This document shows, one piece after another, positions 1 through 44,049 of a DNA stretch of 44,049 nt. The stretch's first letter is position 1; the number at the start of each line of letters is the position of its first letter. The notes under the pieces are model-generated. The model had not been told where the DNA came from. It ran no database searches and worked only from the letters and a program-made list of their open reading frames with translations. A program made the translations under genes and the position numbers. Source of the DNA: Sedimenticola sp. GTDB lineage: Bacteria > Pseudomonadota > Gammaproteobacteria > Chromatiales > Chromatiaceae. Where the stretch lies: NCBI GenBank assembly GCA_026983675.1, contig JALSTP010000146.1, forward strand, positions 1 to 44,049, read 5' to 3'.

Positions 1-499
1 GGGTGCCGCCGATCCAGTTCTGACTTTTGCGAAACTCACCCGGCGCCTCGCCGCTGCCCCGTCCGCGGGAGAGCAAAACCGCATGCATCTCCTTCAACAG
101 CCGGTTACACAACGGCAACCCTTCCCCCAGCCGCTGCATGCCATGTTCGAGCGCCGCCACATAGTTCGACACTTCCACTACATCGTCGAATGGCGCGCCC
201 GGCGCCTCCGGCAACTCGAACAGCAACAGATCGGACAATGACGACTGGGTGCCCTCGATTTGCGAGGAAAGCACGGCCTCGCGGCGCACATAGGCATACA
301 GGAAAATATCCGGCTCCGGCAGCAACAGGGTGATACTGTCCAACCGGCCCAGAGCCAGTGTCGCCCTCTCCAGCAGTTGTTGGCGGGCGGGCGAAAACTC
401 AAGCGGAGGCTGGGGCGGCAAGGGGGCGGGCAGAAAGGCACGCACGCGCTCACCACCCGCCACGCTCGTGATGTACTCTCCAGTGGATCCCCGTTGCAC
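1..499 (-). CDS. Fic family protein, N-terminal part (cut by window edge)
   Basis: Reading the minus strand from a GTG at 499 gives about 166 codons without a stop to the window edge. The protein resembles the Fic_N region of stand-alone Fic proteins: an early segment with AFLPAPLPPQPPLEF, then YVRREAVLSSQIEGTQSSL (inhibitory-helix-like region) and a GEFRKSQNWIGG segment that normally precedes the catalytic Fic core. Fic proteins usually transfer AMP from ATP to a target protein. The catalytic HPFxDGNGR motif would lie outside the window, so activity cannot be judged. GTG was chosen because a GGAGGT ribosome-binding site lies 7 nt upstream and there is no in-frame ATG. Fic genes often accompany type I restriction loci, and here a broken hsdM/hsdS lies directly upstream on the same strand. 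Confidence 0.75.
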   Translation of the reverse strand, partial: MQRGSTGEYITSVAGGERVRAFLPAPLPPQPPLEFSPARQQLLERATLALGRLDSITLLLPEPDIFLYAYVRREAVLSSQIEGTQSSLSDLLLFELPEAPGAPFDDVVEVSNYVAALEHGMQRLGEGLPLCNRLLKEMHAVLLSRGRGSGEAPGEFRKSQNWIGGT

Positions 500-516
500 C
501 TGCCCCACCTCCGGTA

Positions 517-633
517 TCAAAGCTTTCTTGAATAGCAAGAAGCACTATTCAAGTATATTGTATTTATCTTTAATAACAAGCGGCGCAGCGCCCGGTGCAG
601 CAGCGCGGGGTTGACCGGCACGCGCAGGGTCAC
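517..633 (-). pseudogene. Stub resembling the N-terminus of an ImmA/IrrE-type peptidase
   Basis: A GTG overlapping the hsdS stop codon opens a 38-codon frame starting VTLRVPVNPALLHRAL, then degenerating into an AT-rich, unrelated tail. The start resembles the beginning of ImmA/IrrE (COG2856) proteins, which commonly read as a VPVNPALLRWA segment, and such genes are often found in type I restriction loci. Only about 16 codons look conserved. I infer the 5' end of a deleted gene whose remainder was lost before the Fic gene. It could equally be a chance frame. Confidence 0.3.
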
Positions 634-1178
634 AGCGCATCCTCCAACAGCTTCTCGGCATCCGCCACGCGCAGCTCGCCGAAGATGAGTTTGGGGAGTA
701 GGGTGTCGCGTAGTTTTGCCAGTGTGTCGATTTGAAATAGGTTATGGAGGATTTGGTCCATAAAGTCGCTGACAAAACCTTCAAATTGCTGGGTGAGATT
801 CACTCCAGAGAACGGAATTGTGATCGATTTGAATGTTTCTCTGGTGATTGTATTGAACACTGAGCCATGTCCGCTCCGCTGAAGGTCACTTACTTGAAAA
901 CGGATCGTGTAGTAAGTAAAAGCATCGGACACTCCCTCTCGTCCCCGAATACCATAACAAGATTGATTCATCGCCATCGGAACTCCAACAAGGGCACATT
1001 TCCCTACAGTACCGCGTGCACTGATAATAGTTGTACCAACCGACAGAATCTTGGTGGAGGACTTTTCAACCCCCAGCTGTGTAATACACTTTTCCGTGTC
1101 GATGACGAAAACATCGGTTGGATTTGGTGCGTCAACCACTGAGAACCAAGGAATATCCCCATTCCAGTATTCCCGAGG
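630..1178 (-). pseudogene. hsdS: Type I restriction specificity subunit HsdS, C-terminal fragment
   Basis: The frame encodes the second target-recognition domain and C-terminal helix of an HsdS subunit. It begins around [13 protein letters not shown], a typical start of a recognition domain, and includes [12 protein letters not shown]. It ends in a long helix with LRDTLLPKLIFGELRV, the usual C-terminus. Full HsdS proteins are about 400 residues and carry two recognition domains; only about 180 residues remain and there is no start codon of its own. It lies in a different frame from the upstream hsdM fragment, with the junction near 1172-1181. The normal role is DNA-sequence recognition in the HsdR2M2S complex; this fragment should not provide it. 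Confidence 0.85.
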
Positions 1179-1672
1179 AAGTATTCGTAGACCCGGCCCA
1201 GCGGATCCCTGACGCCGGATTCCCTGGCCTTCAGGTCGATGTCGCCCACCAGCTTGACCAGCTCACCAAGGCGGGTCTTGTCCAGGGTGGGCCGCGAATA
1301 GTCCTTGGGCAGCACGCCGCGGAGCGAGGGGTTTTCCCGCTCGATGGCGGTCATGGCCTCGTCGATCACCTTGCCGATGACAGGCTGGGGCGCCTGGGCC
1401 TGGATGCGTTCCCAGCGGGCCTCGGGCGGCACCCAGAAGATGTTGTCGGCCAGGTATTCGTCGCGGTCTTCCGGGTCGGTGTATTCGGTCTCTCTCGTTG
1501 CGGCCAGCTCGTCGTACTTGTGCTGGAAGGCATCGGAGATGTACTTGAGGAAGATCAGCCCCAGCACCACGTGCTTGTATTCGGAGGCGTCCATGTGGCC
1601 GCGCATTTTGTCGGCCATCTCCCACAGCTTGCTCTCGAAGCCCAGATTGGCGCCGTTGGTGGCCTTGCTCAT
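1173..1672 (-). pseudogene. hsdM: Type I methyltransferase subunit HsdM, N-terminal fragment
   Basis: Starting at an ATG with a GGGAGGA ribosome-binding site, the frame encodes a textbook HsdM N-terminus: [23 protein letters not shown] with [12 protein letters not shown], and later RVYEYFLG at about residue 166. In intact HsdM the next residues lead into the S-adenosylmethionine motif and the NPPY-type catalytic motif. Here the protein leaves the family sequence immediately after YFLG, continues in a nonsense frame to a stop near 1004, and the underlying DNA becomes hsdS in another frame. About two thirds of hsdM is missing, including all methyltransferase motifs. The upstream start signals look intact, so a short protein could still be made, but it cannot methylate DNA. 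Confidence 0.88.
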
Positions 1673-1728
1673 CGATTCCTCCCCTCATGCATTCGAATAA
1701 CGGCGAGACCGGGTGGATTCCCAGCAAC

Positions 1729-1893
1729 GGGAAGTCTGTCAGGTTTGACCGATCAAAATGAAAATCACTGGGAGCAAATCAGATCAGTTCATCGGCTGAG
1801 GCGGATAGTGGGTCCATCAAACGAATTCGATCAGCTGATTTGATCGCTCTCCATGAATTTACAACCGATCCGCGTTCAATCCGACAGGCTCCC
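1729..1893 (-). repeat. R1 repeat, full copy (MITE-like, about 165 bp)
   Basis: This is the reverse-complement copy of a sequence also found at 13603-13764 and 27836-27998. Terminal inverted repeats read about GGAGCCTGTCGGATT at each end. Interior blocks such as GACCCACTATCCGCCTCA and CAGTGATTTTC are shared among copies. No open frame is shared, which fits a non-autonomous element. Confidence 0.75.
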
Positions 1894-2354
1894 AAGTGAA
1901 CACTCCCCGGCGGCCGGTACACGACCCTGCCGTTTTGATCCGCGATCAACCCCGCGTGTTGGGGTCGGCGGGTACGGACAGCGGATATTCCGGCAAGGAT
2001 ACGCCAATCGCGGACGCGCTGGAATCATACAGCATCCATCATTCTCCCGTGGGCGGGAGGCGGGCGGTCAAACCCAAGAGAAACCCGCCAATGGGTCAAA
2101 CGCGGGAGCGCCCCTGGCATCCCAGCAGTTGGCGCGGATCGGGGTATCGTTCGGCCCCCGGTAACCCTGGGGCTTGTGGGCCATTCGTGCAGACATGGCC
2201 ATTCTATGTCAAACTGGCGCAACGACACCAGCCGTTCGATCCGTGGCAGGTCACGGCTGAATACGACGTAACATGTCGCAGGATGAATAGTATATTTCAC
2301 ATTTTTGTGCTTGCCGTCCTACCTGGACACAAAGCCCCGCCGTAGTGCATCTCC
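1894..2354. other. Intergenic stretch without a recognised gene
   Basis: Short open frames exist on both strands but none resembles a known protein or has a convincing ribosome-binding site. Near 2250-2280 (minus orientation) there is a block matching the CGTATTCAGCCG part of repeat R3. The ThDP enzyme gene starting at 2355 has no clear Shine-Dalgarno sequence. I could not identify a convincing promoter. Confidence 0.5.
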
Positions 2355-4028
2355 ATGCAGATCAAGGTCAGCGAGTTTATCGTCAACTACATGGAACGCC
2401 TTGGCATCGAATGCATCTTTGGCATGCCGGGCGCCCATATCCTGCCTGTCTACGATGCGCTCTATGATTCTCCGATCCAGGCCGTCCTTGCCAAGCACGA
2501 GCAGGGGGCCGCATTCATGGCTGGGGGTTACGCCAAATCCTCCGGGAGCGTTTCCGCCTGTATCGCCACGGCCGGTCCCGGCGCGACGAACCTGATCACG
2601 GGTATCGCAAATGCCTATGCGGACAGGTTACCCGTATTGGCCGTCACTGGGGAAGCCCCGACCTATATATTTGGAAAGGGCGGGCTGCAGGAGAGTTCCG
2701 GGGAGGGCGGCAGCATCAGCCAGGCCGACCTGTTCCGCAGTATCACCCGCTACTGCCGGGTTGTGGAACGGGTGGACTACCTTCCCCAGGTGCTGACACA
2801 GGCTGCAAATGCCCTCCTCTCCCCCACACCGGGCCCCGTTCTGCTGACCATCCCCTACAATGTGCAGAACGAGTTGATCGATGCCGATCTTCTGGATTCC
2901 GTATCCATGGCGACACGCGCCACGCCCGCCATCCCTTCGCTTCCGATGCCGCCATTGCGGGATCTGGCCCGCCTTGTACTGGACGCCGAGCATCCGGTCA
3001 TCATCGCCGGGTATGGAAGCATTCGCTCGGGCGCGCATGGATCCATCTCCCGCCTCAGTGCGTTGCTGAACATCCCCGTTGCCTCCAGTCTGAAAGGCAA
3101 GGGCATCATCGACGAACGGTCCGCTCTTGCACTCGGCAGCCTGGGCGTCACCTCGAATGGCCATGCGTATCGCTATATCCTGGAAAAAGCGGACCTCCTC
3201 ATCGTGCTCGGCGCCGGCTTCAATGAGCGCACCAGTTATCTGTGGGACGAGGCCCTCTTGGGGGGCAGGAAGATCGTTCAGGTCGACAGCGATCCAGGGC
3301 AGTTGGAGAAAGTGTTCCATGCCGAGATTGCAATTTGCGGGGACATCGACGCCACGATCTCGGCACTCCTGGAGGAAATCGAAACGCGAATTCAAAATAG
3401 ACCCGATGACGGCGCAACGGCGACCCGCGTTGCAGAAGAAAAACGCACATCGAATGCCGACTGGCAGATCTTCAAATCCGGGTTTTCCCTGGCAGAGGCC
3501 TTCTTTCAACATCTGCGCGAACATTTCCAGCGGGAGGCCGTGGTGTTCGACGACAATATCATTTTTGCCCAGAACTTCTATGATGTCTCCGAACACACGA
3601 ATTATTATCCCAACTCGGGCATCTCCTCTCTCGGACATGCGATTCCGGCCGCCATTGGCGCCCAGTTCCACCGGACCCGCCCCTGCTTCGCTGTTATTGG
3701 CGATGGGGGTTTCCAGATGTGCTGTATGGAGATCATGACGGCGGTCAATTATGCCAAACCGTTGAACGTCGTTCTGTTCAACAATGGCACGATGGGGCTG
3801 ATACGCAAGAATCAACACCAGCTCTACAACCGCCGTTTCATCAATGCCGATTTCGTCAACCCCGACTACGCATCGCTGGCCCATGCGTTCGGGATCAACT
3901 ACAAGAAGATCACACAACTTTCGGATCTCGACGCACTGTTCGATACCTTCGATCTTGAACATACGATCAACCTCATCGATATAGAGATCGACAAGGATGC
4001 CTTTCCGAATTACTCATCCAAGCGCTGA
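2355..4028 (+). CDS. Thiamine-diphosphate enzyme, acetolactate synthase-like
   Basis: This 557-residue protein has the three-domain layout of ThDP-dependent decarboxylases/synthases: an N-terminal pyrimidine-binding domain with the activating Glu at about residue 49 (KHEQGAAF), a central Rossmann-like domain, and a C-terminal pyrophosphate-binding domain with the GDGGFQM...FNNG motif at about 449-477. Length and motifs match the large subunit of acetolactate synthase and relatives. No small regulatory subunit gene adjoins it, so branched-chain amino-acid synthesis is unlikely. It is first in a three-gene operon (gaps of about 21 nt) with a GT-A-like protein and a sulfotransferase-like protein, facing a CDP-glucose 4,6-dehydratase gene. 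One inferred role is addition of a two-carbon unit to a keto-sugar, as YerE does in yersiniose synthesis. The substrate is not determined by the sequence. Confidence 0.8.
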   Translation: MQIKVSEFIVNYMERLGIECIFGMPGAHILPVYDALYDSPIQAVLAKHEQGAAFMAGGYAKSSGSVSACIATAGPGATNLITGIANAYADRLPVLAVTGEAPTYIFGKGGLQESSGEGGSISQADLFRSITRYCRVVERVDYLPQVLTQAANALLSPTPGPVLLTIPYNVQNELIDADLLDSVSMATRATPAIPSLPMPPLRDLARLVLDAEHPVIIAGYGSIRSGAHGSISRLSALLNIPVASSLKGKGIIDERSALALGSLGVTSNGHAYRYILEKADLLIVLGAGFNERTSYLWDEALLGGRKIVQVDSDPGQLEKVFHAEIAICGDIDATISALLEEIETRIQNRPDDGATATRVAEEKRTSNADWQIFKSGFSLAEAFFQHLREHFQREAVVFDDNIIFAQNFYDVSEHTNYYPNSGISSLGHAIPAAIGAQFHRTRPCFAVIGDGGFQMCCMEIMTAVNYAKPLNVVLFNNGTMGLIRKNQHQLYNRRFINADFVNPDYASLAHAFGINYKKITQLSDLDALFDTFDLEHTINLIDIEIDKDAFPNYSSKR

Positions 4029-4049
4029 TCGCCCATCGAGACGGCCGGT

Positions 4050-5879
4050 ATGACCGATCTTTCCCACAAGGCGCTCGACAGGTTTCTTGAGATATCTCCG
4101 AAGAGGGAAAAGGACGGTGTTTTACGTGAATTCATGGATGCGGATCTTGGACCCGCGGAGATTTTTCGCAAGATTCTGGACCGCTATCATTTCGCCACAT
4201 CCAGCCTCGAAAAAATCCTCTCGGAAGCAGGGTATCCCGCCCCCCTGCTCACGCTCTATCACGACTTGTTTAGGGAGATGGAACGCAACCTGTCAATGGT
4301 CGACACGGATGACACCCGATTCGACTTTGTGATCGTCACCCCGGTTGCCGACCGGCCCCGCCATCTGGAGAGTTGTCTCGACAGCCTTTTACAGCTCTGC
4401 CGTCTTTTCCAGTATGGCGGTATGCAAAACGGACGATTCAAGAAGATCTCCGTCGTGATTGCCGATGACAGCATGCAAACGGAAAACATCCGACACAACA
4501 GGGAACTGGTTGAGCGATACCAGGGAAAAGGACTGGATACGGAATATTTCGGGCAACGGGAACAACGCGAAATACTCGATGCCCTGCCCAAGCCGCTTCG
4601 TTCTCGTTTGAATACCATAGTTGGAAACCATCCCCCCCATCGTTTCCACCACAAGGGGGCCTCCATCACCCGCAATATCACCTACCTTAAGCTGAACGGC
4701 ATGCGCCGCGTGCATGACCGGACGCTCTTCTGGTTTCTGGACAGCGATCAGGAATTCCGGGTCTCCACGCTCGACAGCAAGACCCCTGTCTATGCGATCA
4801 ACTATTTTCACCGCCTCAACCAGACCTTTTCGAATCCGGCCATTCAGGTCTTGACCGGCAAGGTGGTGGGCGATCCGCCGGTCTCTCCGTCCGTCATGGC
4901 CAATACGCTTCTGGAGGATGTATTGGCCCTGCTATCCCACCTGGAAAAGCTGGAGCCGCAGCAACCCTGCCCTTTTCATCAGAGCGCGCCGAAAGAACGT
5001 GGCGAGTCGTACCATGATATGGCGGAACTCTTTGGGCTGAATACAGCCAACGCCCCTTTCGAATACCCCTGTCCCGTCGAAGGGCGACACAGCGCCCTCG
5101 ATTGCCTCGACGATTTTGCATCGCGCCTCAACGCCTTCTTCGATGGCCAGCATCCCACGCGGCAGACGTATTATGAATACAGGGACTTCACCGAAACCCT
5201 GACACCCGCCCGGACGGTGTATACGGGTAACTACGTCCTCACGCCCGGCGCCTTGCAACACTTTGTCCCCTTTGCCACATTGAAACTCCGCATGGCGGGC
5301 CCGACGCTCGGCAGACTCCTCCAGTCCCAACTGCGTTCCGGTTTCGTCTCCGCCAATCTGCCCATGCTGCACCGGCGGACCGTCGATGACACGGGACGCT
5401 CCGAATTTCGCCCAGGCGTCGAGCATCAAGGGGCGATAGCCGATCTGGCGGGCGAATTCGAACGGCAGTTTTTTGGGGATGTCATGCTCTTCAGCATGGA
5501 GCGTCTGGTCGGAAACGGGTATCCCCAAACGGCGCTTGCCGACGCTGCTGTCAGGGCCATCGTCGCTCAGACAGAACAGGATCTGTCGGCAACCTACAGG
5601 CAGAAGCGAACCCAGATCCAACACAAACTCAAACGGCTGCATCTCTTCTTGAGCGATGCCACGAATGGCTGGCGCGATGCATTACCCGGGACCACAGCAG
5701 CGAACCTCAACGGTTTCATGCAAAACATGGAGTTCAATTTTGGACAGAATGCCAAAGGCTACCGCCTGATCCGGGAGGATGCACACAGACGGCAACGGCT
5801 TGAGCAGATCGTGGCCGCCATACGGCAATTGCCCGATGAAATACCGGCATGGCAAGATGCGCTCTCCCGCTGTGGCTGA
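4050..5879 (+). CDS. Large protein with GT-A glycosyltransferase-like domain
   Basis: I do not recognise the full 609-residue protein. After about 90 helical N-terminal residues comes FDFVIVTPVADRPRHLESCLDSL, a pattern typical of the first strand of a GT-A nucleotide-sugar domain. It is followed by KKISVVIADDS, then ITRNITYLKLNG and FWFLDSDQEF at about residues 208-236. The DSD would be the metal/nucleotide-binding acidic motif. The C-terminal half (about 350-609) is mainly helical, with no clear domain. No signal peptide or membrane segment is evident, so a cytoplasmic location is likely. It lies 21 nt after the ThDP enzyme gene and 22 nt before the sulfotransferase-like gene, implying co-transcription and a role in glycan or glycoconjugate assembly. 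The donor and acceptor are unknown. Confidence 0.6.
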   Translation: MTDLSHKALDRFLEISPKREKDGVLREFMDADLGPAEIFRKILDRYHFATSSLEKILSEAGYPAPLLTLYHDLFREMERNLSMVDTDDTRFDFVIVTPVADRPRHLESCLDSLLQLCRLFQYGGMQNGRFKKISVVIADDSMQTENIRHNRELVERYQGKGLDTEYFGQREQREILDALPKPLRSRLNTIVGNHPPHRFHHKGASITRNITYLKLNGMRRVHDRTLFWFLDSDQEFRVSTLDSKTPVYAINYFHRLNQTFSNPAIQVLTGKVVGDPPVSPSVMANTLLEDVLALLSHLEKLEPQQPCPFHQSAPKERGESYHDMAELFGLNTANAPFEYPCPVEGRHSALDCLDDFASRLNAFFDGQHPTRQTYYEYRDFTETLTPARTVYTGNYVLTPGALQHFVPFATLKLRMAGPTLGRLLQSQLRSGFVSANLPMLHRRTVDDTGRSEFRPGVEHQGAIADLAGEFERQFFGDVMLFSMERLVGNGYPQTALADAAVRAIVAQTEQDLSATYRQKRTQIQHKLKRLHLFLSDATNGWRDALPGTTAANLNGFMQNMEFNFGQNAKGYRLIREDAHRRQRLEQIVAAIRQLPDEIPAWQDALSRCG

Positions 5880-5901
5880 TTCAGTGATTGCTTAGAAAGA
5901 A

Positions 5902-6435
5902 ATGAATGTCTTTGTCCTCAACGCAGGCCGCTGTGGTTCAACGACCTTTATCGAGGCATGCAAACACATTACGAACTATTCCGCCTCGCATGAATCACGT
6001 TCGAGATATTGTGGCGCGCGGCGTCTGGCCTATCCCGCCAACCACATCGAGGCTGACAACCGCCTCTCCTGGATGCTTGGGCGACTCGACCGCAGATTTG
6101 GCGACCAGGCATTCTATGTTCACCTGCGGCGCGACCGGGACGCCACCGTACAGAGCTTTGTCCGGAGGGCGGATTTCGGCATCATGCGCGCCTACCGGGG
6201 CGGTATTTTACTGGGCGGTTCCGGGCAATCCGCCGAGGACATCGCCCGCGACTACCTGGACACCGTCGAGTCGAATATCGCATTGTTCCTGAGGGGCAAG
6301 AGCGGGAAAATGGATTTCTTTCTGGAACAGGCCCCCAGGGACTTCCCCTTGTTCTGGGAGAGAATCCATGCAGAGGGAAATCTCGATTTGGCGTTGGCGG
6401 AGTGGAGTATTCGCCACAACGCCTCGCCCCCCTGA
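5902..6435 (+). CDS. Sulfotransferase-like P-loop protein
   Basis: The protein is 177 residues. Its N-terminus, VFVLNAGRCGSTTFIEAC, is the 5'-phosphosulfate-binding loop of sulfotransferases that use PAPS. YVHLRRDRDATVQSF at about residues 72-86 fits the 3'-phosphate-binding Arg/Ser region. It is smaller than most carbohydrate sulfotransferases (about 250-300 residues), and ends LAEWSIRHNAS, which looks like a natural end and not a truncation. It is the last gene of the operon beginning at 2355, and an R3 repeat starts 11 nt after its stop. The likely role is transfer of a sulfuryl group to a sugar or other small acceptor made by its neighbours; the acceptor is not known. Confidence 0.68.
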   Translation: MNVFVLNAGRCGSTTFIEACKHITNYSASHESRSRYCGARRLAYPANHIEADNRLSWMLGRLDRRFGDQAFYVHLRRDRDATVQSFVRRADFGIMRAYRGGILLGGSGQSAEDIARDYLDTVESNIALFLRGKSGKMDFFLEQAPRDFPLFWERIHAEGNLDLALAEWSIRHNASPP

Positions 6436-6446
6436 GCCGTTATCAC

Positions 6447-6482
6447 TCTCAACCGGGCAACGATGTATATCGCATTCAGGGC
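6447..6482 (+). repeat. R3 repeat copy
   Basis: The sequence matches the R3 pattern AACCCGGCAAC followed by an AT-rich run and CG(T/C)ATTCAG. It is the most diverged of the well-preserved copies. It sits between the converging sulfotransferase-like and methyltransferase genes. Confidence 0.5.
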
Positions 6483-6496
6483 TTCAGGCAGCCGGG

Positions 6497-7105
6497 TCAA
6501 TCACAAACCGTCAGGACGGAGCAACCACGGGCGGTGTCGAGATATTCATGTTGCAAACCGGCGCAGTGCGATTGCCACAAACCGACGATCTCGCGCTCGT
6601 CCGGACGGGCCGCATCATCGAGAAAGACGCGACACCCCTTGACCAGCCGGGGCTGCATCAAGGGCAGCGCGGGGTAACGGGCATTTTTTCCGATGAAACC
6701 TGAAGGTCCGTCGATGACGAACATATCGATATCGCCCTCCGGAATCGCCTCCCTCCGATACCACTGATAATCGACATCGTCTATCCGGACCGGCGCCAGG
6801 GGCGCATGCAGCACAGTGGCATACGCATCGAGCCCATAGCGTTCGAGATAGGCGCGGCTGCGGTCGGCAAACGGTGCTCCGTCCTCAAGACTGACCACCT
6901 TTCCCTTTCCGTTTATCTGACAGCAGCGCGACAGCATGAGCGTCGACACTCCACTGCCGCATTCAAGGATGAAAGAGGGGGCGTGGTCGAGACAATAGCG
7001 GACGACGATCTCAAGGAAATCAGCGGCGGCGGACCAGTCGGGGCTGTAGGGAAGGCCCTGATTCAGCTCCAGTCTTTTGGTCAGGGCCGCATATTCCGTC
7101 TCCAT
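6497..7105 (-). CDS. Class I SAM-dependent methyltransferase-like protein
   Basis: The 202-residue protein has FILECGSGVSTLML at about residues 44-57, a typical glycine-rich SAM-binding loop, followed by VVSLEDG, the acidic residue that would bind the ribose, and DMFVIDGPSGFIGKNARYPAL, which matches motif IV/post-IV of small class I methyltransferases. I chose ATG 7105, since longer starts would run into the end of the dehydratase gene and have no homologous look. It is 58 nt downstream of the CDP-glucose 4,6-dehydratase gene on the same strand, so co-transcription is likely. Methylation of a deoxysugar or a glycan-linked group is inferred from this location. Other class I roles remain possible. 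Confidence 0.65.
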   Translation of the reverse strand: METEYAALTKRLELNQGLPYSPDWSAAADFLEIVVRYCLDHAPSFILECGSGVSTLMLSRCCQINGKGKVVSLEDGAPFADRSRAYLERYGLDAYATVLHAPLAPVRIDDVDYQWYRREAIPEGDIDMFVIDGPSGFIGKNARYPALPLMQPRLVKGCRVFLDDAARPDEREIVGLWQSHCAGLQHEYLDTARGCSVLTVCD

Positions 7106-7163
7106 AAGCCGCTTTGCCTCACCAATTCTGTCGGGGTGTTGCAGACGCCCCCTCCGGCTGCGC

Positions 7164-8225
7164 CTACTCGGTTTCTGCAAATCGCCGGATCTGCGCTTCC
7201 GTGATGACGCGCATATCCTCCTGTTTTTGATACGCCTGGAACCATTCAACGATCCAGGCGAGGGCCGTGGCGAGATCCAACTTCGGATGCCAGCCCAAGC
7301 GCGCCTTGGCCTTGGAACAGTCCAGTTTCAACAGAGTATTTTCGTGTGGGTGGTCTCCACCGTCCAACTCCCAGGTGGCCTCATCGCTCCAGAGCCGGGT
7401 GATATGGTCGCAGATCCAGGATACGGGTTTTACATCCTCGTCGTTGGGGCCAAAGTTCCATCCTTCCGCGAAGGCATTGCCTTCCTCCCACAGCCGTTCG
7501 GCCACCATCAGATAACCGTTGAGCGGTTCAAGGACATGCTGCCAGGGCCGGGTTGCATGGGGGTTGCGTATGACCACCGGTCGATCCTCCATGACCGCGC
7601 GCATAATGTCCGGTATCAAGCGATCCTTGGCCCAGTCGCCACCACCAATCACATTGCCCGCCCGGGTGCTGGCCAGGGAGACGCCGGATTGGTTGAAGAA
7701 GGAATTCCGATAGCTGGAGACCACCAGCTCAGCACAGGCCTTGCTGGCCGAATAGGGGTCATATCCCCCCAGTCGGTCGATCTCGCGATATCCCCAGATC
7801 CATTCCTTGTTTTCATAACACTTGTCGCTGGTGATACTCACGACGACCCGGACGCTGTCGGTCGCCTTGACCGCCTCCAGCATGTGCGCGGTGCCCATGA
7901 CATTCGAGGAAAGCGTGCCAATAGGGTCTTCATAGGATTCCCGCACCAGGGGCTGAGCCGCCATATGGATCACAATCTCGGGGCGGTGTTCCTGCATGAC
8001 GGACCGGAAGTTGTCCAGATCGCGTATATCGCCTATGACCGAGGTCATCCCCTCCGCCACCCGCGCCACCTCGAAGATGCTGGGGTCGGTCGGCGGTTCG
8101 AGCGCATAGCCCACCACCTTTGCGCCCAGCTGCTGCAACCACAGCGACAACCAGCTTCCCTTGAACCCCGTATGACCGGTGATCAGTACCTTTTTCCCTT
8201 TCCAGAATTCACTTCGCTTTGTCAT
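7164..8225 (-). CDS. rfbG: CDP-glucose 4,6-dehydratase
   Basis: This 353-residue protein belongs to the extended short-chain dehydrogenase family. KKVLITGHTGFKGSWLSLWLQ is the NAD-binding loop with the family-specific HTGFKGSW form, and YDPYSASKACAE carries the catalytic YxxxK. WQHVLEPLNGYL and WNFGPNDED are also typical of CDP-glucose 4,6-dehydratases. The enzyme converts CDP-D-glucose to CDP-4-keto-6-deoxyglucose, the entry point for 3,6-dideoxyhexoses and branched sugars. ATG 8225 was preferred over the TTG two codons upstream because AAGGG lies 6 nt before it. The partner CDP-glucose pyrophosphorylase (rfbF/ddhA) is not in the window. Downstream lies a methyltransferase gene, and a ThDP enzyme operon converges on this pair. 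Confidence 0.92.
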   Translation of the reverse strand: MTKRSEFWKGKKVLITGHTGFKGSWLSLWLQQLGAKVVGYALEPPTDPSIFEVARVAEGMTSVIGDIRDLDNFRSVMQEHRPEIVIHMAAQPLVRESYEDPIGTLSSNVMGTAHMLEAVKATDSVRVVVSITSDKCYENKEWIWGYREIDRLGGYDPYSASKACAELVVSSYRNSFFNQSGVSLASTRAGNVIGGGDWAKDRLIPDIMRAVMEDRPVVIRNPHATRPWQHVLEPLNGYLMVAERLWEEGNAFAEGWNFGPNDEDVKPVSWICDHITRLWSDEATWELDGGDHPHENTLLKLDCSKAKARLGWHPKLDLATALAWIVEWFQAYQKQEDMRVITEAQIRRFAETE

Positions 8226-8389
8226 TCCCAACCCTTGCTTTTATAGTTAGATTCAACAGGCAGCCAAAGGCCCCCGGTCATATGCGCGCTGCCATGATAA
8301 CCCGGGGTGCACCTCATAACAGCGGCATCCCATGGATTTTATTAACCCGGTAGCGGCACATCCTCCCTCTGCCCCATTGACGATACACA

Positions 8390-8815
8390 ATGTTACGCAT
8401 CAATTCGCATATTTCCGTTCCAGATGATGAAATCGAGATCAGCGGTATTCGGGCACAGGGGGCCGGGGGACAACATGTTAACAAGGCCTCCACAGCCGTG
8501 CATCTGCGTTTCGACATACGCCGATCCTCGCTGCCACAGACTTACAAAGATCGCCTGCTCAAACTCAATGACCGCCGCATCAACCAGAACGGTGTCGTCA
8601 TCATCAAGGCACAGCGCCGCCGCAGCCGCGAGAAGAACCGCCAGGAGGCACGACTACGCCTTGCCGAGTTGATCCGTGCCGCCATCACGCGGCAAAAAAA
8701 ACGTATTCCCACGCGTCCAACCTTCGCCTCACGGCAACGCCGTCTGGAGCGCAAGACACGGCAAGGCTACAAAAAGCGTCTGCGCAAGGGCATTCGAGGG
8801 GTTCCCGGATTGTGA
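8390..8815 (+). CDS. arfB: Alternative ribosome-rescue factor ArfB
   Basis: The 141-residue protein is a short release-factor homologue without codon-recognition domain 2. GAGGQHVNKAST at about residues 24-35 carries the GGQ motif that triggers peptidyl-tRNA hydrolysis. The Lys/Arg-rich C-terminus (RQRRLERKTRQGYKKRLRKG) is the tail that inserts in the empty mRNA channel of stalled ribosomes. The length is almost that of E. coli ArfB (YaeJ, 140). It is a single gene, divergent from rfbG, with a 164-nt spacer. Confidence 0.93.
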   Translation: MLRINSHISVPDDEIEISGIRAQGAGGQHVNKASTAVHLRFDIRRSSLPQTYKDRLLKLNDRRINQNGVVIIKAQRRRSREKNRQEARLRLAELIRAAITRQKKRIPTRPTFASRQRRLERKTRQGYKKRLRKGIRGVPGL

Positions 8816-8965
8816 ACACGATCACACTTCGCCTCATCCCCCACCCTATCTACGCCCGCTTCGTTTGACAGAGCCGCTCCCACTTAAAGATGGTTCCCTG
8901 AAGGTCGCTAAACTGACAGGAATTTCGATTCTGTCTGCCCAAACCAGCGATAAAAGGAGTTTTTG

Positions 8966-10426
8966 TTGAGCGCAACGCCACAAACCGTATCCGGAATAGA
9001 CCGCCGCAGAGACCCTCGCACGGACCTGCACCTCAATGTCATCCTGTTACAGGAGGGCCAGAGACCGCGTGGCTGCCGTGTCCTCAATGTGAGCAAAAGC
9101 GGAATGTTCCTCGAATGGTCAGATACACGTGACACGGGAAAGACGGCTGCCCAGCACTTCAAGCGGGGAGACGCCATCAAGATCCTCTTTTCGTTCCGTA
9201 CGGCGTCGGGAAGGAAGCACCTTGAACTCCCCTCCCAGGTCATGCGCACCGAAGGAAAGGGGATTGGCATCGCGTTTGATGAGCCGCAACAGGTCATCGA
9301 CGAGCTTGTTGGGAGCTTTGAAACGCAGGGTAAAACAAAGCCACGTATCGGGGCAGAGCAAACGTCACAGAATCCTGAACACGGCATCTTCAGCGACGAT
9401 GTCGACGCGCCCGATAACACGTCTCAAGACCCCATGAACAGCCGAAATGCGTTAACGGAGAACGACGACCCGATGGCTGCGTTCGACAGCCTGCCCGATA
9501 TCGATGACCCCCAAACCCCGGGCAACGTAACCTTCGATTATGGGGACGGGGGGGCGGAAAGCGGCATCGGCGAGGATCAGTTCGTAGAGGTCATATCTGA
9601 GCTTCATGCCGAACATCGCACGCTGGCGCGACGTCTATCCAAGGTCGGCCGCTTCATTGGCCTCCTGACCGCCGTCGTCGTTGCCGCCAATGGCTATTAC
9701 TTCTATGAAACCCACCGGCAGATATCCAGCCTGCAGGGACGCCTCGCGAAAACCGAAGAGAGTCTCGCCGCGCGTATCTCCACACCTGTCTCCGTCAACG
9801 TTCGCAAGGTCGATACAGGCAAGATCGCAGGCCAACTGGCGGCGCTGAACACGGCGGTTTCGCAGTTACGGGAGAAACTCGATCCGCTGGTGCGTCAGAC
9901 AGCAGCGCCGGCTGCCATTGTTTCTGCCCAACCACCCACCCCGACGCCTCACCAGGAACAAGGCCCTTTGTCAGCCGAAAAGCCTCTGGAGGATCCTCCG
10001 TCCAAGCCTGCTACCGCCAGGTCACCGATACACACCGTCGATCCCTCCACCCCGCCTGAGGGAAGCGGGAAGCCGGACACCGGGCAAGAAAAGGCACCGG
10101 CGGAGACGGCTTCGACGGCACAGGTTGCAGCTCGGTCTCCTACCCCCACGGTGGAGCGCCCCCCTTCCCGGCCGGCGCCGAAACAGTCAACAGGTCCGTG
10201 GGTCATCAATCTTCTGGCTCTGAAGCGCGAGAAGGCCGCCGAGCGGTTTGTTGCAAAGGCCAGACAACAGGGCATTTCCGTTGCGATGGACAAGGCGGAA
10301 GGCAAGAAGGGGACGTTCTGGCGACTGCGTATCGTGGGCTTCGGTTCAGCACGCGACGCAAAGAAGTATGCCGAAGAGATCACCCCGCGCCTCGGTCTGA
10401 AAAGCACGTGGATCAGCAAGCAGTAA
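8966..10426 (+). CDS. PilZ domain - transmembrane helix - SPOR domain protein
   Basis: A 486-residue protein starting at TTG 8966, 6 nt after AAGGAG. Residues about 12-112 form a PilZ domain: DRRRDPR supplies the RxxxR motif and LNVSKSG the (D/N)xSxxG motif that together bind cyclic di-GMP. An acidic linker follows, then one membrane helix at about 229-247 (FIGLLTAVVVAANGYYFY), a coiled-coil-like stretch, a long Pro/Thr/Ala-rich region (about 315-405) and a C-terminal SPOR domain (about 410-486). SPOR domains bind denuded septal peptidoglycan in the periplasm. The predicted topology puts PilZ in the cytoplasm and SPOR in the periplasm. This would couple cyclic di-GMP to the cell wall or division site, which is an inference. 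No operon partner is evident. Confidence 0.85.
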   Translation: MSATPQTVSGIDRRRDPRTDLHLNVILLQEGQRPRGCRVLNVSKSGMFLEWSDTRDTGKTAAQHFKRGDAIKILFSFRTASGRKHLELPSQVMRTEGKGIGIAFDEPQQVIDELVGSFETQGKTKPRIGAEQTSQNPEHGIFSDDVDAPDNTSQDPMNSRNALTENDDPMAAFDSLPDIDDPQTPGNVTFDYGDGGAESGIGEDQFVEVISELHAEHRTLARRLSKVGRFIGLLTAVVVAANGYYFYETHRQISSLQGRLAKTEESLAARISTPVSVNVRKVDTGKIAGQLAALNTAVSQLREKLDPLVRQTAAPAAIVSAQPPTPTPHQEQGPLSAEKPLEDPPSKPATARSPIHTVDPSTPPEGSGKPDTGQEKAPAETASTAQVAARSPTPTVERPPSRPAPKQSTGPWVINLLALKREKAAERFVAKARQQGISVAMDKAEGKKGTFWRLRIVGFGSARDAKKYAEEITPRLGLKSTWISKQ

Positions 10427-10432
10427 GGATTG

Positions 10433-10975
10433 TCAGCCCCCCATAAGATGCTGATAGAGGGTACGAAAGCGCCCTGAGTCCTCTGTGCCGAAGAGGGGGT
10501 CGTCCTCAGAAGGCACCCGCTCTTCGATGGATCGCCACGTGGTCTCATCCAGCATCTTCATGGCGCGTGGCAGCACCTCCTCATTCTCGACTTTCAAATG
10601 CTGCCTCTGCAATGACAGAAAATCACGCCCCGCGGTTTCCACCTCGTTCCGCGGAAACACGTCTCCATGCACGATGCCTTCAAGCATCTGACGAAACACC
10701 TTGGCCATTGCGCCCAATGTATCGTGCTGTTTCAGTAGCGCCTCGATAGCGGGACGATGTTCCGGATCCTGCTCCAGGATCGCCTTGAGCACCGTCTCCT
10801 CGGTGGGGTGGTGCACCTGTTCGGCATAGCCCTCGATGTATTCGAGCATTTCGCACATCAACTCGTAGACCGGCTCTTCACCTGCATGGAACTGGTCCAA
10901 TTGTTGTTCGAGCAGGTCCAGAAGGCGTGCGAGGTTATCGTGATCCTGCCTGAGGCGTCGCAATACCGGGTGCAT
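10433..10975 (-). CDS. Hemerythrin HHE domain protein
   Basis: The protein (180 residues from ATG 10975, with AGAGGAAA upstream) has a four-helix-bundle pattern with metal-ligand histidines: RQDHDNL at about 11, VHHPTEE at about 55, KQHDTLGAM at about 82, and RQHLKVENEEVL at about 128. These fit the HHE motifs that bind a di-iron centre in O2-, NO- or metal-sensing proteins. No membrane segment or signal peptide is present, so it is probably cytoplasmic. It lies 75 nt downstream of the K+ channel gene on the same strand and may share its transcript. Converging genes end 6 nt apart at 10426/10433. Its exact role (oxygen/NO handling or iron storage) cannot be decided. Confidence 0.82.
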   Translation of the reverse strand: MHPVLRRLRQDHDNLARLLDLLEQQLDQFHAGEEPVYELMCEMLEYIEGYAEQVHHPTEETVLKAILEQDPEHRPAIEALLKQHDTLGAMAKVFRQMLEGIVHGDVFPRNEVETAGRDFLSLQRQHLKVENEEVLPRAMKMLDETTWRSIEERVPSEDDPLFGTEDSGRFRTLYQHLMGG

Positions 10976-11050
10976 GGGTTTTCCTCTGAAACGGATGGCA
11001 AATCCACCGCCAGACACGTATTCCGCTGGTCGGCAATATACAGCATGTGG

Positions 11051-12763
11051 TCAGGCGCCGTGCCGGGACATCAGACGCTCCAGCGTCCGCCACACCCTTC
11101 CTTGCGGACGGCTCCCCCCTGTCATGATATAGGCCAATGCATGCTGATTTTGCAACGTCCATTCCATTTTTGATCGGGCGGCGTAATGGCCACAGAAAAG
11201 CAGGCGATCACCGATATGGAGCACCGTCTCTGCCGCCGGCAGAATCTGCCGTGCATTGTTGCTCTCGATCATCAGCGCGATACTCGGCAGGCGATTCTCG
11301 CGCTCGCGCGGATCCGCAAGCAGATGATGCAGCCTGACCGGCTGCCCCTCGGCAATGCACCGGCTCACCGCCAAGGCCTGCTCTTCTTCGATGCTGACCT
11401 CCCAGATCTCCGGTGTTGTCGTACTGGTGATGGCTGCGATCCGGCTGACCAGTTCGCAGGCCCAGCCCTCATCTTGATACTGAGCAAGCGAGATGAACTC
11501 GAAGAGCATGGGTGTCGCCAGCAATACCTGGATCTTGTTCGCGATAATGGAACTGGGGTGCATGACCATATTAGCCTGTACCGCCTCGAATATCGACTGA
11601 TTGTCCATCAGATTCTGCCGCGCCACGACGAACAGGCCCGCGTTCAACTGGCGCGCCGTCATGATGATGGAGAGGTTGTTGGCGTCGTTGTCGGTGCCCG
11701 CGACCAGCCCGGCAGCACGTTCGATCTGTGCCTGCTGCAGGGTTTCCGGTTCGGTCCCCACCCCCACCACACAGTCATCCAGCGAGATGCCGGTCAACGC
11801 CGGGTCGGCCTCGATCACGACGACCTCCAGTCCCTCCGCTCTCAGGCGCTTCAACACTGCCTTTCCAAACCGCCCATACCCACACAAAACCCACAATCCC
11901 TGTGCTGGCGGATAGACCGGTTCGGTGAGTTCCGAGTGGCTCAGACTGGTCAGCCAGTCATGCAACAGATAGAGCCCGGGCGACTGCAGGGCGGTGGCGA
12001 GATGACGGGCGAAGGTATCGAAAGGGTCGATGATGTAGTCGGTGCCAAAAGAGGCCATATTGGCCTCGATGTCATGCGAGTCGGCCCGGCAGATCACCCG
12101 GACTTCCGGATGCAGCAACTTGCTGGTGATGGCGATCTTGAGGTTCACCTCATTCTGGTTGGTCAGCGCCACGACCCCTGCGCAGAGCGGGTGCTTGAGC
12201 CCGGCTTCGAGCAGGTGAATCGGCCGGGCGGCATCGCCGCAGAGACCGGGCACGAACTGCCGCAGATTTTCCACTCCGAGCAGACTGACCCGCTCCTCAT
12301 CGATATCGACGACCACCGCATGCTGGTTGCGCTCGGTCAAGGTATTCACTAACGCGCTACCGGTTTCCCCATACCCGCACACAAGATAAAATTCCTCTCG
12401 CATCGCCTTGATTCGACGGGAAAAACGCTGCTCCGTCATGGCTTGGCGAAAAGTGGCGTCCTGCAACAGGGTCAAGACGTTGCCAATGGCATAGATCCAA
12501 ACCACCACGGTGATGTAGATGGAGACGATGACCCACATACGCTGGCCATCGGTGAATTCGTAGGGAAGTTCGCCAAAACCGATGGTGGTCGCCATGAAAC
12601 TGACGAAATAGAAGGCATGGAAAAAATCCATATGCCAGGGATGCCCCTGCGCATCCCGGCCCGGAATCAGCACCAGGCCCAGGATGGCGACGGCGTATAC
12701 CAGCACCAGCGAGATCAGTGGTCGCCGCATCCGCCGGAAGATGAGGAAGACAACGTTGTTCAC
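11051..12763 (-). CDS. Potassium channel with two RCK/TrkA-N domains
   Basis: The 570-residue protein begins with two membrane helices around a pore loop: TM1 about 15-35, pore helix and selectivity filter TTIGFGE at 59-65, TM2 about 75-100. The filter is the TVGYG signature in a TIGFG variant. Two Rossmann-type RCK domains follow, each beginning with a dinucleotide-binding loop: FYLVCGYGETGSAL at about 127 and LWVLCGYGRFGKAV at about 290. Tetrameric channels of this type let K+ pass and are gated by ligands on the RCK ring. The start is a GTG without a strong ribosome-binding site, 22 nt after the DUF6394-like gene, suggesting translational coupling. Confidence 0.87.
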   Translation of the reverse strand: MNNVVFLIFRRMRRPLISLVLVYAVAILGLVLIPGRDAQGHPWHMDFFHAFYFVSFMATTIGFGELPYEFTDGQRMWVIVSIYITVVVWIYAIGNVLTLLQDATFRQAMTEQRFSRRIKAMREEFYLVCGYGETGSALVNTLTERNQHAVVVDIDEERVSLLGVENLRQFVPGLCGDAARPIHLLEAGLKHPLCAGVVALTNQNEVNLKIAITSKLLHPEVRVICRADSHDIEANMASFGTDYIIDPFDTFARHLATALQSPGLYLLHDWLTSLSHSELTEPVYPPAQGLWVLCGYGRFGKAVLKRLRAEGLEVVVIEADPALTGISLDDCVVGVGTEPETLQQAQIERAAGLVAGTDNDANNLSIIMTARQLNAGLFVVARQNLMDNQSIFEAVQANMVMHPSSIIANKIQVLLATPMLFEFISLAQYQDEGWACELVSRIAAITSTTTPEIWEVSIEEEQALAVSRCIAEGQPVRLHHLLADPRERENRLPSIALMIESNNARQILPAAETVLHIGDRLLFCGHYAARSKMEWTLQNQHALAYIMTGGSRPQGRVWRTLERLMSRHGA

Positions 12764-12785
12764 GAGCCTGTCCCGGCGCCGCCAG

Positions 12786-13169
12786 TCAACGCCTCAGCAT
12801 GACTGTCTCGATGACCAGCAACACCACCGAAATCACGTTGGCCAGCATCGCGCCGCCGGCCAGGGAAACGACGCTCGCCATGACATCGGGCGTCAGGCCC
12901 GTCTCCGTGACATACTCGGCGGCCCCCCAGACGATGGTCGCCGCCAGCAGTTGCAGCACTGCCACCAGACTGGTCGCCAGCAGGACCGCTCCCATCTGCG
13001 TGCGGTCCCCGAACTTGAGGATGGTGGCCACGAGGTTCACGATCACCACCGCAAAGAGTTCATAACCATTGTGATGTGCAGGGTTATTGAATTCACCCAC
13101 GTAGAATCCGAAATTGAGCGTCAACGCCAGCACGATAAAGAAACCAAAAACGACCTTTTCCGGATTCAT
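12786..13169 (-). CDS. Small multi-pass membrane protein (DUF6394-like)
   Basis: This 127-residue protein is nearly all hydrophobic: helices at about 5-24, 38-53, 60-82 and 100-124. FGFYVGEFNNPAHHNGYELFAVV and LKFGDRTQMGAVLLATSLVA are distinctive; I recall this pattern from a family named DUF6394, of unknown function. ATG 13169 has AGGAGA 6 nt upstream. It is first in a likely operon with the K+ channel and perhaps the hemerythrin gene. A role as an accessory subunit or partner of the channel is inferred only from this arrangement. Confidence 0.7.
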   Translation of the reverse strand: MNPEKVVFGFFIVLALTLNFGFYVGEFNNPAHHNGYELFAVVIVNLVATILKFGDRTQMGAVLLATSLVAVLQLLAATIVWGAAEYVTETGLTPDVMASVVSLAGGAMLANVISVVLLVIETVMLRR

Positions 13170-13407
13170 TGCTATTCTCCTGGCCTGAAGTCTCTCGGGC
13201 GCGGCGCTGTATGAGTGGCCATGGCCACACCCGGCAGACCCCTGAATTCATGAACATTCCTGCCGCCATACCCTTTCGCGCGGGGAGTCGATCTTACCCC
13301 GCAATGGCAGTGGATTGCACCTGCGAGGCTTCGATCGATGCTGAGACGGCGGGCGTTCCTTCTTTCGGGGCACACGCGCCCAACACCGCGCCTCATATCT
13401 CACAATA

Positions 13408-13445
13408 GCCGAATTTATCTATATAATACAATATGTTATAAATGA
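13408..13445. promoter_or_regulatory. AT-rich promoter-like island
   Basis: A TATAAT hexamer occurs on the plus strand at 13422-13427, and the minus strand has TTGTAT 18 nt from TATTGT. The strong drop in GC compared with its surroundings suggests promoter DNA for one or both divergent operons. Neither strand has a near-consensus -35/-10 pair, so the assignment is weak. Confidence 0.3.
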
Positions 13446-13602
13446 ATCGCGTTACTCGTTGCATCTCCACATCCTGTCACAATCCATCTACGTCTGAAAT
13501 GCAGGCGCCGAGACGAACCCGGTTCACAAACTCCGCCCAGCCTACCTCACGACGCCACGAGATAGATGCAATGGGCGAGGAGCATTGTTAAGCTACTCCA
13601 GG

Positions 13603-13764
13603 AACCTGTCGGACTTAACGCGGAATCGGCTGCAAATCCTTGGGGAGCAATCTACTCAGCGTCTCGAATTCGTTACATGGGCCCACTCTTCGCCTCATTC
13701 GAGAAACGGATTGGATTCGCTCCTCATGAATTTTGCTGCCATCGGTCAAATCCGACAGGCTCCC
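13603..13764 (+). repeat. R1 repeat, full copy (MITE-like, about 162 bp)
   Basis: The copy begins GGAACCTGTCGGACTT and ends AAATCCGACAGGCTCCC, which are inverted relative to each other. Blocks TCGGCTGCAAATCC, TTCGCCTCAT and ATCGGTCAAA match the copy at 27836. It lies upstream of the symporter operon and could affect its transcription. Confidence 0.75.
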
Positions 13765-13876
13765 GGTCAGCGTGATCGCCTCCCCTGGCAATACGCAAGG
13801 ACAAAGGGTGGAGCCACGATCCCGCGCCTGATGCAATAAGAATCGATATAAATCAATCAACAAGGGGATCAACAAC

Positions 13877-14128
13877 ATGAACAGCGCCTCTGAATATTGG
13901 AAGGCGAACCTACGGCTGGTGATATTCTGCCTTGTCATATGGTTCGTCGTCTCGTACGTGTGCGGCATTCTGCTGGTCGAACCATTGAACAGCATTCGAC
14001 TTGGGGGATACAAGCTGGGTTTCTGGTTCGCCCAACAAGGTTCCATCTACACCTTCGTGGTCCTGATCTTTTTCTACGCCTGGCGCATGAATCGTCTCGA
14101 CCGCAAGTTCAACGTCCATGAAGACTGA
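13877..14128 (+). CDS. DUF4212 small subunit of solute symporter
   Basis: This 83-residue protein has two membrane helices (about 14-36 and 47-68) and the sequence YWKANLRLV near its start with FFYAWRMNRLDRKF near its end, typical of DUF4212 (small subunit of VC_2705-type sodium:solute symporters). AAGGGG precedes the ATG. It lies 12 nt before the large symporter gene, and the two subunits are normally made together. The small subunit is thought to assist the transporter; its mechanism is not shown by the sequence. Confidence 0.9.
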   Translation: MNSASEYWKANLRLVIFCLVIWFVVSYVCGILLVEPLNSIRLGGYKLGFWFAQQGSIYTFVVLIFFYAWRMNRLDRKFNVHED

Positions 14129-14140
14129 GGGGGCCGAATA

Positions 14141-15976
14141 ATGGATCTGCAAATACTCACTTACATCATCGTTGGCCTGACCTTTGCCATCTACATCGGC
14201 ATCGCCATCTGGTCCCGCGCCCGCAGCACCGGCGATTTCTATGTGGCCGGTAAAGGCGTCAACCCCATCGCCAATGGCATGGCCACCGCGGCCGACTGGA
14301 TGTCCGCAGCCTCCTTCATCTCCATGGCCGGCCTCATCGCCTTCAAGGGCTATGATGCCTCCGTGTACCTCATGGGCTGGACGGGGGGCTATGTCCTGCT
14401 TGCCATGCTGCTCGCACCCTACCTGCGCAAGTACGGTAAATTCACGGTGCCGGAGTTCATTGGCGACCGCTACTATTCCAAGACCGCCCGTATCGTGGCC
14501 GTGATCTGTCTGATTGTGGCCTCGCTGACCTACGTTATCGGCCAGATGAAGGGCATCGGCGTGGCCTTTTCCCGCTTCCTGGACACCCCTTATGATGTGG
14601 GTCTGTACATCGGCATGGGCATCGTGTTCTTCTACGCCGTGCTGGGCGGCATGAAGGGCATCACCTACACCCAGATCGCCCAGTATGTGGTGCTGATCTT
14701 CGCCTACACCGTGCCCGCCATCTTCATCTCGTTGCACCTCACTGGCGATGCCCTGCCCCAGACAGGACTCGGCGGCACCCTGACCGGCACCGACAGTTTC
14801 CTGCTGGACAAGCTGGACAAGATTCTGGTGGATCTGGGGTTCAACCCCTATACCGCACAGAAAGGGGGGACACTCAATATCTTTCTGTTGACCCTCTCGT
14901 TGATGATCGGCACGGCGGGACTCCCGCACGTCATCACCCGTTTCTTCACCGTTCCCCGGGTCAAGGACGCCCGTTCCTCCGCCGGCTGGGCACTGGTCTT
15001 CATCGCCATCCTGTACACCACGGCGCCCGCGGTGGGGGCCATGGCGTTCTACAACCTCGCCAAGACCGTGCAACCCGGACCCGTGAATGCACCGGACGGC
15101 GCCCTGCTCTACGAACAGAGGCCGCAGTGGTTCAAAAACTGGGAAACTACCGGTCTGCTGGCCTGGCGTGACAAAAATGGCGACGGCCGCATCCAGTACG
15201 CCCCGGGAAAAGCGTTTGCGGGTAAACCGAAGGTGAAAACCGATGCAAGCGGTAAACCCGTCATCGGTGACAATGGGGCGCCGGTCTACTTGAACCCACC
15301 CGCGGAAAGCAAAAATGAGCTCTATGTCGACCGCGACATCATGGTGCTGGCCAACCCGGAGATCGCCAATCTGCCCAACTGGGTCATTGCCCTGGTGGTG
15401 GCGGGGGGCTTGGCCGCGGCGCTCTCCACGGCGGCAGGACTGCTGCTGGCCATCGCCGCCGCCATCTCGCACGACATGTTGAAAGGCATCTTCGCCCCCG
15501 GCATTTCGGAGAAGACCGAACTCCTGGCAAGCCGCTTCGCCATGGGTGGCGCGGTGTTGCTGGCGGGGTATTTCGGACTGAATCCGCCGGGATTTGCCGC
15601 CCAGGTGGTGGCGCTGGCCTTCGGTCTCGCCGCCTCGTCGTTGTTTCCGGCGATCATGATGGGCATCTTCAACAAGCGCATCAACCGCACCGGCGCCATC
15701 CTCGGTATGCTCTCGGGCCTGACCATCACCCTGATCTATATCTTCTGGTATAAGGGGTGGTTCTTCCTGCCGGGTACCAACATGGCGCCCAATTCGCCGG
15801 ATCACTGGTTTCTCGGCATCTCGCCGGAGGCCTTTGGCGCGGTGGGCGCAGCGGTCAACTTCGCCGTGGCCTGGTTCGTTTCGCGCGCAACGGCGGAACC
15901 CCCGGAACATATCCAGCACCTGGTGGAGCACATCCGTGTCCCGCAGGCCGCAGGTGAAACCGGCAACAAACTGTGA
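14141..15976 (+). CDS. Sodium:solute symporter (acetate/organic-acid type)
   Basis: The 611-residue protein has the multi-helix layout of the solute:sodium symporter family. FYVAGKGVNPIANGMATAADWMS and ASFISMAGLIAF match the N-terminal family signature, and PHVITRFFTVP plus AAALSTAAGLLLAIAAAISHD are characteristic of ActP/VC_2705-type carriers. A hydrophilic insertion at about residues 310-410 (with DKNGDGRIQY, which looks like a calcium-binding loop) is found in this subfamily. Pairing with DUF4212 and closeness to a cNMP-CBS regulator, exonuclease and acs point to uptake of acetate or another short monocarboxylate. The substrate is inferred. A strong terminator follows 15 nt after the stop. 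Confidence 0.9.
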   Translation: MDLQILTYIIVGLTFAIYIGIAIWSRARSTGDFYVAGKGVNPIANGMATAADWMSAASFISMAGLIAFKGYDASVYLMGWTGGYVLLAMLLAPYLRKYGKFTVPEFIGDRYYSKTARIVAVICLIVASLTYVIGQMKGIGVAFSRFLDTPYDVGLYIGMGIVFFYAVLGGMKGITYTQIAQYVVLIFAYTVPAIFISLHLTGDALPQTGLGGTLTGTDSFLLDKLDKILVDLGFNPYTAQKGGTLNIFLLTLSLMIGTAGLPHVITRFFTVPRVKDARSSAGWALVFIAILYTTAPAVGAMAFYNLAKTVQPGPVNAPDGALLYEQRPQWFKNWETTGLLAWRDKNGDGRIQYAPGKAFAGKPKVKTDASGKPVIGDNGAPVYLNPPAESKNELYVDRDIMVLANPEIANLPNWVIALVVAGGLAAALSTAAGLLLAIAAAISHDMLKGIFAPGISEKTELLASRFAMGGAVLLAGYFGLNPPGFAAQVVALAFGLAASSLFPAIMMGIFNKRINRTGAILGMLSGLTITLIYIFWYKGWFFLPGTNMAPNSPDHWFLGISPEAFGAVGAAVNFAVAWFVSRATAEPPEHIQHLVEHIRVPQAAGETGNKL

Positions 15977-15991
15977 TCACAACCTGAAGCA

Positions 15992-16025
15992 GCAAGAAAG
16001 GCCCCGGACGGGGCCTTTCTTGCTT
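15992..16025 (+). terminator. Intrinsic terminator after symporter gene
   Basis: A perfect 14-bp stem, GCAAGAAAGGCCCC with GGGGCCTTTCTTGC, closes a GGAC loop and runs into CTTTAC. The T-rich stem arm and short T tract fit intrinsic termination. It may attenuate transcription between the symporter and the genes starting at 16036. Confidence 0.85.
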
Positions 16026-16035
16026 TACGACCCAT

Positions 16036-16464
16036 ATGAACAGACATCTAAAACTGGCCATCATGGTCGCCCCTTTCCTCGCCCTCGGCGGATTTATCGC
16101 GGCCAGCTATTTCGCTGCCGACAATGATCCGGGCAAACCCGCCCTGCCCCTGAGCGTCGAGGGTGACTGTCTTCCCCACGGCGAGGGATGCACGCTGAAA
16201 GGCATCAGGCTCGTCCTGAGGTTGCGTGTCGACCCGACGGACACACGTGCATTCACGGTCTCCGCGTCCCGCCCCCTCGAGGGCATCACGCTGCAGATTG
16301 TCGACGGTGAACGGCAACCGCCCCAGCAGCTGCATCAAGTGGACGCCCTGCACTGGCGCCTCGAGTTCCACGAATCGATCCCCTCATCCGCCAGGATTCG
16401 GATCGCCGCCGGCACCAGAAACGCAGTGTACTTTGGTGAGATATCCCTCGGGGGGTCCCAATGA
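16036..16464 (+). CDS. Small protein with N-terminal membrane anchor
   Basis: I do not recognise the family of this 142-residue protein. Residues about 7-26 (AIMVAPFLALGGFIAASYFA) form a signal anchor or uncleaved signal peptide. The remainder is hydrophilic with two Cys (GDCLPHGEGC), probably periplasmic, and beta-rich by its alternating pattern. It overlaps the start of the cNMP-CBS gene by ATGA, which implies translational coupling. Proteins of similar size and position occur between symporter and cNMP-CBS genes in related clusters. Its function is unknown. Confidence 0.65.
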   Translation: MNRHLKLAIMVAPFLALGGFIAASYFAADNDPGKPALPLSVEGDCLPHGEGCTLKGIRLVLRLRVDPTDTRAFTVSASRPLEGITLQIVDGERQPPQQLHQVDALHWRLEFHESIPSSARIRIAAGTRNAVYFGEISLGGSQ

Positions 16465-18329
16465 CGATGGAAATTGAGCAGATCGAGATACGTGATTTCC
16501 TGGGCCATACCCCGCCCCTGGACAGATTGGACCACGAGACGCTTGACGCCCTCACGCAGACGATCGAAATCACCTATGTGCGGCGGGGCCGCGATATCCT
16601 CAAGGTCGGCGAGAACAACGAATGGCTCTATCTGATCCGTACCGGCGCGGTGGAGGTCTACACCCGAGATGGCAAACTGGCCGGCCATTTCGGCGAGGGC
16701 GACTGGGTGGGCTACCGGTCCGTATTGCGCGGCGGCGAAATCAACATGCGGGTGACGGCCACGGAAGACACCCTGCTCTATATGATTCCCGGCGCAACGT
16801 TCCGCCACCTGATGGAACAGAACAACCACATCGCCAACTTCTTCAGCGAACGAAAACCCATAAGAATACGCCATGCCATCCAGGACATGCGTGGCTCGAC
16901 CAGCGCCGCGCTGATCGCCACCCAGGTCCGCGATCTGGTACACCGTACACCACTGATCCTGGATCATCATGCCACCATCCAGCAAGCCGCCCAGGCGATG
17001 AAGAACAAAACCGCCACCGCCCTCCTGGTTACCGAGAACGAACGCCTCGCCGGCATCGTTACCGACCGCGCTTTCTGCACCAAGGTCGCCGCCATGCGCC
17101 TGGATCTGGACCTTCCCGTCGAACGCATCATGACACCCAACCCCGTCACGATTCCGCCCAATACACCGGCCTCCGAGGCCCTGCTCAAGATGGCCCGGCG
17201 CAACATCCGCCACCTGCCCATCGTGGATGGCGACCGGATCATCGGCATGGTGACTGCCACCGATCTGATCCGCTATCAGAGCCACAATGCCATCTACCTG
17301 ATCAACGAAATCTACCGGGCGGAATCCATCGATGCCTTGAAGGCCCTCAGTCGGCAGCTCCCGCAAACCCTGGTCAGCCTGGTGCGCAGCAGCCTGACCG
17401 CCTATGACATCGGCCACGCCATCAGTTCAGTGGGCGAAGCGATCACCCGCCGACTGCTGCGCATGGCGGAGGCACGCCTTGGCCCGCCGCCCGTCCCCTA
17501 CGCGTGGCTCGTTGCCGGCTCCCTCGCCCGTAACGAACAGACCGCGCATTCGGATCAGGACAACGCACTCATCCTCGCCGACGCGTTCGACGCGGACACC
17601 CACGACGCCTACTTCGAGCAGCTCAGCCGGTTCGTCTGCGACGGCCTGCACGACTGCGGTTATATCTACTGTCCGGGGGACGTCATGGCCTCCAATCCAA
17701 AATGGCGGCAACCGCTCAGGATCTGGCGCGGCTATTTCAACGACTGGATCGACAGTCCTCAACCGAAGGCGCTGATGTACGCCAGCATTTTCTTCGATCT
17801 GCGCACCCTCCACGGTGAACATGATCTATTGAAGAGCCTGTATCAAACGGTGCTCGAGAAGACCCGGACCAACACCATCTTCCAGACCTACATGGCCGCC
17901 AATGCGCTGCACTACCAGCCCCCACTGGGGCTGTTCAGAACCTTCGTGCTGGAGAAAACCGGCGCCGAAGAGAAGGCGCTGAACATGAAGAAACGGGGTG
18001 TGGTGCCGGTCATCGACATGGCGCGGGTCTATGCCCTTGCCTCCGGAATCGGGACGCTCAACACCCAGGACCGCCTCCAGGCGGCTGCCGAGGCCGGCGC
18101 ATTGAGCCAGAGCGGCATGGAGGACCTGCGTGATGCCTTCGAATTCATCAGCACTGTCCGCCTGCAACATCAGGCAACAAAGATCGAGCGTGGCGAGTCA
18201 CCGGACAATTTCGTCTCCCCGGAACAGCTCTCCTCGCTGGAACGGCGCCATCTCAAGGATGCCTTTGAGGTGGTGCGCACCCTGCAGGACGCCATGGAGG
18301 TGCGCTATCAGGCAGGCCGTATCGCGTGA
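16461..18329 (+). CDS. cNMP-binding, CBS-pair, DUF294 nucleotidyltransferase protein
   Basis: The 622-residue protein has three parts. A cyclic-nucleotide-binding domain lies at about 15-125 (GENNEWLYLIRTGAVEVY with HFGEGDWVGYRS). A CBS pair lies at about 150-275 (TALLVTENERLAGIVTDR; VERIMTPNPVTI; RHLPIVDGDRIIGMVTATDL). A DUF294 nucleotidyltransferase domain starts at about 330, with the GSLARNEQTAHSDQDNALI motif at about 353 and a helical DUF294_C end. The acidic DQDNA residues would bind metal. It likely senses a nucleotide and controls uptake or metabolism of the nearby symporter substrate; comparable genes flank actP-type symporters in many proteobacteria. No membrane segment is seen. Confidence 0.88.
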   Translation: MTMEIEQIEIRDFLGHTPPLDRLDHETLDALTQTIEITYVRRGRDILKVGENNEWLYLIRTGAVEVYTRDGKLAGHFGEGDWVGYRSVLRGGEINMRVTATEDTLLYMIPGATFRHLMEQNNHIANFFSERKPIRIRHAIQDMRGSTSAALIATQVRDLVHRTPLILDHHATIQQAAQAMKNKTATALLVTENERLAGIVTDRAFCTKVAAMRLDLDLPVERIMTPNPVTIPPNTPASEALLKMARRNIRHLPIVDGDRIIGMVTATDLIRYQSHNAIYLINEIYRAESIDALKALSRQLPQTLVSLVRSSLTAYDIGHAISSVGEAITRRLLRMAEARLGPPPVPYAWLVAGSLARNEQTAHSDQDNALILADAFDADTHDAYFEQLSRFVCDGLHDCGYIYCPGDVMASNPKWRQPLRIWRGYFNDWIDSPQPKALMYASIFFDLRTLHGEHDLLKSLYQTVLEKTRTNTIFQTYMAANALHYQPPLGLFRTFVLEKTGAEEKALNMKKRGVVPVIDMARVYALASGIGTLNTQDRLQAAAEAGALSQSGMEDLRDAFEFISTVRLQHQATKIERGESPDNFVSPEQLSSLERRHLKDAFEVVRTLQDAMEVRYQAGRIA

Positions 18330-18361
18330 CTCCTTGTTGCCAGGAGGCCGCCCCAGGCGCG

Positions 18362-18527
18362 TAACCCGGATTATTCATGAAGTCGCTCGTGCCCTTGCTT
18401 GATCCTTGTCCACACAGGAAATTTTCCTTCCTCGGCAATACAGCCCGTATTCCACTCGGTCGGAAAATCCCCTGTGCGGACAATTCTCTGTGCAATCATC
18501 GCGGCGATTCATGAATAATCCGGGCTA
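18362..18527 (+). repeat. R2 repeat, full palindromic copy
   Basis: The element starts TAACCCGGATTATTCATGAA, and its end reads as the inverted TTAGCCCGGATTATTCATGAA. Inner arms also pair (CACACAGGAAATTTTCC with GGAAAATCCCCTGTGCGG), so the whole could fold in a long hairpin. The element ends 2 nt before the exonuclease ATG. A half copy is at 27999-28075. Confidence 0.78.
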
Positions 18528-18529
18528 AG

Positions 18530-19216
18530 ATGTTCTCCAGACTGCTGCCACCGAATCTCTATCGAAGCTATCTGTCGACACGCCTTCGGCAGGGGCCTCT
18601 TGCCCGCTATCTGCAACACCCGTTTCCAAGTCGCGGTCAAACCGTAGAGGCGACCGAGTTTCTGGCCCTCGATTTCGAGACCACGGGGCTCGATGTCCGC
18701 AAGGACGCCATCCTCAGCGCCGGCTACACCCTCATCCGCAATGGCCGGGTGGTGCTTGGGGAAAATGGCCACCACATCGTACGGGTGGAAAAAACGCTGT
18801 CCAGGGAAAGCGTCGTCATCCATAAGATCACGGACGACCGAATGCGCCACGGCATGCCGCTCGGCGCACTCATGGACATCCTGCTGGAAAAGCTGGCCGG
18901 GCGGGTATTGCTGGTCCACTACGCGCCGGTTGAGACGGGCTTTCTCAATGCCGCCAGCCGGCGACTCTACGGCCACGGCCTGCCCCTGATGATTGCCGAC
19001 ACCATGGCCATCGAGCGGCGGCGGCTCGAACGCCGTCATATCCCCATCGAACCCGGCAAGCTGCGCTTGTTCAACCTCCGTCGCGAATACGGCCTGCCGC
19101 GATACAATGCCCACAGCGCACTGGAAGACGCCATCGCGACCGCGGAACTGTTTCTCGCACAAACGGCGCATATGGGCAATAGGAAGCCTGTTCCCATCAA
19201 AATGGTTCTCGGTTGA
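18530..19216 (+). CDS. DEDDh 3'-5' exonuclease (DnaQ-like)
   Basis: The 228-residue protein carries the three exonuclease motifs: FLALDFETTGLD at about residues 44-55 (Exo I, Asp and Glu), VHYAPVETGFL at about 127 (Exo II region), and NAHSALEDAIATAEL at about 190 (Exo III with His and Asp, DEDDh type). It resembles the epsilon-like exonucleases found with cNMP-CBS regulators and symporters. The usual N-terminal extension of about 40 residues is present. The ATG lies directly after an R2 element and has no Shine-Dalgarno sequence, so its translation signals were probably altered by the insertion. The substrate, DNA or RNA, is unknown. Confidence 0.85.
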   Translation: MFSRLLPPNLYRSYLSTRLRQGPLARYLQHPFPSRGQTVEATEFLALDFETTGLDVRKDAILSAGYTLIRNGRVVLGENGHHIVRVEKTLSRESVVIHKITDDRMRHGMPLGALMDILLEKLAGRVLLVHYAPVETGFLNAASRRLYGHGLPLMIADTMAIERRRLERRHIPIEPGKLRLFNLRREYGLPRYNAHSALEDAIATAELFLAQTAHMGNRKPVPIKMVLG

Positions 19217-19273
19217 GGTGGAAGGTTTTGACAGAGGTTCGGCCTTGCCGCACTATTTGCTTTTGTTACGCTT

Positions 19274-19349
19274 GGAGTCTGCTGGATTTCATGGTTTGAA
19301 TCGATGTCCGTGGATTTATGGCCAAACCGCGTGAAATCCGACAGGCCCC
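19274..19349 (+). repeat. R1-derived short copy (internal deletion)
   Basis: The ends GGAGTCTGCTGGATTTCA and TGAAATCCGACAGGCCCC are imperfect inverted repeats matching the R1 termini, but only about 76 bp lie between the outer ends instead of about 163. It lies 46 nt upstream of acs, within its probable promoter or leader. Confidence 0.5.
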
Positions 19350-19395
19350 TTGATACATATGTCTACTATCAGCCCGGTCCAAGAAGGAGAGCGGC

Positions 19396-21339
19396 ATGTC
19401 CGAAGAAAAAATCTATCCCGTCCCTGACGAGTTCGCAAAGAATGCCCACATCGACGCCGCGAAATACGAGCAGATGTATCGAAAGTCGGTGGAGAATCCG
19501 GGGGAGTTCTGGGCCGAACAGGCGGAGGAATTCGTCACCTGGTTCAAGAAATGGGACACGGTGCGAAACTACAGTTTCAGCGCCGATGATCTCTATATCA
19601 AATGGTTCGAGGGCGGCAAGCTCAACGCCGCCTACAACTGCCTCGACCGCCACCTGGAGACCCGCGGCGACCAGACAGCCATCCTGTGGGAGGGAGACGA
19701 CCCCAACGTAGACAAACGCATCACCTATCGCGAGTTGTACGAAGAGGTGTGCAAGCTCGGCAACGCCCTCAAATCCCGCGGCGTAAAAAAGGGTGACCGG
19801 GTCTGCATCTACATGCCCATGATCCCCGAGGCCGCAGTGGCCATGCTCGCCTGCGCCCGCATCGGCGCCGTGCACTCGGTGGTATTCGGCGGCTTCTCGC
19901 CGGACTCACTGCGCGACCGTATCCTCGACTCCGACTGCCAGACCGTCATCACCGCCGACGAAGGTGTTCGCGGCGGCAAGCACGTGGCGCTCAAGGCGCA
20001 CACCGACGAGGCGCTGCAGTCCTGTCCCAATGTCCACACGGTGATCACCGTGAAACACACGGGGGGCGACATAGGCTGGAAGGAAGGACGCGACGCCTGG
20101 TATCACGAACTCATGGCCGAGGCTTCAACCGACTGCCCGGCGGAAGAGATGGACGCCGAGGATCCGCTGTTCATCCTCTACACCTCCGGCTCCACCGGCA
20201 AACCCAAGGGTGTGCTGCACACCACGGGCGGCTATCTCGTGTATGCCGCCATGACCCACAAGTACACCTTCGACTACCACGACGGCGACATCTTCTGGTG
20301 CACTGCCGACGTGGGCTGGGTCACGGGCCATACCTACATCGTCTATGGTCCCTTGGCCAACGGCGCCATCAGCGTCATGTTCGAAGGCATCCCCAACTAT
20401 CCGGATGCCTCACGCTTCTGGCAGGTGGTGGACAAACACCAGGTCAACACCTTCTACACCGCCCCCACCGCCATCCGCGCCCTCATGCGCGCCGGCGAGG
20501 AGATGGTGAAAAAGACCTCGCGCAAGTCTCTCAAGCTGCTCGGGACCGTGGGCGAACCCATCAATCCCGAGGCCTGGGAGTGGTACTACCATGTGGTGGG
20601 CGATGGACGTTGCCCCATCGTCGACACTTGGTGGCAGACCGAGACCGGCGGCCACATGATCACCCCCCTCCCAGGCGCCACGGCGCTCAAGCCGGGCTCC
20701 GCGTCGAAGCCCTTCTTCGGCGTGGTACCCGCCATCATGGACGACAAGGGCAACGAACTCGAAGGCGAGTGCTCTGGCAATCTGGTGATCAAGGAACCCT
20801 GGCCGGGCATGATGCGCACCGTCTACGGCGACCACGACCGCTTCGTCGAGACCTATTTCAAGATGTATCCCGGCGCTTACACCACCGGTGACGGCTGCCG
20901 CCGCGACGCCGATGGATACTACTGGATCACCGGCCGCGTGGACGATGTCCTCAATGTCTCCGGCCACCGCCTCGGCACAGCGGAGATCGAGTCGGCCCTG
21001 GTGTTGCATCCCAACGTGGCGGAGGCCGCCGTGGTGGGCTTCCCCCACGACATCAAGGGACAGGGTATCTACGCCTATGTCACCCTCATGGCAGGCGTCG
21101 AACCCAACGATGGGCTTAAGAAAGAGCTGATCGATCTGGTCCGCAAGGAGATCGGCCCCATTGCCACCCTCGACGCCATCCAGTGGGCGCCCGGCCTGCC
21201 CAAGACCCGCTCCGGCAAGATCATGCGCCGTATCCTGCGCAAGATCGCCGCCAATGAACTGGATAATCTGGGCGACACCTCAACCCTGGCCGATCCCGCC
21301 GTGGTCGAAGACCTGATCGAAAACCGGATCAACAAATAA
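19396..21339 (+). CDS. acs: Acetyl-CoA synthetase
   Basis: The 647-residue protein matches AMP-forming acetyl-CoA synthetase over its length. [19 protein letters not shown] at about 258 is the AMP-binding loop, [10 protein letters not shown] at about 412 is the A5 motif, and [11 protein letters not shown] at about 613 holds the lysine that is acetylated to silence the enzyme. It converts acetate, ATP and CoA to acetyl-CoA, AMP and pyrophosphate. ATG 19396 has AAGGAGAG 7 nt upstream. Its position after the symporter and cNMP-CBS genes suggests a joint acetate-scavenging function. Confidence 0.97.
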
Positions 21340-21624
21340 AGGGTTGCGGGAGATTGCCGGGTTCAACCGTTGGGAGCGGAGATTCACCGGATCGAAATCG
21401 AGACCCTTGGTCGCCACCGCCCGCGTCACGCCCCACTCGCCCGTGTTTCTCGCCACTGTTCGGGGCGAGGCGGGTCAGGGCTGTGGCGCAGGTGGCTTTC
21501 TCGGCCAAGGCCCAGAGCGCAGTCATAGCGGATACCCTGCCGGATGGCCCGCCAGGACAGGGGCGATAACGGCCAGAACAATCTCCCGGGCCGCCAGATC
21601 AGCAAGCAGTTAGAGGTAATACCA

Positions 21625-22455
21625 TTGTCCGCATCCCTGAAGGTCGGTGTCTTCGTCGACGCCGAAAATATCCGTTACAACGGCGGTTATCAGCTACGTT
21701 ACGATGTATTGAGGCAATTCGCGGCCCGCGATGGCGGCACGTTGTTGCGGCTCAACACCTATCTGGCCCACGATCAGGAACGCGCCAAGGAGGACTTCGA
21801 ATACGCCAAAAAGTCACGCATCTACCAGCAGATGGTGCGAGACTTCGGCTGGAAGATCACGGTGAAGCCCGTGCGCCGTTTCACCGACGAGGAAGGGAAC
21901 GTCACCACCAAGGCCAATGCCGATCTGGATCTGGCGGTGGACGCCATGCTGCAATCGGAAAATCTGGATCTGATTCTGTTGGTGACGGGCGATGGCGACT
22001 TCCTGCAGGTGGTCACCGCGTTGCAGAACCGCGGATGCCGGGTAGAGCTTCTCGCCTTCCGCAATGTATCGCGTGAACTGAAGCGGCAGGTCGACGCCTT
22101 CTATTCCGGCTACCTCATCCCCGATCTGTTGCCGTTTTCATACGAACCACGCAATGCCTGGGGCAAGCCGGGCTCATGTGTTCGCGGCGTATGCAGCAAA
22201 TGGTTTCCGGAAAAAGGCTACGGTTTCCTGCGTTTCATAAAGCACATCGACGGTAACCTATGGATCAGCGACCCGCGCTCTCCGGGGTCGCCCTACGCCA
22301 GCGCGTTTTGCCATATCAACGAACTGGCGGACAATGTCTCGCCCGATGACATGATGAACAGGGAGACCATCGTGGAGTTCTATCTGGTCGAGAGCGATCA
22401 GAAAGATGATGGTCTGGTCGCCACCAATGTACGCATGGTGTCTCCCGGCCGGTAA
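21625..22455 (+). CDS. NYN-domain nuclease-like protein with cold-shock-like C-terminus
   Basis: From TTG 21625 (GAGGT 7 nt upstream) the protein is 276 residues. VGVFVDAENIRYNGGY near the start, the DLDLAVDAML segment at about 108 and LILLVTGDGDFLQVV at about 121 give the conserved acidic residues of NYN (LabA/DUF88) PIN-like domains. After about residue 188, RGVCSKWFPEKGYGFLRFI matches the RNP1 region of cold-shock/OB domains. The combination suggests an RNA-directed nuclease or RNA-binding regulator. An in-frame ATG at 21544 gives an unlikely 27-residue extension. It is alone in its operon; 285 nt separate it from acs with nothing recognised in between. Confidence 0.8.
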   Translation: MSASLKVGVFVDAENIRYNGGYQLRYDVLRQFAARDGGTLLRLNTYLAHDQERAKEDFEYAKKSRIYQQMVRDFGWKITVKPVRRFTDEEGNVTTKANADLDLAVDAMLQSENLDLILLVTGDGDFLQVVTALQNRGCRVELLAFRNVSRELKRQVDAFYSGYLIPDLLPFSYEPRNAWGKPGSCVRGVCSKWFPEKGYGFLRFIKHIDGNLWISDPRSPGSPYASAFCHINELADNVSPDDMMNRETIVEFYLVESDQKDDGLVATNVRMVSPGR

Positions 22456-22470
22456 TCCGGCTTTCCACTG

Positions 22471-24096
22471 TTAGAGCTTGAATACGGAGATCGACTGTTC
22501 GAGTTCGCTGGCGAGCCTCTCCAGATCAGCGGAAATTCCCGCCGAGGTCTCCGCCTGCTGTGCATTATGCGTGGCGATCTGCTCAATACTCTGAAGCGTT
22601 CTGCTGATCTCGGTCGATACAACACCCTGTTCCTCGGCCGCGCTGGCGATTTGGGTATTCATATCCGAAATGATCCGCACCGACTCACGGATACCGTCCA
22701 GAGACTGTCCGGCCTCTTCCGCCTTTGCCACGCTATGATCCACTTTCTCCCGCCCACGATCCATTGAGTCGACAGCCGCCCCGGTGCCGGACTGCAGCCG
22801 CTCGATCATCTCCTGGATTTCCTGGGTGGACTCCTGGGTACGCTGTGCGAGGGCACGGACCTCGTCGGCCACCACCGCAAAACCACGTCCCTGGTCACCC
22901 GCGCGCGCCGCCTCGATGGCGGCATTCAAGGCCAGCAGATTGGTCTGTTCGGCAATCCCCCTGATCACATCCAGCACCTTGCCGATGCTCTCGCTGTCCG
23001 CAGCCAGGCTGTGAATCACATGGGATGCCCCTTGCACCTCATCGGCCAGGGCGCGGATCGCACCAATCACCTGGCCGACCACGGCACTTCCGGCCTCTGC
23101 CTGCTTGTCAGCCGATACCGCGGCCTGGGCGGCGCCCGCAGCGTTCCGCGCAACCTCTTGCACGGTATTGGCCATCTGGTTCATCGCCACGGCGGCCTGT
23201 CCCGTATCGCTCTGCTGACGCTGCATATTCTCGTTGAGCAGGTTATTGACCTTGCTAACCTGCGAAATGCTATGGTGCACCGACGCACCGGCGTCCGCCA
23301 TACGGCCGATCAGTTCTGCCAGCCCGTTGCGAATCTTCTCCGCACTGCGCCCCACTTGACCCAGTTCGTCCTCACTGCGCACCTGGATGGGCTGCGAGAA
23401 ATCGCCTGTCGCCAGACGATTGATGTCCGCAGCCAGCCTGATGGCCGGACGTGAGATTGCCTCCCGCGTGAACCACCAGAATACCCCCATCCCCCCCAGC
23501 AGGGTCAGAAGGATACTGCCAATGACAAAGCTGATATTCCGATAGGCTGCCGCCAATGCGGCATCCACCGCTTTCCGGGCTGAATCCGAGATCTGTCTGG
23601 CCGCCTGTTCCAAGCGCTTGGTGGGCGCACGATCGATTCCCTTTACCGCCTTGTCGCCGGCATGAGCATCGAAGCCGCTGCTCTTGAAGGTCTCCAGCCC
23701 ACGACGGTAGGCGCGCCCCATGGCCTTGTGTTCCCTGATGAATGTAGCCACCAATTCCTGCGCCTCGGGTTCATCCAGCTGATCGAGCAACTGGCGACCC
23801 TGACTTTGAATGGTGTTTTCCTGTTGCCGGAACTTGCCCCAGTATTTGGGCAAAGCGGCCGGATCACCGCCTCTGAGCAAGACATTCTTCCACTCCTGCA
23901 CCTGCTTCTTGAAATTCGCCACCATGTGCAGCACCGCGCGCTCGTTTTTCACATGGGTCTGATTCAGTTTTTCGAAGGTGCTGATGCTGGCAACGGAAGA
24001 ATAGAGTCCGGCAGCCACCGCCAGCATTACCAGCACGGTGGACACTGCCACGATTGCAAAGAGCTTTTTCTGAAGACTCGTTCTAAACCAACCCAT
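22471..24096 (-). CDS. Methyl-accepting chemotaxis protein
   Basis: This 541-residue transducer has TM1 at about 12-34 and a periplasmic four-helix-type sensor domain at about 35-188. TM2 follows at about 190-212 ([20 protein letters not shown]), then a HAMP domain (about 213-265) and a cytoplasmic signalling domain. The hairpin tip [22 protein letters not shown] binds CheA/CheW. The C-terminus lacks the NWxxF tether for CheR/CheB. ATG 24096 has GAGGAAAGG upstream. No chemotaxis kinase genes are nearby, so it is an orphan receptor with unknown ligand. Confidence 0.93.
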
Positions 24097-24191
24097 GTGC
24101 CTTTCCTCTGATATCGGTCAACGGCAAATCGTTCCGAGGTTGGCAAACGGCGCCGCCTCAAAACCTAGAGACGGCATCTTCAGGAAAATCT

Positions 24192-24770
24192 TTATTCAGA
24201 TTGGAGCATCACGGTCTGGTACCGGCGGGGATTGCCGGAGATGCGGCGAATGGTACCGACATGCGGCCGAAAACGGCCCGTACGCCGGTCATCGAAGTAG
24301 AGCCGCAGGGTTTCCTCCACCACCTTGAAGGCGATCGAATCCCACGGGATCCGGTGCTCGTCGAACAACGCCACCTCAAGGCTCTCGCTGCCGGGGCCAA
24401 AGTCAAGGTCCTGCAAACGGCTGCGGAACAACAGATAAACCTGATCCACGTGCGGGAGGTTGAACAAGGTATAGAGCCCGGTGACCTCAACCCGTGCATT
24501 GGCCTCCTCGAGGGTTTCGCGCGCCGCCCCTTCCTCCGCCGTTTCATTCAATTCCATGAAGCCGGCCGGAAGCGTCCAAAGCCCATATCGGGGCTCGATG
24601 GCGCGCCGGCACAATAGCAGACGATCCTCCCATTCCGGCAAACAACCCACCACCATCTTTGGGTTCGCATAGTGGATGGTTCCACATTCCGGACAGATAT
24701 GCCGCGGCCGGTTGTCGCCCTCCGGGATCGCCTGATACAGCGCGGCGCTGCATTCACTGCAGTACTTCAC
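24192..24770 (-). CDS. NUDIX hydrolase with N-terminal zinc ribbon
   Basis: The 192-residue protein starts with a zinc ribbon, CSEC...CPEC at residues 4-7 and 26-29, followed by a NUDIX domain: GFMELNETAEEGAARETLEEANA fits GX5EX7REUXEEXGU except that Asn replaces the last Gly. GLWTLPAG just before is also typical. Related proteins hydrolyse nucleotide-diphosphate derivatives such as ADP-ribose or NADH; the substrate is unknown. The start is GTG with a poor ribosome-binding site. The gene is 95 nt upstream of the chemoreceptor gene on the same strand. Confidence 0.87.
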   Translation of the reverse strand: MKYCSECSAALYQAIPEGDNRPRHICPECGTIHYANPKMVVGCLPEWEDRLLLCRRAIEPRYGLWTLPAGFMELNETAEEGAARETLEEANARVEVTGLYTLFNLPHVDQVYLLFRSRLQDLDFGPGSESLEVALFDEHRIPWDSIAFKVVEETLRLYFDDRRTGRFRPHVGTIRRISGNPRRYQTVMLQSE

Positions 24771-24852
24771 AGTCCACCATCAGGTATCGAGATGTTGGGC
24801 ATGTCAGCGAAATCTCCTGCTCATGGTCCATTCTCCTCAGGCTCATATTATT

Positions 24853-24891
24853 ATTAACCCGGCAACAATATATATCGTATTCAGCCGTGGC
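24853..24891 (+). repeat. R3 repeat copy
   Basis: The block ATTAACCCGGCAACAATA followed by TATATCGTATTCAGCCGTGG is nearly identical to the reverse copy at 28246-28285. It lies between the imuB stop and the NUDIX gene, where dnaE2 would often be found. Confidence 0.65.
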
Positions 24892-25005
24892 ATCGAAGCA
24901 GCACTGTCTCATTCTACAGCAAGCCTCGAAAACCCACCTGCGGACACATAGGCGGCCGCCCATTTCTTTGGAAATGGGCGCATCCAGGAGAACCCGCATG
25001 GCGGG

Positions 25006-26424
25006 TCAAAAAAAGCCGTGCAGAAACCAACGTCCATCCCCCCCTGTTTCACGAAAAATCCATAACCGTTCTCCCCGCGGGGTACTGACCACAAAATAGT
25101 CCCGCTTCACCGGTTCTCCATCCCACCAACCGGCCTCGATGCACTCACGCTCACCCTCGAAGGTCAGCCAGCCCCGGCGCAGCTTCATGGGGCGCGGCTC
25201 GGCCAGCAACCAGCATGGACGCCCGGCGCGGGACACGCCGTGATCCCCCTGCCACCGGGGATCACAGTAGGCCCATCCCCGTTCGGGCCGATGGTCGGCG
25301 ATACTGCACAGCCCCTTTATCCGCGTCTCGCCCAGGCGACTGCACAGGCGCTCCAGGAGACGGGCCTCCTCCTCCCGGATACCGGCCTCATGCCGTACAA
25401 AAAGGGGCATGGGGCGTCCCACCAGCGGTTCCATCTGCCGCACTCTCAGAATGATTTCCCGCACGGGCGCCGGCAGATCCAGACGCTCCAGGCGTTCCCG
25501 CAGCAGACCGAACAACTGACCGGGGTCACGCGCCGGCGACACCAGGCGCAGATCGAACCGGGTAGCGGGCACATCCTGATGCCCCAACCGCCACTCCAGC
25601 CGGCGCGCGCCTGTCTGGCGCAGCGCGAGAAAGCCGGCCAGTTCGCCCAGCAGGCGGCGGGCGGCGAACAGGATACCGTCCAGCGTCTCCACCTCGGCGG
25701 GCAATTCCAGACGGCTGGAGAACCGCGGCGGGGGGGTAAATGCGGGCCTGGGGTCCGGCACCCGGCCGAGGATCTGCTCCAGCCGGCGGCCCAATTCCAC
25801 ACCCAGCCGCTGCACCACCCCCCCGCGCGGCAACCGCAACAACTCATCGATGCAACGCACGCCCATGTCATCGAGGAGGGCGCGGTGCTGTTTGTCCAAC
25901 CCCAATGCCGCCACGGGCAAGGCGCCAACCTGGCGATGCAGATCATCGGCCGACACGCGCATGGGAGTCCCCTCCCAACCGGCCAGCAACAGGGCGGCCC
26001 CAGGGGTGGGCGCGAGGCACAACCGCCCCCGATAGCCGAGCGCGTCGAGCCCTTCCCGCACCGCGCCGAGCAGGGCCCCTTCTCCTTTGAACAAGCGCAG
26101 ACTCCCCCCCGCCTCCAGTACCAGGGCAAAGGGCGGCGCAAGGCTCACCCGCGAACTGAACTGCCCGGCCCAGCACGCCAGCCGCTGGAGCGCACGCCCC
26201 TCGGCAATGGAAGACCGCGGCCGGATGCGCAGGTCGGCCGCCAGCGCCCGCGCCGCCTCCACCCGTAATCCCGGGGTCACGCCCCTGCGCCGTGCCGCGC
26301 CATTGCAATGCAGGATACGCCTTCGCTCGCGCCTCCCGCTCACGGCCAAGGGAATAGCGGGATCGATACCGCGGCTATGCACCTCCAATGGAAGTTCTGG
26401 CAGATGAATGGCGAGCCACTGCAT
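25006..26424 (-). CDS. imuB: ImuB, catalytically inactive Y-family polymerase-like protein
   Basis: From ATG 26424 the protein has 472 residues and the layout of ImuB: an N-terminal Y-family palm (WLAIHLPELPLEV) where catalytic Y-family enzymes have a DxD metal site but no acidic residues occur here, thumb/little-finger-like regions with LRLPRGGVVQRLG, and an ImuB-type C-terminal region (GWAYCDPRWQGD, WWDGEPVKRDYFVV). ImuB acts as an adaptor, binding the sliding clamp and bringing the DnaE2 polymerase to damaged DNA. QLFGLL at about residue 335 could be a clamp-binding motif. It starts 11 nt after the imuA stop. The partner dnaE2 is not present downstream. An ATG 31 codons upstream would overlap imuA and lacks conservation. 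Confidence 0.9.
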   Translation of the reverse strand: MQWLAIHLPELPLEVHSRGIDPAIPLAVSGRRERRRILHCNGAARRRGVTPGLRVEAARALAADLRIRPRSSIAEGRALQRLACWAGQFSSRVSLAPPFALVLEAGGSLRLFKGEGALLGAVREGLDALGYRGRLCLAPTPGAALLLAGWEGTPMRVSADDLHRQVGALPVAALGLDKQHRALLDDMGVRCIDELLRLPRGGVVQRLGVELGRRLEQILGRVPDPRPAFTPPPRFSSRLELPAEVETLDGILFAARRLLGELAGFLALRQTGARRLEWRLGHQDVPATRFDLRLVSPARDPGQLFGLLRERLERLDLPAPVREIILRVRQMEPLVGRPMPLFVRHEAGIREEEARLLERLCSRLGETRIKGLCSIADHRPERGWAYCDPRWQGDHGVSRAGRPCWLLAEPRPMKLRRGWLTFEGERECIEAGWWDGEPVKRDYFVVSTPRGERLWIFRETGGDGRWFLHGFF

Positions 26425-26435
26425 ACCAACCCCGC

Positions 26436-27068
26436 TCAGCCGGCAATGCGATGCGGTCCGCTGGGCCAGCCACCCTGGCGTTTGACCACTTCCACCGTCA
26501 TTGCCCCTGCATCCCACCGCGCCTCCAGACGCAACGCCACCGGCGCCGCCGTCGCCCGCCAGCGCCGCGCACGAAACATAAAGGCCAGCGCCCGCCCCTT
26601 CCGCGCCGCCAACTGGAAACGGCGCAATACCGCGGTCTCAAGACGTCCCGGCCAGGCGAGCACCGCCCCGCAGACGCCGGAACGCAGCCCCTGTTCCACG
26701 CTCCACAGCAGATCCCCCTCGTCGGCGGCAGGAATCACCCATTGGCGCGAAAGGTCCAGACCTTGTCCGGCCAGGGCCGGCGCATAAGGCACATGAGGCG
26801 GGGCCACCCACAGAATGCGGCGCCCCGCCCGGCTCAAGGCAGCCACTGCCGGCAGCACCAGATTGATACTGTTCACGCCGTCACTCAGAAGATCGACCAC
26901 ACCACTCCGGGGCCAGCCTCCCCCCAGTAGCTCATCGAGCCCGGCGACACCGCTGGCGAGCAAGGAATACCCGTCGACGGCGGACTCACGCGCCCGCCAC
27001 ACGCCGGGGTGCGCGCGCAGCAGACGACCCAGGCGGTCTTCTTTCGATATAGAGAGGTCGGGTGTCAT
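26436..27068 (-). CDS. imuA: ImuA, SOS mutagenesis accessory protein
   Basis: The 210-residue protein resembles proteobacterial ImuA (RecA/SulA-like fold). GVAGLDELLGGGWPRSGVVDLLS at about residues 39-61 corresponds to the RecA-like N-terminal segment, but the Walker A loop is degenerate. GRRILWVAPPHVPYAPALAGQGLDL at about 81-105 is highly typical. ImuA works with ImuB and DnaE2 in error-prone translesion synthesis. It lies between lexA (84 nt) and imuB (11 nt) on one strand, so expression is probably from the lexA promoter and SOS-induced. Confidence 0.88.
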   Translation of the reverse strand: MTPDLSISKEDRLGRLLRAHPGVWRARESAVDGYSLLASGVAGLDELLGGGWPRSGVVDLLSDGVNSINLVLPAVAALSRAGRRILWVAPPHVPYAPALAGQGLDLSRQWVIPAADEGDLLWSVEQGLRSGVCGAVLAWPGRLETAVLRRFQLAARKGRALAFMFRARRWRATAAPVALRLEARWDAGAMTVEVVKRQGGWPSGPHRIAG

Positions 27069-27152
27069 CTCAAGACCAAGGTCCGCAACCGAAATGCTGG
27101 AGCAGAAGAATAGAACACCTCCAGGCTCAGCAGACGCGCCCCCTGCCGGCCG

Positions 27153-27803
27153 TCATTTGCGCCGCAGAGGAGTCGCCTCCAGCCCGCGGCGCAACAGACC
27201 CACGCCCAGCCCCTCGATCACCAGCGACTGCTCCCGCAGATCCACCTCAATCGGTGCGTAGTCGGGGTTGGCCGGTTCCAGGCGCACCCGGTGACGCCAG
27301 CGTGCATGACGCCAAAAGCGTTTGACGGTGACCTCGTCATCCAGCCGCGCCACCACGATCTGGCCGTTCGATGCTTCGCGCACGCTGTGCACCGCCAGCA
27401 GATCACCGTCCAGAATGCCGATATCGCGCATGCTCATCCCCTGCACCCGCAACAGATAGTCCGCGCGGGGATGGAAGGCGTCAGGGTCGATCGCGTAGCG
27501 TTCCTCCACATGCGCCTCCGCCAGAATCGGCGACCCGGCGGCGACCCGGCCGATGACGGGCACGCCTTCCGTCTCCGGCCCCCCTGGCTCCTCCGGCTCG
27601 ATCAGCCGAATGCCACGGGAGGTGTTCTTCAATAGCTCAATGGCCCCCTTCCGCGCCAGCGCACGCAAGTGCTCCTCCGCCGCATTGGAAGAACGAAAAC
27701 CCAGCGCCCGCGCAATCTCCACCCGTGTGGGCGGAAGACCGGTGGTCCTCAGTTCCCTGCGAATCAGCTTCAGGACCTCTTTCTGGCGTGGTGTCAGTTT
27801 CAT
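27153..27803 (-). CDS. lexA: LexA repressor
   Basis: The 216-residue protein has an N-terminal winged helix in which the recognition-helix segment, [22 protein letters not shown], is close to that of E. coli LexA. The self-cleavage site AAGS (Ala-Gly) is at about residue 89, the nucleophile Ser in GMSMRD at about 124, and the general-base Lys in VTVKRF at about 161. It represses SOS genes until RecA filaments stimulate its cleavage. The E. coli-like helix predicts binding to CTGT-N8-ACAG, and one such box is found 305 nt upstream. GGGGGAG precedes the ATG. It heads the operon lexA-imuA-imuB. Confidence 0.95.
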
Positions 27804-27835
27804 CTCTCCCCCTTAACAGGATACAAGTCCACTCT

Positions 27836-27998
27836 GGCACCCGTCGGATTCAACACTGTTCGGCTGCAAATCCCGGGAGAGTGATCAACCCAGCTTATCG
27901 AATCCGTTAGATAGACCCACTATTCGCCTCATCCGATAAACGGGCTCGATTCTCTCCCAGTGATTTTCGCTTCGATCGGTCAAACCCGACGGGACCCC
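27836..27998 (+). repeat. R1 repeat, full copy (MITE-like, about 163 bp)
   Basis: The copy starts GGCACCCGTCGGATTC and ends CCCGACGGGACCCC, inverted termini matching the R1 family. Internal blocks are shared with 1729 and 13603. It lies 33 nt upstream of the lexA start codon, within its leader. Confidence 0.75.
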
Positions 27999-28075
27999 AA
28001 CCCGGATTATTCATGAAGTCGCTCGCGCCCTTGCGTGATCCTTGTCCACACAGGGAATTTTCCTTCATCGTCAAT
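27999..28075 (+). repeat. R2 repeat, left half copy
   Basis: From AACCCGGATTATTCATGAAG through CTTGTCCACACAGGGAATTTTCC it matches the left half of the R2 element at 18362 at nearly every position. The right arm is missing. It directly abuts the R1 copy, suggesting nested or successive insertions. Confidence 0.75.
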
Positions 28076-28107
28076 AAAAATGGCGCCGCACCTCTGCACC
28101 GCACATA

Positions 28108-28127
28108 TACTGTTATTATATACAGTC
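28108..28127. promoter_or_regulatory. LexA-binding site (SOS box)
   Basis: TACTGTTATTATATACAGTC has the CTGT-N8-ACAG core of the E. coli-type SOS box with an AT-rich centre. The LexA in this window has a matching recognition helix. The box overlaps the -10 of a minus-strand promoter reading toward lexA. It is the only clear box I saw in the window. Confidence 0.85.
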
Positions 28128-28142
28128 ATATGAGCATGGCAA
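28115..28142 (-). promoter_or_regulatory. Sigma70-type promoter for lexA-imuA-imuB
   Basis: On the minus strand TTGCCA (28142-28137) and a perfect TATAAT (28120-28115) are separated by 16 nt. The -10 lies inside the SOS box, so bound LexA would block it. Transcription would cross half an R2 and a full R1 element before lexA, giving a leader of about 300 nt. Confidence 0.7.
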
Positions 28143-28245
28143 AGGGTGGCACGAAGGACTACTGACGGGAGGTCCTCTCTGTCACCGGCGAATCTCAAAG
28201 AATCCATCTGCCTGAAGCCCCTAACCCTATGATATTCAAAGACAG

Positions 28246-28285
28246 GCCGCGGCTGAATACGATATATAGTGTTGCCGGGTTTAAT
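28246..28285 (-). repeat. R3 repeat copy
   Basis: Read on the minus strand: ATTAAACCCGGCAACACT, then ATATATCGTATTCAGCCGCGG, nearly identical to the copy at 24853. It lies between ptsP and the lexA promoter. Confidence 0.65.
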
Positions 28286-28380
28286 GGTAGGCCAGAAACA
28301 AGTAAAACACTGTGAAGCGCTGCCAGGAACGGCATGAAGGGGAAACTGGCCACGACGGCCAAACAACGACTGGATGGAAA

Positions 28381-30645
28381 CTACTTGCCCGGCCGCACCA
28401 GCCCGCCCAGACCTTTGTTCTCCAACGCATCGCCCAGCAGTTTGCGCACATCCGCGGCGTCTTCGCAGGCAAGCGCCTCGGCAAGCAGATCCCGGGCCTC
28501 ATGGAGACTGAAACTGCGGATCACCCATTTCACTCGCAACAGACTGCCGGCGTTCATGCTCAGGCTGCTCATGCCCATGCCGAGCAATAGCGGCGCCGCC
28601 AGCGGTTTGCCCGCCAGTTCGCCACATACCCCCACCTCTTTGTCCAGCTTGTGTGCTTGTTCCGCCACATGGTTCAACGCGCGCAGCACGGAGGGATGGA
28701 GGTCGTCATAGATCTCGGCCACATTGGAATTGTTACGGTCCACCGCCAGCAAGTACTGGGTCAAGTCGTTGGTGCCAATGGAGAGGAAATCGACACGGCG
28801 GGCCAGCGCCTCCACCTGAAACACCGCCGCCGGTACTTCGACCATCGCCCCGACACGCGGCATCTTCACCGTATAGCCCTCTTCCTGCAGTTCGTCATGG
28901 GCCCGCCGGATGAGCGTCAGGGCATCATCCACTTCAGAGACCCTGCTGATCATCGGTAACAGCATCTGCAAGTTGTCGAATCCCACTGCGGCCCGCAGCA
29001 TCGCGCGAATCTGGGTGATGAAGATCTCCGGGTGGTCAAGGGAGATACGAATCCCGCGCCAGCCGAGGAAGGGGTTGGATTCCGACAGGGGAAAGTACGG
29101 CAGCGGTTTATCGCCGCCGATATCCAGGGTGCGCACCGTCACCGGACGAGGGCTGAAAGTCTCCAGCACATGCCGGTAATTGGCCACCTGCACCGCTTCT
29201 CCGGGAAAACGGTCCCGGACCATGAAAGGCAGCTCGGTGCGGTAGAGGCCCACACCAGCCGACTCCTCCGTCCCCAGAGCGCTCATCTCCGACACCAGAC
29301 CGGTATTCAGATAGAGCGGCATCGCTTGACCATCCTGGGTAATCGAAGGCAGCGAGCGCAACGCCTCCAGTTCGGTGGAGAGTATCCGCTCCTCGTCGGC
29401 CAGGCGCTGATACTCCCTCCGCACCGATGGGGCCGGCGAGATGTAGACCCGCCCGCGGTAGCCATCCAGCACCGCGTCACGGCCCTCCAGGCGCCCCACC
29501 GGCAGGTTGACCACCCCCATCACCGCAGGCACCCCCAGGGCGCGGGCCAGAATGGCCACGTGCGATGAACTGGAACCCGTGGCGGACACCACCCCCACCA
29601 GGCGTTCGCGTGGAACCTCGGCAAGCTGCATGGCGCTGATTTCCTCCGCCGCGAGGATGGTATTGTCCGGATACGTCACCTCCCGGCTCAGGCCCTCCTG
29701 AAGATGGGTCAGGATGCGCCGGCCCAGATCGCGCACATCGGAGGCGCGTTCACGCAGATAGGCATCATCCATCTGATCGAAGGCCATGGCATGTTCTTCG
29801 ATGGTCTGCCGCAAGGCCCCTGGCGCCCAGTTGCCGGCACGGATGCGCTTCACCGTCTGTTCCACGAGGCTGTCGCCGTCCAGCATCATCAACCAGGCGT
29901 CGAACAAGGCGCGTTCCTCCCGTGGCAGTCGGTCCTCCATGCGTGCGCCCAGCACTTCGAGATCCTGGCGCACCGACTGCACGGCGGAATAAAAGGCCTG
30001 CTCCTCGGCCGCGGAGTCCTCACTTGAGCGGTCGGGGATCGCCTCCAGATCGGCCGGGGGATAGGCCACCACCACCGTCCCCAGGGCCACGCCATCGGAA
30101 CCGCCGCGTCCTTCCAGAAACCGGGTCGGAGTACGGGGCCGGTCCTGAATCGCAGCCAGCTCCCCGCTGGCGCGGGCGTGGGTGATGGCTCCGGCGAGCT
30201 GGGCGGCCAGGGTGAACAGAAACGTGACCTCGTTGTCGTCGAACCGACGCGGCTCCTTCTGGCGGACCACCAACACACCTAGCACGCGGCGATTCTGGAT
30301 GATTGGCACACCGAGGAAGCCGTGGAAACGCCGCTCGCCGGTCTCGTGGGTGAACAGGTAACGCGGATGCGCCGGGGCCTCGTCGATATTGATGGGTTCC
30401 GCCCGCTCGTAGACCAACCCCACCAGTCCCTGGTTGAAGGCCACCCGGACCCGGCCCACGGCGCTCTGCCGCAGCCCCTCGGTGGCTTGCAGAATCAGCC
30501 GCCCCTTGTCGAAATCGCTCAGATAGACGGAACAGACGTCCGTATGGATGGCCTCCTTGACGCGGCGCACAATCACGTTCAACGCCTGATCGAGATCGGG
30601 CGCCGTATTGACCTCCTGAATGATCCTGTGCAGGATTTCGAGCAT
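28381..30645 (-). CDS. ptsP: PtsP, enzyme I of the nitrogen phosphotransferase system
   Basis: This 754-residue protein (E. coli PtsP is 748) begins with a GAF domain at about 15-160 (DVCSVYLSDFDKGRLIL, HGFLGVPIIQNRRVLGVLVV). The PTS enzyme I core follows: GSSSSHVAILARALGVPAVMG at about 355 contains the phospho-accepting His, and the PEP-binding TIM barrel holds RTLDIGGDKPLPYF, GWRGIRISL and FLSIGTNDLTQY. It transfers phosphate from PEP to NPr and on to PtsN, linking nitrogen status to metabolism and K+ handling. ATG 30645 is preferred to the GTG just before. The gene follows rppH by 47 nt, as in E. coli. Confidence 0.95.
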   Translation of the reverse strand: MLEILHRIIQEVNTAPDLDQALNVIVRRVKEAIHTDVCSVYLSDFDKGRLILQATEGLRQSAVGRVRVAFNQGLVGLVYERAEPINIDEAPAHPRYLFTHETGERRFHGFLGVPIIQNRRVLGVLVVRQKEPRRFDDNEVTFLFTLAAQLAGAITHARASGELAAIQDRPRTPTRFLEGRGGSDGVALGTVVVAYPPADLEAIPDRSSEDSAAEEQAFYSAVQSVRQDLEVLGARMEDRLPREERALFDAWLMMLDGDSLVEQTVKRIRAGNWAPGALRQTIEEHAMAFDQMDDAYLRERASDVRDLGRRILTHLQEGLSREVTYPDNTILAAEEISAMQLAEVPRERLVGVVSATGSSSSHVAILARALGVPAVMGVVNLPVGRLEGRDAVLDGYRGRVYISPAPSVRREYQRLADEERILSTELEALRSLPSITQDGQAMPLYLNTGLVSEMSALGTEESAGVGLYRTELPFMVRDRFPGEAVQVANYRHVLETFSPRPVTVRTLDIGGDKPLPYFPLSESNPFLGWRGIRISLDHPEIFITQIRAMLRAAVGFDNLQMLLPMISRVSEVDDALTLIRRAHDELQEEGYTVKMPRVGAMVEVPAAVFQVEALARRVDFLSIGTNDLTQYLLAVDRNNSNVAEIYDDLHPSVLRALNHVAEQAHKLDKEVGVCGELAGKPLAAPLLLGMGMSSLSMNAGSLLRVKWVIRSFSLHEARDLLAEALACEDAADVRKLLGDALENKGLGGLVRPGK

Positions 30646-30692
30646 CACGTTACGACAGAAAAACGCCTGGCCTCAGCCCACGGCGCCCGCCT

Positions 30693-31226
30693 TCAGCGGC
30701 GATGATAGTGTGGACGGGACGAGGGGTGACCGAAATGGCGCGCCGGAACCCCTTCGGGATAGAGCAAGGGCGCAAGCTCCTCCAGCGCACGAAAATAGAC
30801 CTTCCTCTTGAAATAGACCACCTCGCGCACCGGCTGCCAATACTTCACCCAGCGCCAGTCATCGAACTCTGGCTTGGCAGTGCGGTTGAGGCAGAAATCC
30901 GTCTCTTCGCATTTTGCCCGCAGCAGAAACCAAACCTGCTTCTGGCCGATACACAGGGGCTGACTGTGCTTGCGCACGAAGCGCTTGGGCAGTCGGTAAC
31001 GCAGCCAGCCATGGGTGCTGCCAATGATCTCCACATGATGAGGCTTCAGACCGATCTCTTCCTCCAGTTCGCGGAACATCGCCTCTTCGGGGGTCTCGTG
31101 GGACTTGATCCCCCCCTGGGGGAACTGCCAGGCGTTCTGACCGGTCCGGCGCGCCCAGAAAAGACGGCGCTGGCCGTTACTGAGGATGATCCCGACGTTG
31201 GGCCGGAAACCGTCGGCATCGATCAC
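30693..31226 (-). CDS. rppH: RNA pyrophosphohydrolase RppH
   Basis: The 177-residue protein starts [14 protein letters not shown] and has the NUDIX box [23 protein letters not shown] at about residues 38-60. AWQFPQGG and the [10 protein letters not shown] region are characteristic of RppH. It removes pyrophosphate from 5' mRNA ends, opening them to RNase E. The start is a GTG (31226) that aligns with the E. coli N-terminus. The Arg/His-rich C-terminal tail ([11 protein letters not shown]) is longer than in E. coli. It precedes ptsP in the same direction. Confidence 0.95.
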
Positions 31227-31512
31227 CTTTCCGCCCCCCCGCGGCCGCTCCCTGCTGCAACGCGGTACGGGAGCGGCCGACCCGATTGACTTCCGGCGCC
31301 GCCCCGCTGGCCGTCAAAACAACGATTGTTGTATAAACCACGCATCATCCTGTCCGTTCCGGCGTTGAGCAGACCCTGGGTCCCGTATTTGATTCTTTCA
31401 TACTTTGCCGTCGATGGGCAAGCCGAAAACAACCATAAGCTATTGCTAATAAAGATAATTCTGTATAGTAACGACGTCCAATCCCCAGCGAGACAATGAG
31501 GAATACATCACC

Positions 31513-32169
31513 GTGGCCCTGGCAATCTTCGACCTCGACAATACCCTCCTGGCGGGCGATTCCGACTATCTGTGGGGGGTGTTTCTGAGCGAACAGGGAG
31601 TGGTCGACCGCGATCACTACGAACGGGAGAATCAACGCTTCTATGCGGCCTACGAGGCCGGAACGCTCGACATCCATGAATGGCTGCGTTTCTCCCTGCG
31701 ACCGTTGCGCGACACCGAACCCGAGCGCCTCTACCGCCTGCGCGAGCGTTTCATGCGTGAAAAGATCGAGCCGCTGATCCCCGCGGCCTCTGTCGACCTG
31801 ATCCGGCGGCATCGCGACGCTGGCGACATTGCCATGATCATCACCGCCACCAACAGCTTCATCACCCGCCCCATCGCCGAACGGCTGGGGGTGGAGCACC
31901 TGCTGGCCACCGAGCCGGAGATGGCCGGAGGCCGCTTCACCGGCGAGGTGGTGGGCACACCCACCTTCCGCGAGGGGAAGGTGGAGCGGCTGGAGGCATG
32001 GTTGCGGGAGACGGGACACGACCTGCGCGACAGCACCTTCTACAGCGACTCTCACAACGACCTGCCCTTGCTCGAACGGGTGGCGCATCCGGTGGCCGTG
32101 GACCCCGATGAGACGCTGGCCCGCATCGCCCGGGAACGTGGCTGGCCGCTTCTGCGCCTGCACCCATGA
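31513..32169 (+). CDS. HAD-IB family phosphatase
   Basis: The 218-residue protein carries the HAD motifs: FDLDNTLLAGDSD (motif I, nucleophile and acid Asp), IITATNSF (motif II, Thr) and the STFYSDSHNDLPLL region (motif III/IV). The alpha-helical cap between motifs I and II (about 17-95) is typical of subfamily IB, which includes SerB-like and histidinol-phosphate phosphatases. A GTG start follows GAGGAAT. It overlaps the ABC permease gene by ATGA, which is unusual for SerB and suggests a role tied to the transported compound, possibly a corrinoid phosphate. That link is inference. Confidence 0.88.
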   Translation: MALAIFDLDNTLLAGDSDYLWGVFLSEQGVVDRDHYERENQRFYAAYEAGTLDIHEWLRFSLRPLRDTEPERLYRLRERFMREKIEPLIPAASVDLIRRHRDAGDIAMIITATNSFITRPIAERLGVEHLLATEPEMAGGRFTGEVVGTPTFREGKVERLEAWLRETGHDLRDSTFYSDSHNDLPLLERVAHPVAVDPDETLARIARERGWPLLRLHP

Positions 32170-33107
32170 AACGCGGCGTGCTCGTGCTCACCGGGCTGCT
32201 GCTGTTCTCCCTCTTCAGCCTCGGCCTGGCCCTCGTTCTCGGCAGCGGCCACCCCATCGACCCCGCCTTGCTCCACCAGATCGTGCTGGACCTGCGACTG
32301 CCGCGGGCCCTCAGCGCCTTCGCGGTGGGCGGGTTGCTGGCCCTGGCCGGGGCCCTGATGCAGGTGCTGTTGCGCAACCCGCTGGGCGATCCCTACGTCC
32401 TGGGGGTCTCGGGCGGGGCGGCCAGCGCTGCGCTACTCGGGATGCTGGCGGGCCTGCAGGGTGCCCTGCTCTCACTGGGCGCCTTCGGCGGCGCACTCCT
32501 CGCCATGCTGCTGGTATTCGTCCTGGCGCGCGGCGGCGGGGCCTGGTCCGCCACGCGCCTGCTGCTTACCGGGGTGGTGCTGGCGGCCGGTTGGGGGGCC
32601 TTGATCAGTTTCCTGCTGGCGATTGGCCCTGCTGCCCGGCTGCCCGGCATGCTGTTCTGGCTGATGGGCGACCTCGGCGATGCCGACACGCCCCTGATTC
32701 CCCTCCTCACTCTGCTGGCGGGCGGGACGGCCGCCTTTCTGCTCGCCCGTCCCCTCAACCTGCTGTTGCAAGGCCCGGATCAGGCTGCCCTGCTGGGGGT
32801 GGAGACGGAGCGGTTGCATTGGACCCTGTTTCTGCTCGCCTCCCTGCTCACCGCGGTCGCCGTGACCACCGGCGGCGCCATCGGCTTCATCGGGCTGGTG
32901 GCGCCCCACCTCTACCGGCTGCTCGACGGCAGCGACCACCGGCGGCTGATCCCCGGCGCCATCCTGCTCGGCGGAGGATTACTGGTGCTCACCGACACCC
33001 TGGCCCGCACCCTGATTGCCCCGCGTCAACTGCCAGTGGGGGTGGTGACCGCGCTGGTGGGGGTGCCGCTGTTTCTCTACCTGTTGCGGCGGCAGGCACC
33101 GGCATGA
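32166..33107 (+). CDS. BtuC/FecCD-type ABC transporter permease
   Basis: The 313-residue protein has about nine to ten membrane helices and family signatures: RLPRALSAFAVGGLLALAGALMQ, RNPLGDPYVLGVSGGAA and GAIGFIGLVAPHLYR (coupling helix/gate region). These belong to the FecCD family that imports vitamin B12, haem or siderophores. It overlaps the preceding phosphatase and the following ATPase genes by 4 nt each. No periplasmic binding protein or TonB-dependent receptor lies in the window, so the substrate cannot be told; the name BtuC is only by similarity. Confidence 0.9.
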   Translation: MKRGVLVLTGLLLFSLFSLGLALVLGSGHPIDPALLHQIVLDLRLPRALSAFAVGGLLALAGALMQVLLRNPLGDPYVLGVSGGAASAALLGMLAGLQGALLSLGAFGGALLAMLLVFVLARGGGAWSATRLLLTGVVLAAGWGALISFLLAIGPAARLPGMLFWLMGDLGDADTPLIPLLTLLAGGTAAFLLARPLNLLLQGPDQAALLGVETERLHWTLFLLASLLTAVAVTTGGAIGFIGLVAPHLYRLLDGSDHRRLIPGAILLGGGLLVLTDTLARTLIAPRQLPVGVVTALVGVPLFLYLLRRQAPA

Positions 33108-33865
33108 CCCTTCTGGAGACCCACAATCTCACGGTGTCCATCGGCGACTGCCTGGTCTGCCGGGATGCGGCGCTGCATATAGAAGCCGGGCAGTGCTGGG
33201 GCCTGCTCGGCCGCAATGGCAGCGGCAAGACCACCCTGCTGCGCGCCTTGGCCGGGCTGCATCGTCCCGATGGCGGCGCGGTGGAGCTGTTGGGCCAACC
33301 CCTTCGCATGCTCTCCCGGCGTGTCATCGCCCAACGCCTCGGCCTGTTGTTGCAGGACGAGGCATTGCCCTTCCCGGTCACGGTGGAGGCGGCAGTACTG
33401 GCAGGCCGGCACGCTCATCTCCCCCCCTTCGGCTGGGAGCGGGCCGAGGATCGCCGCCTCGCACATGAGGCCCTGGAGGCGGTGGGCATGGCCCCCTTCG
33501 CCCACCGCCTCACCTCCAGCCTCTCCGGCGGCGAGCGCCGCCGCGTGGCCATCGCCACCCTTCTGGCGCAGGCGCCGGCGGTAATGTTGCTGGATGAGCC
33601 CACCAACCACCTGGATCTCGACCAGCAGATCCGTATCCTGCGGCTGCTCCACCAGCGCATGGGCAGGATGCGGGCGCTGGTGATGAGCCTGCACGACATC
33701 AACATGGCATTGCGTTTTTGTGACCGGCTGATATTGTTGGACGACGAGGGATTGCACACGGGACCCGCGGCACAGCTCGGCACCGCCGAACGCCTGTCCA
33801 CCCTCTACGGCCATCCACTGACTGTGTTGGAGGGGCCGACAGGTCCGGTGCTGATCCCGCAATAG
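33104..33865 (+). CDS. ABC transporter ATP-binding protein (BtuD/FecE type)
   Basis: The 253-residue protein has a Walker A loop GRNGSGKTT at about 38-46, a Q-loop in LLLQDEALPF, the signature LSGGERRR at about 139-146 and a Walker B VMLLDEPTNHLD at about 159-170, with the H-loop His in SLHDINMA. ATG 33104 overlaps the permease stop, confirming the start. It is the motor of the importer encoded just upstream. An open frame continues far upstream in the same phase but that part is a shadow of the permease gene. Confidence 0.93.
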   Translation: MTLLETHNLTVSIGDCLVCRDAALHIEAGQCWGLLGRNGSGKTTLLRALAGLHRPDGGAVELLGQPLRMLSRRVIAQRLGLLLQDEALPFPVTVEAAVLAGRHAHLPPFGWERAEDRRLAHEALEAVGMAPFAHRLTSSLSGGERRRVAIATLLAQAPAVMLLDEPTNHLDLDQQIRILRLLHQRMGRMRALVMSLHDINMALRFCDRLILLDDEGLHTGPAAQLGTAERLSTLYGHPLTVLEGPTGPVLIPQ

Positions 33866-33877
33866 AGAGGCCCATCC

Positions 33878-34069
33878 ATGAACCGCATCATCCTGTTCCT
33901 GTTCCTCATCGTGCTGGCGGCGGGCATCGTCTATATCTATCGCGGCGCCGGTCTCCAGCCGGAGAAAGGCGCCACCCTGACACCCAAGGCGTACATCAAG
34001 CGGGTGGAGGAGAAGAAGGCAGCCCGCCTGCAGGCGGAAAGAAAGGCCGCGTCCACCCCCGGACGCTGA
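33878..34069 (+). CDS. Small membrane-anchored protein
   Basis: This 63-residue protein has an N-terminal membrane helix at about 4-21 (IILFLFLIVLAAGIVYIY) and a basic Lys/Ala/Arg-rich tail with KRVEEKKAARLQAERKA. AGAGAGG lies 9 nt upstream. It follows the ABC ATPase gene by 12 nt, likely in the same transcript, and ends 4 nt before the converging GTPase gene. I do not recognise a family; it may be an accessory subunit. Confidence 0.55.
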   Translation: MNRIILFLFLIVLAAGIVYIYRGAGLQPEKGATLTPKAYIKRVEEKKAARLQAERKAASTPGR

Positions 34070-34073
34070 CGGC

Positions 34074-35705
34074 TCAATCCTCCCGCCGCCCCACCAACCC
34101 GCCGAGCCGCTCCAGCGATCCACTCTCCAGCCCCCGCAGGGCGGCGGTCACCGTCTCGAGACGCGCCATCTGCCGGTCGCGTCCGGCCCGCACCTCCGCC
34201 CACACTTGGGCATGATCGTCGATCAGCCGCTCCCCACCGATCGCCGCCCCCCGCCGCAGGCCCCGGCGCAGACTGGCCGCCACCGAGGGTCTCAGTTTGG
34301 CATGGACGATCCAGGGAATCAGCCATGCGAGGCCGATCAACAGGGCGCTGTGGATGGCGAAATCGAAGCCCAGGAACCCCCGTTCGCCCTGAGTGGCGCC
34401 GTAGAATGCGGTGACCACGTAGAACACTGCCCAGCCCGCAGCCCCCAGGGGCAGCAGCCAGCTCAATATGCCGCTGGTCCGGTAGAGTGCGCGCTGGAAC
34501 GGCGTCCCCGGCTGCGCCAGGGCGCCCACCGCCTCGTCCTCGAGGGCCTGTCTCAGCGCCTGTTGCTGTGCGGGACGGTGGCTCGTCAGCGCATCGCTGA
34601 AGCCTTTGACCGGCAGGCCATCTGCCTGCATGCGGTTGAGCAGGTCGGTGTGCAGATCCTCGAAGCGGTCGTCGATGCGCGCGCCCCACACCTCCTCCAC
34701 CACACCGGCGGGGTCTATGGTGGGCGCCTCCGGTCCCGCCCGCCCCGGCAGCAGGGCACGCCATCCCCGCCCGCCCTCCTTCACCTCGAGCCGCACGGTT
34801 GCAGCGCCAATCTGCAGGTCCAGTTGTTGTTCCAGCCGTTCAACACCGCCCTTGACCGCCGGGATCCATTGCGCCTCGGCATCCAGCCAGCGCGCCTCCG
34901 GCCCGATCTCGTCGGCGAAGCCGGCGCAGCGCTGGCGCAGATCATCGATGCGCGCCTGCACGCCGAGTTGCTGCAACAGGTCGAGACCGTAAGTCTCGAT
35001 GGCATCGGCGATGGTCTGTTCCAGTTCCGCGAAATCGTCCTCCTCCCCTTCAAGGCAACTGGTGCGTAACACCACCGGTTCTTTGAAACCTTCCGCCTCC
35101 AGCCGCTGCCGGAAGTCGTCGATTTGCTCGGGCAGGCCCTGGTCCCAGTGATTCATGACAAACAGCCAGGCATGGCGATGGCGGCGGCTCTGCAGGAAAC
35201 GCCAACCCACATCGTCATGATAGCGATCGGGGCTGACCACATAGATCAGCCAGTCCACATAGGGCAGCCAGGACTCCACCAATTGCCGGTTGTGTTGCTC
35301 GGTGCTGTCGATGTCGGGCATGTCGAGCCAGGCGATGAGCCGCCGTTCCGGGTTGTGGTGATAGAGGATACGTGTACCCTCGGTGGGCAGATCATCGGGC
35401 AGATCCTGCAGGCGGAAGGCGTCGTGGAGATAGAGCGTCACCTCGTGGGAGGTGGGCCTCTCCACCCCTACGCGGGCGATCGCCTCGCCGGCAAGACGGT
35501 TGAGAAGGCTGCTTTTGCCGACCCCGGTGCCGCCGAAAAAACCGACGATGAGCGGTCGGTGGGTCTGCTGTTCACTGAACAACGCCTCCACCTGCTGACG
35601 CTCCACCGCCTCCAGCGCCCGCACGCCCGCGGGATCGATCCAACCGTCGGCGGCGGCCTGTCCGGCCCATTGGTGCACCTGATGATAGAGCGCGCCGAAA
35701 TCCAC
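34074..35705 (-). CDS. Dynamin-like GTPase with C-terminal membrane helices
   Basis: The 543-residue protein has a G domain at about 50-260: GGTGVGKS (G1) at 58-65, WLDMPDIDS (G3), and MNHWDQG (a G4 variant of NKxD). After a helical mid-section come two hydrophobic helices at about 411-430 (ILSWLLPLGAAGWAVFYVV) and 445-465 (HSALLIGLAWLIPWIV), so it is membrane-bound. The GTG start shares a base with the stop of the upstream GTPase gene, implying coupling and co-assembly. Bacterial dynamin-like pairs remodel or tether membranes, but no function has been tested for this one. Confidence 0.8.
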   Translation of the reverse strand: MDFGALYHQVHQWAGQAAADGWIDPAGVRALEAVERQQVEALFSEQQTHRPLIVGFFGGTGVGKSSLLNRLAGEAIARVGVERPTSHEVTLYLHDAFRLQDLPDDLPTEGTRILYHHNPERRLIAWLDMPDIDSTEQHNRQLVESWLPYVDWLIYVVSPDRYHDDVGWRFLQSRRHRHAWLFVMNHWDQGLPEQIDDFRQRLEAEGFKEPVVLRTSCLEGEEDDFAELEQTIADAIETYGLDLLQQLGVQARIDDLRQRCAGFADEIGPEARWLDAEAQWIPAVKGGVERLEQQLDLQIGAATVRLEVKEGGRGWRALLPGRAGPEAPTIDPAGVVEEVWGARIDDRFEDLHTDLLNRMQADGLPVKGFSDALTSHRPAQQQALRQALEDEAVGALAQPGTPFQRALYRTSGILSWLLPLGAAGWAVFYVVTAFYGATQGERGFLGFDFAIHSALLIGLAWLIPWIVHAKLRPSVAASLRRGLRRGAAIGGERLIDDHAQVWAEVRAGRDRQMARLETVTAALRGLESGSLERLGGLVGRRED

Positions 35706-37447
35706 TACTCCTCCAAGGCGGCCAGGGCCTGTTCCGCCCCGGCCAGCCGCTGTTCATTGATGCCGTAGAGATGGACGCTGTCGATGGCCTCCACCAGCGC
35801 CTCCAGGTGGCCGCGCAACGGCGCGAGCAGTTCCTGCTCCACGGAGGCGAGCTGCTGCGCCTTGAGGCGCTGCTCCACGGTCTGCATATAGCGCCCCATG
35901 GCACTCTCGGTGAGCATGGAGGTGACAGAGAGCATTGCCGGGGTCAGGATCAGATCGTTGGCGCCGATACCACCCGTCTTCAGCGCCAGCACCACCGCTG
36001 CCGCGTCCACCGTCACCCGCGCCGCGCGCAGGCTGTTGAGGGTGGCCGGATGCTCCTGCAGATGCGCATAAAGCGCCTCTCCCGCCTCTTTCATGCGCGG
36101 TTCGAAGGCCTGCTGGTGGCGCTGCGCCAGGATCCGTCCCTCGCCTTCGATTTCCGCCAGATGCTCGCCCAACACCTGCCACAACTGCCGCCACCATTCG
36201 CGCGCCTCTCCGGCCTCCGACATCCGCTGCCCCACCTGGCGCTGGAGACCCAGCAACATATGATCAAGGGCGGCGCCCAAGACCTCGGTTTCGTGATCGC
36301 CGCCCTCCGGCCGCGCCGCGTCGTCCTGACGAAACATGCCGATCAGGGTGCGCGCCGGCCAGGTGAGCAGGTTCCGGGTGCGCATCAGCACCGCCGCGGC
36401 GCCGGGGATCTCCAGCAGTTCCAACAACCGCACCACCGCCCGCTGCATGGTATCACCGTAGTCGGGGTTACGCAGATAGTCGCGCTGATAGACGGACAGC
36501 ATCTCCTCCACCGCCGTATCCAGCATCTCCCGCCACGCCCGCGCCGCCGCGTGTTCATGCCGCAAAGGGGCCACCCAGTCCGGCCAGTGCCGGTGCAGAT
36601 AGGCCGCGAGAGGCGCTATGGGGTCGCCCCGCCGGTCCACCCCTTCGACCAGCGCCGTCACGCTGCCGCGAAGTCGTCTGGCGCCGCCACTGGCGAGCAG
36701 GCGGCCGAAATCGGCGTTCTTCTGAAAGCCGATCGGGATAATGCCCGCCTGCGGTATCTGCTCGTGTAAAAATTTCTTCCTCACCGCTTCCACCAGGGCC
36801 TGTTCCGTCTGCGCCGTCGTCTTGTTCAGACACACCAGCAACGGCCGCTCCACCTGGCCGATCAACTTGAGCAGTTCCCACACCGACTGGTCGGCATATT
36901 TCTCGGCGCTGACCACGAGTACCACCAGATCCGCCAGGGCGCACAACCGCGGCACCGCCGAACGGTAGCTTCGCGAGCTGACCGAATCGAAATCAGGGGT
37001 GTCCCACACCACGCACCGCACCCCGCAGCCGTCCCCTGCCGGCTCCACCTGTTGAATCGAAAAGGCCTCCAGCACCTCCGGCCGCAAGCGCCCGGCCGGC
37101 TGGTATTCGAGGCCGTCGAGCAACCGGCTCACCTTGCCGGTCAGATCCTCGTCCACAACGCCGCCGGTATATCCCTGTGGATGGCGGGTGAAACCGGCCA
37201 GCGAGCTGGCTTGTGCCTGTTCACTGCCGAGCAGCAGATTGACCACCGTACTCTTGCCAGACTGGGTGGGACCGATCACCACCACCTGCAATGGCAGCGC
37301 CTCCAGCACCGGGCGCAACACCGCCCGCCGGAGCAGCGCGTCGCCATAGACCAGTGACTGATCTTCGCCATCGCTGCTCACCTGCTGGTGCCGGCGCAAC
37401 AACTCCGCCACAAAATTCAATAATGTTTCCAGGGAATCCAACAGCAT
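35705..37447 (-). CDS. Dynamin-like GTPase, partner of downstream gene
   Basis: This 580-residue protein has GPTQSGKS (G1) at 59-66, WDTPDFDS (G3) at about 147 and CLNKTT (G4 region) at about 208. Long helical stretches, as in dynamin stalks, take up about 300-580, with a moderately hydrophobic segment at about 480-515. It lacks the double helices of its neighbour, so it may be recruited by it. The two genes overlap by one base and are related, suggesting ancient duplication and a heteromeric complex. The gene is divergent from rhomboid with an 87-nt spacer. Confidence 0.78.
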   Translation of the reverse strand: MLLDSLETLLNFVAELLRRHQQVSSDGEDQSLVYGDALLRRAVLRPVLEALPLQVVVIGPTQSGKSTVVNLLLGSEQAQASSLAGFTRHPQGYTGGVVDEDLTGKVSRLLDGLEYQPAGRLRPEVLEAFSIQQVEPAGDGCGVRCVVWDTPDFDSVSSRSYRSAVPRLCALADLVVLVVSAEKYADQSVWELLKLIGQVERPLLVCLNKTTAQTEQALVEAVRKKFLHEQIPQAGIIPIGFQKNADFGRLLASGGARRLRGSVTALVEGVDRRGDPIAPLAAYLHRHWPDWVAPLRHEHAAARAWREMLDTAVEEMLSVYQRDYLRNPDYGDTMQRAVVRLLELLEIPGAAAVLMRTRNLLTWPARTLIGMFRQDDAARPEGGDHETEVLGAALDHMLLGLQRQVGQRMSEAGEAREWWRQLWQVLGEHLAEIEGEGRILAQRHQQAFEPRMKEAGEALYAHLQEHPATLNSLRAARVTVDAAAVVLALKTGGIGANDLILTPAMLSVTSMLTESAMGRYMQTVEQRLKAQQLASVEQELLAPLRGHLEALVEAIDSVHLYGINEQRLAGAEQALAALEE

Positions 37448-37534
37448 CCATCCACAATAACCGGGGCCGGGATAGCATACAATCGGCCGATCATGTTCTA
37501 ATTTGATCCGTTTTTCAAAGTCTCATCACCCATC

Positions 37535-38266
37535 ATGTTTCCAATCCACGACGACAACCCTACCCAAACACCGCCAATCGTGACGGTCGGACTGATCGTG
37601 GTCTGCACGCTCGCGTTTCTGTGGGAGGTGATGCTGGGCAGCCAGGGTCAGAAAGCCGTCATCTACGCCCTCGGTGTGATTCCCGCTACCCTGTTCGGGG
37701 ACAAGACGTTGTCTCCGGAATTGGCAATGGTGCCGCCCGCCACCACCCTCTTGACCTCCATGTTCCTGCACGGCGGCTGGATGCACCTGTTTGGCAACAT
37801 GCTCTACCTGTGGATCTTCGGCAATAATGTGGAAGAGGCGATGGGGCATATCAAATTCATCGTCTTCTATGTGATATGCGGTATCACGGCAGCCCTCGCC
37901 CAGGCGCTGCCCAACCCCGGTTCGGAGATCCCCATGGTCGGAGCCAGCGGCGCCATCGCCGGCGTGCTGGGCGCCTATCTGCTGCTCTACCCCCATGCGC
38001 GCGTGCTGGTCGTCATCCCCATCGGATTCATCCTTCAGACCATGCGTCTGCCGGCCTCCATCGTGCTCGGCTTCTGGTTTCTGCTCCAGTTCATCAGCAA
38101 CCTGTTGGCCCCGGAGTCGGGCGGCGGCGTGGCCTTTAGCGCCCATATTGGCGGGTTCGTCGCTGGCGTGGTGTTGGTCAGCTTTTTCAAACGGCCGGGG
38201 GTGCCCCTGTTCGCCCCGGCGCACGAAGGGGCGGAAAGCGGTTTCGGCGTGGAACGGCGCCGGTAA
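37535..38266 (+). CDS. Rhomboid family intramembrane serine protease
   Basis: The 243-residue protein has about six membrane helices. The catalytic Ser is in VGASGAIAGVLGAYL at about residue 136 and the His in FSAHIGGFVAG at about 206; HGGWMHLFGNMLYLWIFGN is the L1-loop signature that precedes them. These match a complete and probably active rhomboid. The C-terminus is short and polar. The ATG has no strong ribosome-binding site. Substrates are unknown; it neighbours but is not clearly in the exopolysaccharide cluster. Confidence 0.93.
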   Translation: MFPIHDDNPTQTPPIVTVGLIVVCTLAFLWEVMLGSQGQKAVIYALGVIPATLFGDKTLSPELAMVPPATTLLTSMFLHGGWMHLFGNMLYLWIFGNNVEEAMGHIKFIVFYVICGITAALAQALPNPGSEIPMVGASGAIAGVLGAYLLLYPHARVLVVIPIGFILQTMRLPASIVLGFWFLLQFISNLLAPESGGGVAFSAHIGGFVAGVVLVSFFKRPGVPLFAPAHEGAESGFGVERRR

Positions 38267-38370
38267 AGGAAAAGCGCCGACAACCGATACATACTCAAGC
38301 CCGCACTGACCCCTCGAACCACGTATTTTGGGTGATCACGCGTCTCAATCAACTGGATAACGGATACGAC

Positions 38371-39561
38371 ATGTCACGGAAAAAACTGCTCTTCATCGTG
38401 CATTCCCTGCGTCGGGCGGGCGCCCAGACCCAGTTGGTGGACCTGGTGAACAACCTGTCGAACGAACGCTACGAGAAACATCTGTTCACTATCGAACCCC
38501 AGATGGATCTGCTGGACCGGCTGGATCAGGACAACGTCCGGCTGTACAATAAACAACGCCGGTTCAAATACGACCTCCTCTCCGTGGCCCGGGAGATCGC
38601 CCGGGTCATCGACGAACAGGAGATCGACCTCGTCCACTGCACCCTTCAGTTTCCGATGCTGCTCGGCTGGATCGGGACGAAGATGGCGACGCGCATACCC
38701 CGTTTCGTTACCGTGGTTCATACCACCCACAACCGCTCGACCAAAACCGAGCTCCAGGACCGGCTTCTCTATCAACACCTGCTGCGCCGCTGCGACCGGG
38801 TATTTTTCGTCTGCGAAAAACAACGAGACGTCTGGCTCCGTAAATACCCCCGGCTGAAGGCAAACTCTGTTGTGGTCCACAACGGCATTGACGCCGATTT
38901 CTTCGCCGTGCAGAACAGCCCAAAGACGCTGCAACCTCAGCGGCAGGATCTTGCAATCGCAGACGACGACGATGTTCTCTGCTGCATCGCCCGTTTCCGC
39001 CCCGAGAAGGGTCACAAACATCTGCTCGACGCGGTCGCCGGCCTCGAACCGTCTCCTCACCTCCTGCTCGCCGGTGACGGCGAACTGCAAGCGGAGATCG
39101 AGAACCATGCCGATACCCTCGGCATCCGCGAGCGGGTCCATTTCCTCGGCAGCCTGCCGGACGTGCGCGGCGTCCTGATGGCCTCCGACCTGTCTGTCCT
39201 CGCTTCCACCGCAGTGGAGACCTTTTCGATGACCATGCTGGAATCCATGTCGATGGGCGTCCCTGTGGTTGCCACCGATATCGGCGGGATGTCGGAAGCC
39301 ATTGTCCCCGGCGAAACGGGAGATCTGGTTCCCCCAGGCGATGCGGACGCGCTGCGCGAGGCGCTGGCACGCTTGCTCGATGACAAAGAGAAACTGGCCG
39401 TCATCGGACAGCGGTGCCGTGAACTCGTCCTCGAACGCTTCACCACCGACAAGATGGTGTCCGCGACCGACGCGGTCATCGACGCAGTACTGTCTGGCCG
39501 GGAAGACACGGCGGACACTTCGAATTACATCAACCGAGCATCACACGGAACTGAACAATGA
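38371..39561 (+). CDS. Glycosyltransferase family 4
   Basis: The protein (396 residues from ATG 38371) has a GT-B fold. KKLLFIVHSLRRAGAQTQLVDLV is the N-terminal glycine-containing loop, IARFRPEKGHKHLLDAV opens the second domain, and ETFSMTMLESMSMGVPVVAT contains the EX7E motif at about 292-300. It transfers a sugar from a nucleotide donor to a glycan acceptor on the cytoplasmic face. A GTG 39 nt upstream could add 13 residues. It overlaps the next gene by ATGA. Acceptor and sugar are not known. Confidence 0.9.
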   Translation: MSRKKLLFIVHSLRRAGAQTQLVDLVNNLSNERYEKHLFTIEPQMDLLDRLDQDNVRLYNKQRRFKYDLLSVAREIARVIDEQEIDLVHCTLQFPMLLGWIGTKMATRIPRFVTVVHTTHNRSTKTELQDRLLYQHLLRRCDRVFFVCEKQRDVWLRKYPRLKANSVVVHNGIDADFFAVQNSPKTLQPQRQDLAIADDDDVLCCIARFRPEKGHKHLLDAVAGLEPSPHLLLAGDGELQAEIENHADTLGIRERVHFLGSLPDVRGVLMASDLSVLASTAVETFSMTMLESMSMGVPVVATDIGGMSEAIVPGETGDLVPPGDADALREALARLLDDKEKLAVIGQRCRELVLERFTTDKMVSATDAVIDAVLSGREDTADTSNYINRASHGTEQ

Positions 39562-40745
39562 AACCACTCCTCTCCATCTTCATCGACGGACTGAAACCGG
39601 AAAGCCTGGAACATATGCCATTTCTGAACAGTTTCCAGAGCAAACGCCGGATCAAGGGCGAGCATGGCTACAGCATCGCCTGTCATGGCAGCATGTATTC
39701 CGGCGTCCATACCGATATCCACAAACTCTGGTTCGTATGGCAGTACGCCCCGACCAGCAGCCCTTTCCGCCGGGTGAAATATCTCTTCAAAATCCCTTTC
39801 ATGGGCACTCTTCCCGGCAAGCTGTTCCTGCACAAGACGGCCAAGCTGTTCGAGCAACCCAACACTTCATTCTTTGGCATCCCCCGCGTCATCCATGTGC
39901 CATTGCGGCTGCTCAAATACCTGGATGTCTCGGAAAAGCGCAACTACGACGAACCGGGATATCTCACCGAGGTGCCCAGTCTGTTCGACATCATGCGCGA
40001 GAAGGGGATCGCGTTCGAGGTGATTGGCATGGACAAATCCGAGCGCGAAGAGAGCAAGATCGTCGAACGCCACACGGATCATAAGAAACTGCCCTTCATC
40101 TACTGGTTCATCGGCGACGTGGACCATTTCTCACACAAGTTCGGCCAGGAGTCGGATGAGGCCAAAAAGCGGCTGGCCGAACTGGATGCCCTGCTGGGGC
40201 GCAAATACGAAGAGCTGACCTCTGCCATCGGCGAAGTGGATGTTCTGGTGTGGAGCGATCACGGCCACATCGACGTGGCGCACAAGATCGATCTCTACGA
40301 TACCTTCGAACAGGCCGGGGCCGATCTCAACGACTACCTGCATGTGATCGACGGCACCTACGCCCGCTTCTGGTTCGACAAGGACGGCCAGGAGGCCAAA
40401 GTACGTCAGGTATTGGAATCCTTGAAAGAGTATGGAGACGTGATGGAGATCGAGGACCAGAAGGCCCACCGGGTCTACCCAGGGGACCGGCGTTATGGTG
40501 ACCTCATCTTCGCCCTGCGCCCCGGCGCTATCTTCAGCAAGACGATCTGGGGGTGGTCCCGCACCATGAAGTCGATGCATGGCTACAGCCCGGAGTACCG
40601 CGAAAGTGACGGCGTCCTCATCAGCAATCTGCCAGTAACGGACGACCGTACCCTGGAGCTGATCGACATCACCCCCTCGATCATGGAACGGTTGGAACTC
40701 ACGCCGTTGGAACATATGGAAGGGAAGAGCTTTTGGTCGCACTAG
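39558..40745 (+). CDS. Alkaline phosphatase-superfamily phosphodiesterase-like protein
   Basis: The 395-residue protein carries metal-ligand motifs of the nucleotide pyrophosphatase/phosphodiesterase type: FIDGL at residues 8-12, YSIACHGSMYSG at about 38-49 (with a Ser likely the nucleophile), GDVDHFSHKFG at about 186-196 and WSDHGHIDVAHK at about 235-246. No signal peptide is present, so unlike most phosphodiesterases it appears cytoplasmic. It overlaps both neighbours and lies between a GT4 and a nucleotidyltransferase-like gene. It may modify or remove a phospho-linked group on a glycan or lipid carrier. Confidence 0.78.
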   Translation: MKPLLSIFIDGLKPESLEHMPFLNSFQSKRRIKGEHGYSIACHGSMYSGVHTDIHKLWFVWQYAPTSSPFRRVKYLFKIPFMGTLPGKLFLHKTAKLFEQPNTSFFGIPRVIHVPLRLLKYLDVSEKRNYDEPGYLTEVPSLFDIMREKGIAFEVIGMDKSEREESKIVERHTDHKKLPFIYWFIGDVDHFSHKFGQESDEAKKRLAELDALLGRKYEELTSAIGEVDVLVWSDHGHIDVAHKIDLYDTFEQAGADLNDYLHVIDGTYARFWFDKDGQEAKVRQVLESLKEYGDVMEIEDQKAHRVYPGDRRYGDLIFALRPGAIFSKTIWGWSRTMKSMHGYSPEYRESDGVLISNLPVTDDRTLELIDITPSIMERLELTPLEHMEGKSFWSH

Positions 40746-41911
40746 CCCTGCAGGAAGCACCCCGGCTGGACCCCATATTCCTTGACCGGCTTGTAGAGAC
40801 AATCAAGAGCCATGACGTCCAGGGCGTCTGCCTTGCCGGAAGCGCGGCGAATGACGAGCTTCTCTGGGCCAGGACGCCGGAGGGCTTCCGCCTGCTCAGC
40901 GATGTTGAAGTGGGCGTGATTGCCCCAGGCTTCCGGGAGAGAACCGCCATCAAGGTGGGCGCAAAAGCGGTTGGCGAACCGTACGGCTACGACGTGGAGG
41001 TGTTTCTTGTCACCCCCGGCCGACTAAAACGGGGCAGTCCCAAAAACCTCTCCTTCCGGCCACACGCCCCAAACCTGTTTATGTATGATTTCATCAACAG
41101 CGCCAAGTGGTTGTACCGGACCGGTGACCTGGAGATTCCCGAGCTGACCCCGGAGCGGATCCCTCCCTGGGAGGGCATCCGTCTGATCCTGAACCGGCTG
41201 GGAGAAGGTGCTCCCTTCCTGCTGCCCTGGTTCGCAGGGGACCCTCCCCCGGCGGACGAGGACGAGCTGCAGCGCTGGATCCTGAAACTGTTGATGGCAC
41301 TTGGAGACGCGGCATTGGCAGCACGGGGCGACTATCGTACCGGCTACCTCAACCGCGCCGCCGTGCTGGAGAAACGCGTGGCCTCGGGCACCATTGATCT
41401 GGACGGAGATATGGTAGAAACCATTCAGGGCGCCTACCGGACCCGGCGGGGCGAGGACTTCGATGCAACGGCCATCGACCGGACACGCCTGCGGACAGAG
41501 ACCCGGCGCCTGTTGGGTCGCTTGCTGTCACGCCATAGCGGAAACCGGCTGGCGCCCGACGACACCCAATGGCTAACCGCCCAGCGGGCATGGGCAGGGA
41601 TCTTCCAGCAGACGCCAATCCCGGTCCGCTACCAAGCCCCGGTTGCTGCACTGGACGCGCTCTACGATTCGTTGTTCACGCTTTCGAAAACCCTGCGTAG
41701 AGGCATCCGGCCTTCCATCGCTGGCGCGGCGCTCGCGCACCGCGTGCCGGTACAAGTAATCGGCTACGGAGTCATCGCGTCCTGTCTGGCGGGCACACCC
41801 GAGGAAGGCGCTGCGAACTGCAATGCGCAGCTCAGTCGCTATCTGCCCGCAAAGAACGAAGAATCCCTTGGTGAATCGCTCAAGCGATGGTGGAGTGCGG
41901 CATGTGTATAG
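40733..41911 (+). CDS. Nucleotidyltransferase-like protein of glycan cluster
   Basis: The 392-residue protein begins with a TTG (40733) 13 nt inside the previous gene, preceded by AGGGAAGAG. GVCLAGSAANDELL at about 27-40 followed by LLSDVEVGVIA at about 50-60 resembles the GS...DxE pattern of minimal nucleotidyltransferases, with the third acidic residue perhaps in YDVEVFLV at about 85. The rest is helical, with no known domain. It may transfer a nucleotide or phosphoryl group, but one of the acidic residues could be absent and activity is uncertain. The family is unknown to me. Confidence 0.55.
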   Translation: MVALALQEAPRLDPIFLDRLVETIKSHDVQGVCLAGSAANDELLWARTPEGFRLLSDVEVGVIAPGFRERTAIKVGAKAVGEPYGYDVEVFLVTPGRLKRGSPKNLSFRPHAPNLFMYDFINSAKWLYRTGDLEIPELTPERIPPWEGIRLILNRLGEGAPFLLPWFAGDPPPADEDELQRWILKLLMALGDAALAARGDYRTGYLNRAAVLEKRVASGTIDLDGDMVETIQGAYRTRRGEDFDATAIDRTRLRTETRRLLGRLLSRHSGNRLAPDDTQWLTAQRAWAGIFQQTPIPVRYQAPVAALDALYDSLFTLSKTLRRGIRPSIAGAALAHRVPVQVIGYGVIASCLAGTPEEGAANCNAQLSRYLPAKNEESLGESLKRWWSAACV

Positions 41912-41939
41912 CCGGCATAGCATATAAGAACATCACGCC

Positions 41940-42998
41940 ATGACCCGAAAAATCCTCATACTCTCGACCCATCAACGTGGCGGTATCCGCTCCGTCGTGG
42001 AGGCCTACGGGGACACCGGATTCTACCGCCAATGGAATGCGGAGATCCTGTGGACCAACGACGAGACATCGCTGGCGCGCAAGCTCATCATGGCCGGCCA
42101 GGCTTTTGCCATACTGCTCTGGAACCTGATCCGGCGCCGGGTGCGGCTCGTCCATGTGCATCTATCCATGCGCGGAAGCGCTTGGCGCAAGGGCATCTAC
42201 ATCGCCCTCACCCGTTTGTTCCGGGTGCCGGTGGTCCTGCATCTACACGGTTCCGAATTCAAGGAGTACTACCAGGCCGCCTCGCCCGCGAAGCAACGCT
42301 TCGTCCGTCGAATGTTCGACAGGGCCTGTGTGGTGGTGGTGCTTTCACGCGCTTGGCGCGACTTCGTCTCGACCATCACCACCGCCGAGATCAGGATCGT
42401 ACCCAACTTTGTCACCTGCAGCGAACCGCGCAAGGCCCCGCCCAATGATGGCGTGCACCTCCTCTTTCTAGGCGCCTTTGGGCGCAGAAAGGGCATCTAT
42501 GACCTGATCGAGGTTGTCAGCAGAATCAAGGCCAAGGGCGGCGCCCTTTCGCTGGTGTGCGCGGGCAATGGGGAGGTCGACGAGGTCAGACGCAAAGTGA
42601 CCGAACTCGGGGTCCAGGACCAGGTGCATGTCGCCGGCTGGGTCGCGGGAGAAGAGAAGGAACGCCTGTGGGACGAGGCCAACGTCTTCATCCTCCCCTC
42701 ATACAACGAAGGGCTGCCGATGGCTATCCTCGAGGCCATGTGCAAGGGCAAGGCCGTGATCTCCACCCGGGTCGGCGGCATCCCTGAGGCCGTCATCGAA
42801 GGGCGCAATGGCTCGCTTGTCACGCCGGGTGACTTGCAAGCGTTGGAACGTGTCCTGACTGCGCTGATCGAACATCCGGAAAACATCACAACCCTTGGCA
42901 GCAACAGTCGGACCCTCTATGAGACACAGTATTCGCCAGACGCCGCGCTCGGCATCATGAGTGAAATATACCGTCATTGCAGCGGGTTATCGAAATGA
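41940..42998 (+). CDS. Glycosyltransferase family 4
   Basis: The 352-residue protein starts RKILILSTHQRGGIRSVVEAY, a GT4 N-terminal loop. The nucleotide-sugar-binding C-terminal domain has FLGAFGRRKGIYDLIEVV, VAGWVAGEEKERLW and the EX7E motif EGLPMAILEAMCKG at about 258-271. It adds a sugar, with retention, to a lipid-linked or polysaccharide acceptor. It ends in an ATGA overlap with the Alg14-like gene, so the genes are translationally coupled. Confidence 0.92.
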   Translation: MTRKILILSTHQRGGIRSVVEAYGDTGFYRQWNAEILWTNDETSLARKLIMAGQAFAILLWNLIRRRVRLVHVHLSMRGSAWRKGIYIALTRLFRVPVVLHLHGSEFKEYYQAASPAKQRFVRRMFDRACVVVVLSRAWRDFVSTITTAEIRIVPNFVTCSEPRKAPPNDGVHLLFLGAFGRRKGIYDLIEVVSRIKAKGGALSLVCAGNGEVDEVRRKVTELGVQDQVHVAGWVAGEEKERLWDEANVFILPSYNEGLPMAILEAMCKGKAVISTRVGGIPEAVIEGRNGSLVTPGDLQALERVLTALIEHPENITTLGSNSRTLYETQYSPDAALGIMSEIYRHCSGLSK

Positions 42999-43453
42999 AC
43001 GAACGCCCTCCCAAGATCCTTGCCATCGCCTCCGGAGGCGGCCACTGGATTCAGCTGATGCGGTTGACCAGGGCCTTCGACGGTGGCCGGCTCTATCTCT
43101 CGTCGACCTATGACCGCGTCACCGGCGTACCCGAACATGAGGGCTATTTCAGCGTCCCGGACGCCAACGCCAACGAGAAGGGACGCATGATCCTGCTCGG
43201 CCTCAAGGTGCTCTTCGTCACCTTGCGTCTCCGTCCCGATGTCGTTGTCACCACCGGTGCCGCACCTGGATTCTATGCCGTCCTGTTCGGCAAACTGCTA
43301 GGCGCCAAAACCATCTGGATCGACAGCATCGCCAATGCCGAACAATTCTCTCTGGCAGGGCTGAAGGCCAGACGATGGGCGGACCACTGGTGCAGTCAAT
43401 GGCCAGAGGTCGCGGAGGCCGCCGGCGCAGAGTATATCGGGAGCGTCATATGA
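42995..43453 (+). CDS. Alg14-like membrane subunit of split glycosyltransferase (PssD/EpsF type)
   Basis: The 152-residue protein (ATG 42995, overlapping the previous stop) begins KILAIASGGGHWIQLMRL, the glycine-rich loop of the Alg14/PssD family. It contains RPDVVVTTGAAPGFYAVL at about 80-97 and ends with a segment for contact to its Alg13-like partner. The Alg14 subunit anchors the complex and binds the acceptor, while the Alg13 subunit binds the donor sugar. The next gene encodes that partner, overlapping by ATGA. Confidence 0.9.
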   Translation: MNERPPKILAIASGGGHWIQLMRLTRAFDGGRLYLSSTYDRVTGVPEHEGYFSVPDANANEKGRMILLGLKVLFVTLRLRPDVVVTTGAAPGFYAVLFGKLLGAKTIWIDSIANAEQFSLAGLKARRWADHWCSQWPEVAEAAGAEYIGSVI

Positions 43454-43941
43454 TTCTTGTCACCGTGGGCACTCAGTTTCCCTTCGACCGCCTGGTGAAA
43501 GCCATGGATGCATGGGCCGGGGATCACGAGGACGAAATCTTCGCCCAGATTGGCCCGGCCCGGTACCGACCCGAGCATTTTCCTTACGTGGAATTCACCA
43601 GTCCGGAAGCCCTGCAAAAGAAAACCGAGGAAGCCGACATTGTCGTCGCCCACGCAGGGATGGGCACCATCATCTCTGCCCTCGTCCTGGGCAAACCGGT
43701 GATCGTCATGCCGCGCATCGCCAGCCTCGGCGAACACAGAAACGACCACCAGCTGGCGACTGTCAGAAAACTGAGCCAGAGATTCGATATCGAAGTGGTC
43801 AATGATGCACAGGAACTTCATGCCGCGCTGGAGACCCTGCGCGCCACCAACGGCGACGCGGCCCCGCTGGCCAGCACCGCCCCCGATGAGACCATCACCC
43901 ATCTTCGTCGACTGGTCTTCAACCAAGGAACTGCCGGGTAA
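43450..43941 (+). CDS. Alg13-like catalytic subunit of split glycosyltransferase (PssE/EpsE type)
   Basis: The 163-residue protein begins ILVTVGTQFPFDRLVKAMD, a hallmark of Alg13/PssE proteins, and contains ADIVVAHAGMGTIISAL at about 63-79 and LGKPVIVMPRIASLGEHRNDHQ, the UDP-sugar-binding site of the GT28 fold. With the Alg14-like protein it should form a complete enzyme adding one sugar in exopolysaccharide synthesis. It is the last recognisable gene of the cluster; 9 nt later an R3 repeat and an IS630-like gene begin. Confidence 0.92.
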   Translation: MILVTVGTQFPFDRLVKAMDAWAGDHEDEIFAQIGPARYRPEHFPYVEFTSPEALQKKTEEADIVVAHAGMGTIISALVLGKPVIVMPRIASLGEHRNDHQLATVRKLSQRFDIEVVNDAQELHAALETLRATNGDAAPLASTAPDETITHLRRLVFNQGTAG

Positions 43942-43950
43942 GCTGTCACG

Positions 43951-43990
43951 CGGGTTATTAACCCGGCAACCAAATATTGATATAATATTG
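43951..43990 (+). repeat. R3 copy next to IS630-like gene; possible IS end
   Basis: CGGGTTATTAACCCGGCAAC followed by an AT-rich run matches the first half of R3. Its first part is a small hairpin (CGGGTT/AACCCG). It lies 24 nt upstream of the transposase ATG, the usual location for a terminal inverted repeat. That it is the IS end is inferred. Confidence 0.5.
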
Positions 43991-44013
43991 TCTCCTTGAG
44001 CGAGGAGGCATTG

Positions 44014-44049
44014 ATGGAAAAGAGTGATGCACGCAAGCTTCCACTGGAG
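44014..44049 (+). mobile_element. IS630-like transposase, first 12 codons (cut by window edge)
   Basis: An ATG with GAGGAGG upstream (44002-44008) starts MEKSDARKLPLE, which resembles the beginning of IS630-family transposases with an N-terminal helix-turn-helix region. The window ends after 12 codons, so the family assignment rests on a short match and the close R3 end. These elements usually insert at TA. Confidence 0.55.

Follow-up and report, generated by a model that had tools for sequence, protein, structure and literature searches.

Alg44 from Pseudomonas aeruginosa carries an N-terminal PilZ domain with RxxxR and DxSxxG motifs, joined through the inner membrane with a membrane-fusion domain in the periplasm, and belongs to an alginate complex encoded in a gene cluster. 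Mutation of its R17, R21, D44 and S46 residues leads to loss of cyclic di-GMP (c-di-GMP) binding (PMC12564702). DamX, DedD and FtsN from E. coli are bitopic proteins with a cytoplasmic N-terminus, a periplasmic linker and a C-terminal SPOR domain, with an additional large cytoplasmic domain in DamX (PMC7642682); none of them contains a PilZ domain. In RlpA, a lipoprotein lytic transglycosylase from P. aeruginosa, the glycan is touched by Q270 of the SPOR domain, the most conserved position, and by a basic patch to which R309 belongs; according to a survey statement in the same work, every SPOR protein known so far has a role in division or morphogenesis (PMC6895207). LapD is a membrane c-di-GMP receptor with periplasmic output, built from degenerate GGDEF-EAL domains and partnered with a periplasmic protease, in which c-di-GMP drives a rearrangement across the membrane through EAL dimerisation and transmembrane helix reorientation (PMC5231407). 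YfiN (DgcN) from E. coli and Salmonella is a diguanylate cyclase recruited via FtsZ/ZipA, and at the division site it blocks septal wall synthesis, as known for E. coli (PMC4992967). Known links between c-di-GMP and division in the literature found act via other proteins, such as this cyclase. No published PilZ-SPOR protein was found in the accessible literature, which lacks most subscription journals and mentions PilZ and SPOR separately only, in agreement with the initial annotation, which knew of no described receptor of this kind; no protein with a SPOR domain appears in two reviews covering c-di-GMP signalling and its effectors.

Both domains are combined in one protein encoded in the window, i.e. 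the whole stretch of 44,049 nucleotides from Sedimenticola sp. analysed here (Table 1). The mechanical ORF call begins at 8963, one codon upstream of the TTG codon at 8966, and ends at 10426 on the + strand. The latter codon is the likelier start because the AGGAG sequence ends 6 nt ahead of it, compared with a spacing of only 3 nt to the start at 8963; the gene thus lies where it had initially been placed. The PilZ and SPOR domains both scored above their curated Pfam cut-offs, no further Pfam domain was matched in the protein, and RRDPR and NVSKSG fit the RxxxR and [D/N]xSxxG consensus, respectively, as had been read from the translation.

Table 1 Features of the PilZ-SPOR gene and its product (residue numbers of the RRDPR and NVSKSG motifs are counted from 8963).
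Feature	Position	Strand	Basis
Shine-Dalgarno-like AGGAG	8955..8959	+	read from sequence; 6 nt before the TTG start
PilZ-TM-SPOR gene	8966..10426	+	TTG start; product of 486 aa
PilZ domain	8999..9292	+	PF07238, 34.4 bits (curated cut-off 22.5); beta-rich model matches Alg44 and BcsA PilZ structures
RxxxR motif (RRDPR)	9005..9019	+	translation; residues 15-19
[D/N]xSxxG motif (NVSKSG)	9086..9103	+	translation; residues 42-47
Acidic cytoplasmic linker, predicted disordered	9293..9634	+	pLDDT < 50 over residues 117-221; about 110 aa
Single predicted transmembrane helix	9635..9691	+	hydropathy scan; N-in from basic flank RTLARRLSKVGR
Periplasmic helical, coiled-coil-like segment	9704..9919	+	predicted helices 248-273 and 285-319
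Pro-rich periplasmic linker, predicted disordered	9920..10189	+	sequence; pLDDT < 50 over residues 346-404; about 90 residues
SPOR domain	10190..10423	+	PF05036, 42.4 bits (curated cut-off 21); pLDDT about 90; RlpA SPOR fold match

The membrane helix and Pro-rich spacer previously proposed to lie between the two domains were supported: hydropathy analysis predicted one clear hydrophobic segment (residues 224-242) of a Kyte-Doolittle mean of 1.41, compared to 0.47 for the runner-up, and the translation has the Pro-rich stretch preceding the SPOR domain. This hydrophobic segment is the weakest of the family (1.74-2.49 in the relatives). A basic stretch flanks it on the N-terminal side, suggesting that the PilZ domain is cytoplasmic and the SPOR domain periplasmic.

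As a sequence search of solved structures, with either the protein or the SPOR profile, gave no useful match, the domains were compared by fold, using two AlphaFold models generated from the single sequence and with six relatives, respectively. These models contain a beta-rich N-terminal domain of moderate confidence (pLDDT about 50-80) and a confident C-terminal SPOR domain, with pLDDT blocks of 88-94 in the second model. Foldseek comparison indicated that the N-terminal domain resembles c-di-GMP-bound PilZ structures of Alg44 (4rt0/4rt1) and BcsA, and Alg44 was the best match to the second model. The residues of the two motifs correspond to R17, R21, D44 and S46 of Alg44, and Ser and Gly of the NVSKSG region are kept in all relatives covering it. 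Taken as a member of this family, the PilZ domain probably binds c-di-GMP. Unlike alg44, however, the gene stands alone, the scan of its neighbours showing no alginate genes, and its product has a SPOR domain in place of the membrane-fusion domain.

The SPOR model aligned in VIA-align with the SPOR domain of RlpA in complex with denuded glycan (6i09, also 6i05; Z 9.1, rmsd 2.1 over 75 residues), followed by DedD (Z 6.9) and DamX (Z 6.7). Of the RlpA glycan contacts, the Arg of the R309 type is kept, while Q270 and F274 are not conserved, being replaced by Asn and Leu, respectively. The Asn substitution is found throughout this SPOR group, also in PilZ-less relatives and in two further SPOR proteins of the same genome; the DedD, RlpA, FtsN and DamX candidates of this genome have Gln at the key position. 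Binding of denuded glycan is therefore not assured, yet it is plausible given that the amide side chain is retained with Asn. Septal targeting of the protein would be expected from its membership of the SPOR family.

Profile searches identified single ORFs with both PilZ and SPOR in G293, G361 and G471, and follow-up in the order of G471 provided further members. Together with those from the window's own family (G009 and G016), about a dozen PilZ-SPOR proteins were found, spanning three genome families of Gammaproteobacteria and including metagenome-assembled genomes recorded as Chromatiales (Ww483), uncultured Ectothiorhodospiraceae and Gammaproteobacteria. They form a small, conserved and apparently undescribed family. 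Within the window's own order the architecture is rare, occurring in 3 of 210 genomes. No further PilZ-SPOR protein was among the matches listed for 398 genomes of the phylum, searched with the own-family profile and with few candidates scored per genome; this draw gave SPOR-only relatives and isolated PilZ matches, such as one in a 1292-aa ORF. Independent fusions elsewhere are possible. Several relatives are uninterrupted PilZ-SPOR ORFs well inside contigs; the G009 protein is divided between two contigs (overlap of about 200 bp, 90% identity), and we infer its full length from the two parts. G413 was considered as a member on the basis of its SPOR domain and was rejected, having no PilZ domain upstream.

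Both motifs are intact in six proteins (the Sedimenticola protein, G009, G293, G959, G960 and G966). The RxxxR motif is missing from G361, G471, G967, G972 and a degenerate contig-end copy in G016, at least five relatives in all, suggesting that canonical c-di-GMP binding is not required for the fusion to be maintained, and G957 has VRHAR at this position. In a tree of the SPOR domain, the fused forms cluster with a few PilZ-less relatives and three changes are needed; with few columns available, the tree does not decide between single and multiple origins, and a single origin of the fusion would still be compatible with it. Some of the PilZ-less SPOR relatives (L014, L015, L062, L071, L082 and L141) carry a short conserved cytoplasmic motif near the N-terminus, of the type HDEGxxGF or I(Q/R)D(E/D)GPA, possibly a docking peptide.

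We consider that there is about an even chance that the protein acts as a c-di-GMP receptor in the inner membrane, kept at the division site by its SPOR domain, with the PilZ domain setting the timing. The periplasmic SPOR domain, carried on the coiled segment and Pro-rich linker, would bind septal glycan denuded by amidases and so fix the position of the protein. On its long flexible linker, the cytoplasmic PilZ domain would bind c-di-GMP and then engage or release a cytoplasmic or divisome partner, determining when it acts, so that septal wall synthesis or daughter-cell separation would be adjusted at high c-di-GMP. This proposal is supported by the scores of both domains, their fold matches, the occurrence of the architecture in three genome families and the RxxxR motif in six proteins, as well as by a genome with 21 GGDEF matches, one Amidase_3 match and candidate FtsN, DedD, DamX and RlpA proteins. 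YfiN, although not a PilZ-SPOR receptor, is a direct precedent for septal action of a c-di-GMP protein. Against it stand the Asn at the Q270 position, the loss of RxxxR in relatives and the absence of a conserved neighbourhood pointing to a partner.

The initial annotation had envisaged a receptor that carries a c-di-GMP signal to denuded septal peptidoglycan. A bitopic PilZ-TM-SPOR protein with intact c-di-GMP motifs is supported, but the two long linkers speak against a mechanical conduction of the signal: with stretches before and after the membrane helix predicted to be disordered, rigid coupling between PilZ and SPOR is hard to picture and tethering is easier. Tethering, in which SPOR specifies the place and PilZ the time, is therefore favoured as the most economical mechanism. 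Taken strictly, the model of the initial annotation would be inside-out signalling, in which c-di-GMP on the PilZ domain alters the oligomeric state or the packing of helices across the membrane and thereby the avidity of SPOR for denuded glycan or its contacts with septal wall enzymes. The coiled-coil-like segment follows the membrane helix directly, so dimerisation could be coupled, and LapD offers a precedent for a c-di-GMP-driven rearrangement across the membrane (PMC5231407). However, the disordered stretches between PilZ and the helix and between the coil and SPOR separate the parts to be coupled, and LapD, which shares no domain with the present protein and resembles it in working only, achieves its coupling differently; we regard this explanation as unlikely.

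Similarly doubtful is the explanation that PilZ serves chiefly as a module for protein-protein interaction, in a SPOR-family protein that contributes constitutively to division or the wall and acts independently of c-di-GMP. The relatives lacking RxxxR, at least five of the dozen or so found, would agree with it, as would the close SPOR relatives that lack PilZ, and a non-binding PilZ domain acting through protein contacts is known from Xanthomonas (Table 1 of PMC10333796). Nevertheless, the Sedimenticola protein and five relatives across three families keep both motifs, which is unlikely without selection at the 23-31% identity to which the family has diverged. Members of one family (f153; L132, L126, L127, L129 and L130) include PilZ-SPOR proteins that keep RxxxR and others that have lost it, providing a natural contrast for comparing c-di-GMP-dependent and -independent forms.

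It is improbable that the SPOR domain attaches the protein to the wall at places other than the septum, such as poles or appendage sites, and that the protein is a c-di-GMP effector for motility or adhesion instead of division. The Gln-to-Asn change common to this SPOR group, with its PilZ-less relatives, and the presence of flagellin and a chemoreceptor gene in the genome would be in line with such a role, but the SPOR proteins known so far all act in division or morphogenesis (PMC6895207) and no motility gene was found among the neighbours of the PilZ-SPOR gene. The architecture as a product of a chimeric contig, a pseudogene or a chance domain call, which might be suspected in a draft genome of 232 contigs, was rejected with a probability close to nil, because several related, independent genomes share the whole architecture and both domains lie far over their cut-offs.

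If the protein is a SPOR-anchored receptor as favoured above, it may give a lifestyle signal a point of action at the division site. A PilZ receptor that brings along its own address for the septal wall would connect a lifestyle second messenger directly, and in a testable way, with septal peptidoglycan, in a protein small enough to be studied in standard laboratory strains. More tentatively, with odds clearly short of even, it could represent a new receptor class that brings c-di-GMP action directly to the constricting septum, through a PilZ domain which SPOR anchors to denuded glycan, and makes wall synthesis or cell separation c-di-GMP-responsive; daughter cells might then, for instance, be kept attached at high c-di-GMP. 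The initially suggested tie to the motile/sessile switch would draw on the GGDEF proteins and flagellin of the genome; the gene itself has no conserved neighbours.

The same genome contains 9 PilZ and 9 SPOR matches and two flagellins. None of the NCBIfam models for FtsN, DedD, DamX and RlpA matched the PilZ-SPOR protein at E 0.01, and its assignment as an orthologue of any of them was rejected, as other ORFs of the genome match each model best. The RlpA candidate is a separate ORF above its subfamily cut-off; the DamX, DedD and FtsN candidates, also separate ORFs, are the best matches yet lie under the equivalog cut-offs. The PilZ-SPOR protein is thus an addition to the usual SPOR set. Elsewhere in this genome (G000:C133, around 17260-18970; L041), an HlyD-type ORF has a weak C-terminal SPOR match, and an ORF with two GGDEF matches (G000:C133:20085-21218) lies about 1 kb downstream of it.

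The PilZ-SPOR gene is flanked by ArfB upstream and by a convergent hemerythrin-like gene downstream, and comparison of 18 window genes with 16 related loci gave no conserved operon or partner gene. On the + strand at 4050-6435, two ORFs of 609 and 177 aa without Pfam or NCBIfam match lie 3' of a gene for a TPP-dependent enzyme. On the - strand at 25006-27803, a Y-family-polymerase-like (IMS/ImuB-type) ORF, a small overlapping ORF and a LexA gene lie together, in what looks like an ImuA-ImuB-LexA mutagenesis cassette.
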